Shown piece by piece: positions 1 through 64,000 of a stretch of 64,000 bases of DNA. Made by a program: the position numbers and the translations under genes. Location of the stretch: assembly GCA_023701385.1 (NCBI GenBank), contig JAMPXC010000001.1, positions 62,001-126,000 of the forward strand, given 5' to 3'. Source of the stretch: Pseudobdellovibrio sp. (GTDB taxonomy: Bacteria; Bdellovibrionota; Bdellovibrionia; Bdellovibrionales; Bdellovibrionaceae). Numbering within the stretch: the first letter of the stretch is position 1; every line of letters begins with the position of its first letter. A model generated the notes under the pieces. It made no database searches. It worked only from the letters and a program-made list of their open reading frames with translations, and was not told the DNA's origin.

Positions 1-1
1 G

Positions 2-1288
2 TTAATTTTATTAGTGTTTGCGGTAACTGCCCAGGCCCAAATGGCCTGTGTGTCGTTATTTGAAACGCCCTACGAAACGCTAAATGCCAGATTAACCAAA
101 AGATATCCTCGTTTAGAGTTTATGACTAAAGATCCGCGTGGTTTTATCAAAGAAATTCAAGAGCGTTACAAAGAGCAGCGTTTAAAAGATCCAGTTCGCT
201 CCCTTGAATTTGATTACACCGATGTAGCCATGCCAATGGTTGAATACAGTGCTAAGCATCTTGAAACAAAAATTGGCGAAATGACGATTTTAATCCGTGA
301 AACTAAAACGATGTTAGAAAAAGTTTCGTCACTGCGCGTTCTTAAAAAGCGTATTTTACAAAAGCAGTTAAAAGAATACGAAGTCGCTGAACAATTTTAT
401 AAAGCTTTAGCGAATGAAGCTAAATTTTATCTTGTGCAAAACAAAGTCAACTACAAAAAAAGTATCGAGTTTTTATATTACTTCTCACGCGCTTACGGGC
501 ATTTTGAAACACGTAAGCTTCCGTTTATGACTCGCTTTTACTTAGGCATTGACCGTGCCTTTCAAGGTTATAAGCAGTTGCCGATCGAGAAAGAGTTTGC
601 CAGATATCAAGAGCGTAAATTTGAAATCTTTCAAAGAAAATCTACCGTAAATGGTTTTGTAATTTCTGAAAAATCATACTTAGAAGCACTTCAACATCCT
701 GATGTTAAGGCTCCAACTGAAGAATTAAAAGCGATTATCGTTCCACTTTATGATGCGATCGGCAGAGAATTTCTGATGCGCTATATGTCTACAGAAATTT
801 CTGTGGTGGGTGTAACACATGAATCCATCGAAGCTGATGGCTTTAAACGCCCAAGCGGTGATTTCTGGATGCATGATATTCGGCATGAGTCAGCACGCCA
901 ACAAGAAATCAAAAGCTTTATGGAAAAAAACGATATGACCTTAGAGCAATGGCATAAGTTTTCTTCGTTTCAGGAAAAATGGTATTTAGAATACAAAAAA
1001 CATTTAGGTTTAATTCAAGATAAAGAAGTCAAAGAAGCTATCGAACTTTCAATGTTTAATTATTTTCATGACCGCGGCTATCCGTTTGTACCTTCGGTAT
1101 GGAAAAATCGTAAAAGCATGCATGTGTATTACGGACTTGTGCTGATGTTAACGTTAAGCGGGCAGGGAGCCGGTTTTAAAAATGTGCGCTTAAATTCTAA
1201 AATAGCGTCTGATTGGTTAGATAAATTCTTCGAAGCTAGACTAACTGAAGAGGCCGAAGGTCTAAGTCAGATTTTAAATGACAAATAA
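2..1288 (+). CDS. Secreted hypothetical protein, 5' end outside window
   Basis: I do not recognise the family. The open frame runs off the left edge: codons 2-13 encode Leu-Ile-Leu-Leu and continue into VFAVTAQAQ, the end of a Sec signal peptide with a likely cut after AQA. The GTG at 14 is therefore not the true start. The mature part, about 410 residues, is rich in Lys, Glu and aromatic residues. It has a helical, coiled-coil-prone stretch near residues 75-120 and a weakly hydrophobic segment near residue 385. No catalytic motif is obvious. It is probably periplasmic or envelope-associated. A promoter region and a palindrome lie between it and the next gene, so it is probably the last gene of an upstream unit. 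Confidence 0.75.
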   Translation, partial: LILLVFAVTAQAQMACVSLFETPYETLNARLTKRYPRLEFMTKDPRGFIKEIQERYKEQRLKDPVRSLEFDYTDVAMPMVEYSAKHLETKIGEMTILIRETKTMLEKVSSLRVLKKRILQKQLKEYEVAEQFYKALANEAKFYLVQNKVNYKKSIEFLYYFSRAYGHFETRKLPFMTRFYLGIDRAFQGYKQLPIEKEFARYQERKFEIFQRKSTVNGFVISEKSYLEALQHPDVKAPTEELKAIIVPLYDAIGREFLMRYMSTEISVVGVTHESIEADGFKRPSGDFWMHDIRHESARQQEIKSFMEKNDMTLEQWHKFSSFQEKWYLEYKKHLGLIQDKEVKEAIELSMFNYFHDRGYPFVPSVWKNRKSMHVYYGLVLMLTLSGQGAGFKNVRLNSKIASDWLDKFFEARLTEEAEGLSQILNDK

Positions 1289-1332
1289 GTTTTCATTTTG
1301 TCAAATTTATTAAAAATTTTAGTCACTTATCC

Positions 1333-1349
1333 TGTCTCAGTCTGAGACA
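1333..1349. promoter_or_regulatory. Palindromic operator candidate TGTCTCA-GTC-TGAGACA
   Basis: Perfect 7+3+7 inverted repeat 41 bp upstream of the Fn3 lipoprotein gene. The core TCTCA-N3-TGAGA recurs exactly at five other places in the window. The right arm (GAGACA) could serve as a -35 element, followed after 17 nt by GTTAAT. This suggests a repressor or activator site at the promoter; the protein that binds it is unknown. Confidence 0.6.
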
Positions 1350-1356
1350 AAATAGT

Positions 1357-1383
1357 TTAAGCTATTGTTAATAATTCCGATAA
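1357..1383 (+). promoter_or_regulatory. Possible sigma-28-type promoter with -10 next to the ATG
   Basis: TCCGATAA at 1376-1383 matches seven of eight bases of the known FliA -10 (GCCGATAA). A TTAA/TAAG at 1357-1361 sits about where the -35 TAAA should be. The -10 ends exactly 6 nt before the ATG at 1390 and there is no Shine-Dalgarno sequence, so the mRNA may be leaderless. Confidence 0.35.
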
Positions 1384-1389
1384 GTAGTT

Positions 1390-3057
1390 ATGCATTTTAG
1401 ATGGAATTATGTGCTACTGGCGATATTTTCTATTTTTTTTATAAGCTGTCAGGGTCAAAAACTTGACCTGTCGGGAGCATCGTCTTTAGGTAATACAATT
1501 GTTGATGGTGGAAGTCGTACCGATGGTAGCGATTTAGGTTCTATTTACAATGTTACGATGGTTGTATCCGCTACGTCTGATATTCCTGAATGGACAAATG
1601 CAGAACTTCCGTTTGCGCCTCCCTCGCGTGCGCGTCAGCAAATGGGAGAAAACTATTCAGATACACAAACGCCATTTAAGTTCACATACACTTATCCACC
1701 TAATAATTATAAATTAACGACCGCCCATATGTTAATGGACACGCGACGTGATAGCTCTGACACCGAAGGTATTTTTATCGACGGGGTGTTTACAGGGCGT
1801 GTGCCAGGCAGCATGGTGGGAACAAGTCCGATGATCACCCACAGACATTATTTTTGTGCGCAACAGGCCTGCACCGGAGCGACTGCCCCGGCAAGCCCAA
1901 CAAACACGTATTACATGGATTGGTCGCTTACTCACTACAAGCAAGCGACTACAAATACTTTTGATTTAGATTTAGAAGATCTACTTGTGCCAACAACTTT
2001 AAATCCTGTAGGTATTGTTTCTGATGGTGTTGTTCGCGTGGTGACGGGAGATGATTCACCAGTGTACCAAGCCTTATTAGTGTTAGAAGGAATTACGATT
2101 TCTAAAACACCACTGACATGTTCGAATTCTCCAACGTATTCATTTACCAATGTTTACATTCATAATGATGGTAATAGTATCGGCCAAGCGGCTTTTTCAG
2201 GAACCGTGGTTGCACCAAACACGTCATGGTCTGCAAGCCAAACTGGTTTTCGCTCGGTTGAATTTTATTACGACCCGAAACTTCCACGTGTAAGTTCATT
2301 GGATTTTATTACTATCTCTTCAGCCACAGTTAACTTACGAGTAAAACGTCAGGCGAGTGGAACAGCCGCTATCGTTGTTAACGGCGTTGGTATAGCGGTG
2401 GCAGGCTTTGATCGAAGTGCAGCCACCGTCGCTGTAGAGCGTTGGATTGAAACACCAGCAGTTATTTCAAGCTGGACGAATTATGTAAATACGGTTTCTG
2501 CCACAAACACCGATACAACAACCAAATTGTATCTTGTAGATATTTATGGTGCAGCCACAACAAAAGAACTTCTTTCTCAAGGTAAGTTAAATATTTCTTT
2601 AGCAGGAAGTTTAGGAACAGCTTACGGCCAAGCGGCAACTTCGGGGCGTACCTACGGCGTCACAGTTGCAGGGCCTGAATTAAATTTACAAGGTACATTC
2701 TATACTGAAATATGTGCCGTACCGAATAATCCAGATTCGCCATTAAACGATAACGGTGAAGTGCCAACGGGATTAGATGGTGCAAGCCCCATTATCAGTT
2801 CAATTCAAGTGGTCAACATCACACAAAATTCAGCGACGATTCAGTGGTTAACTAACGAACCAGCCACTACACAAGTGGGATATGGTCTTGGTAACACAGA
2901 CTCGAGCAGTGCTTTAGACGCAACACTTTCCGTCTTTCACAGCGTCACTATCACTGGTTTAAGCCCGTACAAGTTTTACACTTACGTTGTTAAATCACAG
3001 GATGGCAGTGCTAATCTAACAATTTCAGGAGCCAAAGTTTTTAGGACACTACGATAA
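1390..3057 (+). CDS. Lipoprotein with C-terminal fibronectin type III-like domain
   Basis: A 555-residue surface or periplasmic lipoprotein. The N-terminus has a short hydrophobic signal ending in a lipobox, Phe-Ile-Ser-Cys with Cys20. The middle, roughly residues 50-460, is rich in Thr, Ser, Val and Gly and looks like beta-sandwich structure. Residues about 464-555 (from SPIISSIQVVNIT, with a Trp in SATIQWL and a later TITGLSPYKFYTYVV) match the Fn3/purple-acid-phosphatase N-domain pattern. No enzymatic motif is seen. The stop overlaps the start of the next gene (TAATG), so the three genes to 4417 are probably one translationally coupled operon. Likely role: adhesion or envelope structure, inferred from the fold only. 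Confidence 0.8.
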   Translation: MHFRWNYVLLAIFSIFFISCQGQKLDLSGASSLGNTIVDGGSRTDGSDLGSIYNVTMVVSATSDIPEWTNAELPFAPPSRARQQMGENYSDTQTPFKFTYTYPPNNYKLTTAHMLMDTRRDSSDTEGIFIDGVFTGRVPGSMVGTSPMITHRHYFCAQQACTGATAPASPTNTYYMDWSLTHYKQATTNTFDLDLEDLLVPTTLNPVGIVSDGVVRVVTGDDSPVYQALLVLEGITISKTPLTCSNSPTYSFTNVYIHNDGNSIGQAAFSGTVVAPNTSWSASQTGFRSVEFYYDPKLPRVSSLDFITISSATVNLRVKRQASGTAAIVVNGVGIAVAGFDRSAATVAVERWIETPAVISSWTNYVNTVSATNTDTTTKLYLVDIYGAATTKELLSQGKLNISLAGSLGTAYGQAATSGRTYGVTVAGPELNLQGTFYTEICAVPNNPDSPLNDNGEVPTGLDGASPIISSIQVVNITQNSATIQWLTNEPATTQVGYGLGNTDSSSALDATLSVFHSVTITGLSPYKFYTYVVKSQDGSANLTISGAKVFRTLR

Positions 3058-3596
3058 TGAAAACACAAAAATATAATATCAGCATTTTTATCGTAAGCTT
3101 ATTTGTTTCGCTATCAGCTATAGCGCAATCAAAGAATGTATACCGCACATCATTTAGTTTTATTCCGCTGGCGACTTCGACAAAGCAGGCGGGCAATGGC
3201 CCTGAAGGCAGCACGATCATGAGCCAATTTGAATTTGGTGTGAACAAGCCTTTTTGGGGCTACGGTTTAGTTTATCAATACGATCAACATGGTGACTTTC
3301 AAAAAGACACAGGTCTTGGTTTAAAATTAGAAGTTAATTACAAGGCGATGTATCTTGATTTAGGCTATCTTGTAGCCGTTGAAAGAGTATACGATGATCG
3401 CACTTATGAAAAAGAAACTGGTGATGGTTATTATATCGGTTTAGGTGGCCGTGTAAATTTCGGTAAAAGGTATTTCTTTAACCTGACGTACAAACACCGT
3501 GTTCATAAGATAAAAAAGCAAGACGACACGGCTTTATCTGATCCAATTATTCAGACTGACTCGTATCCGCTGTTAGGTGTAGGAGTTAGTTTCTGA
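3057..3596 (+). CDS. Small outer-membrane beta-barrel-like protein
   Basis: A 179-residue protein with a Sec signal peptide cut after Ala23 (SAIA-Q). The rest alternates polar and hydrophobic residues with many Tyr and Gly, and ends in Phe (LLGVGVSF), the usual terminal residue of outer-membrane barrels recognised by the BAM machinery. Its length fits an 8-strand barrel. The start codon overlaps the stop of the Fn3 lipoprotein by one base, and its own stop overlaps the next start. It is probably the membrane anchor of a three-part surface complex with the two flanking lipoproteins. No family name can be assigned by eye. Confidence 0.7.
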   Translation: MKTQKYNISIFIVSLFVSLSAIAQSKNVYRTSFSFIPLATSTKQAGNGPEGSTIMSQFEFGVNKPFWGYGLVYQYDQHGDFQKDTGLGLKLEVNYKAMYLDLGYLVAVERVYDDRTYEKETGDGYYIGLGGRVNFGKRYFFNLTYKHRVHKIKKQDDTALSDPIIQTDSYPLLGVGVSF

Positions 3597-4417
3597 GAAA
3601 CATAATTCTTTTTGTTTTGTTCTTAAGTGTTATTGCGGGTTGTGGTAAAAGACCCGCAGAACTTTTACGCCTGCAGCAAGCTTATCCTGAAGATTTTCCG
3701 ATTTACGCCACCGTCGGTGATGGAACTGGCCGTGTTTGGCAAATTGCTCGCGACGGAACTAAAACAGAATTTTTAACAGGTTTAAATGAACCCCAAGGTT
3801 TAGCCACTGATGGTAAAGGCAATCTGTATGTGGTTGAACAAGGTAACTCACGACTTTTACGTTATGATATAGCGACAAAAGCTCAAACCGTTTTAGCGAC
3901 CGGGCTTTCAGTTCCCACAGCGGTTGCCGTTGATTCTAAAGGTGAAGTTTATGTGGCTGAAGAGGGCGCAAATCGCATTAAAAAAATTTCTGATTCATCA
4001 ACCTATGCTTCATTTTCGAGTGCAGCTTCAGCTTTTACTTTTGGTTTAGGTGATCAGCCGGTGATCGGTTTTTTTAATTTAAACCTGGTGCAATGGGGTT
4101 TAGACCGCACACCGGATATTTCCGTTTTAAAGCCCATCAGTATGACAAAAGATGTTTTGGGGCGTATTTATGTATCTGAAGGAACAGATACTAACTCACG
4201 GGTGATTCGCTTAGGCCCAGCTTCTTCTGATGCTCCAGAGGTTATCGTGAATGGTTTAAATGGGGCGTTTGGTGTTATCACTGATCGTTCTGGAAATGTC
4301 TTTGTCGCAGAAACTGCCGAATCACGTATTGTTTATGTGACTCAAAATAGCCAACTGTATAAGTTTGTCGATTTAACCGCGCCATTGTACATGACAATGA
4401 CGCGTATTCTAGAATAA
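3593..4417 (+). CDS. NHL-repeat beta-propeller lipoprotein with probable CTG start
   Basis: Repeats of the type DGKGNLYVVEQGNSRLLRYD, DSKGEVYVAEEGANRI, DVLGRIYVSEGTDTNSRVIR and DRSGNVFVAETAESRIV are NHL repeats, which form a beta-propeller that binds ligands or proteins. I place the start at CTG 3593. That reading gives MRNIILFVLFLSVIAGC, a full lipoprotein signal with a lipobox at Cys17, and puts AGGAG (3581-3585) 7 nt upstream. The CTG overlaps the TGA of the barrel gene. The later TTG at 3617 would leave a signal too short for export. The product is 274 residues. It is third in the surface operon, so it probably acts at the envelope with the barrel and the Fn3 lipoprotein. Confidence 0.75.
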   Translation: MRNIILFVLFLSVIAGCGKRPAELLRLQQAYPEDFPIYATVGDGTGRVWQIARDGTKTEFLTGLNEPQGLATDGKGNLYVVEQGNSRLLRYDIATKAQTVLATGLSVPTAVAVDSKGEVYVAEEGANRIKKISDSSTYASFSSAASAFTFGLGDQPVIGFFNLNLVQWGLDRTPDISVLKPISMTKDVLGRIYVSEGTDTNSRVIRLGPASSDAPEVIVNGLNGAFGVITDRSGNVFVAETAESRIVYVTQNSQLYKFVDLTAPLYMTMTRILE

Positions 4418-4506
4418 CTACTGAACATCCATCCGATGCAGTTACGGAGTAATAGCGGCGATGATAAGTGTTTTCACTTGAGTCTCCTTGTGTTAACTTA
4501 TACTTC

Positions 4507-5649
4507 TTACAGGCGCATCATTGCATCTGCAGTAAACTTGTTTCTTTTGTAAGGTAGTGAACTCATTAGAGTTTTTATTTCTAATTCTTTCATGTCTTCA
4601 AAAGTTTGATCCCAGGATTTGCTATCTAAATATTCATCAACTTTTTTAATCCACTCAGGAGTTTGTTTAGTTAGCATAGCTTCTTCACAGGCCGCTAAGA
4701 AGCAAGTGGCCGTAGCTGCCGTTTTTACAAGGCCCAGTGGCTCATACTTTTCTTTTAGTGATTCGTGAGGTGTTGCCACCACCGGTCGCCCTGTAGCTAA
4801 GTATTCATACATTTGTGAAGTGGTGTGGCCGTTTCGTCCTTCTTTGTAAGGAGCGATTGTGACATCCCATCCGGCAAAATAGTTAGGTAAATATTTGTAG
4901 TCTTTTTTACCGAAGAAATAAATATTCGGGCGGCGCGGAAGATCGTTATAACAATTTCCCACCATAGGCCCTACTAAAATAAAATTCCAGCTCGGGCGAA
5001 AGTCAGCCATATCTGTTAACAGATCAAAATTTAAATGTTCAGTGATGTCACCACAGAATCCAAGTTTAGGTCCTGAAATCTTTTTTTGATCTAAAGGTTC
5101 ATTCACTTGGCGGGCCTGGCGAAAGTGGCTTAGATCAACGCTATTTGGAAAGTTGTGAATGTTGTGGTGGTTACTTTTGCGGTGAGAATAAAGTTTTTCG
5201 TTGGCCGTAAAAACTAAATCAGCTTTTTCTAAAAGTTCAATTTCTTGAACCGATAATTCGGCTGGATTTTCAGGGCTTGATTCACTGATGCAGTCATAAA
5301 TCGTGCTGATCGGTGAAAGGTGGCGCGAATAATCAATGGCTTTCGTCGTGTCGTACCACACAGAAAAGTTAATGATGAATTCATCTTCAATCAAATCGTC
5401 AACAACCCGCTTTAAAGCCTCGTGCTGTTCGTTTTCGGTTAATTCTTGCGGAAGAATAGGCTTAATAACTTCGATTCCACTTTCAGCGAAAACTTTGCGA
5501 TAACTGATTTGATTTGTATCCGCAAAAATCGGTTCTTCGATAAAAAACACACGACGGTGTTTCGCATAACGAGAAAGTAGTTGTTGTGTACGTTGATAGA
5601 CAAAGCCCCAACGCGTTTGAGAAAAAGCCAAAAGATCGTTCTTAATCAT
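4507..5649 (-). CDS. Glycosyltransferase, GT-B fold (group 1 type)
   Basis: A 380-residue GT-B glycosyltransferase. The C-terminal nucleotide-sugar domain contains FILVGP, then PNIYFFGKKDYKYLPNYF, then the donor-binding loop with a conserved Glu in SQMYEYLATGRPVVATP, typical of GT4-like enzymes. The N-terminal acceptor domain begins with DLLAFSQTRWGFVYQRTQQL, as in enzymes annotated as UDP-galactopyranose or teichuronic-type glycosyltransferases. There is no signal peptide or membrane span, so it is cytoplasmic and likely makes surface glycan. The start is preceded by GAGGGGGAA. It converges with the NHL lipoprotein gene and has no sugar-pathway neighbours. Confidence 0.8.
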   Translation of the reverse strand: MIKNDLLAFSQTRWGFVYQRTQQLLSRYAKHRRVFFIEEPIFADTNQISYRKVFAESGIEVIKPILPQELTENEQHEALKRVVDDLIEDEFIINFSVWYDTTKAIDYSRHLSPISTIYDCISESSPENPAELSVQEIELLEKADLVFTANEKLYSHRKSNHHNIHNFPNSVDLSHFRQARQVNEPLDQKKISGPKLGFCGDITEHLNFDLLTDMADFRPSWNFILVGPMVGNCYNDLPRRPNIYFFGKKDYKYLPNYFAGWDVTIAPYKEGRNGHTTSQMYEYLATGRPVVATPHESLKEKYEPLGLVKTAATATCFLAACEEAMLTKQTPEWIKKVDEYLDSKSWDQTFEDMKELEIKTLMSSLPYKRNKFTADAMMRL

Positions 5650-5806
5650 AGATTCCCCCTCTTAGAACAATGCGGTTAGATGTGGGGGAGATTGCAGAGT
5701 CGGTGCCAGTACAAAAGGCTTTGAGAGGCACTCCCAAAATGTCCCTCGGGGTGATTTAGGTTTTTAGCTGCCCAAATTGCCCCGGCGGGATGACGTAAAT
5801 AAGAAA

Positions 5807-7804
5807 CTAGTGCTGTTTCGTTAGAGCTTCGTTTTTTAACATAAGCTCAGGTAAAGAGTATGGTTTACCATCTTCTTTAAGAAAGTTTCTTAAGTTGTAT
5901 GAACGGTCTAAGATGTAGTTATTTTGCTCGATAATATTTTTAAATAAGTTCACGCGGGTAAAAGCTTCTTCAGAAGGGTATTTTAGCACGCTTGAACCCG
6001 TTTCATGACTTGAGTAAGCTAACTGAGCTAATACACACTGAGAAACAGTTTCTGGGTTGATCACGTTAATCATGATCGGTAAACCGTATTCAGAGAAAAT
6101 ATCGTTGTTCATTGTTAAATCGTCAAAAAGTCTGAATTTGTTATTTAAATCAACTGAGTTTGAGAAAATATCAGTTAATTTTTTAACGATTTCATTCTTT
6201 TCATCTTCATCAACTTTACCGTTTAATGAGCTGATCGTGCTTAATAATTTAGATACACGTTGGTCAATCACTTCATGTGGTAAGTTTTGGTTTAATTCGA
6301 AAATTTTAGTCGTTACATAAAGTTCATAGTTTAAGTAAGCATTGTGGTATTTATCGCGGATCTTGCCACCTACATGTGGGAACGGAACTTTATTCTTAAT
6401 TTCCTGAGGCATGTGTTGGCCAGTTGTTTCATAGAACTCTAAGTATTTGCTTTGGCGAAGACCATAGTGTTCACGCGATTTAGCAAAGTGCACGGCAACT
6501 ACTTCGGTTTTGTTACCTTGCGGGTCAGCTTTGAATAACAAGTTTAACTGCGAACGTTTTTCTTTTTTCCAGTTGTCAAATAAGCTGAATTTTGAATTTT
6601 TACCGATAGAGTGTAAGAAGAAATGTTCTTTATCGTTAATGCTATCGCCAACAACTGCGATTTCAGCATCAGATGAATTTTTATCGCGTTTGTATTTTAC
6701 TAAACGGATTAAGTTAAATGTGCTTGAGCTTTCGTCTGCATCCGTGTGGTTTTCGGCGTTGATGATTTTGATCACGCGGCGTTTTTCTGCCGGTAAGTTT
6801 TTATCTTCAGCTGCGATAGCGTTAAATTGTGAAAGGTCAGCAAATAAGTTTTCGTTAAACTGTCTGCGGTCTTTTAAAAATTGAGTCGCTGTTATGTATT
6901 GGCGTAATAAATCGGTATTTAAGATTTTCATCTTTTGCGCAACGATAGAATCATATAAAGCGCGGGCTTCTGTTGATTCAAGATTTAAAACGTAGTCGCC
7001 AATATATAGATCGGTCTTGCGGTCTGTTGTAGAACCAGAAAACACACGGTCATCTAATACTCTTTCGATAATTAAAGATGTTACCGGGTCTTGGGCGTAA
7101 ATTTTTACACCACCGAACCAGCCGCGGTTTTTATCGTTTAGGGCGATAATTTTTAAACGGATTTGATTTTCAGTCATACGAAAGATCTGGATATCGAATT
7201 CTCCAGTGATGAAATAACGGTAACCAACGTTAATTGGCAATAAATCGCCAGCTAAAGTTTTAGCTGTACCTACACTGGTTTCAAAAGATAGGGGAATACG
7301 GTAACCGATAAAATCACCAGTTTTAAAAACAAGTTTATTGTCTTTATCGCGACGGAAGAAATCAGCCGCAGAACGTGGAATTTTTGTAATCGGATCATAA
7401 GGTACACGTAGTAGTGAATCTTTACGGTTTGAAAACTGTTGGATGTAAGTGATTTTTTTAGAAGCGTTGGCACCTACATGAACCGGAAGATCATATCCAA
7501 AGATACGTGAATCAACACCGGCTTTAATTTCCCAGATATCGATACCTGAATAGTTTTGTGCCACAGATGTATCTGAAACGAAATTGTATTTTCCGCCGAT
7601 TTCGATACCGCGGAATAATTCAACTGAAGGTAAACTGATTTTTTGGCTTAACTTCGAGTTACGGATTGAATCTAAAAACTCACCCCACAGGCCGTCGCTT
7701 TTTTTAATCTCTTCTTTTGAAGCATCGGTTTGCGCAAAAGCGATGTTAGCGGTTAAAAGTAATGCAGCTGTCAAAGCCTTAAACATATTCATCCTGTGTT
7801 TCAT
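5807..7804 (-). CDS. Large secreted hypothetical protein
   Basis: A 665-residue protein of unknown function. I start it at 7804, where AAGGA lies about 7 nt upstream and the protein begins with a clean signal peptide cut after AFA (residue 24). The frame continues upstream to 7867, but that extension is charged and would bury the signal. The mature protein has a beta-rich half (about residues 60-270) with aromatic-rich strands such as GYRYFITGEFDIQIF, then a helical, charged half. No catalytic motif is recognisable. It is transcribed divergently from the Y-family polymerase gene, with 114 bp between the two starts. Periplasmic or outer-membrane location is inferred. Confidence 0.75.
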   Translation of the reverse strand: MKHRMNMFKALTAALLLTANIAFAQTDASKEEIKKSDGLWGEFLDSIRNSKLSQKISLPSVELFRGIEIGGKYNFVSDTSVAQNYSGIDIWEIKAGVDSRIFGYDLPVHVGANASKKITYIQQFSNRKDSLLRVPYDPITKIPRSAADFFRRDKDNKLVFKTGDFIGYRIPLSFETSVGTAKTLAGDLLPINVGYRYFITGEFDIQIFRMTENQIRLKIIALNDKNRGWFGGVKIYAQDPVTSLIIERVLDDRVFSGSTTDRKTDLYIGDYVLNLESTEARALYDSIVAQKMKILNTDLLRQYITATQFLKDRRQFNENLFADLSQFNAIAAEDKNLPAEKRRVIKIINAENHTDADESSSTFNLIRLVKYKRDKNSSDAEIAVVGDSINDKEHFFLHSIGKNSKFSLFDNWKKEKRSQLNLLFKADPQGNKTEVVAVHFAKSREHYGLRQSKYLEFYETTGQHMPQEIKNKVPFPHVGGKIRDKYHNAYLNYELYVTTKIFELNQNLPHEVIDQRVSKLLSTISSLNGKVDEDEKNEIVKKLTDIFSNSVDLNNKFRLFDDLTMNNDIFSEYGLPIMINVINPETVSQCVLAQLAYSSHETGSSVLKYPSEEAFTRVNLFKNIIEQNNYILDRSYNLRNFLKEDGKPYSLPELMLKNEALTKQH

Positions 7805-7883
7805 AGTTATATCCTTTTTAATAGAGTCTTTATTCTCGCTGAACTTAGATTGCGATTGCCGGACCAAATCAAAAGAATCTGGA

Positions 7884-7914
7884 TTGACATATGTAAATTA
7901 TATGTAAGTATAGA
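7884..7914 (+). promoter_or_regulatory. Promoter candidate for the Y-family polymerase
   Basis: A perfect -35 TTGACA lies at 7884-7889. The -10 is less clear: TATAGA at 7909-7914 (spacer 19) or AGTATA at 7907-7912 (spacer 17, ending 6 nt before the ATG). Two ATATGTAA-like direct repeats lie between the elements and may be an operator. No LexA-type TTAC-N3-GTAA box is present here. Confidence 0.4.
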
Positions 7915-7918
7915 GGGA

Positions 7919-9148
7919 ATGGATGCAACTCAGAGCCTTCTTAAATATTTACTGGTGGATTTAAACTCCTTCTTTGCTTCGTGTGAGCAGCAGGATAATC
8001 CCAAGCTTCGTAATAAGCCGATAGCGGTGGTTCCGATGGTCACGGATAGTGCGACTATTATTGCTTCAAGTGTTGAGGCAAAACGAAGAGGCGTAAAGAC
8101 TTTAACTAAAGTGGGCGAAGCTAAAAGACTGTGTCCTGGAATCATCTTTGTTGAAGGCCATCATAAGCGCTACACCGAATATCATCATAAAATAGTTAAA
8201 GCGGTAGATGAAATCTGTCCGGTTGAAAAAGTCTTATCTATAGATGAGATGGTCTGTGAATTAATCGGCCGTGAAATGGTTGAATCAACGGCTATCGAAA
8301 TTGCGCGTAAAATTAAACATCATATAGAAACCACGGTTGGTGAGTGTTTAACCACATCAATTGGTCTTGGGCCCAATATCATGATCGCCAAGATGGCCTC
8401 TGATTTGGTTAAGCCAAATGGTTTAGTTTCAGTGCCCGTACATAAAATAGGTGAGACGTTTGATCATCTGCCTGTCGAAATTATTTCGGGAATTGGACCA
8501 AATATGAAACGAAATTTAAATGCTAAAGGTTTTCATACAGTAGGTCAGTTGCGCGCTTTAAATCCCCATCAGTTAAAAGCAGTGTGGGGTGGTGTTGTGG
8601 GATTACGTTTAGGTGAAGAACTCGCTGGCCGTGATGTGCCGCGGGCCGAGAACGTAACGAAAGGCATGTCACACGAACATGTGCTGCCACCGCAGTTACG
8701 TAATCCACAAGGTGGAACGGAAATTTTGTTAAAACTCGCGACAAAGTTAAGTGCGCGGTTGCGTGAAGGAAAACAAAAGTGTAAATCGCTTCACGTTTAT
8801 ATGAAAGATCAGTATGGTCTTGATAGTTTAGATAAAACAATTTCGTTTGCCGAAACGGATGATACATTTTTTATTTTGCAGCAGGTTAAAAAGCTGACTG
8901 AAAAAGGCTCACCCGAACGCCCGGTAAAAGTCGGCGTTGGTGTGTCAGGATTAAGCAACTCTGATCAAGAGCAACTCAGTTTATTTGCTGACCCGAAAAC
9001 ACAAAAGTTGGGTCATGTTATGGATATTATCAATAAAAAATATGGAGCGAACACTTTAATACCTGGCGAATTTCTTGATGTGACGGATCAGGCCAAAGTT
9101 AAAATCTCATTTAATCATATTCCAAAAATAGGGGATGAATTTGATTGA
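7919..9148 (+). CDS. Y-family (DinB/UmuC-type) DNA polymerase
   Basis: A translesion DNA polymerase of 409 residues. The palm motifs are present: the first acidic site in LLVDLNSFFASCEQ (Asp14) and the SIDE motif near residue 107 supply the catalytic carboxylates, so it should be active. It continues with the helix-hairpin-helix region (IISGIGPNMKRNL) and the little-finger domain. Near the C-terminus QEQLSLF is a good beta-clamp binding motif. The start at 7919 places the first motif at the usual distance from the N-terminus; an upstream extension of the frame reads into the divergent leader and was rejected. Pol IV or a UmuC relative cannot be separated by eye. No UmuD or RecA-type partner is next to it. 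Confidence 0.88.
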   Translation: MDATQSLLKYLLVDLNSFFASCEQQDNPKLRNKPIAVVPMVTDSATIIASSVEAKRRGVKTLTKVGEAKRLCPGIIFVEGHHKRYTEYHHKIVKAVDEICPVEKVLSIDEMVCELIGREMVESTAIEIARKIKHHIETTVGECLTTSIGLGPNIMIAKMASDLVKPNGLVSVPVHKIGETFDHLPVEIISGIGPNMKRNLNAKGFHTVGQLRALNPHQLKAVWGGVVGLRLGEELAGRDVPRAENVTKGMSHEHVLPPQLRNPQGGTEILLKLATKLSARLREGKQKCKSLHVYMKDQYGLDSLDKTISFAETDDTFFILQQVKKLTEKGSPERPVKVGVGVSGLSNSDQEQLSLFADPKTQKLGHVMDIINKKYGANTLIPGEFLDVTDQAKVKISFNHIPKIGDEFD

Positions 9149-9176
9149 TTACGGAGTTACCATCCTTGGCAAAGCT

Positions 9177-9199
9177 TCTGACGGCATCGTGCCGTCAGA
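9177..9199. repeat. Intergenic hairpin, copy 1 of a TCTGAC-type palindrome
   Basis: A perfect 10-bp stem (TCTGACGGCA with TGCCGTCAGA) around a TCG loop, followed by CC, with no T-run. A second copy at 16091-16113 keeps the stem through a compensatory G-C to C-G change. Possible REP-like element or RNA processing site. Confidence 0.6.
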
Positions 9200-9222
9200 C
9201 CAATTGAATAGGAAGTCTTATT

Positions 9223-10179
9223 ATGGAATATCGTCGTCTCGGCCAAGCTGGTCTTAAAGTTTCTGCTTTATCTTTTGGTTCTTGGGTTACATTTTCAAAT
9301 CAGGTGGATACAAAGCTTGCTGCCAATTGTATGGCGGCGGCCTATGAGCACGGAGTAAATTTCTTTGATAACGCTGAAGTTTATGCTGGTGGTAAATCAG
9401 AAGAAATCATGGGTGAAGTTCTAAAAAAATTAGAATGGCCACGCTTAAAATATATTGTTTCTACAAAATTTTACTGGGGCATTACAGATGGCCCAAACGA
9501 GCGTAACACTTTAAACCGTAAATATTTAATGAACGGTATTACGGGTTCACTTAAACGTTTACAAATGGATTACGTGGATCTTGTGTATTGTCACCGTCCA
9601 GATCCAAATACACCTATTGAAGAAACAGTGTGGGCTATGCACGATATGATTGATCGTGGTTATGCTTTATACTGGGGAACTTCTGAGTGGAGTGCGGCGG
9701 AAATTGATCAAGCTTACCAAATCGCCGAAAAATACCGTCTGCGTAAACCAGTGGTTGAGCAACCGCAGTACAATTTATTGTGGCGTGACCGCGTAGAAAA
9801 AGAATACGCGCCGATTTTTGAAAAATACGGCATGGGCTTAACGACATGGTCGCCGTTAGCTTCTGGTTTATTAACTGGTAAGTACTTAGGTGGAAAAGTT
9901 CCAGAAGGTTCACGTTTAGCTTTGGAATCTTTAGGCTGGTTACGTGAAGAAGCCCTTTCTTCTGAAAAAACAAATAAAGTTCAAAAATTTGTAAATATCG
10001 CTAAAGAATATTCTTTTGATCCAACTCAGTTAGCTTTAGCTTGGTGTTTAAAAAATAAAAACGTAAGCACGGTCATCACAGGTGCTTCAAAGTTAGAACA
10101 AGTTCAACACAATATGAAAGCGATGGAGTTAGTTTCTAAAATCGACGCTGAATTATTAAAGAAATTAAATTCGATCTAG
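9223..10179 (+). CDS. Aldo/keto reductase (potassium-channel beta-subunit-like)
   Basis: A 318-residue NADPH-dependent aldo/keto reductase with a TIM-barrel fold. The catalytic tetrad is visible: Asp49 and Tyr54 in DNAEVY, Lys near 84 in STKFYW, and His near 119 in YCHRPDP. The N-terminus [19 protein letters not shown] and the C-terminal cofactor loop [15 protein letters not shown] resemble the AKR6/YghZ group, which contains channel beta-subunits and methylglyoxal or aldehyde reductases. The start has GGAAG upstream (9210-9215). It is a single gene followed by a strong bidirectional terminator. The physiological substrate is unknown. Confidence 0.9.
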
Positions 10180-10209
10180 AGTGTATTTCTAAATCTTAAA
10201 ACAAAAAAA

Positions 10210-10235
10210 GAGCTAGCAATTTGCTAGCTCTTTTT
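10210..10235. terminator. Bidirectional rho-independent terminator
   Basis: GAGCTAGCAA pairs with TTGCTAGCTC across one base (effective loop about 5 nt), with A-runs before and TTTTT after. It serves the reductase gene and the converging ygiD-like gene. Confidence 0.9.
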
Positions 10236-10259
10236 ATTTCAGCCTTTTGATTTTTAAAA

Positions 10260-11036
10260 TTAATCAAACCAGTACGAACGCATCGCAATTGAACCATTTT
10301 GGATTTCATTAAAAACCACTTCTGGTCCTTTGGTGCGGGTTTCATAACTAGCGCCTAAACAGTACACAAGGGGTAAAAAGTGTTCTGGGGTAGGCACAGC
10401 CATTTTGGCATTTGGTTGTTCGCGCCAGTGTTCAATTAAATTTTTATCGTCACGCACGCGCACTTGTGAATTTACCCAAGCATCAAAATCTGCGGCCCAG
10501 GACATAACCGGGGCTTTTTCTTTCCAGTCAAAGTTTCGTAAGTTATGCACGATATTGCCTGAACCTAAGATTAAAATATTTTGTTCGCGTAAATCCGCAA
10601 GCTTTTCGGCTAAACGATAATGTTCAACAAAAGATTTACTGCGGTCTAAACTTAACTGCACAACTGGAATATCTGCCTTCGGAAAAAGGTGAACTAAAGT
10701 CGACCAAGTTCCATGATCTAAACCCCAGTTGTTTTCTGAAGGCTTAATTCCAAGTTCTGATTTTTTATCAAACATGCGCGGGTAGCCGACCGGGCGGTAC
10801 TTTAACTCATACAGCTCGTCAGGAAATCCATACATATCATAGATCTGTTTTGGATTTGTATCTGCCGTAAAGTAAGTGCCATGATCTGTTTCCCAGTGGG
10901 CCGAAACCATTAAAATCGCTGTCGGTCTGTTCTTTAATAAACGTTCTCCTAAAGCATTTAATGTTCGCGAATATTCATTATCAGCTAACGCATTCATCGG
11001 TGATCCGTGGCCAATAAAAAGTACGGGTTGTCTCAT
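10260..11036 (-). CDS. ygiD: LigB-family extradiol dioxygenase (YgiD/DODA type)
   Basis: A 258-residue class III extradiol dioxygenase-like protein of the 4,5-DOPA dioxygenase (YgiD) family. It has the N-terminal FIGHGSPMNAL, SAHWETDHGTYF, LDHGTWSTLVHLFP and a C-terminal PTPEHFLPL; the histidines in these motifs are the zinc or iron ligands in known members. It is cytoplasmic with no signal. It lies 66 bp downstream of the yceI-like gene on the same strand, and the LysR gene is divergent from that pair, so all three may form one regulatory unit. The start at 11036 is preceded by AAAGGAGG. The natural substrate is not known for most bacterial YgiD proteins. Confidence 0.88.
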   Translation of the reverse strand: MRQPVLFIGHGSPMNALADNEYSRTLNALGERLLKNRPTAILMVSAHWETDHGTYFTADTNPKQIYDMYGFPDELYELKYRPVGYPRMFDKKSELGIKPSENNWGLDHGTWSTLVHLFPKADIPVVQLSLDRSKSFVEHYRLAEKLADLREQNILILGSGNIVHNLRNFDWKEKAPVMSWAADFDAWVNSQVRVRDDKNLIEHWREQPNAKMAVPTPEHFLPLVYCLGASYETRTKGPEVVFNEIQNGSIAMRSYWFD

Positions 11037-11087
11037 AGGTTACCTCCTTTCGGCAGATGTGCAGGGAAGGGCGAGTTGCTTCGCCGT

Positions 11088-11102
11088 TTCGCCGGAGGCG
11101 AA
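11088..11102. other. Small hairpin between yceI and ygiD
   Basis: TTCGCC-GGA-GGCGAA begins right after the yceI stop codon. There is no T-run, so it is more likely an mRNA processing or stability element than a terminator. Confidence 0.4.
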
Positions 11103-11720
11103 CTACTTCGCTTTAGCCCCTTGAACTTTTAGAGTGATTGTTACTTCGTCGCCAACAACTGGGCCGACTTCAACAGCTTTGCTCCATTTTAAACCGTACT
11201 CTTGACGGTTGATTTTAGTTGTCGCCGTGAAAGCGGCTTTGTCGTTACCGTAAGCATCTTTAGCGATACCTAAAAATTTACCATCTAAAGAAACTTCTTT
11301 AGTTTTGTCTTTGATTGTTAAATCACCCACAACTGTGAACTTTTCTGGAGTACCAGTGATTTTTTTACTTTTGAAAGTCATGCTCGGGTGTTTCGCGACA
11401 TCAAAAAAGTCTGCGCTCTTTAAGTGTTTGTCGCGGTCATCGTTAGAGGTGTCGATGGATGCTGTATCTATCTTAGCTGTTACTTTTGAATCTGTGAATT
11501 TTTCTGCGAATTCAATTTCACCTTCGTATTTTGTGAAGCGGCCTTCAACTGATGAAATCACTAAGTGCGGGATTTCAAAACCTACTTTAGAGTGGGTGGG
11601 GTCGATAGCGTATTTGCCAGCTTGGCTTGCAGCCGCAGCCTTAGTGTCTTTTTTACCAGCAGCGTGAGTTGCGAAACCGAAAGCTGTGATAGCTAATGCC
11701 ATTAATAGTGTGTTTTTCAT
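11103..11720 (-). CDS. yceI: YceI-family periplasmic lipid-binding protein
   Basis: A 205-residue protein with a signal peptide (cut near THA-A, residue 21) and one YceI domain. Typical elements are the opening YAIDPTHSKVGFEIPHLVIS, then VEGRFTKYEGEIEF, SADFFDVAKHPSMTFKS, and the closing EVTITLKVQ. YceI proteins are beta-barrel lipocalin-like carriers that bind polyisoprenoids in the periplasm. It is upstream of ygiD on the same strand and divergent from a LysR regulator with a palindromic site between them, so it is probably under that regulator. Confidence 0.92.
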   Translation of the reverse strand: MKNTLLMALAITAFGFATHAAGKKDTKAAAASQAGKYAIDPTHSKVGFEIPHLVISSVEGRFTKYEGEIEFAEKFTDSKVTAKIDTASIDTSNDDRDKHLKSADFFDVAKHPSMTFKSKKITGTPEKFTVVGDLTIKDKTKEVSLDGKFLGIAKDAYGNDKAAFTATTKINRQEYGLKWSKAVEVGPVVGDEVTITLKVQGAKAK

Positions 11721-11841
11721 TATAAATCTCCTTGCGCGTCTGCGACGCGACTTCCTTTGTTTAAAACAATGTTTGGTTATTCAAATTAAGATTAGTATCG
11801 CCCGAAATTCAGTGTTGCAAAAGACCAAATAATTGGAAATA

Positions 11842-11863
11842 ATTGTTCCACTATTGGAACAAT
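11842..11863. promoter_or_regulatory. LysR-type operator between yceI and the lysR-like gene
   Basis: Perfect inverted repeat ATTGTTCCA-CTAT-TGGAACAAT ending 17 bp before the LysR start. A second small palindrome, CCAA-ATAA-TTGG, lies at 11825-11836. Dyads of this size between a LysR gene and its divergent target are the usual binding and autoregulation sites of the family. Confidence 0.7.
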
Positions 11864-11880
11864 AGCAATAGAGGAATTAT

Positions 11881-12780
11881 ATGACTGAACAATTAGGCCT
11901 AGATCTGAACCTTGCTAAAATTTATGTCAAAGTGATCGAATATAAGAGCTTTAGCGGGGCGGCACGTATGTTACGCCTACCAAAGTCCACAGTGTCTCGC
12001 TCGGTCAGTCAGTTAGAAAAAGACTTAGGAATACAGTTAATTCTTAGAACGACTCGTCAATTCAGCATGACTCACCAGGGTGAGAAATTCTACCACGATT
12101 GCCGACACCTCCTGAGCGACTTTGAAGTTAAAGTTAATCAACTGTTAGAAAGCAAAAAGGGTGCTCAAGGAACTATTCGAGTAACGGCTCCTCTTGATTT
12201 AGGAGTAGCGGTGCTAAACCCGTTCATTATCGAATTCACGCAAGCCTATCCCGGCGTTGAAATCGAAGTAAATTACTCTGACGAAGTCATTAACTTAGTA
12301 CGTGAAGGAGTTGATTTAGCTTTACGTATCGGAACACCGAAAGACAGCCGTCTTAAGATGAAAAAAATCGGGGAGTCAGGGTTTTCCATTGTGGCAACTC
12401 ACGACTATTGGCAACGTCGTGGGTATCCCCAAAAGCCCACAGACTTAGACAAGTTGACCTATATGCATTTCAGCCGTTTAGGCCGGGCGATCAAATTCAG
12501 TAACGGTAAAGACAGTTTTGATGTGAAGAACGAACCGCGTATTGCGATTAACAACCTAGAGTCATTAAAAAATATCGTGATGGCTTCGCAAGGTTTTGGG
12601 GTTATTCCAGATTTTTTTGTGAAAGCAGAAATTCAACAAGGAAAATTAGCGGCTGTTTTAGAATCTTATAAAACGCCACCGGTTCCGATCTACTGGGCTA
12701 TGCCAGAGCATAAAGAAAATGCCCCGGCGATTAAAAATTTTAGAGAGTTCGTCACTCCCAAAATTCGTTCAGTGCTTTAG
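11881..12780 (+). CDS. LysR-family transcriptional regulator
   Basis: A 299-residue LysR regulator. Residues about 10-65 form the winged helix-turn-helix (IYVKVIEYKSFSGAARML, then the recognition helix PKSTVSRSVSQLEKDLG). Residues about 95-295 form the two-lobed effector domain. It resembles the CrgA/AaeR-like subgroup because of IRVTAPLDLGVAVL and the LRIGTPKDSRL motif. SD-like GAGGAA lies 5 nt before the ATG. It diverges from yceI-ygiD with a clear dyad between, so it probably controls itself and those genes. The effector is unknown. Confidence 0.92.
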   Translation: MTEQLGLDLNLAKIYVKVIEYKSFSGAARMLRLPKSTVSRSVSQLEKDLGIQLILRTTRQFSMTHQGEKFYHDCRHLLSDFEVKVNQLLESKKGAQGTIRVTAPLDLGVAVLNPFIIEFTQAYPGVEIEVNYSDEVINLVREGVDLALRIGTPKDSRLKMKKIGESGFSIVATHDYWQRRGYPQKPTDLDKLTYMHFSRLGRAIKFSNGKDSFDVKNEPRIAINNLESLKNIVMASQGFGVIPDFFVKAEIQQGKLAAVLESYKTPPVPIYWAMPEHKENAPAIKNFREFVTPKIRSVL

Positions 12781-12818
12781 CTGCAAAAGCGAAGCTCTGT
12801 AAAATTAAAAGCAAAGCT

Positions 12819-13772
12819 TTATAAAAGTAAAAGCATGTTGCCAACGTTCGAGTAGAACTGAACTTGGCGATCGCGGATAAGCTTAGGGTTACGTACACCT
12901 AATAAGTAGAAGTGACGGTAGTCTAAAACCTGTTCCCAGTGTTCTAAACCTAAAACAACAGATCTATCAGCACGAACTTTATTTAAAGTTTTTTCTGTCG
13001 TTGGAATTTCTGTCGTGTGAACAGCTGATTCATAACTAACTACGCCATCAGAAGGACCTGTGATGAACTTATCAGTTACGCTTAATACCGCCGACATGTT
13101 GGCTGCGTTTGTGATATCCCAGTTAACGGGTTGGTATCCGCCGTAAGCGATAATTTTTAAAGCCGAAGGTACACGTACTGATTTAATAAACTGTTGCGTG
13201 AATGGTGTTGTTAATTGGCGAAGACCATCTAAGTGAGCCCAGTCCATTAATGTTTTAAATAACCAAGAATTTTCGCGCCAGTTCTCAACGAATTCAACAC
13301 CATTAAATGGAGTACTTACAGTGACAAGGGCTTTTACATCACGAGCGCCTTTATTGATCGCATAAAGGGCGTATAAACCGCCAGCGCTATGACCAACTAC
13401 GTTTAATTGAGCATTCGGCGCTAGTTTACGAAGGTTTTGGAATAAATAAAGAACGCGTTCGCCATTTTCTTCGATGGTTCCAACTGGGTTAAGCTTTTGC
13501 GCGATAACGACAGTAAAGCCTTTAGCTTGCATCGCTGAAACGATGTCGCTTGAGAAGTACTCTGGCGCAAATGAATTGAAAAATCCTGGAACGAACACAA
13601 CGATGCGTTTCGTGCTGGCTGAAAGCGTGTCTGTTGTTAATACTTTGTTAACATTGGCTTCAGCCGTAGGCATTTCGAACGTGGCTGCTTCTAATTTAGA
13701 TTCACCGGCGTTCGCTAGCAGTGGTGAAAACACCACACATAAAGACAGAATTAAAGATGTAAGTTTTACCAT
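12819..13772 (-). CDS. Secreted alpha/beta-hydrolase (lipase/esterase-like)
   Basis: A 317-residue exported serine hydrolase. It has a signal peptide (LLANAG, residue about 22), the oxyanion strand IVVFVPGFFNSFAPE, and the nucleophile elbow GHSAGG near residue 128, followed by LVTVSTPFNG as in triacylglycerol lipases. Candidate acid and base are Asp in DGVVSYES and His in LEHWEQVLDYRHF near the C-terminus. It probably hydrolyses esters in the periplasm or outside the cell. The start follows GGGGGGA. It converges with the LysR gene; the 38 bp between them hold only imperfect GC-AAAGC repeats. Confidence 0.85.
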   Translation of the reverse strand: MVKLTSLILSLCVVFSPLLANAGESKLEAATFEMPTAEANVNKVLTTDTLSASTKRIVVFVPGFFNSFAPEYFSSDIVSAMQAKGFTVVIAQKLNPVGTIEENGERVLYLFQNLRKLAPNAQLNVVGHSAGGLYALYAINKGARDVKALVTVSTPFNGVEFVENWRENSWLFKTLMDWAHLDGLRQLTTPFTQQFIKSVRVPSALKIIAYGGYQPVNWDITNAANMSAVLSVTDKFITGPSDGVVSYESAVHTTEIPTTEKTLNKVRADRSVVLGLEHWEQVLDYRHFYLLGVRNPKLIRDRQVQFYSNVGNMLLLL

Positions 13773-13995
13773 GTATCCCCCCTGGAAAACTTGCGTAAGT
13801 TGGGTAAGAACCTATGTTTAGAACCTTGATCTGTCACTCTCGGTGAATGAAAAAAACAAAAATAGAGTGAAAGCCCTATAAAATTAACTTGATAATCCTT
13901 TTACAGTAATTTGACATATTGCGACATCGCTTGAATTAGGGTATAAAGGTAGGCGTTTCAGACACACAGTACGAATGACTTGGGGGAAGAACTAT

Positions 13996-14583
13996 ATGTC
14001 AAATGCGGAATCAACTCCGGCAGCACTTAATGTATTAGATGGTGCACTAGAAAAAGAAATCAAAGAAGTAACTGCTTCAAAAGTTGCAAAAGACGAAGAC
14101 CATGACAGCGATGACATGGATATGGAACAAGACAAAGTCCATGACCGTTTCGGCGGTGGTGATGATGATATCTCTTTAGATAACTCAAATGCAGTTAACT
14201 TATTATCTGAAGAAGATGAAGACTTTAACTTCGATGCAGTAGAAAACATTTTAGATTTACCTGAAAATGAATTTCCTAAATTCACTTTAGCTAAAAATAA
14301 AGCGCGCTTTTTACGTATGGTATCTTGGTACCGTCAAAAAGAAGAGTGGATCGAAGTAGCTCCGCTATCTGGAGTACAAAAGCTTTTCAAACAACAAACG
14401 AAAGAGCTTGAAGGTATCCGCGCATCTAAAATGGATTACGAAATGGAACTTGAGACAGGAACATTAACTCCGTCACAACGTTCATACAAACGTGACGAAT
14501 TAAAAATGTGCCGTGTACAAGAGAAAATGGCTGTTCACTTAATTTCTAAGTTACAGTTAAAAATCAAATCGGGTCGCAGATAG
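13996..14583 (+). CDS. Acidic hypothetical protein
   Basis: A 195-residue cytoplasmic protein I do not recognise. The first third is very acidic and low in complexity (runs of Asp and Glu, about residues 20-85). The last half is a basic, helical domain with a Trp-Tyr motif (MVSWYRQKEEWIEVAPLSGVQKLFKQQ) ending in Lys-Ser-Gly-Arg-Arg. I chose the ATG at 13996 because GGGGGAAGA lies 5 nt upstream; an ATG at 13975 sits before that site. It is a monocistronic gene with a good terminator. The charge split suggests a protein-protein or RNA-interaction role, which is speculative. Confidence 0.75.
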   Translation: MSNAESTPAALNVLDGALEKEIKEVTASKVAKDEDHDSDDMDMEQDKVHDRFGGGDDDISLDNSNAVNLLSEEDEDFNFDAVENILDLPENEFPKFTLAKNKARFLRMVSWYRQKEEWIEVAPLSGVQKLFKQQTKELEGIRASKMDYEMELETGTLTPSQRSYKRDELKMCRVQEKMAVHLISKLQLKIKSGRR

Positions 14584-14611
14584 TTTAATTTAAAAAATTG
14601 AATATCGATTT

Positions 14612-14644
14612 AAAAAGGATCGTGTAAAACATGATCCTTTTTTT
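14612..14644 (+). terminator. Rho-independent terminator
   Basis: AAAAAGGATC pairs with GATCCTTTTT, with three further inner pairs and a TAAAA loop. It is followed by a T-run and sits 29 bp after the acidic protein gene. Confidence 0.88.
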
Positions 14645-14959
14645 ATTTGTTCGTTAGTTTCATTCGCCGTGTCTCTAATTTTGGTTTCTAAATCAGATTG
14701 GGACGGTTGTTCAGCCTTTGTTTGGCCTCTATCTTTAGACCAGAAAATTCAGTTTTGAGGCGCTTAAAACCGCTTATAATCGTTTACGCAATATTTCAGC
14801 CATCTTTTTTCAGCTGACCCCTAAAGGTTTTTTATTTCATTCCGATACATTCATTGTGAGTCGTTTGATTCAAGACGAGAAATAAAAACTCTCTCTCAGA
14901 AACAGACTGCTTTAGATTTTTTATTAATGGCGAATGCCGACGATTAAAGAGGAGGCCTA
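14645..14959 (+). promoter_or_regulatory. Long leader and promoter region of the Fis-type gene
   Basis: A 315-bp stretch without a gene. It holds a perfect -10 TATAAT at 14775-14780 with TTTTGA at 14753-14758 (spacer 16). This would give a leader of about 170 nt before the ATG at 14960. A strong AGAGGAGG (14948-14955) precedes the start. The long leader could carry post-transcriptional control, but no clear riboswitch fold was seen. Confidence 0.5.
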
Positions 14960-15397
14960 ATGGCTCGATCATTTGTATACATTGTATCAGAGAATCCTGA
15001 AGTCGTTGAGAAGGTGAAAAAATCTTGCGAAGGTCAAGATGTTAGCTTTTTCAATTATTCGGGGCCGCAATGGAGAGAAGGAATGGAAAATCCATTCTTC
15101 AGAACACAGTTAACTAACGGTGTTCCAGCTCTTACTGCAGGTTTAACACCAGTAAATAATGAAGGTGGCGGAAACGTAGTTTCTTTCCCGACAGCATCAA
15201 CTGGACAAACAGAAAAAGTTCAGAAGATGGAAGACATGGAAGCTCGTGCTATCGAAGCTGCTATTTACCAGTATAAAGGTAATTTAACAGAAGCGGCGAA
15301 AGCATTAGGTATCGGCCGTGCGACTCTTTATCGTAAAGTAAAACAATATCACATCGACCCCTCCCAAGCTCGACGTCGTAAGTTAGTAGCTGCTTAG
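14960..15397 (+). CDS. Fis-type helix-turn-helix regulator
   Basis: A 145-residue protein whose C-terminal 50 residues form a Fis/NtrC-type helix-turn-helix (ARAIEAAIYQYKGNLTEAAKALGIGRATLYRKVKQY). The first 80 residues look like a reduced receiver-like or linker domain (SFVYIVSENPEVVEKVKKS) without the Asp pocket. There is no AAA+ domain, so it cannot be a sigma-54 activator by itself. It is probably a DNA-binding nucleoid or regulatory protein derived from the C-terminal end of an NtrC family member. It has a strong Shine-Dalgarno, a long leader and its own terminator. Confidence 0.85.
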   Translation: MARSFVYIVSENPEVVEKVKKSCEGQDVSFFNYSGPQWREGMENPFFRTQLTNGVPALTAGLTPVNNEGGGNVVSFPTASTGQTEKVQKMEDMEARAIEAAIYQYKGNLTEAAKALGIGRATLYRKVKQYHIDPSQARRRKLVAA

Positions 15398-15460
15398 TCT
15401 TCGACTAAGTTGTTGCCGCACCTACGAACGATATTTGTAAATTAAATTGAATCAATTTAA

Positions 15461-15501
15461 AACGAACGGCTGGACCTTAGGTCTGGCCGTATCGTTTTTT
15501 T
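15461..15501 (+). terminator. Rho-independent terminator
   Basis: Imperfect stem ACGGCTGGACC-TTA-GGTCTGGCCGT extended by flanking AACGA/TCGTT, followed by seven T. It is 63 bp after the Fis-type gene. Confidence 0.85.
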
Positions 15502-15544
15502 GCCGTTTGTGTGAGAGAATATTATTAAGACAGCGGAGAAACTA

Positions 15545-16051
15545 ATGAATAAAAACAAAATTTTTGTAGCCCTTGTAGGTGTTATTGCGATCGCTTTTGC
15601 AACTCATTACTTCTTTGTAAAAAACATCGAAGATAAAGACCGTGAAGTGGCAAGTTTTGGTGAAAGAAATTCTGCTGAACAAATCAAATGGGAACAAAAT
15701 TTAGCTCGTGATTTATCTGCGGGAAAAGTAAAAACACAATTAGGTTCACAAGTTTCTTGGCAAGATGTTTTCATTTATGAATTTTTACGTGGCCAATACA
15801 ATGTTTCTGTAAAACAAGGTCAAATCGACCGCATCACTTTACAAGAACAGCACCAGGGTTTTGCGATTGATGTAAATCAATTTATGAAAGACTACGGTTT
15901 TAAAATTAAAAACTTTTCTAAATTCGAAGTTAAAAAAGTTGATCCTAAGCAAGACATCGTTGAGCTTATGGATTCTTCAGGACACGACGCGGGTGCTTTC
16001 TTGTTTAACCGCAACGACCAAGGTCGTGTTACTGAAATCGTTGTGCAATAA
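15545..16051 (+). CDS. Membrane-anchored hypothetical protein
   Basis: A 168-residue protein with an N-terminal membrane anchor (residues 5-26, IFVALVGVIAIAFATHYFF) and a periplasmic domain of about 140 residues. No lipobox and no clear signal-peptidase site are present, so the anchor is probably retained. Parts of the domain (IDRITLQEQHQGFAIDVNQFM) look alpha/beta. I do not recognise a family. The start is preceded by GCGGAGAA. A hairpin repeat follows the gene. Confidence 0.7.
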   Translation: MNKNKIFVALVGVIAIAFATHYFFVKNIEDKDREVASFGERNSAEQIKWEQNLARDLSAGKVKTQLGSQVSWQDVFIYEFLRGQYNVSVKQGQIDRITLQEQHQGFAIDVNQFMKDYGFKIKNFSKFEVKKVDPKQDIVELMDSSGHDAGAFLFNRNDQGRVTEIVVQ

Positions 16052-16090
16052 TTCGCGCCGCTGCGCTGGCTGGCTTTCCTAGCCGGCCTT

Positions 16091-16113
16091 TCTGACCGCT
16101 TCCTGCGGTCAGA
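16091..16113. repeat. Intergenic hairpin, copy 2 of a TCTGAC-type palindrome
   Basis: TCTGACCGC pairs with GCGGTCAGA around TTCCT, followed by CC. It is 21 of 25 bases identical to 9177-9201, and one of the changed pairs is compensatory. An adjacent weaker stem (GCTGGCT with AGCCGGC) lies just upstream. Confidence 0.6.
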
Positions 16114-16184
16114 CCTGGGTTTTAAATCTCTTAATAAATGCAATTTAGACTCTGTTTTTTCGTCTTAAATACCGATGAGAAATC

Positions 16185-17426
16185 ATGGTATTTCCAGATT
16201 TAAATTCATTCGAATTGTCTTCGCAAAAACATAAACCACTTGTGCCGATTCGCATTCTATCGTTTGTGATCGATTATTTTATCTTCGCACCGGTGATCAG
16301 TTTTTTAATTCTAGTTTTTTTTCACAGCGGTGTAGATATCTACCGTTCTTTTCCTAAATCCACAGAAGCGCAATCGGTGTTTGGCTATCTGGTTGTAGGC
16401 TATGTGATTTTATCTACGTTCTTTCAGGCGCTTTTCATGTCGTTTATGGGAGCAACGCCAGGACAGTTTTTTTTAAAGCTGCATGTTGAGTTTAAAAACA
16501 CGCAGTATCCGCTTTTTTTACAAGCTTGGGCTCGTCAGCTTGGTTTTGTTTTAAGTTTTGCTTTTTTGGGTATTCCATTTTTAAAAGCTTTGGCTGATGA
16601 AAACGGGCAGTGCTTTTACGAAAAAATGACTGAGTCACAGGTTTATTCAAAATGGCCTATGGATCGCCATTCTTATTTTTATAAAGCGATTGAAGTTGAT
16701 CGTAAGTTTTGGTCGGCTTCACTTGCGACAATCAGTTCGTTTTTAATTTTCTTAGGTCTTGTGATGTTTTGGAAGAACTATCAATTTGTTTTAACGTCTC
16801 CTGATAGTTACGCCAAAATGAAGAGTAAGAAAAAATCATGTACTGAGTTTGTTCATTTAGATTCAACAGATCGCTTACGTTATGCGATTGCCATGAATTT
16901 AGTGGGTACGGTTTCTGATGCGTGTTTAGATCAAGAGGCTGATTTTGTTTTATGGCGTAATTTTACTGACGACCGCTCTTTAGCTTATTTTGCCAAGTTT
17001 GTAACAAGCTCAAACGATACTGTTGAAGATAAATATTTAGATCAAGCCTGTATTGAAGATTCAAAATCCGAGGGCTGTTACTGGGCTACGACATTTGTTA
17101 AAAACAACTTCTCTGAAATTCGTAAAAGCCCGGAAATGGCTAATACGCTTTTAGGTAAAGTGCTTTTGTATGAGTTTGCGTCTAAAGGAAACACAAAAAA
17201 ACGTATTCAGGCGTTTAATGATTTAAAAGAATACTCTGAGTTTAAGAGTGTTAAAAAATATCTTCTTTTAGAAAATCTAAATGATTTAGCAAAAGAGCAA
17301 GAGGCGTTAGCCTCTAAAACTGAATTACGTGACCCTAAATCACGTCGTCCGGCTAATTTTGAACCGCTAAAAAAAGAGCCGCTTTTAGGCAGTGATGAAA
17401 TTAAAACGCTGATCGAGGATTTATGA
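16185..17426 (+). CDS. RDD-family membrane protein with cytosolic tail
   Basis: A 413-residue protein. Residues 15-165 form an RDD domain with membrane helices near 22-45, 63-85 and 112-130. The expected Arg and Asp signatures appear in VPIRILSFVIDYFIFAP, and an ATPGQFFLKLHV motif is conserved. A further helix lies near 180-200, followed by about 210 mostly soluble residues with no known domain. RDD proteins are poorly defined; some act in ion transport. It overlaps the rhomboid gene by 4 bp (ATGA), so the two are made together and may be substrate or partner and protease. The start has only a weak ribosome site (GAGAAA). Confidence 0.8.
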   Translation: MVFPDLNSFELSSQKHKPLVPIRILSFVIDYFIFAPVISFLILVFFHSGVDIYRSFPKSTEAQSVFGYLVVGYVILSTFFQALFMSFMGATPGQFFLKLHVEFKNTQYPLFLQAWARQLGFVLSFAFLGIPFLKALADENGQCFYEKMTESQVYSKWPMDRHSYFYKAIEVDRKFWSASLATISSFLIFLGLVMFWKNYQFVLTSPDSYAKMKSKKKSCTEFVHLDSTDRLRYAIAMNLVGTVSDACLDQEADFVLWRNFTDDRSLAYFAKFVTSSNDTVEDKYLDQACIEDSKSEGCYWATTFVKNNFSEIRKSPEMANTLLGKVLLYEFASKGNTKKRIQAFNDLKEYSEFKSVKKYLLLENLNDLAKEQEALASKTELRDPKSRRPANFEPLKKEPLLGSDEIKTLIEDL

Positions 17427-18376
17427 TTTTTCCCGGCGATATTTATCATCATAAAATTCAGCCAAGCCTGACTCCGGTGTGGGTGATGATTGCGGTTAAT
17501 GTTTTTGTCTACTTGTTTACCTTAGTGGGCTTTTCTGACCCAGGCAAAAATTATCGTCCTGAAGTTTATCAAGAAAAAGTGGCGAAGCTTTCAGAGATGT
17601 ATCGTCAAACGTTAGACCCGGTGGAATTAGAAACTTTTGACCCGAGCAATGTGCAGGCGATGATTCGTGATTCACGGTTTTGGGTGCGTGCCCAGAATTT
17701 TCCGTTTAAAGGTGATCAAGTAAAAATCGAAGATACAAAATTATTTTTATCTGAGCTTCGTTCTGAGTATTTAAAATCTCCGCAGTACACTTTTGGTTTA
17801 TCGCCTTCACCAACGTCATTATGGGCGTGGTTAACTTATCAGTTCTTACACACAGGATTTTTTCATTTAGCGATGAATTTATTCTTCTTGTATTTAGTTT
17901 TAACAGTTTTACAAAAACATATTCCGCACACGTGGGTTTACTCAGTCTATGTGTTAAGTGGCCTAGGTGGGGGAGTTGCGTACTTGTACATGAACCAATT
18001 TAATGAAATTGCAGTTCTTGGCGCGAGCGGGGCGATTTGTGGTTTAATGGCTTTCTTAGCTGTTGTGGCTAACACCAGAAACATTGAGTGGAGTTACTTT
18101 TTATCTCCGCTCAGTGGTTATTACGGGGTTATTTATTTGCCAGCATTTTTACTTTTTCCGGTTTACTTAGTTTCTGATTTTACAACGGTCTTGTATTATA
18201 ACACAGGTATACAAGCTTCTGTAGCGCATTCGGCCCACATCGGTGGAACGATCGCTGGTTTTTCTTTAGGCTTGTATTATCTGTACGATCAAAGAGTGAA
18301 GAAAAATATCTTAAAAGAATGGGGACACGTTTTGTCCCCAGAAGATTATTCAGATTTACGCGATAGAGTCGGTTAG
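17423..18376 (+). CDS. Rhomboid-family intramembrane serine protease
   Basis: A 317-residue rhomboid. The catalytic dyad is present: Ser about 202 in LGASGAICGLMAF and His about 272 in VAHSAHIGGTIAGF. The L1 loop motif (TYQFLHTGFFHLAMNLFFL) is also conserved. An N-terminal helix (residues 17-35) and a roughly 90-residue cytosolic or periplasmic insert precede the six-helix core, and a short tail follows. It cleaves single-pass membrane substrates within the bilayer. It is translationally coupled to the RDD gene. No substrate can be named from the sequence. Confidence 0.92.
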   Translation: MIFPGDIYHHKIQPSLTPVWVMIAVNVFVYLFTLVGFSDPGKNYRPEVYQEKVAKLSEMYRQTLDPVELETFDPSNVQAMIRDSRFWVRAQNFPFKGDQVKIEDTKLFLSELRSEYLKSPQYTFGLSPSPTSLWAWLTYQFLHTGFFHLAMNLFFLYLVLTVLQKHIPHTWVYSVYVLSGLGGGVAYLYMNQFNEIAVLGASGAICGLMAFLAVVANTRNIEWSYFLSPLSGYYGVIYLPAFLLFPVYLVSDFTTVLYYNTGIQASVAHSAHIGGTIAGFSLGLYYLYDQRVKKNILKEWGHVLSPEDYSDLRDRVG

Positions 18377-18383
18377 TAAGTTT

Positions 18384-19025
18384 TTATTTTCTGTATAAAA
18401 ACATTCCATCGGTGTATTCATGACGTGAAGCAGGCGATGTGCCATCGTGGTCGGGTTCGGAAAAGCCGAACATGAGATCACCTGGTGTTAAGCCTTCATT
18501 AACTAAAGACGAATTAAGCACGTAGAAAAAGATACTGTAAATTGTTTGCCCATTTGTAGGCATCGTTTCTGTGAAGCAATTGGCGCCTAATATTGATTTT
18601 GTTACACCACTCGTCCAGCTATTAAAGCCACAGTAAGAATATGAATTCATAAGTGCGGCGCCACTTGGAGATGAAGGGGTAATATTCATAGTTGTATAGG
18701 TAACATCTAAATCACCTTGTTGAGCGACGACCATATTTGAAATATTGCTTACTGCATATGTTCCAGTTTCTACCTGTGTAAAAGCTGGGGAAGAACAGTT
18801 CCCAAGTTGATACGCTTCAAATGTTCGCGTGAACGTGCCACTTGCCGTAAGGCTTGTTGTTGAAGTTCTGCCAAACATATTATCATCATAGCAGGCTGCA
18901 TTCCACGTGCCTTCAAGTGAGGTCAGTGGGGCTACGCTACTCAATGAGTCTGCTTCTTTTTTTGCACAACTGGTAAGAAGTGATGTAGATACTAGGACGC
19001 AAATAAAAATATATTTATAGTTCAT
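18384..19025 (-). CDS. Hypothetical lipoprotein
   Basis: A 213-residue lipoprotein with a signal and lipobox, Leu-Leu-Thr-Ser-Cys at residue 20. The mature part is rich in Thr, Ser and aromatic residues and starts with SLEGTWNAACYDD, a layout common in small lipocalin-like domains. Five Cys besides the lipid Cys suggest disulphides. The family is unknown. A partial palindrome half-site (TGTCTCA at 19066-19072) lies 40 bp upstream. Confidence 0.75.
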   Translation of the reverse strand: MNYKYIFICVLVSTSLLTSCAKKEADSLSSVAPLTSLEGTWNAACYDDNMFGRTSTTSLTASGTFTRTFEAYQLGNCSSPAFTQVETGTYAVSNISNMVVAQQGDLDVTYTTMNITPSSPSGAALMNSYSYCGFNSWTSGVTKSILGANCFTETMPTNGQTIYSIFFYVLNSSLVNEGLTPGDLMFGFSEPDHDGTSPASRHEYTDGMFLYRK

Positions 19026-19065
19026 AAGTTATTGATCGGTTAACCCGACCAATAACTTAATGACT

Positions 19066-19080
19066 TGTCTCAATTTAATT
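19066..19080. promoter_or_regulatory. Degenerate TCTCA-N3 operator-like half-site
   Basis: TGTCTCA-ATT-TAATT: the left arm equals that of the palindromes at 1333 and 27979, while the right arm matches only in TAA. It is upstream of the lipoprotein gene at 18384-19025. Confidence 0.3.
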
Positions 19081-19115
19081 AAATAATAAAATATTTATTT
19101 AAAAAATATTGAAAA

Positions 19116-22070
19116 CTATTGATTTTCTTCAGGAGCGAAACCGCGTCTCATTGTGTTTTCTGTCACAACGATTGGCTCAGTGAATTGTTTTAAATAATCA
19201 GGGCCACCGGTTTTTGAACCGATACCTGACATTTTGTATCCACCGAACGGGTGACGATCAACCATAGCACCTGTGATACCGCGGTTGATGTACATGTTAC
19301 CCACTTCAAGATCATGCTTAACACGTTCAATGTTAGCAGGGCTTCTTGAAAAAATTCCGCCAGTTAACGCGTACTCTGTAGAGTTTGCGATTTCTAAAGC
19401 GTGGGTTAAATCTTTCGCGCGGATCATCGCCACGATTGGGCCGAAGAATTCGTTTTGAGCCACGTCGTCAGAACCTTTTACATCACCAAAGATTGTGATG
19501 GGAACGAAGAAGCCACCTTGCGGAGATTCACCTTTGAATAACACTTTATATTTGCTAGAGGCTTGGGCGATTGAATTATTTAAACGCGTGTAAGCTTCTT
19601 CATCAACAACTGGTCCAAAATAGCCTTTTGGATTTTCAGCTGAAGAAATTTCGATAGATTTAGCACCTTCAACTAAACGTTGAGTGAATTTATCATAAAC
19701 TTCATCTAATACGATCACGCGAGAAGCTGCAGAACATTTTTGACCTGCAAAACCAAACGCTGAGTACAATACGCCATCTACAGCTTCATCTAAATCCGCA
19801 TCGCTATCGATGATAACGGCGTTTTTACCGCCCATTTCGATAATGCAACGTTTTACGTGTTGTTGGCCTGGTTGAACAACGGCCGCGTTTTTAGCGATTA
19901 ATAGACCTACAACTTTAGATCCTGTGAAAGCGATCGTTGTTGTATAAGCATGCTTCACGATGTAATCGCCCACGATCTCACCAAAACCTGGTAAGAACTG
20001 TAACGCGCCATCTGGAAGACCCGCTTGTTTAAATAAATCATAAAGACCTTGAGCTACTAGCGAAGATTGCTCTGCAGGTTTCATAACAACTGTATTACCA
20101 GTTACTAAGGCCGCAGCCACTTGTCCGGCAAGGATCGCTAAAGGGAAGTTCCACGGAGAAATAACCGCTACAACACCGCGAGGTTTGTAGATGTATTGGC
20201 TCACTTCGCCTGGAGCGTGACCAACGCGTAATGGACGCGCTAATTCGCGTTGGTGACGGGCGTAGTAACGTAAGAAGTCGATCGCCTCAGCTACGTCAGC
20301 ATCGGCTTCAGCCCAAGGTTTACCTACTTCAACGATTTGGTGAGCCATAAGTTTATATTTATTTTTCACCATTAAATCAGCGACGTCGTCTAAGTATTTA
20401 GCGCGACGGAAGCTATCAACATTTTTCCAAGTTTTAAAACCTTCTTGGGCTTTTTGCATCGCTTGTTCTGCTGTTTCAACAGAAGCCATTGTGACATCAG
20501 CTACAACTTGCGAGTTGTTAGAAGGGTTTACACGTTTGAATGATTCGCCTTGAGATACTTTTTTACCACCGATGATCGGTTCAATTTTAACTGGTAACTG
20601 AGATTTTAAAGCAGCAATGGCTTTTAAAGTTTCAGTACGAACTTCCTCAACAGCGAAATCTAAGTAAGGTTCATTGTAGAAATCAGTTGGTTTAGTTTCT
20701 GGAGTAGGGTTTGTCGGTGTTAGACCTACGGCTGGATCTTTTAATAATTCAGCTGTTGTTTTACCTTCAGCAAATTTTCCACGTAACCAAGATTCATTCG
20801 ACGTGTTTTCTAATAAACGGCGAACTAAGTAAGCCATACCAGGAATTAATTCTCCCACAGGAGCGTATTCACGTACACGGTAACCCATGTCTGATAAAGC
20901 TTTTTTAATCGGCTCGGCCATTCCGTATAACATTTGAATTTCGTAAGCGTTTTTAGGTAAGCCAAGTTGTTCAGCTTTAACTAAGGCTGCAGAAATTGTA
21001 CGAACGTTATGAGATGCGAGCGCCACGCGAATGAATTTATAATTTTCAAGTAAGTAGCCTGCGCACATTTCATAGTTCGCATCGGATTCAGCTTTGTTTA
21101 AGTAAACCGGGATTGACCAGTTTTTTTGTTTGGCTTCGATAGTTTCAGAATCCCAGTAAGCGCCTTTGACTAAACGGATTGTGAACGGAGTTCCACGTTT
21201 TCTGGCGAATTCAGTTAAATCTTTTACGTCAGCATAAGAATCACGTAAGTAAGCTTGCACTACGCAACCGAAGAAGCGGTAGCTTGCAAATTCAGGCTCA
21301 GAGATTAACTCTTTGAAAACTTCTACAGTTAAATGTTTTACTCCGTAGTGTTCCATATCTAAGTTTACAAATACGCCTAGATCCATACCTTTTTTAAAGA
21401 TTGGACGAAGACGATCTTTCAACATGGTTTTAGATTCATCCCAGGCTTTGTCGTTGATCTGAGAATAAACCGCCGTCATTTTTACTGATACGTTGATTTT
21501 TGGAATTGAACCATCAGCATCGCGGTCTAAAAGAGGAATCTCTTCCCATTTAGCAGCATCTTTAGCAAGCCATTCGATTAATTCGATATAACGCTTTTGA
21601 TATTCTAAAGCTTCTTTTTCAGAAAGAGTGGCTTCACCTAAAATATCAACTGTGAAAGTTAAATTATTTTTACGAGCTTTTTTCAAGACAGTTAAAGCTT
21701 CATCTGGTGTTTCACCAGTGATGAACATTTTTGCCATTGAAGTTACGTTCTTTTTAATCGCGCCGGCCATTAAACCCGGAGCTAAAGAACCTAAGCCTAA
21801 GCCCACGTTGAACACAGAAGGAAGTTCAGCTTTGCCACCTTCAGAGAAATATTCTTTTAAGTGAGTGGCAACACCATCTGAAGTTGTTAATGAAGGAAGT
21901 ACGTCCACGAAACGAAACATGTTTGTTTTGAATTTTTCATTCTTCATCGACCAGTCCATGACTGAACCGTACCAGAAGTCTTTTGAAAATAATGAACCTT
22001 TAGATTGAGATTCCATACGTTTAAGAATCTCTTCACCCTTGTTTTGGATTTTTAACTGATTGTCTTGCAT
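19116..22070 (-). CDS. putA: Bifunctional proline dehydrogenase / P5C dehydrogenase
   Basis: A 984-residue PutA that oxidises proline to glutamate. The N-terminal half is the FAD-dependent proline dehydrogenase barrel, with RLVKGAYWDSE and the flavin and substrate motif REYAPVGE...GMAYLVRRLLEN. Residues about 480-975 are the NAD-dependent aldehyde dehydrogenase, with SPWNFPLAILAGQ, the general base Glu in EMGGKN and the catalytic Cys in FAGQKCSAASR. There is no N-terminal DNA-binding domain, so it is not a self-repressing PutA. It is the third gene of a SixA-FAH-putA run with 15 bp before it. Amino acids are a plausible carbon source for a predator. Confidence 0.96.
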   Translation of the reverse strand: MQDNQLKIQNKGEEILKRMESQSKGSLFSKDFWYGSVMDWSMKNEKFKTNMFRFVDVLPSLTTSDGVATHLKEYFSEGGKAELPSVFNVGLGLGSLAPGLMAGAIKKNVTSMAKMFITGETPDEALTVLKKARKNNLTFTVDILGEATLSEKEALEYQKRYIELIEWLAKDAAKWEEIPLLDRDADGSIPKINVSVKMTAVYSQINDKAWDESKTMLKDRLRPIFKKGMDLGVFVNLDMEHYGVKHLTVEVFKELISEPEFASYRFFGCVVQAYLRDSYADVKDLTEFARKRGTPFTIRLVKGAYWDSETIEAKQKNWSIPVYLNKAESDANYEMCAGYLLENYKFIRVALASHNVRTISAALVKAEQLGLPKNAYEIQMLYGMAEPIKKALSDMGYRVREYAPVGELIPGMAYLVRRLLENTSNESWLRGKFAEGKTTAELLKDPAVGLTPTNPTPETKPTDFYNEPYLDFAVEEVRTETLKAIAALKSQLPVKIEPIIGGKKVSQGESFKRVNPSNNSQVVADVTMASVETAEQAMQKAQEGFKTWKNVDSFRRAKYLDDVADLMVKNKYKLMAHQIVEVGKPWAEADADVAEAIDFLRYYARHQRELARPLRVGHAPGEVSQYIYKPRGVVAVISPWNFPLAILAGQVAAALVTGNTVVMKPAEQSSLVAQGLYDLFKQAGLPDGALQFLPGFGEIVGDYIVKHAYTTTIAFTGSKVVGLLIAKNAAVVQPGQQHVKRCIIEMGGKNAVIIDSDADLDEAVDGVLYSAFGFAGQKCSAASRVIVLDEVYDKFTQRLVEGAKSIEISSAENPKGYFGPVVDEEAYTRLNNSIAQASSKYKVLFKGESPQGGFFVPITIFGDVKGSDDVAQNEFFGPIVAMIRAKDLTHALEIANSTEYALTGGIFSRSPANIERVKHDLEVGNMYINRGITGAMVDRHPFGGYKMSGIGSKTGGPDYLKQFTEPIVVTENTMRRGFAPEENQ

Positions 22071-22085
22071 GCGTAAATTTTTACG

Positions 22086-22727
22086 CTAGTTCACGTCCCA
22101 TTGGCAAACTAAAAGCGGCTGGTTATTAGAGCGTGTTTTGTCTCTCAAAATAGCCTCTAATTTATCACCAGATTTCAGTTGTCCGACACCTGACGGAGTG
22201 CCCGTTAAAAGAACATCGTGCGGCGCTACGGGGAAATGCGTTTTAACATATTTTAAAAGCGTTTCGGGACTAAAGATCATGTCAGAGGCATTGCCTAATT
22301 GTTTAGTTTCGTTATTAATTTTTAGCTCGAGCTGCAATGATTCAAGATTAAGCACACTGTTCAATTCTAGCCATGGGCCTAGCGGGCAGGAATCAGTAAA
22401 TGATTTAGCTAATGTCCACGGAAGGCCATTTTTTTTAGCATCGGATTGGGCATCGCGTGCTGTCAAATCAAGCGCTAAAGTGAAGTGTGAAAATTCTAAA
22501 TTTTCATTCAGCCAGAATGCGATTTCTAGTTCGTGGTGAATTTCTTTCGACCAAGCAGGTAAGTGAATCACGCTGCCTGAAGAAACTGTGGTTCCCGATT
22601 TTAAAAAGATCACGGGATTTGCCGGAACTTCGGCTTTCATTTCTTTGGCGTGATCAGCGTAATTGCGGCCAGCGGCCCACACGTTACGAATTAAATTTGA
22701 ATGAAAAGTATTTTTCTCGTTAGCCAT
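22086..22727 (-). CDS. Fumarylacetoacetate hydrolase-family protein
   Basis: A 213-residue FAH-fold protein. It carries NVWAAGRNYADHAKEM, VIFLKSGT, the metal-ligand Glu in HHELEIAFWL, a later Asp in ALDLTARDAQ, and LLTGTPSGVGQLKSGD, typical of the FAHD1/acylpyruvate hydrolase or oxaloacetate decarboxylase branch. I start it at 22727; the frame extends to 22817, but that part lies inside the upstream SixA-like gene. The 8-bp overlap with that gene implies coupling. Putative role: hydrolysis or decarboxylation of a 2-keto acid next to proline catabolism. Confidence 0.88.
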   Translation of the reverse strand: MANEKNTFHSNLIRNVWAAGRNYADHAKEMKAEVPANPVIFLKSGTTVSSGSVIHLPAWSKEIHHELEIAFWLNENLEFSHFTLALDLTARDAQSDAKKNGLPWTLAKSFTDSCPLGPWLELNSVLNLESLQLELKINNETKQLGNASDMIFSPETLLKYVKTHFPVAPHDVLLTGTPSGVGQLKSGDKLEAILRDKTRSNNQPLLVCQWDVN

Positions 22728-23229
22728 TGGCAGCTCCGCGTGATTTGAACATCCATAGACCATCTTCACCAATTTGAAATTGAATGAATTGTGCAGGTGA
22801 CCATCCGGCAAATTCAAATGAAGTTAAATTTTTATCACTGTCGATGACAGTCATCGCTTCTTCGACCCAGTCATAGTGAGTGCAAGCGTAAACGACTTGG
22901 TTTTTATTTTCTGGTTGTGAAGCTTGGTAAGTGTAAAGGTTTACTAGTTTTTGAACCCGGGCGCGAAACTGTTGGGCTGATTCATTCATCTCGCGTAAGT
23001 TTAATTCATTTTTGATTTCGTGTTTGGGTTTAAAATTTTCGATTAAATCACTCAGTGTTTCTTTGGTTCTGATTTTATCTGAATATAAACAAACAGTAGG
23101 CGCTGGAAGCGCGTTGTCTTGCACCATTTTTAAAAGCTGACGAGCTTGTTCATGGCCTTTTGCGCTTAAGTTAGGGTTTTCAGGTGGATCCATCGACTTA
23201 TGGCCGTGCCGTAATAAAATGAAAATCAT
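22720..23229 (-). CDS. SixA-like histidine phosphatase
   Basis: A 169-residue member of the histidine phosphatase (phosphoglycerate mutase-like) superfamily. The phosphate pocket has LLRHGHKSMDPPENPNLSAKGHEQA with the catalytic His8 in RHG, and the second His is in YACTHYDWVEEAM. SixA enzymes remove phosphate from phospho-His, but many relatives have other substrates. It begins an operon with the FAH-family gene and putA. Confidence 0.85.
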   Translation of the reverse strand: MIFILLRHGHKSMDPPENPNLSAKGHEQARQLLKMVQDNALPAPTVCLYSDKIRTKETLSDLIENFKPKHEIKNELNLREMNESAQQFRARVQKLVNLYTYQASQPENKNQVVYACTHYDWVEEAMTVIDSDKNLTSFEFAGWSPAQFIQFQIGEDGLWMFKSRGAANG

Positions 23230-23286
23230 GTGTTAATCCTGCTATTAACTTGAGAACAAGTCACGAATTTGCTAAGTTAAACCGTT

Positions 23287-24180
23287 ATGTCAAAAATTCA
23301 CCGCTACTGCTCAAATGATTTTACTGTTCGTATCGCCGCTATTGACGCAACACAAGTTGTGCAAGAGATGCAGATGCTTCAAAACACGCTACCCATTGCA
23401 ACAGTGGGTGTGGGTAAAGCCATGACGGGTGCGCTTTTAATGGCGGCCCAGCTTAAAGAAAAGCAGCAGGTAGGTTTATTATTTCGCGGTAATGGTTCGA
23501 TCAAATCAATTTACGCTGAGGCTGACTTTGAAGGAAACGTGCGTGCATTTACGCCGCATCCTCAGTATGAACCACAAAATTATGATAAAGGTTTATCCGT
23601 GGCTGAAGCGTTAGGTACGGGAACATTAAGTGTGGCTCGTCACCAACCATTCCAAAAACAACCATTTCACGGAACGGTAAGCTTAGTGACGGGCGAGATT
23701 GCTGAAGATCTTGCGCATTACCTACATCAATCACATCAAATTCGTTCGGTGGTGGCCTTAGGTATTTATCTTGATGAGTACGGCAAATGTAAAAAAGCGG
23801 GCGGAGTCATTATTGAAGTTATGCCTGGTGTAGATGAAAAAATTGTCAGCGCGATCGAAGCTAACGCTCAGATTATGCAGCCCAGTGTTTCTAAAATTCT
23901 GATGGAAGGTGGTAAACCTTTTGATCTGGTTGAACCGTTTATGCTTGGAGTTCCATTTACTGAATTAGATCATCCGTATGAAGCTAAATATTTCTGCCCA
24001 TGCAATAAAGACCGCGTAAAAGGCGCTCTTGAAATTTTAGGTATGGCTGAACTTCAAGACATTATTGATAAAAACCAAGAGCAAGAAGTGGTTTGTCAGA
24101 TGTGTGGTAAACCTTACTTAATCACTGTTGAAGAAGTGGTTGAGCTTAAAGAATTACTTTATAAAAATTCAATGCACTAA
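23287..24180 (+). CDS. hslO: Redox-regulated chaperone Hsp33
   Basis: A 297-residue Hsp33. The N-terminal dimerisation domain includes VGVGKAMTGALLMAAQLK and GNGSIKSIYAEADFEGNVR. The C-terminal zinc switch has the four Cys as CPC near residue 238 and CQMC near residue 270. Oxidation releases zinc and activates its holdase function. It has no Shine-Dalgarno sequence. A promoter TTGAGA (23250) - 17 - TAAGTT (23273) ends 8 nt before the ATG, giving almost no leader. It converges with the SodC-like genes. Confidence 0.95.
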   Translation: MSKIHRYCSNDFTVRIAAIDATQVVQEMQMLQNTLPIATVGVGKAMTGALLMAAQLKEKQQVGLLFRGNGSIKSIYAEADFEGNVRAFTPHPQYEPQNYDKGLSVAEALGTGTLSVARHQPFQKQPFHGTVSLVTGEIAEDLAHYLHQSHQIRSVVALGIYLDEYGKCKKAGGVIIEVMPGVDEKIVSAIEANAQIMQPSVSKILMEGGKPFDLVEPFMLGVPFTELDHPYEAKYFCPCNKDRVKGALEILGMAELQDIIDKNQEQEVVCQMCGKPYLITVEEVVELKELLYKNSMH

Positions 24181-24181
24181 C

Positions 24182-24655
24182 TTAAGGGTGAATGCCGCAG
24201 GCTAGAGCTTGGCCAGTGTCGCTTGTTTTAAAATTTTTGATTTCAAAGAGAACAAAAATTTTCTTTTTCGCAGAAAAGTTAAAAACTTTTGTGTTTTCCC
24301 AAGTATGTTTGTCATTAAATGTTGTTATGTATGAATCCGCAGTTGTCACGGCTGTCGTAGCTAAAAATATCGTAGGAGCTCCTGTTGCAGGCGAGATACT
24401 TTTGTCGGTTTTATTAAACATATCGGGTTTTATTTGCGAATAATAATTTGAGCAATCGCCAGTTTCATAAAGAACGATACCGTATTCTTTTTGCAAATCA
24501 AGATTATGAATATCGAACTGTAGAGAGTGTGGCGTTCCGATATTTATAACGAGCTTACCGTAGACATTTGAGTTTGCCAGAGAATCAAGTTTTACAACAG
24601 ATTCCTGGGCCTGAACAAAAGATATATTAAAAAATAAAATCATTAACAGACGCAT
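24182..24655 (-). CDS. Degenerate Cu/Zn superoxide dismutase-like protein, copy 2
   Basis: A 157-residue exported protein. I start it at 24655, which gives a signal ending in FVQA-Q; the frame extends further but overlaps the gene before it. It shares with its upstream neighbour a GDC motif (ETGDC, like the HEKGDC of SodC) and a C-terminal ALACGIHP, like the VACGVIG end of SodC. The copper-binding His residues before GDC are replaced (YGIVLYETGDC), so dismutase activity is not expected. It is a tandem paralogue of 24670-25131. Its role may be structural or in metal or ligand binding; this is inference. Confidence 0.65.
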   Translation of the reverse strand: MRLLMILFFNISFVQAQESVVKLDSLANSNVYGKLVINIGTPHSLQFDIHNLDLQKEYGIVLYETGDCSNYYSQIKPDMFNKTDKSISPATGAPTIFLATTAVTTADSYITTFNDKHTWENTKVFNFSAKKKIFVLFEIKNFKTSDTGQALACGIHP

Positions 24656-24669
24656 TTTTTTCTCGTTGA

Positions 24670-25131
24670 TTACGGAAATACGCCACAAGCTACAGCTAGA
24701 CCTGTATCACTTTTTTCATCTTTTACAGCAGCAAGAACGTAAATTTTTCCGCGCGGTTCGAAAGCAAAGTAGCTTTCTTCAGGAGCTGTTGCTGAACCGG
24801 TTAATTTTAAATCTTTTGAAGCGGCGTGAAAAACCAAGAACTGGTTTCCTTTGGAATTAAAAGAGTTCTTTTTATCTTGGTTTTTCGTATCGTTCACGGT
24901 GACGGCCACGGGTTTAGAAAATTTTTTGCAGTCGCCTTCTTTAAAAACTAAGACGGCATAGGGCTGGTCTTTATCTTCAACATTAAATTGATATTGAATT
25001 TTTGCACTTTTGTCTTCGGTCATGGTGATTTCGCCAGTCGTTTTAGAATTGAAAACTGATTTTAAAGAAATCACATCAGCTTGAACTGTGTGTGTGAAGA
25101 TAAAAGATAAAGATAAAATCGAAAATCGCAT
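24670..25131 (-). CDS. Degenerate Cu/Zn superoxide dismutase-like protein, copy 1
   Basis: A 153-residue exported protein with a signal cut after VQA (residue 18). SodC-like features are YAVLVFKEGDC, where SodC has GFHVHE-GDC, and the closing TGLAVACGVFP; the two Cys would form the SodC disulphide. No metal-ligand histidines are present at the expected places. It is first of the tandem pair. Its ribosome site GGGGGAATC lies inside a long leader hairpin, and a palindrome related to TCTCA-N3-TGAGA lies 63 bp upstream, so expression is probably regulated at two levels. Confidence 0.68.
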   Translation of the reverse strand: MRFSILSLSFIFTHTVQADVISLKSVFNSKTTGEITMTEDKSAKIQYQFNVEDKDQPYAVLVFKEGDCKKFSKPVAVTVNDTKNQDKKNSFNSKGNQFLVFHAASKDLKLTGSATAPEESYFAFEPRGKIYVLAAVKDEKSDTGLAVACGVFP

Positions 25132-25134
25132 GAT

Positions 25135-25191
25135 TCCCCCGAAACTTTTATTTTATATAAATAGATAAAAGTTTTCGAATGATTCGGGGGA
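25135..25191 (-). promoter_or_regulatory. Leader hairpin covering the ribosome site of the SodC-like gene
   Basis: In the mRNA, TCCCCCGAA upstream pairs with TTCGGGGGA at the start codon, and inside it AACTTTTAT pairs with ATAAAAGTT around an AT-rich loop, with a one-sided bulge of about 9 nt. The paired GGGGG is the only ribosome-binding sequence. This could be an RNA thermometer or a protein- or sRNA-opened switch. Confidence 0.5.
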
Positions 25192-25193
25192 TA

Positions 25194-25206
25194 TCTCAAA
25201 TTAAGA
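25194..25206. promoter_or_regulatory. Operator variant TCTCA-AAT-TAAGA
   Basis: One-mismatch version of the TCTCA-N3-TGAGA palindrome, identical to 27981-27993, located 63 bp upstream of the first SodC-like gene and just after the stop of the lipoprotein at 25209. Confidence 0.45.
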
Positions 25207-25208
25207 CA

Positions 25209-25763
25209 TTATTGTTTTACAGAAGCTTGCTTACCGCGAAGCTCAGCTTTGCAGATCGCTACTTTTTGTTCGTATTCATCTTGGCGCGAATTTAAAAGTG
25301 TTTTATAACCGCGAAATTTTTGAATGCGGTCTACTAAAAATTCTTCTGTCACAGCGACAAGTTTATTTTGTTCGTCGATACCGATTTTGAAATCGTCTTC
25401 TTTATCAGTGATGCGCTCTAAAGGCTCTGTCCACATTAATTTGCCATCACCACCGTAGCGTGGGTCAGTTAATTGAACTTTGCATTCGCGAAGTACGCCG
25501 TATAAGCCTAATGATCCAAATTTACGGTTACCGTAAACACGGTCTTCTAATTCATAGACTTCGTATTGAACTTTTCTCAACTCTTCGTTTAAAGAAACTT
25601 TCTTTTGAAAAACAGCGTTGCCATCTTTCACGCCGATTGAGCTTTCTTGATTCATTTCATTTTTATGATCAAGTTTAGTGTCGATATCGTTCACTTTGTT
25701 AGGGTTCGTCTTACAAGATGATAAAGCGGCTGCTGCTAATAGAGCTAATAATAGTGTCCTCAC
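25209..25763 (-). CDS. Hypothetical lipoprotein
   Basis: A 184-residue lipoprotein. I start it at GTG 25763: AGGAG lies 7 nt upstream, and the protein then opens with VRTLLLALLAAAALSSC, a lipoprotein signal with the lipobox Leu-Ser-Ser-Cys. The mature part is helical and charged, with coiled-coil tendency near residues 55-75 (EELRKVQYEVYELEDRV) and 125-165. The family is not recognised. It diverges from the matrixin-like gene across a 495-bp region with two palindromic operators. Confidence 0.75.
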   Translation of the reverse strand: MRTLLLALLAAAALSSCKTNPNKVNDIDTKLDHKNEMNQESSIGVKDGNAVFQKKVSLNEELRKVQYEVYELEDRVYGNRKFGSLGLYGVLRECKVQLTDPRYGGDGKLMWTEPLERITDKEDDFKIGIDEQNKLVAVTEEFLVDRIQKFRGYKTLLNSRQDEYEQKVAICKAELRGKQASVKQ

Positions 25764-26007
25764 GAAATTCTCCTTTTCATGTGCTTTTAGTTTAGAGAGT
25801 TGCATAAAGAAAGACCATCATACTCGGCGTTAATCTGTTGTATTAAAAATACTTATGGAAAAACGCGGAGCTGGTGGCTCGGAGTTTTTTTCCGAATCCA
25901 GCGAAGGATAATTTGTGATGGGTTGGGTTCGCTCACTTTGGGCTCCACGACTGTGGATGGGAGCGGGCTTGTTGTACTCTCCTATATAGCAACAGCCTTG
26001 CCAACTT

Positions 26008-26020
26008 TCTCATAATGAGA
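26008..26020. promoter_or_regulatory. Operator candidate TCTCA-TAA-TGAGA
   Basis: Exact copy of the recurrent palindrome in the divergent region between two lipoprotein genes. It is followed by TTTTTT, but the stem is too weak for a terminator. Confidence 0.5.
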
Positions 26021-26185
26021 TTTTTTAGTGTATTCAATCACTTAGAATGCTGGTGCCATGTTGGAACTTTGTGATACTAGATAGTCGTTCGAAATTTTAG
26101 AAAAGTGGGAGCAAAAAGATTCCTGCCGCGAATGCACCTTTTAGAGCACCCCCTGTTATCGTTTTTTGTCAAAAGACGGTTATGA

Positions 26186-26198
26186 TCTCAAGGTGAGA
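26186..26198. promoter_or_regulatory. Operator candidate TCTCA-AGG-TGAGA
   Basis: Exact copy of the recurrent palindrome, 60 bp upstream of the matrixin-like gene. Confidence 0.55.
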
Positions 26199-26258
26199 CG
26201 GCCAAATCGAATATAGGCGATCAAACTTGGTCAAATTGTTGAAACAATGTGTTTTGAC

Positions 26259-26903
26259 ATGAAAATGAAACTTATCATTCGCTTTATTATGTTCGTTTTA
26301 TTAGGTGCTGCGGTTACATCGTGTGCGCCTAAAAAATCTGAAGACTGTGGCTTTGTACAAAACGTATATGGCCAACGTATTTCATGGAAAACTTCGGGCC
26401 CGATTCAACTACATGTAAGCTCGAGTGTTCCTGCTGAATTAAAGCCGGCGATTCATCGTGCTGCAGCAAGCTGGGAGCAAACTTTAGGTCGCAAAGTATT
26501 TGAAGTGATTGAAGAAAATACTTCATCACCATCACAGCCTGGTCGAGATAAGAAAAATGGTATTTACTTTTTAGGGCAATGGGAGTCTGATAGAAAGTCT
26601 GAGCAAGGTCGCACGTCAGTCTACTGGGCTGGAGATGAGATTCAAGAAGCTGATATTCGTATCAATTCTGCGGATTTCGCCTACTACGATCAAAATCCTC
26701 AACAACTAGTGAGAACAGCAAGTACTAAGTCTTCGGCGGGATATAACTTCGAAGCTTTAGTTTTGCATGAATTAGGTCACTTTTTGGGCCTAAAACATCG
26801 CGAAAGCGGTGGCACTGTTATGGCTAAAGAACTTGGGGCTTACACAGACAGAGTCAAATTGGCTGCAGTCGATGAGAGTTCTGTTCAGTGTGAGTATAGA
26901 TAA
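26259..26903 (+). CDS. Matrixin-like zinc metalloprotease lipoprotein
   Basis: A 214-residue lipoprotein with the lipobox Val-Thr-Ser-Cys about residue 22 and a matrixin (M10-like) domain. The zinc site is HELGHFLGLKH near residue 168, the full HExxHxxGxxH form with catalytic Glu, followed by a Met in GGTVMAKEL that fits the Met-turn. PIQLHVSSSVPAELKPAIHRAAASWEQ is the usual start of the fold. No propeptide or hemopexin domain is present. It is anchored at the membrane and likely processes envelope or prey proteins. Neither ATG (26247 or 26259) has a ribosome site; 26259 gives the better signal. An exact palindromic operator lies upstream. Confidence 0.88.
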   Translation: MKMKLIIRFIMFVLLGAAVTSCAPKKSEDCGFVQNVYGQRISWKTSGPIQLHVSSSVPAELKPAIHRAAASWEQTLGRKVFEVIEENTSSPSQPGRDKKNGIYFLGQWESDRKSEQGRTSVYWAGDEIQEADIRINSADFAYYDQNPQQLVRTASTKSSAGYNFEALVLHELGHFLGLKHRESGGTVMAKELGAYTDRVKLAAVDESSVQCEYR

Positions 26904-26933
26904 TTACGAAGAAGTAAAAGAGAGAAATAAAAA

Positions 26934-27158
26934 ATGAAAACGGTAAATACAAATAACTCAAATGAAATGACAAACGCACAAACTGAAAACACAGTTGGTT
27001 TTGAGTTAAGCATGCCGGTTTACAATGAGTTGAATGATCAAACTCAAAGTTCTGTTAACGTATTAGCTTTAATCAATGAACAATTTAAACAAATCCATGA
27101 AATGAACAAACGTCGTTCGTTGTTATTAAAAGAAGTATCAGGTTACTTAGTAAAATAA
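26934..27158 (+). CDS. Small hypothetical protein
   Basis: A 74-residue protein, Asn- and Thr-rich at its start (residues 1-22) and helical at its end (VLALINEQFKQIHEMNKRRSLLLKEVSGYLVK). No signal or membrane span. A ribosome site AGAGAAA lies 7 nt upstream and a terminator follows 28 bp after the stop, so it is a genuine, short transcription unit with the matrixin-like gene 30 bp before it. Function unknown. Confidence 0.7.
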   Translation: MKTVNTNNSNEMTNAQTENTVGFELSMPVYNELNDQTQSSVNVLALINEQFKQIHEMNKRRSLLLKEVSGYLVK

Positions 27159-27185
27159 TTTTAGTTTTAAATTTTAGACGATAAA

Positions 27186-27212
27186 AAAGAGAGCTTTAAG
27201 CTCTCTTTTTTA
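27186..27212. terminator. Bidirectional rho-independent terminator
   Basis: AAAGAGAGCTT pairs with AAGCTCTCTTT across one T, flanked by A- and T-runs. It serves the 74-residue gene and the converging Hsp20-like gene. Confidence 0.9.
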
Positions 27213-27234
27213 TTTTTGGGTAGTGAAGTCAGGC

Positions 27235-27957
27235 TTAGCTTTCTTCGTCGAAGCGGACAGATTCTAATTTCGGAATAAAGAATTTAACGTAATCGCCTTC
27301 GCGTTCGCGGGTCATGCCCTCTGAGGCGACTGGTCTTTCAAATTTAAACTCTTCATGAAAAGTTTGAAAGTTGTTCGTACTGATTTTTTTATTTCCTTCT
27401 TCAACTGAATCTTGGAATTTTCTTTTACCAGAGATCACAGCGCGGTTGTTAGCCACAGACACTCGTAAATTATCTTTTTCATGTGCCGGGGCATAGGCTT
27501 CGATCATATAGCCTTCTTTGTGTTCAGAAACACGGCTTCCGCGATCTTGCACTTTGTAGAAGTTATCAGTGTCTTTAGTTTCGTAGTTTTGCACTACGGG
27601 AACAGCCGCTGGTTTTTCAGTCGTGATTGAGCGGTTAGTACGAGTTGAAGCTTGGTTAACTTCCTGGTTGTTGTTTGTAACACCTTTGCGATTGTAAGTC
27701 GTATGAGCGGCGGTTCTTTCTTCTTGGCGTTCGGCTTTGCGCGCTTCATTTTCTTCGTTCGCTTCATACTTGATATGATTGATAGCGGCTGTCGAATCTT
27801 GATCAAGCTCTTTATTTAGCTCTTGATACTTGGTTTTAACCTCTCTGATGTCTTCGCGTTGCTGCTCGGCAAGCTGACGTTTTTTTTCGGCTTTTTCCTG
27901 TTGAACCATTTGAATATTTTCTTGCGATACTCTTCGAACTTGATTTACATCTGCCAT
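27235..27957 (-). CDS. Hsp20-like protein with long coiled-coil N-terminus
   Basis: A 240-residue protein. Residues 1-85 are Glu-, Lys- and Gln-rich and coiled-coil-like. Residues about 85-125 are a low-complexity linker. The last 95 residues resemble an alpha-crystallin/Hsp20 fold: YMIEAYAPAHEKDNLRVSVANNRAVISGKRKF, then FHEEFKFERPVASEGMTREREGDYVKFFIPK. The small-heat-shock C-terminal IxI is absent. It may be a chaperone with its own oligomerisation module. It has an operator variant 23 bp upstream of its start. It is single, converging with the 74-residue gene. Confidence 0.7.
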   Translation of the reverse strand: MADVNQVRRVSQENIQMVQQEKAEKKRQLAEQQREDIREVKTKYQELNKELDQDSTAAINHIKYEANEENEARKAERQEERTAAHTTYNRKGVTNNNQEVNQASTRTNRSITTEKPAAVPVVQNYETKDTDNFYKVQDRGSRVSEHKEGYMIEAYAPAHEKDNLRVSVANNRAVISGKRKFQDSVEEGNKKISTNNFQTFHEEFKFERPVASEGMTREREGDYVKFFIPKLESVRFDEES

Positions 27958-27979
27958 AGCTAAAAGTGTAGCAAAGCTT

Positions 27980-27994
27980 GTCTCAAATTAAGAC
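27980..27994. promoter_or_regulatory. Operator variant GTCTCA-AAT-TAAGAC
   Basis: Fifteen-base near-palindrome, one mismatch from the TCTCA-N3-TGAGA core, 23 bp upstream of the Hsp20-like gene. Its core is identical to 25194-25206. Confidence 0.45.
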
Positions 27995-28015
27995 GGGCAG
28001 AAAGTCTAGATTTGC

Positions 28016-28309
28016 CTATGGAGATGCGGGAGCTTCAGGAGTAGAAGCAGCCTGAGCTGGAGTTCTCTTTTCTGGTTGCACACAGTGAGCTTTAAAGTCA
28101 CTTGTGCGCCCTTTACAGCGCCAGGTTTGGGTGTACTCGATAATCTCATCCTGCTTTAGTGGAAAAAAAGTGATGTACTGTTCCGGGTCTAAGGTCGAAT
28201 CGAACTGTTTGTTTTCGCCAGTTTTAGTGTTGGTGATCATCAGCGTGAATACGCGGTATTCAGCAAAGGATTTGATCGTCACTAAAAAAACAAAAAGGAA
28301 AGTTTTCAC
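28016..28309 (-). CDS. Small secreted hypothetical protein
   Basis: A 97-residue protein with a short signal peptide (cut near SFA-E, residue 16), two Cys that may pair (WRCKG and AHCVQ), and an Ala/Pro-rich tail. Probably periplasmic; I do not recognise it. It ends 59 bp before the Hsp20-like start. Confidence 0.6.
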   Translation of the reverse strand: MKTFLFVFLVTIKSFAEYRVFTLMITNTKTGENKQFDSTLDPEQYITFFPLKQDEIIEYTQTWRCKGRTSDFKAHCVQPEKRTPAQAASTPEAPASP

Positions 28310-28352
28310 TTTCCTTTTATCGGTTTAATTTCGACTGAATTTGAGTCGGGCT

Positions 28353-29162
28353 TTACTTTTTGCCCGTCTTAATTTTTTGATCCATTGCTTTGCGAAGCTC
28401 TTTAACTTTGGCTCCGATCACACGGTGATTTTTATCAGCGATGCTCGTATTAACTAGCACAAAGTCGATGTACGGAAGAATCGTACTTACGTTTTCTGCC
28501 GATACGCCAGAAGCCGCTCCCATAGGGTGATTTCCGATCACTGACTTTGCATCTTTAGCGCGTGTTGGATCTGTGGCAACACCTGTTTTTGGACCTGTGA
28601 TCACGATGCCATCAACCCAACCCATAGCTTGTAAAGCTGAGCGTTCGATAGTTTTGTTCGCATCAACTAACGTTGAATATTTCATATGAATACCGCTCAC
28701 ATAAAAAACGTCAGCTGGTTTTAAAGCATCAATTGTATGAAGACTTGTTTCAGGAGCTTCTTTGATAAGATCAACCGCTGAAAAATCTGTCCAAGCGATT
28801 TGTAGGTTATGCTTTTTCGCTAATTCAAAAGTTTCTTTATAAGTCATAAGCTTTTCATCAGGGCCTAAGAAGTTTACACCGAAAGTTTTGTTCGGGTATT
28901 TAGCTTTGATAGCACCAATAGCTTCATCTAATTTTTTGTAATCGCCAGATTCCCAAACGATGGCATCCGCACCATTGTTAAAAGCTTCTTCGCAGTCTTT
29001 TAAATAATCGTCTAAAGTGGCATTCACATAACCCACCACCCAAATTTGTTTTTTCGTTCCAAATTTTTGTGTGAAAAAGTCTCTGCGTGTTTGATAAGTC
29101 GAAGCTTCCATAGTTTGCGAGTATAGAACTAAAGCCGCTAAAAAATAAATAAATACTTTCAT
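28353..29162 (-). CDS. BtpA-like TIM-barrel protein with signal peptide
   Basis: A 269-residue protein of the BtpA/SgcQ type, a phosphate-binding TIM barrel. The family pattern ADAIVWESGDY early and VDGIVITGPKTGVATDPTRAKDAK and HPMGAASGVSAENVSTILPYIDFVLVNTSI late is clear. BtpA is known as a thylakoid protein needed for photosystem I stability, and relatives occur in sugar operons. Here the protein starts with a signal sequence (IYFLAALVLYSQTMEA, cut near residue 20), which is odd for a barrel of this family and implies a periplasmic role. Substrate unknown. Confidence 0.78.
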   Translation of the reverse strand: MKVFIYFLAALVLYSQTMEASTYQTRRDFFTQKFGTKKQIWVVGYVNATLDDYLKDCEEAFNNGADAIVWESGDYKKLDEAIGAIKAKYPNKTFGVNFLGPDEKLMTYKETFELAKKHNLQIAWTDFSAVDLIKEAPETSLHTIDALKPADVFYVSGIHMKYSTLVDANKTIERSALQAMGWVDGIVITGPKTGVATDPTRAKDAKSVIGNHPMGAASGVSAENVSTILPYIDFVLVNTSIADKNHRVIGAKVKELRKAMDQKIKTGKK

Positions 29163-29192
29163 GTGCGTAGCCTTTCTAAATTTAAGAAGAAA

Positions 29193-29525
29193 TTAGTGTG
29201 AAGAGTGTTTTTTGTTTGAACGCATGTTGTTTTCGATAATGTAGAAATAAGCGCGGATCAGGCGTTCTTGATCATCGACGCTTAACTGTCTTACGTAATC
29301 CTGTTTGTCAGTTAATGATTTAAACTGCAAAAGTTTTAAAAGATCGTCTTGAACTCTTTTAAGATTTTCAGCTTGAAAAAAATCGTCTTCAGAGAAGGTT
29401 TTCTGAAAAACATCGGCGATTTTTTTGTTGTCAAAAAGCAAATGAACGCCCAACTGGGACTGATCTAAAATTCCTTTTAGATTTTTGATTTGGTCGTCAT
29501 TTAAATAAACTTCTACTTTAGACAA
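29193..29525 (-). CDS. Small cytoplasmic hypothetical protein
   Basis: A 110-residue, mostly helical protein without signal or membrane span. No recognisable motif; the tail is Lys/His-rich (NKKHSSH). The start at 29525 has AAGGAA about 7 nt upstream. It is 30 bp upstream of the BtpA-like gene on the same strand, so they may be co-transcribed. Confidence 0.65.
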   Translation of the reverse strand: MSKVEVYLNDDQIKNLKGILDQSQLGVHLLFDNKKIADVFQKTFSEDDFFQAENLKRVQDDLLKLLQFKSLTDKQDYVRQLSVDDQERLIRAYFYIIENNMRSNKKHSSH

Positions 29526-29667
29526 ACTTTAGGGTTCCTTCTTAATTCAAAGCCTACTCACCCGTAAGAGAGTTTCAATCAGAATCCATTGACTTTATAA
29601 GTCATTCGATTTCTGCTTAGAGCTAAGCACGTTAGGTGCTATATTTTTGTTAGGAAAAGGGTCAAAA

Positions 29668-30648
29668 ATGAGTAAAGTTGCCAGCAAATTGAACAATAAA
29701 TTAAATAAAAAAATCGGTTCTGGCGCACGTGCTAAAAGTAAGCAGATCAAAATCAAGGTCAAATCCGAGGCTGGCAAAAAAAAATCTCAGAAAAAAGTAA
29801 AGGCCAAAGCCAACAAAGCCGCCAAAACAATTCAAGATAAAGAGCTTATTGTGATCGATGAATCACAAGGTTTAATCTTTGAAAACGACAAAACCCTTTT
29901 CGGATATTTCTCTGAACAAATCAAAGCGATGGAAGAGCGTTATGCAAAACACTACGCCCCTTCACGCGATTTCAACGAAGAAGAGATCGACGCCAAAGAA
30001 GATTGGTTAGAAGCAACTTTAGATGATCCAGATGAAATCTGGATCGACATCGAAACTTTTCCAGAAATTCCATTATACGCATTAATTAAAACAATCGACG
30101 ATCCCGCTGATCCGTTTATCTACGTAGCCGTTGTGTATTTGAACACTGAAGAAAAATACCCAAGCTTCGTATTTATTCATTTCGCCACAAAAGACACGCA
30201 GTTAGCCGAAGTGTTTCGTCAAAAAGAAATCATCTATCACAGAAAATTAGAAGCCATTCAATTTGCTGCGATCGAAGGAGATTCATTACTAGAAGGCGAT
30301 CACTTAGCGATCGGTCTTTTAGAATCAATGATGAAATTACGTAACGAAAAAGACGTACCAGCAGACAAGTTTCAAGAGTTTGCTGAACAACGCGAAGAAA
30401 CAATCAACAACCCCGACGAAATCTGGCGCAAAGTAGATTCAGAAGGGCACACACTTGTAACTTTCATCCGCGACATCGGCGAATTTAAAGCCGACCACTT
30501 TTACATCGTTGTGACAGAAGAAGATCCCAACACAGAAGTGCATTCGTTATTATTTTCGTTTCCGACCAACGACAGCACGTTGGCCGACCGTTACCGCCAA
30601 GGCGAAAACCTTGAGGCTGAGGAAGTTTCGCAAGAAAGTTCGCATTAA
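29668..30648 (+). CDS. Two-domain PBECR-like protein with Lys-rich N-terminus
   Basis: A 326-residue protein with an internal duplication. Residues about 1-60 are Lys/Ala/Ser-rich and strongly basic, like a nucleic-acid binding tail. Two homologous domains follow. The first has DDPDEIWIDIETFPEIPLYA, with IYVAVVYL and later LAEVFRQKE; the second has NNPDEIWRKVDSEGHTLVTF, with FYIVVTEED and LADRYRQGE. The PDEIW opening and the beta-strand layout resemble the PBECR fold of phage Barnase-EndoU-ColicinE5/RelE-like nucleases. Whether the catalytic residues survive cannot be judged by eye. I start it at 29668, where AGGAAAAGG lies 7 nt upstream. No obvious immunity gene is adjacent. Confidence 0.7.
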   Translation: MSKVASKLNNKLNKKIGSGARAKSKQIKIKVKSEAGKKKSQKKVKAKANKAAKTIQDKELIVIDESQGLIFENDKTLFGYFSEQIKAMEERYAKHYAPSRDFNEEEIDAKEDWLEATLDDPDEIWIDIETFPEIPLYALIKTIDDPADPFIYVAVVYLNTEEKYPSFVFIHFATKDTQLAEVFRQKEIIYHRKLEAIQFAAIEGDSLLEGDHLAIGLLESMMKLRNEKDVPADKFQEFAEQREETINNPDEIWRKVDSEGHTLVTFIRDIGEFKADHFYIVVTEEDPNTEVHSLLFSFPTNDSTLADRYRQGENLEAEEVSQESSH

Positions 30649-30656
30649 AACTGTTT

Positions 30657-31223
30657 TTAAGCCCATAAAGCGTCCCACTCCGACGAAGAGAGTCCTCTGA
30701 GTCGCAGTGGTTTATATTTTATCGCTCCCGAAGCTTCTTTTAAATTAAGCTGAATATAATTTCTAACAATTAAATAAGGTTTCCAGCCCTGAATCACGCG
30801 CGTAAACGGCCTGTACTTCCAAAGCTTTGGGGTATCGGTCACATATTTAGCTTTTAAAAATCCATTATTCTTAAACTGCTGAGCAATTTGCCCGGCTACC
30901 ACTCGTAAAAAATACTGGCCGAACGATCGTTTCGAAAAGCGAACCAATAAATGCAAATGATCGTGATTAATAGAAATCTGTTCTACCTTCACAAAAAACC
31001 TTCGCGCATATTGTTTAATAATACGATTGATCAGATAAAATCCCAACGGTGACCGAAGCCCCCGGCGCAGTGATTTACTCTCGGTTTTAAACACCAAATG
31101 AACAGGAGCCTTTGTTGATAACGGGCGAGCTTTGCGCCCACGGCGTTTGTTGCGTAAGACACCGCCATGGTTATAACGAAATTGCCAATGTGTTTTGATA
31201 AAATGTAATTGTGTGTGACCCAT
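30657..31223 (-). CDS. RAYT-like Y1 (IS200-type) transposase
   Basis: A 188-residue REP-associated tyrosine transposase-like protein. The HUH metal motif is NHDHLHLLVRFS, preceded by the strand VEQISI, and a helix with a Tyr candidate follows (SFGQYFLRVVAGQIAQQF). The N-terminal PVHLVFKTESKSLRRG is a typical RAYT opening. It ends 9 bp after the converging PBECR-like gene. No IS ends or flanking target repeats are visible, so it appears to be a domesticated single copy. The start at 31223 is preceded by AAAGGCTGGGG; the frame runs to 31256 but without a better site. Confidence 0.85.
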   Translation of the reverse strand: MGHTQLHFIKTHWQFRYNHGGVLRNKRRGRKARPLSTKAPVHLVFKTESKSLRRGLRSPLGFYLINRIIKQYARRFFVKVEQISINHDHLHLLVRFSKRSFGQYFLRVVAGQIAQQFKNNGFLKAKYVTDTPKLWKYRPFTRVIQGWKPYLIVRNYIQLNLKEASGAIKYKPLRLRGLSSSEWDALWA

Positions 31224-31318
31224 ACCCCAGCCTTTCGATGAATTAGCGAAAAGCAAGATCAGGGCAGGGTTTAAAGGGTAGCTATTCGTCGGAGATATCC
31301 GGAATTCAGATCTTTTTC

Positions 31319-31361
31319 AAAAAGTACGAAGCCAGAGTCTGGGGGGAAACTCTGGCTTCGT
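31319..31361 (-). terminator. Rho-independent terminator
   Basis: A 13-bp perfect stem (ACGAAGCCAGAGT with ACTCTGGCTTCGT) around a G-rich 10-nt loop, followed on the minus strand by TTTTT. It ends the lipoprotein gene at 31394-32083. Confidence 0.92.
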
Positions 31362-31393
31362 TGGGGGGATTATTTTATTTTTGGGGAACTGTC

Positions 31394-32083
31394 TTAGAAA
31401 CAAGTCGCTGAGAAGTAGTTTACGTAGTCTGTTGATGTCCAACCTGTTGTATCTGTATTTGCCAGTGGGTGTAAGTCTCTTAAGATTTGGGCGCGAGATG
31501 AACCGTCAGCGTTGTAAGCGTAGTCTGATGGTACTGCTAAGAATTGTGGGATTAAGATGTTTTGTTGGGCTACGATGCTGCCAGCTGAGTTGTAAACTAC
31601 GGCTTTTAAAACTTGGAAGATACCGTCAGCGTCGTCTAAGTTGATGTAGTAACCTTTAGTCGTTGTAACTGAAGTGGCTGCGATTCCAGTTTGAGCGGCT
31701 TCGTCGATTGTGTTTGTAGATAAAACATAACGAGAAGATTGTAATGGGTTTGAATCTAATAAAGCTTGTGAACCAGAAACTCTCCATTTAAAGAAACGGA
31801 TTGTGTTACCGGATTGAGTGATTGTTGAAGCTAAACGAGTGAATTTGATTTTTACTAGGCTGTTGTTGATTGCACCAGATGAAGTTTTAACGGCTGAAAT
31901 GTGAACTGACATATCGGTACCAATAGCTTTTTGGCAAGAAGTTACAACTTTGTTACCAGCGTTTTCAACTGTTGAAGATTGAACGATGGTTGTTGTAGTT
32001 GCTGCTGAAGATTTTTTAGAACCGCAAGAAGTTAAAGTTACGATTGAAGCGGCTAAGATTAAAGCTGTTGTTAAAGTTTTCAT
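31394..32083 (-). CDS. Hypothetical lipoprotein with two upstream operators
   Basis: A 229-residue lipoprotein with a signal and lipobox Leu-Thr-Ser-Cys (Cys20). A Ser/Thr linker follows, then a beta-rich domain of about 180 residues ending in Cys-Phe. Two other Cys could pair. I do not recognise the family. The ribosome site CGGGGGATAT lies close to the ATG. A TATAAG -10 (17 nt after GAGATA in the nearer palindrome) and a strong terminator suggest high, regulated expression. Two exact palindromes lie 62 and 114 bp upstream. Confidence 0.78.
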   Translation of the reverse strand: MKTLTTALILAASIVTLTSCGSKKSSAATTTTIVQSSTVENAGNKVVTSCQKAIGTDMSVHISAVKTSSGAINNSLVKIKFTRLASTITQSGNTIRFFKWRVSGSQALLDSNPLQSSRYVLSTNTIDEAAQTGIAATSVTTTKGYYINLDDADGIFQVLKAVVYNSAGSIVAQQNILIPQFLAVPSDYAYNADGSSRAQILRDLHPLANTDTTGWTSTDYVNYFSATCF

Positions 32084-32144
32084 ATATCCCCCGATATGTT
32101 TGAAAGTTTGTTGTTACTAACTTATAGAGCAACAGTGGGGCCAT

Positions 32145-32159
32145 ATCTCACTCTGAGAT
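32145..32159. promoter_or_regulatory. Operator candidate ATCTCA-CTC-TGAGAT (proximal)
   Basis: Perfect palindrome. On the minus strand its inner half (GAGATA) is placed as a -35, 17 nt before TATAAG, so a bound protein would touch RNA polymerase at the lipoprotein promoter. Confidence 0.6.
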
Positions 32160-32196
32160 TGGGGGTTAAATTGAATATTTACGAGCTAAAAACGAA

Positions 32197-32213
32197 ATTC
32201 TCACTCTGAGAAT
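32197..32213. promoter_or_regulatory. Operator candidate ATTCTCA-CTC-TGAGAAT (distal)
   Basis: Perfect 7+3+7 palindrome with the same CTC centre as the proximal site. The two centres are 53 bp apart, close to five helical turns, so both lie on one face of the DNA. Confidence 0.6.
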
Positions 32214-32270
32214 CACAGAGTGAGTCGTGTTGAGACATACGGTGATTTGCGGCACCAACTGTCAGAAAAG

Positions 32271-34598
32271 TTACAATCCAAGCTCTACCCAAGTGATGCC
32301 ATCGCCACCTGTGTCTTGAGTTCCGGCTTTCCATTTTTTCACATAAACAGAGCGTGAAAGGTAGGTTCTGATCGCTTTTTTAAGTGATTCAGTACCATGG
32401 CCATGAACGATTTTAAGACGGTCTTCTTTCTGAACTGAAGCGCGGTCTAAAGCGATCTCCAATTCAGATAAAGCTGTGTCTACAGTTTTTCCTCTTAGAT
32501 CAACTGTTCTGTCTTCATCGTGAAATGAAACCTGAACGCTTGAATTTCTTTGCGCTAATTGGCTTGTTGGGTTTCCGAATTTATGAGCTGGTTTTAATTC
32601 TTGCCAGTGCAATTGCAAGCGGATTGATTGTGATAAAATCATCACTTCGCCTTTTGAGTTTGGTGACGATTGTACAATGCCATCTTGGTTTAATGACGGA
32701 ACAAATACTTTCGATCCTGGAGGAAACTTTTTGGCGAATTCATCAGCTGATTGCAGAGTGCCTGCTTGAACTGTTTGGTTTCCTTTTACGATTTCAGGAA
32801 GGTTGTATTTGATATCTTGTAATTCACGATGCTTGTTTAAAGTGGCTGCGGCTTTGGCTGATTGAATAGCATCTTCAACTTTTGCTGAAGCTTTTTTAAT
32901 TGTTTTTTCAAGCTCGTTTTCTTTTTGGCGTTCGAATTGTTGGATCTGGGCTTCAAGCGATAAACGTTTTTGCTCGACACCTTTTAATTCTTTTTTAAGT
33001 TTGTCTTGAAGGTTACCAATGTCTTTTTTAAGAGTTTCGATTTCTTCAAGCTGCGATAATTTCTTTTGCGCGAGTGGCGATAAGTTATCTGTTGCTTTAG
33101 CAATAATCTTTGGATCAACACCAACACGCTTAGCTGTAAGTAATGCTAATGAATCACCCGGAATTCCCGGTAAGAAATTGTACGTCGGTTTTCCAGAACG
33201 TGAATCATACTCTAAGCTTCCGTTGATCACGACGTCTTCTGGTTTCCAGCCAGTTTTAAGTGGACTTAAGTGAGACGTGATAATCGCGAAAACTTTATTA
33301 TCAGCGTAAGCTTCGATGAATGAACGGGCTAGGGCAGATCCTTCTTCTGGATCTGTTGATCCGCAGATTTCATCGACTAAGATTAAATTTTCTGAGCCTT
33401 TAAGTTTTAAAGCTTGATCTAAAGTTTTTAAGTGCGCGGCAAAAGTACTTAAGTCTTCGTCAACACTTTGTGAGTCACCAATGCCTGTGCAAATCTCTTT
33501 AAAGAACGGAAGGCTTGATGTGCGGTCAGCGCAAATCGGAAATCCACAACGCGCCATCTGCGCAGCTAAACCGATGGATTTAAGTAATACAGTTTTACCA
33601 CCGGCATTCGGGCCTGAAAGAATCAGGATCGATTTTTCTGGTGTAAGGCTTACGGTATTTGAAATCACCGGTCGACCCGTCATTTTTAAAAGCGGGTGGT
33701 ATAATTCACGAAGATCGACTTTGTCGTTTGTAAAACGGCAAGGTTTAGCGCCCAGCTGAATTGTTAATTGAGCTTTTGCTAATAAGATATCAGCTTGAAG
33801 CATTTCTTTTTCAGTTTTTTCAAAACCTACTTTTTGTGTGGTTAAGTAATTTGAAATTTCGACTAATAATCTTTCAATCTCTTCTTCGATTTCAACTTCG
33901 ATATGGCGAAGGCGGTTGTTTAACGGAATCACGGCTTCTGGTTCGATATACACCGTTTGTTTTGATTGCGAAGCCGCGTGAACCACACCTGGAACGAAGT
34001 GCTGCATTCCACCTTTAATCGGAATCACCCAGCGACCTTCACGAGTTGTCACAAACTTTTCTTGCAGCATGTGTTCGATCTGGTGATCTTTCACCATGCG
34101 ATCCATCTGTGATTGAATTTGACGTGCTAAAGAATCTTTTTCTTTTGATAAGCGGAATAATTTTTCTGAAGCATCCATGCGGATATCGCACGATGGAGTA
34201 ATTAAGTTATCAATCGCTGATAGCGGTTCTTCGGCCTGCATTAATTTATCATGTAAATCAATGGCCCAAGCATTGCCTTGTTCTTTTAAAGCCTCTTTAA
34301 GAGCAATCACTTCTAAACAGAAGTGGCGAATATCTTTGAGCTCAAGCGGTTTTAAAACTGCATTTTTACGAACGCGCACGATCCACGTGGCAAAAAGGTC
34401 TAAGCTTTCCATGTGCGGGCGCACACCGCCGGATAAAATTCCTGTGGCACATTCGATTTCGTAGAAACTTTTTTCTGCGGCATCGGCTGATGACAAAGGT
34501 TTAATTTCACCAATGATAGTTTTACCTTGGTCTGAAGTGGCAAAAGCCGCTGTTTTATCTAGAATTTCAGACCAATCAAGATTTTTGATAACGAGCAC
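32271..34598 (-). CDS. mutS2: MutS2 endonuclease/ATPase
   Basis: A MutS2 protein of 775 residues. It has the lever region, the ATPase with Walker A SGPNAGGKTVLLKSIG and the DSQSVDEDLSTFAAHL signature, a Walker B in NLILVDEICGSTDPEEG, a coiled coil (about residues 510-600) and a C-terminal Smr domain with VDLRGKTVDTAL and KIVHGHGTESLKK. MutS2 acts in suppressing recombination or in rescuing collided ribosomes. I favour GTG 34598 because AGAGGGGG lies just upstream; ATG 34613 would start before that site. It overlaps lnt by 23 bp. Confidence 0.95.
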   Translation of the reverse strand: MLVIKNLDWSEILDKTAAFATSDQGKTIIGEIKPLSSADAAEKSFYEIECATGILSGGVRPHMESLDLFATWIVRVRKNAVLKPLELKDIRHFCLEVIALKEALKEQGNAWAIDLHDKLMQAEEPLSAIDNLITPSCDIRMDASEKLFRLSKEKDSLARQIQSQMDRMVKDHQIEHMLQEKFVTTREGRWVIPIKGGMQHFVPGVVHAASQSKQTVYIEPEAVIPLNNRLRHIEVEIEEEIERLLVEISNYLTTQKVGFEKTEKEMLQADILLAKAQLTIQLGAKPCRFTNDKVDLRELYHPLLKMTGRPVISNTVSLTPEKSILILSGPNAGGKTVLLKSIGLAAQMARCGFPICADRTSSLPFFKEICTGIGDSQSVDEDLSTFAAHLKTLDQALKLKGSENLILVDEICGSTDPEEGSALARSFIEAYADNKVFAIITSHLSPLKTGWKPEDVVINGSLEYDSRSGKPTYNFLPGIPGDSLALLTAKRVGVDPKIIAKATDNLSPLAQKKLSQLEEIETLKKDIGNLQDKLKKELKGVEQKRLSLEAQIQQFERQKENELEKTIKKASAKVEDAIQSAKAAATLNKHRELQDIKYNLPEIVKGNQTVQAGTLQSADEFAKKFPPGSKVFVPSLNQDGIVQSSPNSKGEVMILSQSIRLQLHWQELKPAHKFGNPTSQLAQRNSSVQVSFHDEDRTVDLRGKTVDTALSELEIALDRASVQKEDRLKIVHGHGTESLKKAIRTYLSRSVYVKKWKAGTQDTGGDGITWVELGL

Positions 34599-36228
34599 GA
34601 CGCCCCCTCTCAAGAATAGCTAGCAATATGAGGACCCATAAAGCCCAGTCCCAGTAACCATATTTGCTGTAAAATGTAAGTGCTGGATTTTTTCTGTAAG
34701 GCACAGTGTAAGTGTGCGTCCATTTTTGATAAACCGGAGACTGTTCTAAAATAGCTCCGTTCGTTAAAATAATAGTGCTGATTCCTGTATTCGTTGCACG
34801 AATCAAGGGTCTGCGGTTTTCAATTCCGCGCGCTAACGTCATGATCATATGTTGGTACGGCTCGGCCCAGTCACCAAACCATGAATCATTGGTTACGTTA
34901 AAGAAAATTTCGGCACCGATGTTGGCAAGGCCGCGCGAAAATCCTGGGTTTAAAGATTCATAACAAATTTGTGGGCCTAACATTAAATCGCCAGAAGCCA
35001 CCGGTATAGCCTTTCTAACCGGGCCAGGGCCACGTTCGTAAACACCCACAAACGGAAACAGTTGATATAAAAACGGTACTTCTTTACCGAAAGGCATGTA
35101 TTCACCAAAAACTAAAAGATCAGTTTTATAATACGGCGCTTGAACTTCGCCCGAACCATTTAAGAAGAAAACTGAATTGCGGATAATCAAGTTACCCATA
35201 TGATCACGTTTGTAGGTGTCTTGCGAATAAGCTCCAGTGACTAAATTTTTATCCCAAGATTTTATACGGTTTAAAACAATCGTTTGGTTAGTTCTATTGT
35301 GATAGTCTTTATCTAAAGCAATCGGCAGAGCTGTTTCTGGCCAGATAATTAGATCTGTTTGATTGTTAATATGAGTTAATTCTTGTTCAGTGGCTTTAAA
35401 GTAAGAATCTAAAACATAAGGTACGTAATCGTAGCCTTTTTCTGATTGCAGTTTTTCTTCGTTAGAAATGTTAGCCTGAACTAAAGTTACTTTTACTTGC
35501 GATTCAGTTTGGCTGTAAGCTTCGTATTTTTGCTTTCCGGTAAACCATAATCCCAAAGTCATCACCAGGGTCGCGGCAAGAACGGTTAAGCTTTTAGTTT
35601 TTTGTGTTTTGTATTTTGAAAGGGCGTAATAAAGAACCGCTTGAAAAATAAAAATCAAAGCCGAAAGCCCCCAAAAGCCAATAGTATCAGCCCATTGAGC
35701 GAACGGTGATTTGATCCATAAAAACGTGTAGCCTAAATTCCACTCAAAAATACTTGGCCAAGCACGCTCAAAAAGAATGTGAACTAAAGCCAAAGCAAAA
35801 ATAAAAGCCGATGGTTTTAGTGAAAATTTGCGTTTTAGGTAAGTGGCCGCGACCAATGAAAAAGGAATATACAAGTGAATGAAGGCCGCAAACAGAATAA
35901 CCGCTGCAAGGCTTAAAGGCACATTTAAATGGCCGAACTCACGGGCAGTGAAGTAGATCCAGTTAAAGCCTAAAAGGGTTAATGTGAATTGGGTAATCCA
36001 CCCTAAAAAGAAAATAAATTTATAGGATTTACTCTCTGACGCCTTTGAAACGGCCCACCAAAGCGGAAGATAACAGAAGGCAATAGCCCACGGTGGGTAG
36101 GGAATGTAAGAAGTTCCAACCAGAACACCACTGACAAGTGCTAAAAAGCTTAAAAAATAAATGCTTGGATTTTTACAATTCCGCTTGAAAAGTTCAGTAA
36201 CTTTGGCCATCCTTATTACAGGTAGCAT
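34576..36228 (-). CDS. lnt: Apolipoprotein N-acyltransferase
   Basis: A 550-residue Lnt, which adds the third acyl chain to lipoproteins in the inner membrane. The first 230 residues contain about seven helices. The nitrilase domain has the catalytic Glu in IIWPETALPIAL, Lys in QAPYYKTDLLVFGEYMPFG, and Cys in GPQICYESLNPG. A last helix lies at the C-terminus (YWDWALWVLILLAIL). Its presence fits the many lipoproteins in this window. The start is ATG 36228, or ATG 36210 closer to the first helix; the divergent zinc-ribbon gene starts on the very next base. Confidence 0.95.
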   Translation of the reverse strand: MLPVIRMAKVTELFKRNCKNPSIYFLSFLALVSGVLVGTSYIPYPPWAIAFCYLPLWWAVSKASESKSYKFIFFLGWITQFTLTLLGFNWIYFTAREFGHLNVPLSLAAVILFAAFIHLYIPFSLVAATYLKRKFSLKPSAFIFALALVHILFERAWPSIFEWNLGYTFLWIKSPFAQWADTIGFWGLSALIFIFQAVLYYALSKYKTQKTKSLTVLAATLVMTLGLWFTGKQKYEAYSQTESQVKVTLVQANISNEEKLQSEKGYDYVPYVLDSYFKATEQELTHINNQTDLIIWPETALPIALDKDYHNRTNQTIVLNRIKSWDKNLVTGAYSQDTYKRDHMGNLIIRNSVFFLNGSGEVQAPYYKTDLLVFGEYMPFGKEVPFLYQLFPFVGVYERGPGPVRKAIPVASGDLMLGPQICYESLNPGFSRGLANIGAEIFFNVTNDSWFGDWAEPYQHMIMTLARGIENRRPLIRATNTGISTIILTNGAILEQSPVYQKWTHTYTVPYRKNPALTFYSKYGYWDWALWVLILLAILERGRRARYQKS

Positions 36229-36993
36229 ATGAATGTAGAATTAGCAGCCGAAATTCGATTCCGTTGTCCACACTGTCAAAAGTTATTTTGTACAGATCAG
36301 ACAGCATTTGAGGGGTTAGCAGCCGATAAAAACGGGCAGCCTCAAGGCGCTGATTTTCAATGCACCGATTGCCAAAAAGACTTCGTTTTAACTAAACAAA
36401 CGTTAAGCTCTGGTTTGTACGAGACGCAAGAGTTACGTAAGCCGCAATTTTCAAACTGCCCGAAGTGTTCAACGTTAAAACCGTTAGGCCAAGACGAGTG
36501 CCCTCATTGCGGAGTTTTAGAGTCTAAATTCACAGAACTGCAAAAAGTTGAAAACCCAAGATTATTTGAATTAAACCGTGCTTGGGAAAAGATCTTAAAA
36601 GATATCACTGTAGATGCTTCGCACCAGGTGTTCTTAGATCAGGCGCAGAAGCAGTCGGCTTTAAACTTTGCGGCTCAAAAGTACACTGATCTTAAAAAAG
36701 TAATGGGTGAAGATCCATTAATTGAAAAATACCTTAAACAAATCGAATACCGCTTAGAAGCTCATGTGCAATCACAATTATTGAAATCACGTGGCGAAGA
36801 AGCTGAAGGGCAGAAGTCACTTTTAGCCAGCGGTCGTTTATTTATCTTTGTAGCTTTATTTGGAACTTTTATTTTGATCTTAAATAAAATTAAACCGATG
36901 TTTCCGAACTTAACAGGCTTAGTTGTGGCTATCACGGTTCTGTCTTATGGACTGTGGTTCATTACTCGTCCCACAGCCTCTAAAAACAAATAA
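36229..36993 (+). CDS. Zinc-ribbon membrane protein
   Basis: A 254-residue protein with two zinc ribbons: CPHCQKLFC with CTDC (residues about 13-50), as in the MJ0042-type domain, and CPKC with CPHC (about 83-100). The C-terminus has two membrane helices (about 202-222 and 228-246). It resembles predicted zinc-ribbon proteins common in Deltaproteobacteria-like genomes; function unknown. AGG lies 6 nt before the ATG. It is exactly head-to-head with lnt (CATATG) and its stop abuts the stop of the converging S8 protease. Confidence 0.8.
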   Translation: MNVELAAEIRFRCPHCQKLFCTDQTAFEGLAADKNGQPQGADFQCTDCQKDFVLTKQTLSSGLYETQELRKPQFSNCPKCSTLKPLGQDECPHCGVLESKFTELQKVENPRLFELNRAWEKILKDITVDASHQVFLDQAQKQSALNFAAQKYTDLKKVMGEDPLIEKYLKQIEYRLEAHVQSQLLKSRGEEAEGQKSLLASGRLFIFVALFGTFILILNKIKPMFPNLTGLVVAITVLSYGLWFITRPTASKNK

Positions 36994-38406
36994 TTAATTT
37001 GGTTCGTCTGAAGTTTTTGTACCTAAACGCTCAGGTAGTTTGTTCGCTGGCTTTTTATCTTTTTTACCCATAACGCGTAAAAGATCTTGGCCAAATCCTG
37101 CGATTTGATCAACTTGTTTTCTGTTACCTACGTTAGGGTCGTTGCCTTGAGCTGCATTACCCGAAGAAAATAAGCTTCTATCCATAGTATCTAAGAATTT
37201 AATTCCAGAAATACCAGTCGTTTTCTCTAAGATCGTAAGCGATTTGAATAAGTTTAGCTGGCGAGCTGTGCGTGTTTTATTCGCTAAGCTTTGTGAAGAA
37301 TCACCCGTAGCTAAGATAAACTTTTTAACTTCTTCAGAGTTATTATAAAGATCTTTATCAGCCATAACTAAAACCGCAGCACCTGTTACGAAAGCTGTGG
37401 CTTGCGATGTTCCGGTCATTAAACCGTAAGAGCTGTTTGGTAAACATGAAAGAATCGTTTGGCCAGGGGCTGCGATATCTACAGTTTCAGTTCCATAATT
37501 TGACGATGATAAAACTTCTGTTGTTGGATCAATCGCTGTTACAGAAATAATATTTTTTAATTTGTAATCAGCCGGGTAGTAGTGATGTTCATCTGAGTTT
37601 GAACGTTCGTTACCTGCAGCAGCTACGAATAAAATATTCTTAGCTTCGGCCGCAGCCACAGCATCATGTTCTTCTTGAGAAAATTCGGTACCACCACCAG
37701 AGTAGTTGATGATGTGCGCGCCCATTTTTACCGCGTATTGAATCGACTGAATTGTATTTTTTAAGTTATCAGTGTTTGGAACTTTCGGGTCATAATATTT
37801 TAGAATCATAAGGCTAACTTCGGGAGCAATACCGCTGATGCCTTTTTTATTTCCCGCTTCAGCGCCGATGATACCGGCGATGTGAGTTCCGTGACCGTGG
37901 TTATCGTCTAACTTGTTATTTTGAGAGACGAAGTTCCAACCGTAAACGTCATCGGTAAAACCGTTACCGTCATCATCAACACCGTTGGTGGCTTTGTTTC
38001 TACCTTTGGCATCTTTTCCAGTTTCACCTGGATTTTGCCATAGGTTATTTTTTAAATCTTCGTGGTTAATATCAATGCCCGTGTCGATCACGGCAACGAT
38101 CACTTTTTTGCTACCTTTAGTGATAGACCAGGCACGAGCCGCATCAGATTTTTTTAAACCCCAAGCTTGTTTGATAGCAGGGTCGTTGAATAGCGCTGAT
38201 GGTTCGTTGGGAACTTGCGTTGATGAGTCAACGACAGTGCCAAGCTCTAATGTTCTGTTATCAACTTTTTTTGTTTTTGATTTTTGTGATTGCGCCATGC
38301 GCTCAGCACTTGCTGGTTCTCTTTGTTTCCAAAAATAATATCCGCCCAGCGAAAAGCAGAAGAAGACAAAAGTACCAATAACAGCATTAAAGAATTTATT
38401 ATTCAT
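36994..38406 (-). CDS. S8 subtilisin-like serine protease
   Basis: A 470-residue exported subtilase. The catalytic triad is intact: Asp in VAVIDTGIDINHED, His in DNHGHGTHIAGIIG, and Ser in GLMTGTSQATAFVTGAA, with the oxyanion Asn in FVAAAGNERS. An N-terminal helix (residues 9-27) acts as signal or membrane anchor, and a short region before the domain could be a propeptide. The tail after residue 390 is charged and unassigned. Secreted subtilases are abundant in predatory bacteria. It has no Shine-Dalgarno; a GCCGATAA -10 ends 7 nt before the ATG. Confidence 0.93.
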   Translation of the reverse strand: MNNKFFNAVIGTFVFFCFSLGGYYFWKQREPASAERMAQSQKSKTKKVDNRTLELGTVVDSSTQVPNEPSALFNDPAIKQAWGLKKSDAARAWSITKGSKKVIVAVIDTGIDINHEDLKNNLWQNPGETGKDAKGRNKATNGVDDDGNGFTDDVYGWNFVSQNNKLDDNHGHGTHIAGIIGAEAGNKKGISGIAPEVSLMILKYYDPKVPNTDNLKNTIQSIQYAVKMGAHIINYSGGGTEFSQEEHDAVAAAEAKNILFVAAAGNERSNSDEHHYYPADYKLKNIISVTAIDPTTEVLSSSNYGTETVDIAAPGQTILSCLPNSSYGLMTGTSQATAFVTGAAVLVMADKDLYNNSEEVKKFILATGDSSQSLANKTRTARQLNLFKSLTILEKTTGISGIKFLDTMDRSLFSSGNAAQGNDPNVGNRKQVDQIAGFGQDLLRVMGKKDKKPANKLPERLGTKTSDEPN

Positions 38407-38413
38407 AATGTGT

Positions 38414-38442
38414 TTATCGGCACTTAAGATACGAAATCTTAA
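38414..38442 (-). promoter_or_regulatory. Sigma-28-like -10 and dyad upstream of the S8 protease
   Basis: On the minus strand GCCGATAA (38414-38421) is the exact FliA -10 consensus, with TAAG about 16 nt upstream instead of TAAA. The spacer contains a palindrome TTAAGAT-ACGAA-ATCTTAA (38424-38442). FliA-type promoters drive motile attack-phase genes in Bdellovibrio, so this would fit expression in that phase. Confidence 0.4.
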
Positions 38443-38469
38443 CGAGATTTGCGTTTCAGAATGATACTC

Positions 38470-40338
38470 TTACTTCTGAGCGCCAACCCCAGCTGGTACA
38501 AAGGCTGGAGCGTTAGTCATTGGCTCTGTAGCCTTGATAAACTTCTCAGGAAAGTCGGTTTCTTTACTTGGAGATTCTAAACGGTCGTAAAAAAGATGGT
38601 TGCGGGCAATAATTTTTACGTAAAGTTTAGTTTCGTCGTAAGGAATTTCTTCGACAAAATCAACAATATCAAATTTAGGGCGGAATCGTTGTTTTAGCCA
38701 GCGGGCTACGGCATTTGGTCCAGCATTGTACGCTGCTGCAACTAAAGCGTACTGATCTTTTTGTTTTTTAACCTGGTCGGATAACTCGTAGCTGCCAAGT
38801 TTAATGTTGATCTGTGGGTTATAAAGATCTTCTGGTTTTTTGTAAGCCACTTTGTATTTGCGGGCCAATGATTTCGCCAGTGGTGGAATCACTTGCATTA
38901 AACCAAGCGCATTAGCGCCGCTGCGAGAATTGATATTAAACGCAGACTCTTGGCGCATGATTGAGAAAATCAAACTTGGAGGAAGACCTGTTGTTGAGGA
39001 CATTTCTTTAACTTCGGTTTCCCAAAGGCGCGGAAAAAGTAATTCAGCATTTTTGACCATAATATCTTGTTTTTGTTCCATTGGAAGTTTTGCAAAAGCA
39101 ATAAATAACGGCAAGAAACGTTGGCCACGTTCAGCTAACTCTAAACCTAGAACCGTCATTTGTTCTGGCTTGTCCGTTAAAGCTTGAGCTGCGCGTTCAG
39201 CTAGATCAACTTCTTCATGTTTTAGTAAAGCATTGAATAAATCTTTTTGCTTGGGTTCTAAGAATGAAAGAGAACTGTCGAATTTAAATTTATCCGTCGT
39301 TTTTAAAGCGTTAAACGGCGGAATTTTAATTTGTAGGGCATCGTAAGCTAATAATGAATAGTAACTGTAGAAATCTTCTTTAGTCATCGCTGTCCAGATT
39401 TCTTTAGCCTGATCTTTTTTATCAAGACGGGCTAAGCAGCGGGCTAAGAAAAAGTTTGAACGTGATTTTTCAGCGGGATCTAAAGTTTCAGTGGCTAAGG
39501 CTTTAAAGGCTTCAGCGGCTAAATTGTAATCTTCAGATTTATAAAGTACCCACGCTTTTGTCCAAAGCATTTTTTCTCTGGTTAAGACTGGATTTTTCGA
39601 AGGGCCTTTTTTTAGTTCTTCTAAAATATTTTCGTAATAAGCTAAGGCTTCTGTAAATTTACCTTCATCTTCTTTGACTTTACCTAGAAGATAAGAAATT
39701 TCAGTTAAATTCTGCTCTTGAGATTTTAAAGCTTTAACCGTAGCTGATAACAATTTATCGGCTTTATCAAATTCATTTTCAGAGTATAAATGACGTCCCA
39801 CTTGAACAGAGGCTTCAAGATATAATTCTTGGTGTTTTGTGTTTTTAGGATCTTTTTTGTACGTTTTTAAAGCTAAAACGTGCCAGTCTTTAAGAGTTTT
39901 GATCGCATCATTTCTTTTGTTGTTAGAGCGAAATTTTTGACGAAGCTGCTTCATTAAACCCATTTTTTCAACAGGCTTTTTCTCTTTATTGATTTGTTTT
40001 CTTAACTCATTAATCGAAGCATTTTCTAATTGAGCCACTTCAGTCGTTGTTGAAACCGGAGTTGTTGGAAGAATTAAGATATTTGCTTCAGCGATTTCTT
40101 GTAAGTATAACTTACGTTCAAAATCAGATAACGATTTCATGTCGAAATTAAAACCAGGACATTTTTTAATCCCACGAATACCGGCTAGTGAACTTAAGGC
40201 AAAGTCTTTATCTTTGGCTGATTTATCTAACTGTTCGCACGACATTTCTTTAAGCTTTGTAAAACCAAAAAGCTGTGCATGACTGTAGCCGAACATAAAA
40301 GGGATTAATAAACAGGTTTTTCTTAGTGTTGCAATCAT
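38470..40338 (-). CDS. Lytic murein transglycosylase with helical repeats (Slt type)
   Basis: A 622-residue periplasmic lytic transglycosylase. A signal peptide (FMFGYSHA, residue about 21) is followed by a long helical/TPR-like superhelix (residues about 120-430, such as YYSLLAYDALQI), as in Slt70. The SLT domain has the catalytic Glu in FSIMRQESAFN, then GANALGLMQVIPPLA and YALVAAAYNAGPNAVARWL. It cleaves peptidoglycan between MurNAc and GlcNAc with anhydro-sugar formation. It is 9 bp downstream of clpA in the same direction. It could work in turnover or in prey wall remodelling. Confidence 0.93.
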   Translation of the reverse strand: MIATLRKTCLLIPFMFGYSHAQLFGFTKLKEMSCEQLDKSAKDKDFALSSLAGIRGIKKCPGFNFDMKSLSDFERKLYLQEIAEANILILPTTPVSTTTEVAQLENASINELRKQINKEKKPVEKMGLMKQLRQKFRSNNKRNDAIKTLKDWHVLALKTYKKDPKNTKHQELYLEASVQVGRHLYSENEFDKADKLLSATVKALKSQEQNLTEISYLLGKVKEDEGKFTEALAYYENILEELKKGPSKNPVLTREKMLWTKAWVLYKSEDYNLAAEAFKALATETLDPAEKSRSNFFLARCLARLDKKDQAKEIWTAMTKEDFYSYYSLLAYDALQIKIPPFNALKTTDKFKFDSSLSFLEPKQKDLFNALLKHEEVDLAERAAQALTDKPEQMTVLGLELAERGQRFLPLFIAFAKLPMEQKQDIMVKNAELLFPRLWETEVKEMSSTTGLPPSLIFSIMRQESAFNINSRSGANALGLMQVIPPLAKSLARKYKVAYKKPEDLYNPQINIKLGSYELSDQVKKQKDQYALVAAAYNAGPNAVARWLKQRFRPKFDIVDFVEEIPYDETKLYVKIIARNHLFYDRLESPSKETDFPEKFIKATEPMTNAPAFVPAGVGAQK

Positions 40339-40347
40339 GGGGCCATC

Positions 40348-42612
40348 CTAGCTGTAGTGAAACTCTAACATTTTGTTAGCTGGCGAATATGAGACGTGAA
40401 TCTTTCCGCCGTTTTTTAATTTTCCAAATAATAATTCATCAATGATTCTTGATTTAACAAGTTCGTCGATTTTTCTATGAAGCGGGCGGGCACCGTAAAC
40501 CGGATCATAACCGCGTTCGGCGATATGAGTGACAACGGCTTCGTCATAGATAAAATCAACCTTCTTCGCAGCTAAAGTGTGCTTTAGTTCAGTTAAAAAT
40601 TTGTCGACGATATTTTTAACTAAATCTAAAGTTAAGCCGTTGAAGTAAATCACTTTATCTAAACGGTTAATAAATTCAGGCGCAAAAGTTTTTTTAATGG
40701 CTTCAGAGCTGACTGATCCTGGGTTGGTTGTGCCTAGGCCAATATTTCCACGGGCTACATCGGCAGCCCCTGCGTTTGAAGTCATAACTAAAATACAGTT
40801 TTTAAAATCAACAGTGCGGCCGTTGCCATCTGTTAAGCGGCCTCCATCCATAATTTGCAATAAAATATTATAAATATCTGAATGCGCTTTTTCGATCTCA
40901 TCTAAAAGAATTAGTGAATACGGACTTTTTGAAACAGCTTCAGTGAGCTGACCGCCTTGTTCAAAACCCACGTATCCTGGAGGAGCACCCACTAAACGTG
41001 AGATTGAGTGTTTTTCCATGTATTCACTCATATCAAAACGTTGGTAGTTCACACCTAAAATGCGGGCGAGCTGTTTACAAACTTCGGTTTTACCAACACC
41101 AGTAGGGCCGGCAAAAAGAAACGAACCCCATGGTTTTTCTTTATTTTCTAAACCACTGCGCGCAAATTTAATCGCTTGAGTTAACGCTGTGATTGCATCG
41201 TCTTGGCCAAAGATTAAAGATTTTAATTTAATATCTAGATCTTTAAGCAGGCTTAAATCATCTGAAGAAAGCTGAGTTGTTGGAACGCCAGAGATTTTCG
41301 AGATAATTACGGCCACATCTTCGGTATCAACAGTTTTTTGCTTTTTAAGTTTTGTTGTTGAACCTACTTCATCCATGATGTCGATGGCTTTATCCGGAAG
41401 TTTGGCAGACGTTAAATATTTAACTGAAAGCTCAACGCAAGCACGGATGGCCGCCGGGGTGTAAGTCACATCGTGGAATTTTTCGTACTGTGGTTTTAAT
41501 GATTCTAGAATTTGAACTGTGTCTTCAATAGATGGCTCTTTGATGTCAATTCTTTGAAATCTGCGGTTTAAGCCACGATCTTTTTCAAAGTGCTGGCGGT
41601 ACTCCTGAAAGGTAGTCGCGCCAATGCAAGAAATCTCACCTTTAGATAGAGCGGGTTTAAGTAAGTTCGCCGCATCCATTGAAGAGCCTGAAGTTGAGCC
41701 GGCTCCTACGATATTATGAATTTCATCGATAAAAAGAATAATATTCGGGTCGGCTTTAGCTTCTTTTAAAATATTTTTTAAACGACCTTCAAAGTCACCA
41801 CGGTATTTAGCGCCAGCTAAAAGTGAACCCACATCAACCGAGTAAATAGTTTTATTTTGTAAAAAGTCAGGAACTTGGCCTTGGTTAATTTTTTCAGCCA
41901 AACCTTCAACGATAGCCGTTTTACCAACACCGCTATCACCAATGATTAACGGATTGTTTTTTTGTCGGCGTCCTAAAGTTTGAATCATTTTTTCAATGAT
42001 ATCTTCACGACCTACTAAAGGATCTTTTTTGCCACTGCGGGCGTAGTCATTTAAATTAATGGCAAAATCTTCTAGGGCCGTTGCTTTTTTGTCTGCAGCA
42101 GCACCTGTACGAGAGTCGTTTTCATCAGCTGTTGATTCTGTACCAGACCGTGAGCTGGCTGATAATTCATGGCTTACAACTGAAATCACATCAAATTGCG
42201 TAAGTCCCATTTTTTGTAAGACATAACTGGCTTTAGATTTTTTCTCATCGAATAAAGCAATAAAAACTGAAAGTTCGTTAATTTCAGAACGTCCGGCATT
42301 TTGCATTTGTAAAGCGGCACGCTCAAAAGCGCGATGCACAGAAACGGTAAGTTGCGCTTTCCATTCTGAAGGATCACCTTCAGCGAAAGTTTTTTTCTGT
42401 TCTTCAGTGAGTGTGTCGTTTTTATTAATGTACGTTTGTAATTCTTTTTTGATCTCGGCCACATTGACATTGAGTTTTTCACAAACTTCAACAACTTGCG
42501 GAGCTTCAAGAAGGCAGTAAGCAAAATGTTCAAGCGTTACGAATTCGTGCGATTTTTTCGTCGCTAGATCGATGGCTTTACCTAATCTTTTATCAAGTTC
42601 TTTTGAAATCAT
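40348..42612 (-). CDS. clpA: ATP-dependent Clp protease ATPase subunit ClpA
   Basis: A 754-residue ClpA. The N-domain has [25 protein letters not shown]. The first AAA+ module has Walker [18 protein letters not shown] and Walker [16 protein letters not shown]; the second has [16 protein letters not shown] and [16 protein letters not shown]. The linker lacks the long ClpB middle domain, and clpS is directly upstream (10 bp), as is usual for ClpA. With ClpP it unfolds and degrades proteins, including N-end-rule substrates. ClpP is not in this window. Confidence 0.96.
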
Positions 42613-42622
42613 ACGCAGTTCC

Positions 42623-43009
42623 TTACTTGTCTTCCTCAGTAATAGATTTTAGCGGGTATTTGTTATTTTTAGCAAACTGGTTCACTTGCAGAGCTTTAGT
42701 TTCTGCCACCTCGAAATTATAGATTCCTGCGATGCCTGAACCTTGTTTATGTACGTCCAGCATTATTTTGTTCGCTGAGCGGTCATCATGCTTGAAAAAA
42801 GTTTTTAAAACGTAAACAACAAAATCCATAGGTGTGTAGTCGTCGTTCAAAATTAAAACTTTGTAAAGATTTGGCTCTTCAGTTTCAACTTCATCAAGCA
42901 GATCAATTCCGGTTGCAGAATCGTTATTGCCGCCACCAGAATTTTGTCCAGCTAAATAGATTTTGTAGAGTGATAAGTTCTCAGACTGAGACGTGTTTGT
43001 TTGATACAT
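42623..43009 (-). CDS. clpS: ClpS adaptor
   Basis: A 128-residue adaptor that brings N-degron substrates to ClpA. The core has YKVLILNDDYTPMDFVVYVLKTFF with the NDDYTPM substrate pocket and KIMLDVHKQGSGIAGIYNFEVAETKALQVNQFAK with the VHKQG and GIAG elements. The first 40 residues are a disordered Asn/Ser/Gly-rich tail, which in ClpS enters the ClpA pore. An exact palindromic operator core lies inside codons 7-10. Confidence 0.95.
   Translation of the reverse strand: MYQTNTSQSENLSLYKIYLAGQNSGGGNNDSATGIDLLDEVETEEPNLYKVLILNDDYTPMDFVVYVLKTFFKHDDRSANKIMLDVHKQGSGIAGIYNFEVAETKALQVNQFAKNNKYPLKSITEEDK
42979..42991. promoter_or_regulatory. TCTCA-GAC-TGAGA palindrome inside clpS
   Basis: Exact copy of the recurrent core, 18 nt inside the coding sequence from the start codon. 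It encodes part of the disordered tail, so the protein sequence would tolerate it. It could block elongation or act on a start site nearby. Confidence 0.4.
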
Positions 43010-43066
43010 AATTATTTATTGTAGAGAAGGTCTGGTAAAAATCAATGGACTAATGAATTTCAATAC

Positions 43067-43094
43067 TTGTCAACGACGGTGAATGTTATAATAA
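43067..43094 (+). promoter_or_regulatory. Promoter region of pilA
   Basis: TTGTCA (43067-43072) followed by an AT block TATAATAA (43087-43094), spacing 14-16 depending on the hexamer chosen. It is about 60 nt upstream of the AAGGGGA ribosome site of the pilin gene. Confidence 0.4.
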
Positions 43095-43155
43095 TTTATG
43101 GGTGTGTCGTAATGTTATTTAGTTATTAATAATCCAAAAAGGGGACAAGTTTATT

Positions 43156-43755
43156 ATGAAAAACACTGGGACGTTAAATTCAAAAGGTTTCTCGCTAGTT
43201 GAGCTTATGATCGTTGTTGCGATCATCGGTTTATTAGCGGCTGTGGGTGTACCACAATACCAAAAATTCCAAGCCCGTGCACGCCAAGGCGAAGCGAAAT
43301 CTTCATTAAGCGCATTGTATGCAGCAGAGCAATCATTCTACGGTGAGTGGAATCAATATTCTGCAAATTTAAGAAATATCGGTTTCGGTGTGACAGGTAC
43401 TGCCTTAAGATATGTGACTGGTTTTTCTCAAACAACTTGTACTGGTTATAGCACTGGCTCAGGCGCTCCGGATGAAGCTGCTGGGGGAGCGGCGAATTTT
43501 TCACATTTAGCTACAGTTTGTCAAAATGGTGCGGCGACTTGGGCAACACCTACGGGCATCACAGCGGCTTGTACAGCTTATTACACAACAACTTTAGCTG
43601 GTACAACTTCGACGTGCACAAACGGTGCGGCGTCTACATTTCAAGCCTACGCTGTGGGTAACCCAAATAACACGATTGCCAATGCTACTCCGTTAGATGG
43701 TTGGACGATCAATCAAGTAAAAAGAATTAACAATTCAACTGCTGGTATCAGATAA
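43156..43755 (+). CDS. pilA: Type IV major pilin
   Basis: A 199-residue type IVa pilin. The prepilin leader ends at Gly in LNSKG, followed by FSLVELMIVVAIIGLLAAV with Phe at +1 and Glu at +5, then the long N-terminal helix (PQYQKFQARARQGEAKSSL). The globular part is rich in Thr, Ala, Gly and Tyr, with four to six Cys able to form disulphide loops. Type IV pili are needed for prey entry in Bdellovibrio. It has its own promoter and a strong terminator that lies within the next open frame. Confidence 0.93.
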   Translation: MKNTGTLNSKGFSLVELMIVVAIIGLLAAVGVPQYQKFQARARQGEAKSSLSALYAAEQSFYGEWNQYSANLRNIGFGVTGTALRYVTGFSQTTCTGYSTGSGAPDEAAGGAANFSHLATVCQNGAATWATPTGITAACTAYYTTTLAGTTSTCTNGAASTFQAYAVGNPNNTIANATPLDGWTINQVKRINNSTAGIR

Positions 43756-43763
43756 TTAGAAAA

Positions 43764-44417
43764 ATGTTAGTTAAGATTATTGTAGGAATCTTAGTTTCAA
43801 TAACGTGGCTTTTAAGCCACGTTTTTTTTTCAAAAAGCTACGACCGCTTTCAAGAGCCTTATATTCCCCCGCCAAAGGCCATTCAATATTTAACAGCAGG
43901 TTTTAGAATTCAGACGGCAGATGCCTTTTGGCTTCGTGCTGTTCAAGATTTTGATTATTGCAGTCACAAAATAGCTGAAAATGTCTGCGAAGGAAATTCG
44001 TGGTTATTTTCTGTGTTAGATTTAGCAAGCACTCTTGATTCTAGATTAGAGCCGGTGATGTATCAAACCGGTGGGTTAGCGCTATCAATTTTAGTTGGTG
44101 ATGTGGAAGGGGCGGCTCAATTTTTTGAACGTGGAACAAGAGTTTACCCTTCAAGTTGGCAAGTGATCTACGGCGCGGCCTATCATGCGCTGTATGAAGA
44201 AAAAAACAAAAAGAAAGCCTCGAAGCTTTACCTCAGAGCCTTCGAAAATGGTGCTCCGTCATGGACGCAAGTTTTAGCGGCCCGTTTAGCCTCAGATGAG
44301 GGCGATAGCGAGTTTGCCGAGCGCATCTTAGAGGACATGGTTGCCCAAAACAAAGACGAAAACTTGGTAAAACGCCTAAAAACTAAACTAGAAGAAACTA
44401 AGTCACAAAAACACTAA
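43764..44417 (+). CDS. Membrane-anchored TPR-like protein
   Basis: A 217-residue protein with an N-terminal helix (residues 3-22, KIIVGILVSITWLLSHVFF) and a helical, TPR-like periplasmic or cytosolic domain (ALSILVGDVEGAAQFFERGTRVYPSSWQVIYGAAYHALYEEKN). Family unknown; the FWLRAVQDFDYC and DLASTLDSRLEPVMYQTGG motifs look conserved. It starts 8 bp after pilA. The pilA terminator (43802-43830) is built into codons 13-23, so only read-through or an internal promoter would express it. Confidence 0.75.
   Translation: MLVKIIVGILVSITWLLSHVFFSKSYDRFQEPYIPPPKAIQYLTAGFRIQTADAFWLRAVQDFDYCSHKIAENVCEGNSWLFSVLDLASTLDSRLEPVMYQTGGLALSILVGDVEGAAQFFERGTRVYPSSWQVIYGAAYHALYEEKNKKKASKLYLRAFENGAPSWTQVLAARLASDEGDSEFAERILEDMVAQNKDENLVKRLKTKLEETKSQKH
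43802..43830 (+). terminator. Strong terminator inside the start of the gene after pilA
   Basis: AACGTGGCTT-TT-AAGCCACGTT with nine T in a row. The form is a textbook intrinsic terminator, yet it lies within an open frame (codes for TWLLSHVFF). It probably sets a high pilA to low downstream-gene ratio. Confidence 0.8.
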
Positions 44418-44438
44418 AAAAATCCATACTTTCCATTC

Positions 44439-44468
44439 TTGACGTGAGCTAATTAGACCTCCTATTTT
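44439..44468 (+). promoter_or_regulatory. dnaJ promoter with leaderless geometry
   Basis: TTGACG (44439-44444), spacer 18, TATTTT (44463-44468), then 6 nt to the ATG. There is no Shine-Dalgarno, so transcription is predicted to start on the A of the ATG. Confidence 0.5.
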
Positions 44469-44474
44469 AGTTCG

Positions 44475-45617
44475 ATGTCTACAAAGCGCGATTACTATGA
44501 AATTCTAAGTGTTGAGCGTAACGCTGATGGCGATACGATTAAAAAAGCTTACCGCAAGCTGGCCATGCAGTATCACCCGGATCGTAACCCGGGCGACAAA
44601 GAAGCCGAAGATAAATTCAAAGAGGCCGCAGAAGCCTACGAAGTTCTAAGCTCACCTGAGAAAAAAGAAAAATACGACCGCTTTGGTCACCAAGCCTTCC
44701 AAGGTGGAATGGGTGGCGGCGGATTCGGTGGTGGTTTCCACGATATGAACGATATTTTTTCGCAGTTTGGCGACGTCTTCGGAGATCTATTCGGCGGTGG
44801 CGGAGGCGGAAGCCCCTTTGGGCAAGCTCGTGGCAATGCACGTCCACGTGGGCCACGCAAAGGTTCTGATTTAAGATATATTACTGAAGTTGAATTGGCT
44901 TCAGTACTTCAAGATGCCGAAAAACAAGTTGAGTTTGAAACTGAAGAGCATTGCTCTGATTGTAACGGTTCAGGCGCTGCCAAAGGCTCAAGTGCAGTGA
45001 CTTGTAAAGTGTGTAAAGGTCAAGGCCAAGTGATTCGCCAGCAAGGTTTTTTCACAATGGCCACAACATGTTCAAACTGTAACGGTACGGGCGAAGTGAT
45101 CGAAAATCCATGCAAAACTTGTCATGGAAAAGGTCGCTCAAAAGTAAAACGTAAAATCAAAGTTAATATTCCAGCAGGCGTTGATAACGGTACTCGTCTT
45201 CGTATTCAAGGTGAAGGTGAGGGTGGTTATAAAGGCGGCCCAGCCGGAGATTTATTCGTCGAAATCAGAGTGAAAGAACACGATGTTTACGAGCGCGAAG
45301 GGGATCATTTATTTGCTGACTTAGATATCGCTTTTGAACAGTTCATGTTAGGCGGCGAAGTTAAAGTGGATGGTTTAGATGGTGAAATCGAAGTGGAAAT
45401 TCCACGCGGTTCACAACCTGGCGATCGTCTAAAAATCTCAAGCCGAGGCGTTCCGTCACTTCGCGGTTCGCGCCGGGGCGATTTGCATTTTACGCTGCAC
45501 CCAGAGTTCCCTAAAAAGGTTTCTGCGGAGGAAGAGGAGCTGCTAAGACAATTAGCAGAGCTGCGTAAGATTAAGGTCGGGAACGAGAAAAAGGGCTTTT
45601 TCGGACGTAAAAAATAG
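44475..45617 (+). CDS. dnaJ: Chaperone DnaJ
   Basis: A 380-residue type I DnaJ. It has a J domain with HPD in [11 protein letters not shown] (about residues 34-36), a Gly/Phe region (70-115), four CxxCxGxG zinc motifs ([32 protein letters not shown]) and a C-terminal substrate domain. It stimulates DnaK ATPase activity. It is followed by dnaK after 112 bp with a structured leader; the order dnaJ then dnaK is the reverse of the common one. No CIRCE element was seen. Confidence 0.97.
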
Positions 45618-45636
45618 CTCGAACGCGCCTTGACGA

Positions 45637-45651
45637 GGTCTGAATCAGACC
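45637..45651. repeat. Palindrome GGTCTGA-A-TCAGACC in the dnaJ-dnaK gap
   Basis: Perfect 7+1+7 dyad, 19 bp after dnaJ. Its TCAGACC end also occurs in the hairpins at 9177 and 16091. It could be an operator or a degenerate member of that repeat. Confidence 0.4.
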
Positions 45652-45671
45652 CACATTAATAGAGAATTTAA

Positions 45672-45722
45672 ATCGGCAGCTAGGCCGACAGGAGAGATCG
45701 GCTGGCAGGCCGACCAAGGAGA
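45672..45722 (+). promoter_or_regulatory. Tandem hairpin plus ribosome-site modules before dnaK
   Basis: Two near-identical units: ATCGGC-AGCTAG-GCCGA then AGGAGA (45672-45695), and ATCGGC-TGGCAG-GCCGA then AAGGAGA (45697-45722). The second Shine-Dalgarno is 8 nt before the dnaK ATG; the first has no start codon. It arose as a duplication and may tune translation by stem melting or ribosome standby. Confidence 0.6.
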
Positions 45723-45729
45723 ATAGAAA

Positions 45730-47655
45730 ATGGGAAAAATTATCGGTATTGACTTAGGTACGACAAACTCTTGCGTAGCTATCATGGAAGGCGGCGAGCC
45801 TAAAGTTCTTGTGAACGAAGAAGGCGCACGCACAACTCCTTCAGTTGTTGCTTACACTAAAGATGGCGACCGTTTAGTTGGACAAATTGCTAAACGCCAA
45901 GCTGTAACTAATCCAGAAAATACAATTTACTCGGCGAAACGTTTTATCGGTCGTCGTTTTGAAGAAGTACAAAGTGAATTAAAATTAATTCCGTACACTG
46001 TTGAATCTAAAAACGGTGGTTCAGATACAGCTTTTAAAATTCAAGGTGGTAAATCAGCTTCGCCAGAAGAAATCGGTGCAGCGGTTTTAGCTAAACTAAA
46101 AAAAGTGGCTGAAGATTATTTAGGAGCTGAAGTCACTGACGCAGTTATCACGGTTCCTGCTTACTTCAACGATGCGCAAAGACAAGCTACGAAAGATGCT
46201 GGTCGTATCGCAGGCTTAAACGTTCGTCGTATTATCAACGAACCAACAGCAGCTGCGTTAGCATACGGTTTAGATAAAAAGAAAGATCAAAAAATCGCAA
46301 TCTACGATTTCGGTGGTGGTACATTTGATATCTCTATCTTAGAAGTGGGTGACGGCGTTGTAGAAGTTAAATCTACAAACGGTGATACACACTTAGGTGG
46401 TGATAACTTTGACGTGATCATTTTAGAATGGTTAATCACTGAATTTAAAAAAGACCAAGGTATCGATCTTAAGAACGATAAAATGGCCTTACAACGTTTG
46501 AAAGAAGCGGCAGAGAAAGCGAAAATTGAACTTTCTTCAGCGCAAGAATCAGATATTAATTTACCGTTCATCACGGCAGATCAATCTGGTCCTAAGCACT
46601 TACAAATTAAATTAACACGTTCTAAATTTGACCAAATGACTGAAGATTTAGTGAAGCGTTCGATCGAGCCATGTAAAAAAGCTTTAGCTGATGCTGGTTT
46701 ATCAACTTCACAAATCGACGAAGTGGTTCTAGTGGGTGGTTCGACTCGTATTCCATCTATCCAAAAAGCTGTTAAAGACTTTTTTGGTAAAGAGCCAAAC
46801 AGAACAGTGAATCCAGATGAAGTTGTGGCTTTAGGCGCTGCAGTTCAAGGCGGTGTATTAGCGGGTGATGTGAAAGACGTCTTGTTACTTGACGTAACTC
46901 CGTTATCACTTGGTATTGAAACAATGGGTGGCGTAATGACGACTCTTATCGAGCGCAATACGACAATTCCATCGAAAAAATCTCAAGTGTTTTCTACAGC
47001 AGCTGATAACCAACCGGGCGTAGATATTCACGTGTTACAAGGTGAACGTAAAATGGCTTCAGACAATAAATCTTTAGGCCGTTTTGAGTTATCTGGTATT
47101 GCGCCAGCACCTCGTGGTATGCCACAAATTGAAGTGACTTTTGATATCGATGCGAATGGTATCTTACACGTATCAGCGGTTGATAAAGCGACTAATAAAT
47201 CGCAACAAATCAAAATCACTGCGCAATCTGGTTTGTCTGAAGATGAAATCAAAAAAGCAGTTAAAGAAGCTGAAATGCAAGCTGACGCTGATAAAGAAAA
47301 AGCAGAAGCAGCACAAACGCGTAACAATTTAGATAACTTAATCTATCAAACAGAGAAGTTAGTAAATGAAAACGCAGCAAAACTTGGCGCTGAAGCAGAC
47401 ACTGTGAAAACAGCGATTGCTGATGCGAAAAAAGTTTTCGAAAACAAAGCAGCTTCTACAGCTGAATTAAAAGAGGCTTTTGAAAAACTTCAAACATCAT
47501 CACACAAAGTGACTGAGGCTTTATATAAAGCCGGTGGTCAACCGGGCGGTGATGGTTCTGGTGGCGGCCAAGGTGGCGCTGGCAGCGGGGCCCCTGGTGA
47601 AGATAAAAAAGAAGGCGACGATGTCATCGATGCTGACTTTAAAGACGTAAACTAG
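45730..47655 (+). CDS. dnaK: Chaperone DnaK (Hsp70)
   Basis: A 641-residue Hsp70. It has the ATP-binding motifs [26 protein letters not shown] and [13 protein letters not shown], the linker [15 protein letters not shown], a substrate domain, and a helical lid ending in a Gly-rich tail with [12 protein letters not shown]. It works with DnaJ just upstream; GrpE is not in the window. Its terminator doubles as part of the promoter of the next gene. Confidence 0.98.
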
Positions 47656-47676
47656 GTCAAAATAGCCTCAAAATGA

Positions 47677-47707
47677 AAAAGCCGATTGAAAAATCGGCTT
47701 TTTTTAT
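47677..47707 (+). terminator. dnaK terminator
   Basis: AAAAGCCGATT-GAAA-AATCGGCTTTT followed by T, 21 bp after the dnaK stop. Confidence 0.92.
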
Positions 47708-47715
47708 TTTATACT
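47686..47715 (+). promoter_or_regulatory. Promoter overlapping the dnaK terminator
   Basis: TTGAAA (in the terminator loop), spacer 18, TATACT at 47710-47715, then 6 nt to the ATG at 47722. No Shine-Dalgarno, so a leaderless mRNA is predicted. Confidence 0.5.
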
Positions 47716-47721
47716 TGGCTT

Positions 47722-48285
47722 ATGAAAAAGATCACTTCTGAAAATTTCGCATTTATCGTTTTATTAGTTATTGGCGCTGCTTCTCGTTTAGTTGTTCATG
47801 ACTGGAACTTTACAGCAATTATGGCGGCAAGTTATGTGTTTGCGATTCTTTTTAAAGATTCAAAAACGAAAGCGCTTATGTTGCCAGTTTTAGCGATGTT
47901 GCTTTCAGATTTTTTCATCAGCCTTAACGCTCCCAAATTCTTTCACTCAACAATGGCTTTTGTTTATTTGGGTGTGGGTTTAGCGTTAGTACCGGTTTTT
48001 GCAAACCGCAAAGCTTTAGATAAATCTTTACCGCGTATTGCTGCGATCTTAGCTGGTAGCTCGGTCTTTTTCTTAGTTTCAAATTTAGGTGTTTGGTTAA
48101 TGGATGGTATGTACCCAATGACAGGTTCAGGCTTAATCAAATGTTACACAATGGCGATTCCATTTTTCCAAAATCAATTAGCGGCAGATATCGTATTAAC
48201 TCCGCTTTTACTGTTTGTTATGAAGCGCGTGCTAGCACACTTTTTCCGTGAGGAAAACTACGCTTTCACTTTTTTCAAGTCGTAA
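47722..48285 (+). CDS. Small integral membrane protein (DUF6580-like)
   Basis: A 187-residue protein with about five membrane helices. The opening FAFIVLLVIGAASRLVVHDWNFTAIMAASYVFA and the later SNLGVWLMDGMYPMTGSGLIKCYTMAIPFFQNQLAADIVLTPLLLF match the DUF6580 family of cobalt-transporter-like (ECF S-component-like) proteins of unknown substrate. Its start at 47722 follows a promoter that overlaps the dnaK terminator. It overlaps the end of purK by 28 bp tail to tail. Confidence 0.8.
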   Translation: MKKITSENFAFIVLLVIGAASRLVVHDWNFTAIMAASYVFAILFKDSKTKALMLPVLAMLLSDFFISLNAPKFFHSTMAFVYLGVGLALVPVFANRKALDKSLPRIAAILAGSSVFFLVSNLGVWLMDGMYPMTGSGLIKCYTMAIPFFQNQLAADIVLTPLLLFVMKRVLAHFFREENYAFTFFKS

Positions 48286-49376
48286 TCGGCGAGCGTAACT
48301 AAAGACTTCAACGAATTTCCGAAATAATTGATATGGCCTAATTTCTTTTTAGGCCTGTTAACTTTCTTGTCATACCAGTGAAGTTTACCCTGAAGGCCCA
48401 CTTCAATAGCTGGTTTTCGCGTGCTGGTTCCCACAATATTTTGCATTAAAAATGTTTTTGTTGATTGCACTTCTAACGGGAAAATTTGATCAGCTACAGC
48501 ACGCAGATGCATCTCAAATTGATCAAACGAAAATGCATCTTGGGTAATGTGGCCTGAATTATGTACGCGCGGGGTAATTTCGTTCACTAATAATTTTGAA
48601 CCGACATCAAATAATTCAAAAGTGATTAATCCTACGTAGTCGATATGATTTAACAATGAAGTTATTTTTTTAGTTAAGTCATTTAAAGCCGGGTGGTGGT
48701 CTGGCCCCCACACACGAAAACACTGTTGGTTTTTTTGCAACGAATTTAAAAGTGGATACATAAAAATATCACCTTTTGAATTGCGGCAAACGATCAATGA
48801 TTTTTCACTCTTAAAATGAACAAGTTTTTCGGCTAAAAACTGAGTTTCTTGATTTTTGTGAGTGCGTTTGAATAACTCAAACTGCGCTTTTGTTTTGATA
48901 ATGTAAGTGCCAAATCCGTCGTGGCCACCAAGACGTTTTTTTAAAACTAATTCGCCGTCAAAAACTTTGTAAGCGGCTTCAAGATCGTCTTTTCCTGTAA
49001 TCTTAACAAAGTCAGCGGTCGGAATTTGGTAATCCCACAAAAGTTCTTTTTGTGGCCAGCGATCTTGTAAAATCGCCAAATGATCAAGCTTAGGTACGCA
49101 ACGGGTTTTTGTTTTACCTAAACCTTTGGCGATCGTGCGGGCTGGAATAAACTCAGTTTCAAGGGTGATGGCATCAACTACTCGCGCGAGCTTTAAGATA
49201 TCGTCTTCATTATAGATTTTGCCTTTAATCCAGCGGTTAGCATAACCCACAGCCGGGTCGTCTTTATCGTCTGTTAAAATCGTGACGTGAAAACCCATTT
49301 GTCGTGCTCTTTGGGTCATCATTTGTGCTAATTGGCCGCCGCCTAAAATTCCTATCTTTTTTCCGATAATCGCCAT
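48258..49376 (-). CDS. purK: N5-carboxyaminoimidazole ribonucleotide synthase
   Basis: A 372-residue ATP-grasp enzyme of purine synthesis that makes N5-CAIR from AIR, ATP and bicarbonate. It has KKIGILGGGQLAQMM, ITLETEFIPA, VLKKRLGGHDGFGTYII with the ATP-binding loop, and LVNEITPRVHNSGHITQDA. purE, its usual partner, is not adjacent. The start is 11 bp from the divergent dus start. The 3' end overlaps the membrane-protein gene by 28 bp. Confidence 0.95.
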   Translation of the reverse strand: MAIIGKKIGILGGGQLAQMMTQRARQMGFHVTILTDDKDDPAVGYANRWIKGKIYNEDDILKLARVVDAITLETEFIPARTIAKGLGKTKTRCVPKLDHLAILQDRWPQKELLWDYQIPTADFVKITGKDDLEAAYKVFDGELVLKKRLGGHDGFGTYIIKTKAQFELFKRTHKNQETQFLAEKLVHFKSEKSLIVCRNSKGDIFMYPLLNSLQKNQQCFRVWGPDHHPALNDLTKKITSLLNHIDYVGLITFELFDVGSKLLVNEITPRVHNSGHITQDAFSFDQFEMHLRAVADQIFPLEVQSTKTFLMQNIVGTSTRKPAIEVGLQGKLHWYDKKVNRPKKKLGHINYFGNSLKSLVTLADYDLKKVKA

Positions 49377-49387
49377 ACATATTCATT

Positions 49388-50428
49388 ATGCAGTTTAGTT
49401 TTCCGTTATGTCTAGCTCCAATGGTGGGATTATCCCACGTAGTCTTACGAAAAATCGTTTACGATTATTTGCCACAAGATCAGCAGACTATTTGGCCCAC
49501 TGAAATGTTAAATTCACGCCGCGTGCCCCAAGAAAAATTGGGTTTTACCGCTGAAACTTTATTACATGAGGGTGAGCGTAATCTTGTACCTCAGATTCTA
49601 GGTAACGATAAAGAAATGATTCAGTTAACTATTCGTAAAATGATTAACGAATGGGGAGACATCAATACCGTTTCTGGAATCGATATTAATATGGGTTGCC
49701 CTGTGCAAAAAGCCTTACGTCACAATTATGGCGTAGCTTTAATGGGTGATCTTAACTATGCAGCCCAAGTTGTTGAATTCGCAGCGACAGCCTCGAATAA
49801 GCCTGTATCAGTTAAACTTCGCGCGGTGGGAAGTGATAAGTCAGTTCTTGAATTAATTCATTTCGTTAAAACATTACGTGATGCTGGTGCAAAGTGGATT
49901 ACGCTTCATCCACGTACCGCAGAACAAAAACGCCGTGGTCAAGCGGACTGGAATCAAATCACTGAGCTTAAAAAAGCTTTAGATATTCCGATCATCGGTA
50001 ACGGCGATATTCAAACAGCTGATGACGTATTTTCAATGTTGGAACAAACAGGTTGTGATCTGGTGATGTCGGGCCGTGGGTTAGCTGCGCGTCCATGGAT
50101 GATGTGGCAAGTGGCTTACCGTAAAGGTTTAACCGCGGAAGTTCCGCCAATGACAGAGTACGAAGAAGGGGCTGAGTACGGTAAAATGTTACTTAAGTTT
50201 ATTCACTTAAGCCGTCATTACTTCTGCGAAAAATTGGGCCATAAACCAGACTACGCCTTTCGTAAAATTCAATTCTTTGTGCGCACAACGCATGTATGGC
50301 TTGAGTGGGGTCACCCCTTAACATCAGAGATTAACCGTTCACAAACATTCGAAGAAATGATTGAACGGGTTGAGAAGTTCTTTTCTCAACCGCACAGAAT
50401 GGTGCCTTATACGGAACTTCGCCAATAA
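49388..50428 (+). CDS. tRNA-dihydrouridine synthase (Dus)
   Basis: A 346-residue FMN-dependent Dus that reduces uridine in the tRNA D-loop. It has CLAPMVGLSHVVLR at the start, the active Cys in DINMGCPVQKALRHNYG, ITLHPRTAEQKRRGQADW with the phosphate-binding His and Arg, and IPIIGNGDIQTADD with a following MSGRGLAARPW. DusB or DusC cannot be told apart by eye. No Shine-Dalgarno; TACATA ends 6 nt before the ATG. A strong terminator follows. Confidence 0.92.
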   Translation: MQFSFPLCLAPMVGLSHVVLRKIVYDYLPQDQQTIWPTEMLNSRRVPQEKLGFTAETLLHEGERNLVPQILGNDKEMIQLTIRKMINEWGDINTVSGIDINMGCPVQKALRHNYGVALMGDLNYAAQVVEFAATASNKPVSVKLRAVGSDKSVLELIHFVKTLRDAGAKWITLHPRTAEQKRRGQADWNQITELKKALDIPIIGNGDIQTADDVFSMLEQTGCDLVMSGRGLAARPWMMWQVAYRKGLTAEVPPMTEYEEGAEYGKMLLKFIHLSRHYFCEKLGHKPDYAFRKIQFFVRTTHVWLEWGHPLTSEINRSQTFEEMIERVEKFFSQPHRMVPYTELRQ

Positions 50429-50467
50429 ACTTAAAGCTAAAATGCGTGATAAACGGTAGAATTTGTT

Positions 50468-50518
50468 GCTCTTGATCTAGGCCCACAATGTGGACTGAAA
50501 TCAAGAGCGAGATTTTTT
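50468..50518 (+). terminator. Rho-independent terminator
   Basis: GCTCTTGAT pairs with ATCAAGAGC around an inner CCAC/GTGG stem, then TTTTTT. It follows the dus gene by 40 bp. Confidence 0.85.
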
Positions 50519-50542
50519 GATGGGTTCGTAACTGTGAATAGT

Positions 50543-52141
50543 CTACGATAAGTGTTGTATTTGGCGCGAGTTCAATGAAGATGATTTTTTGCCAGTCGTT
50601 GCTGTCGCCGATTTGTCGTATAAACCTTTAGCAATGGCCTGTGATTTCATAAACGGCGGAATATCACGTTTCTTAGCTCCATCACAGAAGTCGGCTTTGA
50701 TAATATCAAAAGCTTTATCGCTATCGTCAGTGCGCATTACTATATAATCGTAAGCTTTTTCAGATAAGTTAATTAACGAAATCGAGTGCGTTTCAGAATA
50801 CTTCTCAGATAGGTAATCAACAAACTTCATAAAGTTCCAGAAGAAAGAGCCTTCAAAAGACTTCATCCAAGTCATAAATTGTGGGAAATCACCGCTGTTC
50901 GCGTATAAATCCCAAAACTTCGCAAAGCGGTTCATGAGCTGCAACGTTGAATAATCCATTGTTGATGTTGAAAGAATCTGAAACGGTGAAAAGTCCTGAT
51001 AGCGCATTTGAAAGCCTGATTCATGGCGGATAATCGGCGTTCCTTTTAGGCGCTTTAAAATACCTACTTGGATTTCGTGGGGACCCATGGCAGCTAAGCG
51101 GTCAAAGCCATCGCCAAATGATTCTAGCGTTTCGCCAGGTAAACCAACAATAAGATCGGCATGGGTATGCACATGTGTGTGTTCGTTGATATAAGCGAAA
51201 TTTTCAGCCACTTTCACTAAATCGTTTTTGCGCGAAACGTTGATGGCCACCTGAGGGTTTAATGTTTGAATACCAACTTCAAACTGTAAACTGCCGGCAG
51301 GGAATGTTTTGATCAGGTCGCGAAGCTCAACTGGTAAGCGGTCAGGCACCATTTCAAAATGCAGGAATAAACCTTTATCAATGTGCTGTAAGAAGAAATT
51401 TAAAATCTTCGTCGAAGTAGTTGGGCTTAAGTTAAATGTACGATCAACAAATTTAAAGCAGCGGGCGCCACGGTTAATCAGCATTTCGATATCTGTCAAA
51501 AACTGATCTAAGTTAAAGCTACGTACCGATTTATCTAATGAAGAAAGGCAATATTCGCACTTATAAGGGCAGCCGCGTGAAACTTCGACGTAGATTACGC
51601 GATTGGCGATATCGTTATCACTATATAGATAATACGGAAGCTTTAGATCGGGTAGCAGCGGTAAAGCTCCGCGCACGATTTTCAATTGGGTATCGTTACC
51701 GCTTAAGTGCTCGCGGCAGAACTGTGGAAATAGGAAATCAGCTTCGCCACAGATAATATGATCAGCTAGTTGATAAAGGCGTTGGCCTTCGGTTTCAAAA
51801 GATACCTCAGGTCCTCCAAGTACAAGCTCGATATCAGGGGCTACCTTCTTAAGAATTGAGCAAACTTCGAAAACTTCTTCATTATTCCAGATGTAAACGC
51901 CGAAACCTACGATTTTAGGACGGTAAGAAAGGATCTTCTCAACGATGTTGCGAGGGTTTTCTTTGATTGTCCATTCGATCATCTCGGTTTGACCGGTTAA
52001 CTCTGCCATCTGAGCCAGGATATAGCGTAACCCGAACGAACTATGTTGGTAGGTAGAGTTCAGTGTACATAACAGGATGTTCTTTTGGTTTGCCTTCGGC
52101 AAAACGTCTTTTTGAATTGTCTGGTTCTGGGGTTGGCTCAT
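50543..52141 (-). CDS. B12-binding radical SAM protein with DUF4080-like C-terminus
   Basis: A 532-residue enzyme. Residues about 20-150 are a cobalamin-binding Rossmann domain (KNILLCTLNSTYQHSSFGLRYIL, VGFGVYIWN, LVLGGPEVSFE). The radical SAM core has the 4Fe-4S motif VSRGCPYKCEYCLSS (CxxxCxxC) and VDRTFNLSP. The C-terminal 170 residues match the DUF4080 extension. Members are thought to modify unknown substrates by methylation or rearrangement. The start overlaps the J-domain gene stop (ATGA), so it is the second gene of that pair. Confidence 0.92.
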   Translation of the reverse strand: MSQPQNQTIQKDVLPKANQKNILLCTLNSTYQHSSFGLRYILAQMAELTGQTEMIEWTIKENPRNIVEKILSYRPKIVGFGVYIWNNEEVFEVCSILKKVAPDIELVLGGPEVSFETEGQRLYQLADHIICGEADFLFPQFCREHLSGNDTQLKIVRGALPLLPDLKLPYYLYSDNDIANRVIYVEVSRGCPYKCEYCLSSLDKSVRSFNLDQFLTDIEMLINRGARCFKFVDRTFNLSPTTSTKILNFFLQHIDKGLFLHFEMVPDRLPVELRDLIKTFPAGSLQFEVGIQTLNPQVAINVSRKNDLVKVAENFAYINEHTHVHTHADLIVGLPGETLESFGDGFDRLAAMGPHEIQVGILKRLKGTPIIRHESGFQMRYQDFSPFQILSTSTMDYSTLQLMNRFAKFWDLYANSGDFPQFMTWMKSFEGSFFWNFMKFVDYLSEKYSETHSISLINLSEKAYDYIVMRTDDSDKAFDIIKADFCDGAKKRDIPPFMKSQAIAKGLYDKSATATTGKKSSSLNSRQIQHLS

Positions 52142-52605
52142 GCGGCCTTAGTTTTAACGAATCCCTCTAAGATATCATAGCATTTTTTGATTTCTAAAAA
52201 ACTTTCATGGCATCCGCCACTGTCTGGATGGTTTTTCAACGCGGCAAGTTTATAAACTTTTTTCAACTGTAATAGGTTGAAACACTCGGGAAACAGACGG
52301 TGAGCCGCTAAGATAGGAAGTTCTAAGGCATACAGTAAAGTTTCGTAAGCTTTGAACTCTCCCTCGGTCATCCCCTGTGATTTCAATTTGAAATCTTTTG
52401 CTGAGACTACTTTGTAAGAATGAGAATATGACGAAGCTGAGTGATTTTGCACTCTTAGCGTAGGTAGTTCACCTAGTAAACTAGAGAGAAAAGCAGGCTC
52501 TAAAGTGCTAGAAACCTCTTCGGAAAATACGTTTTCAGTCTCATTTTCAGAGCTAATTTTCTCTAAGATTTCGGCGAAGTCTGGTCCTCTAAAAGTGTCT
52601 CTCAT
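52138..52605 (-). CDS. Protein with C-terminal J domain
   Basis: A 155-residue protein. Residues about 100-150 form a J domain (LLQLKKVYKLAALKNHPDSGGCHESFLEIKKCYDILEGF) with the HPD tripeptide needed to stimulate DnaK. The first 95 residues have no recognised domain. A J domain at the C-terminal end and coupled to a radical SAM enzyme suggests a dedicated chaperone role for that enzyme. A GTCTCT-CAT-AGAGAC palindrome spans its start codon. Confidence 0.82.
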   Translation of the reverse strand: MRDTFRGPDFAEILEKISSENETENVFSEEVSSTLEPAFLSSLLGELPTLRVQNHSASSYSHSYKVVSAKDFKLKSQGMTEGEFKAYETLLYALELPILAAHRLFPECFNLLQLKKVYKLAALKNHPDSGGCHESFLEIKKCYDILEGFVKTKAA

Positions 52606-52611
52606 AGAGAC
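52597..52611. promoter_or_regulatory. Palindrome GTCTCT-CAT-AGAGAC across a start codon
   Basis: Perfect 6+3+6 dyad centred on the ATG of the J-domain gene. It has the same N3 spacing as the TCTCA-N3-TGAGA sites but differs in one base per arm. Confidence 0.3.
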
Positions 52612-52846
52612 GATATCGGGATTAATTCCCCGATTCCAGAGTAGAGAAATCGCATTCCTACTCTGGAAAAGGTCTAAAAAAAGTGAAAATAAATGTTTTT
52701 TTCTCTCGACAAAGGGTTTTTCCTAGTCTTATGCTTAGGAACATCGACTTTAATATTAAGACTGAAGTCATAGTGAATGATTCATTATTACGACAGTCAG
52801 AAGATACAAAAACAACGCCTTAACAATATTCTACGGAGGATATACC

Positions 52847-53218
52847 ATGGCAAAGAAAACAGCAAAAAAAGCAGCTCCTAAAAAAGCTACAGCTAAAAAA
52901 GCAACTAAAGCTCCAGCAAAAAAAGCTGCTCCTAAAAAAGCCGCAGCTCCTAAAAAAGCAGCTTCTAAACGTAAGCCAAATGCAGCGTTCATGAAAGCTT
53001 TAACTCCTTCTACTACTTTAGCAGCTATCGTTGGATCTGCAGCTTTACCACGTACTGAAGTTGTTAAAAAATTATGGGCTTACATCAAAAAGAATGGCTT
53101 ACAAGATAACAAAAACCGTCGCAACATCAACGCTGACGACAAATTAAAACCAATCTTCGGAAAATCACAAGTTTCTATGTTCGAAATGACTAAACTTGTT
53201 TCTAAACACTTAAAATAG
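52847..53218 (+). CDS. SWIB-domain protein with histone H1-like tail
   Basis: A 123-residue protein. Residues 1-48 are Lys/Ala/Pro repeats (AKKAAPKKA type) like histone H1 tails and bacterial Hc1-like proteins. Residues about 48-123 are a SWIB/MDM2 domain (MKALTPSTTLAAIVGSAALPRTEVVKKLWAYIKK, then NINADDKLKPIFGK). SWIB proteins bind chromatin in eukaryotes and occur in chlamydiae and some predators. It probably compacts or organises the nucleoid. GGAGG lies 8 nt before the start and a strong terminator follows. Confidence 0.93.
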   Translation: MAKKTAKKAAPKKATAKKATKAPAKKAAPKKAAAPKKAASKRKPNAAFMKALTPSTTLAAIVGSAALPRTEVVKKLWAYIKKNGLQDNKNRRNINADDKLKPIFGKSQVSMFEMTKLVSKHLK

Positions 53219-53260
53219 GTTTTAGTATAGTTTCGGCTGTCGCAAGACGGTAGAAATGAT

Positions 53261-53291
53261 AAGGTCAACCTTCGGGTTGGCCTTTTTTTTT
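53261..53291 (+). terminator. Rho-independent terminator with UUCG loop
   Basis: AAGGTCAACC-TTCG-GGTTGGCCTT followed by a T-run, 42 bp after the SWIB gene. Confidence 0.93.
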
Positions 53292-53318
53292 GCTTAAAAT
53301 CTGATTCGGGAGTATAGT
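53290..53318 (+). promoter_or_regulatory. map promoter with leaderless geometry
   Basis: TTGCTT, spacer 17, TATAGT (53313-53318), then 6 nt to the ATG at 53325; no Shine-Dalgarno. It begins at the end of the SWIB terminator T-run. Confidence 0.45.
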
Positions 53319-53324
53319 TCCCCC

Positions 53325-54101
53325 ATGTCTAAATCTCCAAGAACACCGGTTCCTTTAACTAAGGCCGAAATCGAAAAAATGCGCGTTGTCTGCAAGATGG
53401 CCGCGAAAGTCCTTAACTACACAGCCAGTAAAGTTAAGCCGGGGATTACAACTCTTGAGTTAGATAAAATCGCAAACGACTACACAGAAAAATTAGGCGG
53501 CACTTCAGCTTGTATCGGTTACTACGGTTATCCATTTGCCACTTGTATTTCTGTGAACGAGGTTGTTTGCCACGGAACGCCTTCTGATTACGTGATCAAA
53601 GAAGGCGATATCTTAAATATCGACGTTACAGTTAAAAAAGACGGCTTCTTCGGAGACACGTCTAAAACCGTTATGGTGGGCAAAGTTTCAAAAGAGGCTG
53701 AATCCCTTGTTGATGCTGCTTACAACGCCATGATGACGGGTATTGAAGCTATTAAGCCTAACGGTTACACGGGAGACATCGGCTTTGAAACTAACAAATA
53801 TGTTCAACGCCGTGGTTACACAACAGTTAAAGAAATCGGCGGTCATGGGATCGGTAAGATCTTTCACATGGATCCGTTCGTACCGGCATTTGGTAAACGT
53901 GGTAAAGGCGAAAAGATCATTCCTTGGACATGTTTCACAGTTGAGCCCATGGTGAACGAAGGGGTAGAGGACTTCGACGAGTATTCTATTCCCAATTCGG
54001 ATATTAAGTACTATATAACTTCGGATAAGAAGCTTTCAGCCCAGTTCGAACATACGGTGTTAATCACTGATACGGGCTACGAGATTTTAACTTTAGAATA
54101 A
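53325..54101 (+). CDS. map: Type I methionine aminopeptidase
   Basis: A 258-residue MetAP that removes the first Met of new proteins. The five metal ligands are in place: Asp in LNIDVTVK, Asp in FGDTSKT, His in IGGHGIGKIFH, Glu in CFTVEPMV, and Glu in QFEHTVLIT. There is no zinc-finger extension beyond the usual short N-terminus. It is 43 bp upstream of ahcY in the same direction. Confidence 0.96.
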   Translation: MSKSPRTPVPLTKAEIEKMRVVCKMAAKVLNYTASKVKPGITTLELDKIANDYTEKLGGTSACIGYYGYPFATCISVNEVVCHGTPSDYVIKEGDILNIDVTVKKDGFFGDTSKTVMVGKVSKEAESLVDAAYNAMMTGIEAIKPNGYTGDIGFETNKYVQRRGYTTVKEIGGHGIGKIFHMDPFVPAFGKRGKGEKIIPWTCFTVEPMVNEGVEDFDEYSIPNSDIKYYITSDKKLSAQFEHTVLITDTGYEILTLE

Positions 54102-54144
54102 TTTTTTTAATAAGATAAATTTTTAAACACACAAAGGAAAAAGA

Positions 54145-55581
54145 ATGCGTACACAAACTACTTCTGGAAATAAAAAAACGGCTGCTGGTAAAGCGATTGC
54201 TGCTGCTGTTGCAAAAAACAAAACTACAGTGAAAGGCAAAGACACTAAAAAGTCTGCTACTCCTGATTACTGCGTAGCTAAAGAAGCTATGGAAAATCCA
54301 AAAGTATTTGCAGAGCTTGCTCGTTGGGGTCGCGAAGAAATCAAAATCGCTGAAAAAGAAATGCCAGGCTTAATGGCTTTAAGAAAAGAATTCGGCAAAT
54401 CACAACCGTTAAAAGGCGCGAAAATCGCTGGTTGCTTGCACATGACAATCCAAACTGCAGTGCTTATCGAAACTTTAACTCACTTAGGAGCTGAGGTTCG
54501 TTGGTCTTCTTGCAATATCTTCTCTACTCAAGACCAAGCAGCTGTTGCTATCGCAGCGACTGGCGTTCCGGTTTTCGCTTGGAAAGGTGAGACTGAAGAA
54601 GAATTCAACTGGTGTATTGAGCAAACAATCACTGGCTGGGGTAAAGACGGTTACAACATGATCTTAGACGATGGTGGTGACTTAACTAACATGATGCATG
54701 AGCCGCGCTTTGCTCCAATGTTAAAAAAGATCTTCGGATTATCTGAAGAGACAACTACTGGCGTTCACAATTTAGAAGTGATGCTTAAAAATAAAAAATT
54801 AAAAGTTCCAGCAATCAACGTAAATGATTCTGTAACTAAATCTAAATTCGACAACTTATATGGTTGCCGTGAGTCTTTAACCGACGCTTTAAAACGCGCT
54901 ACTGACGTAATGATGGCTGGTAAAGTAGCTGTTGTTGCTGGTTACGGCGATGTAGGTAAAGGTTCTGCGCACTCTATGCGTGGTTTAGGTGCTCGCGTTC
55001 TTATCACTGAAATCGATCCTATCTGTGCATTACAAGCAGCTATGGAAGGTTTCCAAGTTGTTACTATGGAAGAAGCAGCTCCTATCGCTGATATCTTCGT
55101 AACAGCTACTGGCTGCTGCGATATCATCACTGAAAAGCACTTCAACAAAATGAAAGACAACGCGATTGTTTGTAACATCGGTCACTTCGATATCGAAATC
55201 GATATGGCTTGGTTAAACAAAAACTCTAAGATCCGTGAAATCAAACCACAAGTTGATGTGCACACTCTTAAAAACGGAAACGAAATCGTGGTTCTTGCAA
55301 AAGGCCGTTTAGTAAACTTAGGTTGTGCTACTGGTCACCCAAGCTTCGTTATGTCGAACTCATTCACTAACCAAGTGTTAGCGCAAATCGAGTTATACAG
55401 TAACCGTTCTCAGTACAAAGAAATCGCGATCTATCGTTTACCTAAACACTTAGACGAAAAAGTTGCGGCTCTTCATTTAGGCCAAATCGGTGTTAAATTA
55501 TCTAAATTAACTTCTAAGCAAGCTAAGTACTTACACTTAGACGAGCAAGGACCATTCAAGCCAGAACACTACCGTTACTAA
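54145..55581 (+). CDS. ahcY: Adenosylhomocysteinase
   Basis: A 478-residue SAH hydrolase that splits S-adenosylhomocysteine after methylation reactions. It has [33 protein letters not shown], the NAD site [20 protein letters not shown] and the closing PFKPEHYRY. Unusual is a Lys/Ala/Thr-rich extension of about 45 residues before the core ([20 protein letters not shown]), not found in typical family members. A good AAAGGAAAAAG ribosome site precedes it. Confidence 0.97.
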
Positions 55582-55596
55582 ACGGTGCCAGGCCTT

Positions 55597-55632
55597 TTTT
55601 GCTACGCTTATATTTGAATAGGCGTAGCAAAA
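55597..55632. terminator. Hairpin after ahcY
   Basis: TTTTGCTACGC pairs with GCGTAGCAAAA around a 14-nt loop. On the plus strand no T-run follows, so attenuation or mRNA 3'-end protection is more likely than full termination; the next gene starts 20 bp later. Confidence 0.55.
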
Positions 55633-55651
55633 GATAATTGGAGAAAAATAA

Positions 55652-56437
55652 ATGATCACTTTGATTTTTATATCATTAGCTATTCTACCTCTAAGCGCGC
55701 TGACTTTTGGCGCGCTTTTTTTTCACAACAAAAATAAAACGATTCATATTCTTTCGTTTTTAGCTTTCGGGCTTTTGACGATGTACGTGGATATGTATTA
55801 CTTCCACCGCGCGTATCAAGTATCACTTACAAACGGGCAGTGGGGGCCAGCGGCCGGCACTATGGGCATGTTCTCAGTGTTTGCGACACTGAATTCATTT
55901 GCGTTTGGTTTGTTAGGATCTGCGGTTTATTCACTTTTTAGCAAAGCGACTAAAAAACAAGATACTTACTCGAAGGTTTCTTATGCGAAGATCGTAGCTT
56001 CTTTTGTTTTAGCAGCTTCAACAGCAACGTTTATGATTATTGATCACCATAAACAGTCTATTAGCCAAAAAATTATTGCTAAAGCTTCTGGTGAGTTAAC
56101 GCCAGAACTAGTGATCGAGTTAATCCAGTTAGGTCAAGCTTCTAAAGACAAAACGATGATTCAGACATTGTTAATGAACCCGAATTGTCCAGAGTCAGTT
56201 TTAAAAGACTACTCACAAAAAGAAGAAGTGGTTTACCGTGCAACGGTTTTAAAGAATCCAAATGTTCCGCAAGAAGTTGTGAACCAATTAGCTTCGGATA
56301 AAAACGAAGTTGTTCGTTACCATGTGGTTATTAATAAAAAAGTAACAACAGAAGTTTTAGAACAATTAGCAAAAGACCCAGCCAAAGATGTTCGTAATAA
56401 GGCTCAATCTGAGCTTGAAAACAGAAAAACGAATTAG
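55652..56437 (+). CDS. Membrane protein with C-terminal HEAT/leucine-rich-variant-like repeats
   Basis: A 261-residue protein. Three to four helices (residues 1-20, 27-47, 65-90, 110-128) are followed by a soluble region of about 120 residues. It has short repeats NPNCPESVLKDYSQKEEVVYRATVLK, NPNVPQEVVNQLASDKNEVVRYHVVIN and KKVTTEVLEQLAKDPAKDVRNKAQ, which fit the leucine-rich-variant/HEAT type seen in DUF2336-like proteins. Probably a protein-binding platform at the membrane. It ends in a strong terminator. Function unknown. Confidence 0.72.
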   Translation: MITLIFISLAILPLSALTFGALFFHNKNKTIHILSFLAFGLLTMYVDMYYFHRAYQVSLTNGQWGPAAGTMGMFSVFATLNSFAFGLLGSAVYSLFSKATKKQDTYSKVSYAKIVASFVLAASTATFMIIDHHKQSISQKIIAKASGELTPELVIELIQLGQASKDKTMIQTLLMNPNCPESVLKDYSQKEEVVYRATVLKNPNVPQEVVNQLASDKNEVVRYHVVINKKVTTEVLEQLAKDPAKDVRNKAQSELENRKTN

Positions 56438-56460
56438 TTTTTTGAAATAGTTGATCAAGG

Positions 56461-56498
56461 AAATAAAAAAGGCTGTGGATTCACAGCCTTTTTTATTT
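56461..56498. terminator. Terminator, left copy of a duplicated 38-bp element
   Basis: AAAAAAGGCTGTG-GATT-CACAGCCTTTTTT, flanked by AAAT and ATTT. It differs from 58610-58647 only in the loop. It follows the HEAT-like gene by 24 bp. Confidence 0.93.
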
Positions 56499-56675
56499 TT
56501 GCCTACTGCACTCCAAATTTAACGGATTTCTTAGATTTCAGACAAAGCATTCCGGATGTTTAGAAAATATAGGCTTTAAATTCATTTATTTGCGTTAGAA
56601 CCTATATGTGTCCGGCATTGGCTTTGCCATACCCTTTAATATCATCAACTTTTACTAAGTTAATTAGAGGGAAAA

Positions 56676-58007
56676 ATGAAAGCTCTGGAAAAATATTCAA
56701 ATAAGTCGTTAGTATCAAATCTTACAGTAGGTATTTCTATGTTGTTGGTAGGAAGCGTAGCCAACTCTTATGTGGGAAAAGAAGCGCAATCAAAGTTCTG
56801 CTTAAGCATGGAATGTCGTAATCTAAAACCTACTGACGAAATTGAAAATGCCATGCAAGCAACGGCTGCTAACATTCACCTTTGGAGCGGTAATAGATCG
56901 TACAAAAGCATACTTAAAGCTATTATTATCAGTTCACCTGAAAACCGAGTTGAAAAACTTATCGAGATTAATCACCATTTGTTAGCTATGTCGTTGGATG
57001 TAGGAAATCTCAGAATGGCCAGAGAGTCAGTCTCAATTATAAACCGATTCGCCCCTGAGTCGCTGACAAAATTAAATCAAGCCAGTCTTTTTAATGAAAA
57101 AACTCCTACTTTAACTATGTTTGAAAGATTGAATTCAAGTAGTAAATTCTCTAATCGAGAAATTGATTTAATTAATAATAACTTTCAAATTAAAAACAAT
57201 GAATATTTGATCGGGAACGATTCGTTCAATTCGGAAAGTTCTGAGTTAGTTGGAGAGGAAGTTTTAGTAGATAGCATTTATAATTTAACAAATAGTGGAA
57301 CTGGTGAGGTTTTTCATTATGCAAGTAACGGCAAAAACCGCACAAATACTTTATTTTCAAGACTTCGTGAGAAAATGTCTCAGCTATCATATAGCAAAAG
57401 TGACTGTCGCTTGCGATATATGGCTCAAATTAGAGAGGCTGTAGTCGTCGGAGCTTTGGGAGGTGGCGCAATTGGTATCAAGGTAGGTGGTGGTCTTTTA
57501 AAAGTTGGTGGAGCTATTATCGGTGCAGCAGTTGGTGCAGCTGCAAATGGATATAACACAAGTGAAAAGGAAAAAGTTGAACTTGATAAATGTAATGAAG
57601 GTGCGGAAGATTCGGAAAAAAAGACAATTACAGAACCGCCTACTACAACTGAACAACAAGATGAAGAGCAACAATCCAATGAAGAAGACGACAAAAAAAG
57701 ACACCCTGAGGCGTCTACGACTTATGAATCTCCAAATGCAGATTTACAAGAGTCAGGTGATTCATCGACGGGACTAGTTGATTTGCTCAGCGATTATTAC
57801 AATACAATCAATTTTAGGCAGATTGAGAGTTATCATAATAACACATTGACCCTAGATGAGGTGCAGCTAAAAATTTCTTCGATCGCTAATTTTGGTAACA
57901 AGGATTCCGGTCCAGGGTTGAACGCGGTAGAACTGGCGCAACAGGCGATCCAGAAACAAGAGAAATGGACAACGCCAGTAAAGCCTCTCAAACAATCATT
58001 TCGCTAG
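56676..58007 (+). CDS. Secreted orphan protein with glycine-zipper segment
   Basis: A 443-residue protein I cannot assign. It has a signal-like N-terminus (LTVGISMLLVGSVANS, residues 16-31). A helical, Asn/Ser-rich middle follows. A hydrophobic glycine-zipper stretch lies at residues about 255-293 (VVVGALGGGAIGIKVGGG, then GGAIIGAAVGAAANG), like pore-forming bacteriocins and other membrane-inserting proteins. Then come an acidic Glu/Gln/Thr-rich linker (about 305-350) and a final domain. Codons such as AGA and ATA are more frequent than in neighbours. It is coupled to a four-helix membrane protein 10 bp downstream. AGAGGG lies before the ATG. Confidence 0.75.
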   Translation: MKALEKYSNKSLVSNLTVGISMLLVGSVANSYVGKEAQSKFCLSMECRNLKPTDEIENAMQATAANIHLWSGNRSYKSILKAIIISSPENRVEKLIEINHHLLAMSLDVGNLRMARESVSIINRFAPESLTKLNQASLFNEKTPTLTMFERLNSSSKFSNREIDLINNNFQIKNNEYLIGNDSFNSESSELVGEEVLVDSIYNLTNSGTGEVFHYASNGKNRTNTLFSRLREKMSQLSYSKSDCRLRYMAQIREAVVVGALGGGAIGIKVGGGLLKVGGAIIGAAVGAAANGYNTSEKEKVELDKCNEGAEDSEKKTITEPPTTTEQQDEEQQSNEEDDKKRHPEASTTYESPNADLQESGDSSTGLVDLLSDYYNTINFRQIESYHNNTLTLDEVQLKISSIANFGNKDSGPGLNAVELAQQAIQKQEKWTTPVKPLKQSFR

Positions 58008-58017
58008 GAAGTATTCT

Positions 58018-58554
58018 ATGTTGGATAAAAAGATAAAAATTAATTTTTTTACGATTTATATATTTGCTTTTTTGGGTTGGTTGGCAACAGGAACTTTCTA
58101 CAAGTTGCCTTATAAATTTTCAGATCCAAATAGCGCATTGAATATCTACATCTTTGTTCTACTACTACTTTTTTGTTTCTCCTATTCTATAGGGCACATG
58201 ATTAGTTTAATTAAGTTAGAATGTGCTGAGGCTGCAGATAAAGAAATCTTTTCGATAATTTCTGGTCTTACGCTTTCGGCGAGCTTTTTTCATCAAAAAC
58301 ATCTGTCCGAATTTATTCTTCCGATCATCGGTAAATATATTCTTATGATATTATTAGCGCTAGGAACCGTTTTTGTATTTAAACAAACTAATAAACTTAT
58401 ATATCGTAAATTTACTAATTTCTTTCAAGAATTTTCATTGGCTTGTCGATTCTTTCTTTACGTTATGGCGACAATTATTTTGGTGTTAACGACGCTTTTA
58501 TTGTTTTTGGATTCTTTTATTTTAAAAGTTTTAGCGATGTTCGGAGCTACGTGA
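58018..58554 (+). CDS. Orphan four-helix membrane protein, possible immunity partner
   Basis: A 178-residue, very AT-rich gene. Predicted helices: about 10-28, 42-65, 95-120 and 145-170, with short loops and Lys-rich cytosolic ends. No homology is recognisable. It follows the glycine-zipper protein by 10 bp with its own AGGAAG site. Small multi-helix membrane proteins next to pore-forming toxins are usually immunity proteins; that role is an inference from context. An alternative is a membrane partner or export helper. Confidence 0.7.
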   Translation: MLDKKIKINFFTIYIFAFLGWLATGTFYKLPYKFSDPNSALNIYIFVLLLLFCFSYSIGHMISLIKLECAEAADKEIFSIISGLTLSASFFHQKHLSEFILPIIGKYILMILLALGTVFVFKQTNKLIYRKFTNFFQEFSLACRFFLYVMATIILVLTTLLLFLDSFILKVLAMFGAT

Positions 58555-58565
58555 AAAACCGTATC

Positions 58566-58598
58566 TAAGAAAAATGGCGGAGTTGACGGGACTCGAAC
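58566..58598 (-). repeat. Fragment of tRNA-Asp 3' end (att-like), inverted
   Basis: Thirty-three bases on the minus strand are identical to 59808-59840. They hold the T-arm and acceptor end of tRNA-Asp through CCA plus nine bases beyond (TTTTTCTTA). Fragments like this are the scars of integrases that recombine at tRNA 3' ends. No integrase gene is present in the window. The copy is inverted relative to the intact gene, 1.2 kb away. Confidence 0.9.
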
Positions 58599-58609
58599 TA
58601 AAGTTATGT

Positions 58610-58647
58610 AAATAAAAAAGGCTGTGAAATCACAGCCTTTTTTATTT
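58610..58647. terminator. Terminator, right copy of the duplicated 38-bp element
   Basis: AAAAAAGGCTGTG-AAAT-CACAGCCTTTTTT, flanked by AAAT and ATTT. It ends orn on the minus strand (20 bp after its stop) and may stop read-through from the orphan pair. Confidence 0.93.
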
Positions 58648-58667
58648 ATTAAATTAGAAACTAGAGA

Positions 58668-59219
58668 CTACTTATCAGTTTTAATCTGATCTAAGTAATA
58701 ACGTAATTCGCCGATGCTTTCGCGGATATCACCTAAAGCGCGGTGAGCATTTTGTTTGCGGTACATTTTATCGTACTTGTTATTAAAGATAATCTTCCAA
58801 GAACTTACATCTAACATTCTGTAATGAAGACGTTCTGCAATTTTTGGAAAATACTTATCAACGAATAAACGATCTTGTGTGATCGAGTTCCCGGCCATAA
58901 TGGGCTTAAACTTTTTATCTTCTTTCCATTGTGGAAAGTGACGGTCGATCATAGATGTAATGTGAAATTCTACCGAATCAGGCTCCATACCATTCGGTAC
59001 AGCGGCTGTTAAACCTGAGGCCCCGTGATGTTCGGTATTCCAAGCGTCCATTGCATCTAGGTACTTTTGCGGCTGTTTAACTACGGCTTCAAAGCTATCT
59101 AGTTCTTTGAAATCTAGATCTGTGATGATGCAGGCACATTCAATAACGACTTCTTTGTTAACATCAAGACCGGTCATCTCCATGTCTAACCAAAGAAGTT
59201 TAGAGATTTTATCTAACAT
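58668..59219 (-). CDS. orn: Oligoribonuclease
   Basis: A 183-residue DEDDh 3'-5' exonuclease that degrades di- to pentanucleotides, including pGpG from cyclic-di-GMP. Motifs: LLWLDMEMTGLD (DxE), MAGNSITQDRLFVDKYFP (Asp), and NAHRALGDIRESI (His and Asp). Cyclic-di-GMP signalling is important in Bdellovibrio, so it may affect the predatory switch. It is 2 bp downstream of the HMA-like gene on the same strand. Confidence 0.95.
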   Translation of the reverse strand: MLDKISKLLWLDMEMTGLDVNKEVVIECACIITDLDFKELDSFEAVVKQPQKYLDAMDAWNTEHHGASGLTAAVPNGMEPDSVEFHITSMIDRHFPQWKEDKKFKPIMAGNSITQDRLFVDKYFPKIAERLHYRMLDVSSWKIIFNNKYDKMYRKQNAHRALGDIRESIGELRYYLDQIKTDK

Positions 59220-59221
59220 GA

Positions 59222-59572
59222 TTATTTCTTTTCAGTTTTAGCTTCAGGTTCGGCGTTTTTGTGTTGAACTTTGTAATTATCGCCAGCTGATTTAACGGCT
59301 GCATCTAAAGCTGCTGTATCTAAAGTTTTACCTTCTTTTAAGCGTAAAGAGATTTTGCCGATTTGTTTTTTGCTATCAACAACAGTTACGCCACAAGATT
59401 CAAAGTTTTCAGCTAATTTAGGGTCAGCACATACTTTTTTGCTGATCATTTTAGTACAGGCGGTACAGTGTACGCCTTCAACCATAAGGTCAGTCGTAGC
59501 GTCTGATTTTGCTGCTGTCGCAAGCGATAAAGTCGCAGTCAAAGAAATAAGAGCAAAAATAAGCTTCTTCAT
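59222..59572 (-). CDS. Small secreted heavy-metal-associated-like protein
   Basis: A 116-residue protein with a signal peptide (cut near ATAA-K, residue 21) and a single domain with VEGVHCTACTKMISKKVC, a CxxC metal motif like the HMA fold of MerP and copper chaperones, and two more Cys. The C-terminus is Lys/Glu-rich. I start it at 59572, where AAGGAG lies 10 nt upstream. Probably periplasmic metal or thiol binding. It is upstream of orn in the same operon, and divergent from the tRNA gene. Confidence 0.75.
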   Translation of the reverse strand: MKKLIFALISLTATLSLATAAKSDATTDLMVEGVHCTACTKMISKKVCADPKLAENFESCGVTVVDSKKQIGKISLRLKEGKTLDTAALDAAVKSAGDNYKVQHKNAEPEAKTEKK

Positions 59573-59754
59573 AGAGGGGTCTCCTTGGGAAATATATGAA
59601 AAACCCATTATGAACTAAAGTCGGCCCACTGTGAAACGGGAATTTCTCCCCAAGATAGGTTTTTATTGCTATTTTATTACGCAGGCCTGAAAAAGTAGTT
59701 TACTTTGATCGGCGTTTTCCATAAATTAACTCCACTACGAATTAAATACTTAAC

Positions 59755-59831
59755 GGAGTTGTAGTTAAGTTGGTTATAACGTCCGCCTGTCACGCGGAAG
59801 GCCGCGGGTTCGAGTCCCGTCAACTCCGCCA
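59755..59831 (+). tRNA. tRNA-Asp (anticodon GTC)
   Basis: Seventy-seven bases fold as a complete tRNA. The acceptor stem GGAGTTG pairs with CAACTCC, the discriminator base is G, and CCA is encoded. The anticodon stem TCCGC/GCGGA holds the loop CTGTCAC with GTC at positions 34-36. The T-loop is GTTCGAGTC. Its 3' 24 bases plus nine beyond have a copy at 58566-58598. Confidence 0.97.
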
Positions 59832-59906
59832 TTTTTCTTATAAATAATATCAAATCTTTAAACACCCTTGATTCTACGTCAAAGCGACTGCTATTTAGTC
59901 TCGTAT

Positions 59907-60320
59907 ATGAAATCGGTCTTTGTTTTAGCTTTTACTATCGTTCTGTCTGTTCAGTCGCTCGCAGGTAATTGCAACTCTCAAAACTTAGTCGGTGAGTGGA
60001 TAAGTAAAACTGAATCCGCCTTAGCGCCGCATTCGGTTTGCGGTAAGACTATCAAAAATGAAAAGACCATTTTCACGTTTATGAATAAGGCTGGGAAATT
60101 TTCTGGTCATGGCGCGAGTGTGACTGTGACAGCTTTTCAAAATCAGAAATCTTGTTCACCAGTCACAAAGACATCAAAGTACCCATTTGTTGAGTTATAT
60201 TCTAATGGTAGTCTTGGTATTATGTCAGATCATGGGGCACAGGTTATTTCTGAGTGTGCTGTAAGTTCTGATCGTTCTAAGCTTAAGCTAGGTAGTAATG
60301 TCTATCAACGAACAAAATAA
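59907..60320 (+). CDS. Small secreted hypothetical protein
   Basis: A 137-residue protein with a signal peptide cut near SLAG-N (residue 20). The mature domain begins NLVGEWISKTESALAPHSVCGKTIKNEKTIFTF and is beta-rich with several Cys, like small lipocalin-like or META-like envelope proteins. Not recognised. There is no ribosome site; TTGATT-18-TATTTA ends 9 nt before the ATG, so the leader would be about 3 nt. Confidence 0.65.
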   Translation: MKSVFVLAFTIVLSVQSLAGNCNSQNLVGEWISKTESALAPHSVCGKTIKNEKTIFTFMNKAGKFSGHGASVTVTAFQNQKSCSPVTKTSKYPFVELYSNGSLGIMSDHGAQVISECAVSSDRSKLKLGSNVYQRTK

Positions 60321-60355
60321 TTCTAGTATTGCAGATTTCCAGATATAATTTTTTT

Positions 60356-60958
60356 ATGAAACGTCTAATTAACGGAAAAAATTTAATTTTCTTATGCTCG
60401 CTGTCTGTGGTTATCGTAACAAGTGCGTTGCTCTTTCAAACCATTGATCTGTTGTCAGGCTTAAGATCAGGTATTCGTTTTACAGCTCAATATTCTTTGG
60501 TTTTATTTAGTATTGTTTTTATTGCGAGTTCGTTGCAGTTGTTTTCAAAAAATCAATTGACGATGTGAATTAGAAAAAATCGCCGTTATTTAGGGTTGTC
60601 TTTTGCTGTGTCACATCTTGTTCATGGGCTAACGATATTTGTTTTATATTTAAAGTATGAAGATGTGTTTCAGCAAACGGTAAGTTCGCTTTCAAAAATA
60701 TTTGGAGGTATTGGCTTTTTTATTGTCTTTGTTTTAGCGATGACGTCTTCTGATTATGCGATTAAGAAAATTGGATTTGCACGTTGGAAAAGAATCCATC
60801 TAATTGGTGTTTATTATATTTGGTTTATCTTTTTAGCCAGTTATCTGCCACGAGCGATCAACTCTCCAGGATACTGGATGGTTGTTTTGTTTTTAGCCGC
60901 CAGTCTTGGCCTGCGACTTATTTATCGTCGAACTCAGAAGGCTTCTTCTTTTCCATAA
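60356..60958 (+). pseudogene. Ferric-reductase-like membrane gene split by one in-frame TGA
   Basis: Two open stretches in one frame, 60356-60565 and 60569-60958, are divided only by TGA at 60566-60568. Read through, they give a 200-residue membrane protein with about six helices. It has the ferric-reductase-like (MsrQ/YedZ-related) pattern: KNRRYLGLSFAVSHLVHGLTI, then VLAMTSSDYAIKKIGFARWKRIHLIGVYYIW, with the heme-ligand His residues. A Trp is common just before the Arg-rich NRRYLG motif in related proteins, so TGG to TGA is a simple explanation. Possibilities are a fresh nonsense mutation, read-through, or two separate chains. A TATAAT ends 6 nt before the ATG. Confidence 0.72.
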
Positions 60959-61169
60959 CGCCGCGGTTACGGATAATTAGGCCATCTAAAAATTTACGTA
61001 ATAATTGATCGCCGCAGGGCTGGTAATTGGGATGATCTTCATTTCTAAAAATAGCGGAAAGTTCGGATTTTGAAATTTCAAAATCGACATTTTTTAAACA
61101 CTCTAAAATATCAGTATCGCGGAATGATAAAGCAACGCGCAGTTTTTTAAAAATATCATTATTTGTCAT
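60918..61169 (-). CDS. DUF1456 (YehS-like) protein, single repeat
   Basis: An 83-residue protein of the DUF1456 family: MTNNDIFKKLRVALSFRDTDILECLKNVDFEISKSELSAIFRNEDHPNYQPCGDQLLRKFLDGLIIRNRG is one complete repeat unit. Known members such as E. coli YehS carry two repeats (about 150 residues), so this is a half-size version. Function unknown. It overlaps the converging ferric-reductase-like gene by 41 bp. Confidence 0.85.
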   Translation of the reverse strand: MTNNDIFKKLRVALSFRDTDILECLKNVDFEISKSELSAIFRNEDHPNYQPCGDQLLRKFLDGLIIRNRGVMEKKKPSEFDDK

Positions 61170-61204
61170 AAACCAGTCTTAAAACTAAAACGTCTTTTGC
61201 GCAA

Positions 61205-61654
61205 TTACTTCTTCTTTAACGACTGAATAATCTGATCGAGTTTTCCTAAGTATTGCGAGCGGGCCTTTTTGTCCATCGGTGCAGGGCCTCCGCGTATCTC
61301 TCCCATATGCCTTAAGTTTTGCATAAGCTCGCGGTTAGCGACGGCAGAACCCACATTATCTTCGGTGAATTCGACGCCTTTTGGGCCCAATACACGGGCC
61401 CTCTTTTTTACACAACGATCAGCCAATAGAATATCTGCTGTAATCACAATATCACGATCTGTAACCTGTTCGACGATCCAGTCATCTGCAGCGTCGAAGT
61501 TACCTGACACCGTTTTCATTTCTATCAAAGAATTCAGAGGAACATTTTGATATTGATTAGCTACAACGAAAACTTTGATTTGGTAGCGTGCAGCTACTTT
61601 ATAAGTTTCGTCTTTTACAGGGCAGGCATCAGCATCGATGTAGATATGAATCAT
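61205..61654 (-). CDS. YaiI/YqxD-family protein (DUF188)
   Basis: A 149-residue protein of the UPF0178/DUF188 family, which has a PIN-like nuclease fold. It has [15 protein letters not shown] with the acidic site, [33 protein letters not shown], and [20 protein letters not shown]. The enzymatic role of the family is not established. It is alone on the strand, 35 bp before the DUF1456 gene. Confidence 0.92.
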
Positions 61655-61672
61655 ACGTGTTCAAGATTATTT

Positions 61673-62059
61673 TTAATTCATTGTAGCTAGGTACAATGAA
61701 ACCAATGTAGTTCCAAAATAAACGAACATATTGGCTGATCCCTGAAAATCGTACGTGATTCTTAATCCAAATAGCAAAATTCCAAACAGGAAAAGTGATC
61801 CTATAAGAGCATAGGGTAGTAATACAAAGTTAAAGATCGAGATAATAAATGCGAACGTTAGTAAAACTTCAAGAGAGGCAATAACCCAATAGCCTGCTGA
61901 AGCTCCTCCTGGAAGTCGTTTCACGAACGTGTTATCAAATTGTTTGATAAACCATTCCGGTGTTGAAAGAGTCTTCCACTTATCAAAGGCGGCAGTTCCG
62001 AAAAGTAAAGTGTAAATAAAGATAATCGCAAAATTAAGAATAGGCTGAAATGACGTCAT
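61673..62059 (-). CDS. DoxX-like membrane protein
   Basis: A 128-residue protein with four membrane helices (about 5-22, 58-77, 80-100, 107-125). The LLFGTAAFDKWKTLSTPEWFIKQF start and GYWVIASLEVLLTFAFIISIF fit the DoxX/DoxD-like family seen with redox proteins, but the assignment is weak. AGAGGAG lies 7 nt upstream of the start. It is 18 bp upstream of the DUF188 gene. Confidence 0.65.
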   Translation of the reverse strand: MTSFQPILNFAIIFIYTLLFGTAAFDKWKTLSTPEWFIKQFDNTFVKRLPGGASAGYWVIASLEVLLTFAFIISIFNFVLLPYALIGSLFLFGILLFGLRITYDFQGSANMFVYFGTTLVSLYLATMN

Positions 62060-62189
62060 AGTTGCTCCTCTAAAGAAATATTCTACGCAAGTGCTGTTGT
62101 AAGTCTATTGTCGGCACCTACACAGCGCATAAATAAGTTCTAAATTAGTTCCATCGGGCTATAATTTTATTTCAAAGGATTGATCCTGA

Positions 62190-62585
62190 ATGAAAACAGT
62201 CATCTTCGCCTGTGTACATAGTGCTGGTCGCTCACAAATGTCAGCGGCCTTTTTCAATAAATATAAAAACAGGCAAGACTTAATAGGTCTCTCGGCAGGA
62301 ACTGAGCCTGCATCCCGAGTTCATCCTGAAGTCATGACTGTTATGAGTGAAGTTGGAATCGATTTATCACAGGCAAAGCCAACTTTATTAACCGAAGATC
62401 TTGCTAAAAGTGCAGCCTTGTTAGTCACAATGGGCTGTGGAGATAAGTGTCCGTACGTTCCGGGTCTTCAAATCATTGATTGGTCACTTAAAGATCCCAA
62501 AGGCCAAGGACTTGAGCAAGTCAGGTTAATACGAGATGAGATTGAACAATTAGTTTTGGACTTAATTAAGGCGAATGATCTTTAA
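62190..62585 (+). CDS. arsC: Thioredoxin-coupled arsenate reductase-like phosphatase
   Basis: A 131-residue protein of the low-molecular-weight tyrosine phosphatase fold, ArsC type. The P-loop FACVHSAGRSQMS has the nucleophile Cys8 in the CX5R motif. The resolving cysteines are in VTMGCGDKCPYVPG, as in thioredoxin-linked arsenate reductases, and Asp is in IIDWSLKDPKG. It could reduce arsenate; a phosphatase role is possible because no ars genes are adjacent. AAAGGA lies 11 nt before the start. Confidence 0.88.
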   Translation: MKTVIFACVHSAGRSQMSAAFFNKYKNRQDLIGLSAGTEPASRVHPEVMTVMSEVGIDLSQAKPTLLTEDLAKSAALLVTMGCGDKCPYVPGLQIIDWSLKDPKGQGLEQVRLIRDEIEQLVLDLIKANDL

Positions 62586-62595
62586 TAAGTAGTCT

Positions 62596-64000
62596 TCAAT
62601 GATGTCGCACATGCGACTGAATCGTTTGTAGCAGAGTTTTTGAGTTAATCGGTTTAGTTACATGGTCGGCAAAGCCCGCTGCTAATGTTCGGTTTTTTTC
62701 TTCTTTCATCGCGTGCGCGGTTAAAGCAATGATGGGCTCTTGAAAGCCGCGTTTGCGAAGTTCAGCTAATGTGCTATAGCCATCAATGCCGGGCATTTGA
62801 ATATCCATTAAGACGATATCGTAATGTTGTTTGAAAGCCTGATCGATGGCTTGCTCTCCACTTTCAGCTTCAGTAACGTCAAGGCCTGAGCTATTTAAAA
62901 TCATTTTAATTAATTCACGATTATCTGCTGAATCATCGACAGCCAAAACTTTTAAGCCGCGTAAGGAATTTTGTATTTCTATTGTCGAACTTGCGGCAAG
63001 AACAGTCGCCATTATTTCATCGGTTTTTTCAGCTTGAAATGAAAACTCAAAGATACAGCCATGCCCAGGTCTGCAGTTAAGAATTTTTACGTCTCCCCCT
63101 AAAGCGTGAGCTAAATTTTTTGAAAGAGCCAAGCCTAAGCCAGTGCCACCATAACGGCGGGTTGAAGTAATATCAGCTTGTGTGAAGGGTTTAAATAAAC
63201 GATCGGCCTGCTCTTGGGTCATGCCGATTCCAGAATCTTCAATGGTGAAAGTTATTTTTTTATGGGTATTTGTCGCTTGTTCTGCGTGGCAAGAAACTTT
63301 CACCGAGCCTTTCGAGGTAAACTTAATGGCATTGCCAATCAGGTTAACCAAAACTTGGCGCGTGCGAGTCGCATCAGTTACGACGACGAGATCGTCTATT
63401 CCACTGGCTTCGTAAACTAACCGGATATTTTTTCTTGAAGCGTGGTCAAAAAACATGGCTAACACTTCTTGCAGCAAACTTAGAATTTTCACGGGCGTCA
63501 TTTCGATTTCAAATTTACCGGCTTCGATTTTAGATAGATCCAGAATATCATCAATAATACGAATCAGTGATTTGCCGTTTCGAATAACGGTATCAAGATA
63601 TTTTTTTCTTTCTGAAGCTTCAAGATCTTGGGTTCGCATAATTTCTGCAAAGCCTAAAATAGCTCCAATGGGAGTGCGAATTTCGTGCGACATATTCGCT
63701 AAGAAGGACGACTTGGCTTGATTGGCCATTTCAGCTTCATTTTTTGCTAATTGAAGATCGTGGACGGCACGTTCTAAGTTTTCTTCGGTGACACGGGTTC
63801 TTACAACTGATTTTGTCGTATCGAGGATCGTGCAAAGCATTCCAGAAATTTTTCCCTCAGCATTGAATAGGGGAGAATTGCCATAGGTAAAATAATTGCT
63901 TTGAATTTCTCCGTCGACTTCTAAATAAAATAAAACATCAGATTCGAGAACGGTTCTTCCGGCTTCGATTTCTTGAACAATGGCATGGACCTGTTCCCAT
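62596..64000 (-). CDS. Hybrid sensor histidine kinase, N-terminus outside window
   Basis: The frame is open from the right edge, so the start is missing; the ATG at 63840 is internal. Visible order: a PAS-like sensor end (YFTYGNSPLFNAEGKISG, then CTILDTT), a coiled coil, the dimerisation/His domain (SSFLANMSHEIRTPIGAILGF), the ATPase domain with NLIGNAIKFT, DSGIGM and GGTGLGLALSKNLA, and a C-terminal receiver with VLAVDDSADN, phospho-Asp in IVLMDIQMPGIDGY, and TKPIN. All catalytic residues are present. No response regulator is adjacent; a phosphotransfer protein elsewhere is likely needed. Confidence 0.94.
   Translation of the reverse strand, partial: WEQVHAIVQEIEAGRTVLESDVLFYLEVDGEIQSNYFTYGNSPLFNAEGKISGMLCTILDTTKSVVRTRVTEENLERAVHDLQLAKNEAEMANQAKSSFLANMSHEIRTPIGAILGFAEIMRTQDLEASERKKYLDTVIRNGKSLIRIIDDILDLSKIEAGKFEIEMTPVKILSLLQEVLAMFFDHASRKNIRLVYEASGIDDLVVVTDATRTRQVLVNLIGNAIKFTSKGSVKVSCHAEQATNTHKKITFTIEDSGIGMTQEQADRLFKPFTQADITSTRRYGGTGLGLALSKNLAHALGGDVKILNCRPGHGCIFEFSFQAEKTDEIMATVLAASSTIEIQNSLRGLKVLAVDDSADNRELIKMILNSSGLDVTEAESGEQAIDQAFKQHYDIVLMDIQMPGIDGYSTLAELRKRGFQEPIIALTAHAMKEEKNRTLAAGFADHVTKPINSKTLLQTIQSHVRHH

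What the first reader, a model, noticed from the sequence alone, without database searches (positions are those of the whole stretch)
60356..60958. One TGA divides a ferric-reductase-like gene
The two halves are in the same frame, with no gap or shift, and the second has no good start codon (ATT or a late TTG). The TGA sits where a Trp is common in relatives. Options: recent loss, read-through with near-cognate tRNA-Trp, or local strain variation.
Basis: partly seen in the sequence, partly recalled or inferred. Interest (0 to 1): 0.52.

Follow-up and report, generated by a model that had tools for sequence, protein, structure and literature searches.

The report
Stop-interrupted ferric-reductase-like membrane gene
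A small, rarely carried membrane electron-transfer gene in this bacterium is cut by one stop codon but otherwise looks intact, most likely a very recent loss of function or a single wrong base in a draft genome, which is ordinary.

Summary
In detail: TGA at 60566-60568 interrupts one continuous frame (60356-60958), 70 codons before it and 129 after. Read across the stop, it is a six-helix ferric-reductase-domain protein (PF01794, 34.5 bits, cut-off 28). Uninterrupted relatives exist, and Trp is commonest at the stop's column (19 of 41). The part after the stop shows no excess divergence and keeps 18 of 22 residues invariant in five relatives. So the interruption is very young or a base error. 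Nothing supports programmed read-through: RF2 is intact, tRNA-Sec reaches its cut-off in 0 of 14 genus genomes, the RNA after the stop is unstructured, and the closest relative's tRNA-Trp is ordinary; this genome's own tRNA-Trp was not found. The gene is accessory: the subfamily was found in 2 of 290 genomes of the phylum, in the genus relative at another place. Best reading: recent nonsense inactivation of an accessory gene; main rival, a single-base error. No reads were available. Ordinary; low interest.

The parts
60356..60568 (+). first part of the interrupted gene: 70 codons plus TGA; predicted helices 7-28 and 32-60 and most of a short helix 67-74
   Evidence: alone hits no Pfam family
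60566..60568 (+). in-frame TGA, codon 71; column where Trp is commonest in relatives (19 of 41)
60569..60958 (+). second part, 129 codons plus TAA; carries all three conserved histidines (87, 90, 148 of the read-through protein); Ferric_reduct hit
60918..61169 (-). DUF1456 gene, tail-to-tail with the interrupted gene and overlapping its last 41 bases; 91% identical over 75 residues in G013, where its neighbour differs
59907..60320 (+). upstream neighbour, small protein with an apparent signal peptide (by eye), 35 bases before the interrupted gene; no confident family
59755..59831 (+). tRNA-Asp (gtc), upstream

Best explanation
The gene is an accessory, single-domain ferric-reductase-like membrane protein (six predicted helices, heme-type histidines in helices 3 and 5) inactivated very recently by one nonsense change at a Trp column. 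Translation would stop after two membrane helices, before any of the conserved histidines. The remainder has no usable restart at the break; a late TTG start would lose the invariant Arg pair (76, 77). The protein is therefore probably absent or non-functional in this strain or population. Shown: the interruption, the family, intact relatives, lack of measurable decay, patchy distribution. Inferred: that the stop is real in the organism, that it abolishes function, and that the electron-transfer role applies.
For: One continuous frame with one stop. Uninterrupted relatives: G013, same genus, 43% identity; Steroidobacter MAG, 37%, full length. Trp at the stop's column in 19 of 41 aligned relatives. 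Identity to the G013 protein is 20/50 before and 51/125 after the stop, and after the stop the window copy is no further from four outgroups than the G013 copy is. Residues invariant in five relatives kept: 3 of 4 before, 18 of 22 after. Coding score per codon is the same in both parts (-0.052 and -0.048), higher than in the two other forward frames. The gene is dispensable: the subfamily was found in 2 of 143 genomes of the class and 2 of 290 of the phylum. G000 has no second Ferric_reduct match. RF2 intact; 6 of 61 ORFs of 100 aa or more in the window end in TGA, so TGA is used as a stop.
Against: No second strain or read set was available, so a base error cannot be excluded. Lack of decay is also what a functional read-through gene would show. 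Only one same-genus homologue of this subfamily exists (43%), too far for dN/dS. Coding scores of both parts are low for this window (median gene 0.177), as for several small ORFs, and one reverse frame scored as high as the gene's own. Not every close relative has Trp at the column: L014 has Ala and L050 has Ile.
Confidence: 0.62

Rival explanations
1. The stop is a sequencing or assembly error of one base in a draft genome; the gene is intact in the organism.
For: Draft of 96 contigs, 95.19% complete. No sign of decay anywhere else in the gene. A single base would be enough, at a column where Trp is common.
Against: It is no indel, the commoner error type on many platforms (recalled). The contig is long (136,565 bases) and no other broken gene stood out among the pairs checked in the window. 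No coverage data either way.
Confidence: 0.24
2. The stop is read through as Trp at a low or regulated level by tRNA-Trp, so the gene still works.
For: Trp column, no decay after the stop. In-frame stops under purifying selection are reported as widespread in bacteria, while tending to persist only briefly (PMC7918605: abstract and first part of Results read). A tRNA-Trp with a 4-bp anticodon stem raises UGA read-through in E. coli (PMC13092985: passages read). TGA ends only 6 of 61 window ORFs.
Against: Closest relative G013 has a standard tRNA-Trp: CCA, 5-bp anticodon stem; A9 and G24 as I number its ARAGORN drawing. RF2 intact. No structure after the stop (z -0.60). No relative was seen with a stop at this place. 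G000's own tRNA-Trp was not found.
Confidence: 0.1
3. Two separate proteins that assemble: a two-helix piece and a four-helix piece restarted at TTG 60596 or at the ATT after the stop.
For: Both parts stay open and coding-like.
Against: No ATG, and by eye no Shine-Dalgarno-like stretch, at the break. A TTG start loses invariant R76 and R77. The relatives listed have one frame at this place. Nothing suggests selection for a split.
Confidence: 0.03
4. Selenocysteine is inserted at the TGA.
For: The stop is TGA.
Against: tRNA-Sec over its cut-off in 0 of 14 genus genomes, G000 included (the same search passes the cut-off in 5 of 14 control genomes). No stable hairpin after the TGA. Relatives have Trp, Ala or others, and no Cys, at the column.
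Confidence: 0.01

Closest known systems
Short bacterial ferric reductase domain proteins (Pfam PF01794 Ferric_reduct; 'short bFRE' of PMC3591440, passages read)
   Same: Domain over the Pfam cut-off. Six predicted helices. Arginine at the start of helix 3 and His in helices 3 and 5. Fold matches led by STEAP4, STEAP2, STEAP1 and NOX5 (best E 9.6e-3, so weak).
   Different: Interrupted by a stop; lacks a His 13 residues after H148.
MsrQ/YedZ (NF003831)
   Same: Best NCBIfam match, 35.6 bits over residues 8-161.
   Different: Far under the equivalog cut-off of 130.
Bacterial genes with one in-frame nonsense codon and otherwise normal sequence (PMC7918605, abstract and first part of Results read)
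   Same: Single in-frame stop, no other damage; that paper finds such stops common and short-lived.
   Different: Here only one genome carries it, so persistence and selection cannot be measured.

Membership tests
Ferric_reduct domain (PF01794) | HMM score over the gathering cut-off (28 bits) | tested here: met
   34.5 bits for the frame read across the stop; 33.4 for the second part alone
Ferric_reduct domain (PF01794) | four canonical heme histidines, two in TM3 and two in TM5 (or Arg replacing the first, as in YedZ/STEAP; PMC3591440) | tested here: inconclusive
   R76 (41 of 41 relatives), H90 (28 of 41) and H148 (40 of 41) present; no His at 161, the +13 place, in the window copy or in its five nearest relatives. 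Matching these to the NOX2 numbering is my inference.
MsrQ/YedZ | NCBIfam equivalog cut-off of 130 bits | tested here: not met
   35.6 bits
MsrQ/YedZ | partner gene msrP nearby | not tested
   no dedicated search; none seen among the neighbours that I gave to Pfam
UGA recoded as Trp genome-wide | loss of RF2 function, UGA not used as a stop | tested here: not met
   prfB at 496 bits over the cut-off of 370, intact 342-aa ORF; 6 of 61 window ORFs end in TGA
UGA read by a variant tRNA-Trp | tRNA-Trp with UCA anticodon or 4-bp anticodon stem | tested here: inconclusive
   G013 standard. In G000 not found: 27 tRNA places read, pattern search, 140 of 192 contig ends
Selenoprotein | tRNA-Sec present | tested here: not met
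   0 of 14 over cut-off
Young pseudogene | nonsense codon in a gene intact in relatives | tested here: met
Young pseudogene | the stop is real in the organism | not testable with these tools
   no reads, no second strain

The most novel reading that the evidence does not exclude
The TGA is kept as a throttle: ordinary tRNA-Trp reads it at a low level, so a rare membrane electron-transfer protein is made in small amounts, under conditions that weaken termination.
Probability: 0.06. Interest if true: 0.45.

Novelty: new member of a known kind. Interest (0 to 1): 0.13.

Why it matters
As it stands it is one more case of a single nonsense codon in a dispensable bacterial gene, useful mainly as a caution that an undamaged frame after a stop does not show read-through. 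It would matter only if the stop were confirmed in several strains with the downstream part under selection, since that would make it a test case for functional UGA read-through in a bacterium with the standard code.

Tried and rejected
Selenocysteine: rejected. Genome-wide UGA=Trp: rejected. Frameshift or gene fusion: rejected, the frame is unbroken apart from the stop. Synteny as a test of age: of no use, because the gene is not in the same place in G013, and neither of the two other DUF1456 loci compared (G008, G001) shows it. dN/dS: not attempted, the only same-genus homologue of the subfamily is 43% identical. More relatives: plasmids gave no match (queried with the G013 protein); viral contigs gave 260 pattern matches and no relative. 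MsrQ equivalog: rejected by score. Papers: three searches; the search for Bdellovibrio with pseudogene and premature stop codon listed two papers, neither opened; I make no claim that this locus is absent from print. PMC3591440: passages. PMC13092985: passages. PMC7918605: outline with abstract and part 1 of the Results.

Search for this genome's own tRNA-Trp: the Rfam tRNA search scored 150 of 270 candidates and gave 27 places, none of them Trp. A pattern search gave 4 matches with 3 mismatches each, which I judged chance and did not follow. In G013 tRNA-Trp lies in the stretch just downstream of the Thr-Tyr-Gly-Thr tRNA group. In G000 contig C42 ends soon after that group, inside a reading frame conserved in G013 (probably tuf, recalled gene order), so the sequel is missing or on a part of the genome that I did not fetch.

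Full report
What is there. On the + strand an open frame starts at ATG 60356, meets TGA at 60566-60568 and continues in the same frame to TAA at 60956-60958. The second open stretch is not chance: 4 of 20,000 base shuffles of its 129 codons were free of stops, and it passes the Pfam Ferric_reduct cut-off alone (33.4 bits against 28). Read across the stop, one Ferric_reduct match spans both parts (residues 46-155, 34.5 bits).

What family. The protein would have 200 residues. An AlphaFold model from three sequences (mean pLDDT 76.5, pTM 0.71) gives six long helices, with residue 71 in a short helix (67-74) between helices 2 and 3. The best solved-structure matches are STEAP4, STEAP2, STEAP1 and the NOX5 membrane domain; no match reached E 0.001 (best 9.6e-3), so this is support, not proof. 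The nearest curated NCBIfam name, MsrQ, is far below its cut-off (35.6 against 130 bits). All three conserved histidines (87, 90, 148) lie after the stop. A product ending at residue 70 would hold two helices and none of these histidines.

Relatives. With the read-through protein as query, 11 of 99 genomes (own included) matched at E 0.001 or better; the best other is G013, same genus, 43% identical and uninterrupted over the aligned part. A scan of genome contigs gave two more, in a Steroidobacter MAG (37%, residues 2-200) and a 'Proteobacteria bacterium' MAG (36%). A profile of these four found the subfamily in 2 of 143 genomes of the class and 2 of 290 of the phylum, both times only G000 and G013, and found relatives, mostly more distant, in 47 of 296 genomes of the order around the Steroidobacter MAG. 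Across 41 aligned relatives the stop's column holds W in 19, A in 7, F in 5, T in 3, K in 3, R in 2, M in 1 and I in 1 (29 of these 41 are the loci L049-L077 that delivered, the other 12 come). The five nearest have W, W, A, W and I (L003, L013, L014, L049, L050). None of the 41 has a stop at that column, but each row is one stop-free frame by construction. The search tables, which do count stops, list one TAG (G157, second match) and one TAA at the 5' edge of the G013 match; the G013 one lies upstream of its frame, and the G157 one was not placed.

Age of the break. If the part after the stop had been free of selection for long, it should have drifted. It has not. Identity to G013's protein is 20 of 50 before and 51 of 125 after the stop. 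Against L013, L014, L049 and L050 the window copy after the stop scores 52/126, 42/121, 44/126 and 41/119, and the G013 copy 49/125, 41/120, 44/125 and 40/118. Of the columns invariant in the five relatives it keeps 3 of 4 before and 18 of 22 after; the four changes after the stop are conservative (L to I twice, Y to F, M to L). Codon scores of the two parts are alike. So the stop is very young, or not real, or tolerated. These data do not separate the three.

Read-through. RF2 is present and intact (496 bits against 370, 342-aa ORF); the TAG that the search table counts inside this match lies outside that ORF as I read it. TGA ends 6 of 61 ORFs of 100 aa or more in the window. tRNA-Sec reached its cut-off in 0 of 14 genus genomes, though weaker matches were listed in all 14. 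The 101 bases from 60560 fold at -18.0 kcal/mol against a shuffle mean of -16.34 (z -0.60). A 2026 paper reports that tRNA-Trp with a 4-bp anticodon stem raises UGA read-through in E. coli (PMC13092985, passages), so I looked at tRNA-Trp: in G013 it is CCA with a 5-bp stem, and A9 and G24 as I number the drawing. G000's own gene was not found in 27 tRNA places, one pattern search and 140 of 192 contig ends. Read-through is therefore unsupported but not excluded.

Context. The gene ends tail-to-tail with a DUF1456 gene, overlapping it by 41 bases. The DUF1456 gene is 91% identical in G013 at 1,571 kb, while G013's ferric-reductase relative is at 1,846 kb, and the DUF1456 stretches of G013, G008 and G001 show no match to the interrupted gene. 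The gene is thus not in a conserved place. Its scarcity suggests that it is dispensable, the sort of gene in which a nonsense change is tolerated.

Verdict. Recent loss by one nonsense change is the most likely explanation (0.62), a base error in a draft assembly the main rival (0.24), read-through a minor one (0.10). The finding is ordinary.

Noticed in passing
L003:1483-2190 (G013): The G013 relative lacks the first membrane helix: its frame begins right after a small ORF in another frame (ending ...GPRKGN), with a GTG as first start. It too is altered at its 5' edge compared with the longer relatives.
   Followed up: partly
window 60836-60838 (residue 161 of the read-through protein): The subfamily (window copy, L003, L013, L014, L049, L050) has no His 13 residues after the helix-5 His, where 9 of 41 aligned relatives have one; heme binding may differ from MsrQ.
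   Followed up: partly
window 36994-42648, - strand: Three neighbouring long genes lie in one frame, each separated from the next by a single stop (Clp-type AAA protein, SLT transglycosylase with TPR, subtilase): separate genes, a useful control against reading every such pair as one broken gene.
   Followed up: yes
window 19116-22823, - strand: FAA hydrolase and a fused PutA (proline dehydrogenase plus aldehyde dehydrogenase), also same frame with one stop between.
   Followed up: yes
window 30657-31256, - strand: IS200-like transposase (Y1_Tnp, 28.6 bits against 23).
   Followed up: no
G000:C42 end (L224): The contig ends inside a frame just after the Thr-Tyr-Gly-Thr tRNA group, so the stretch that holds tRNA-Trp in G013 was not seen in G000; the draft may lack it.
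   Followed up: partly
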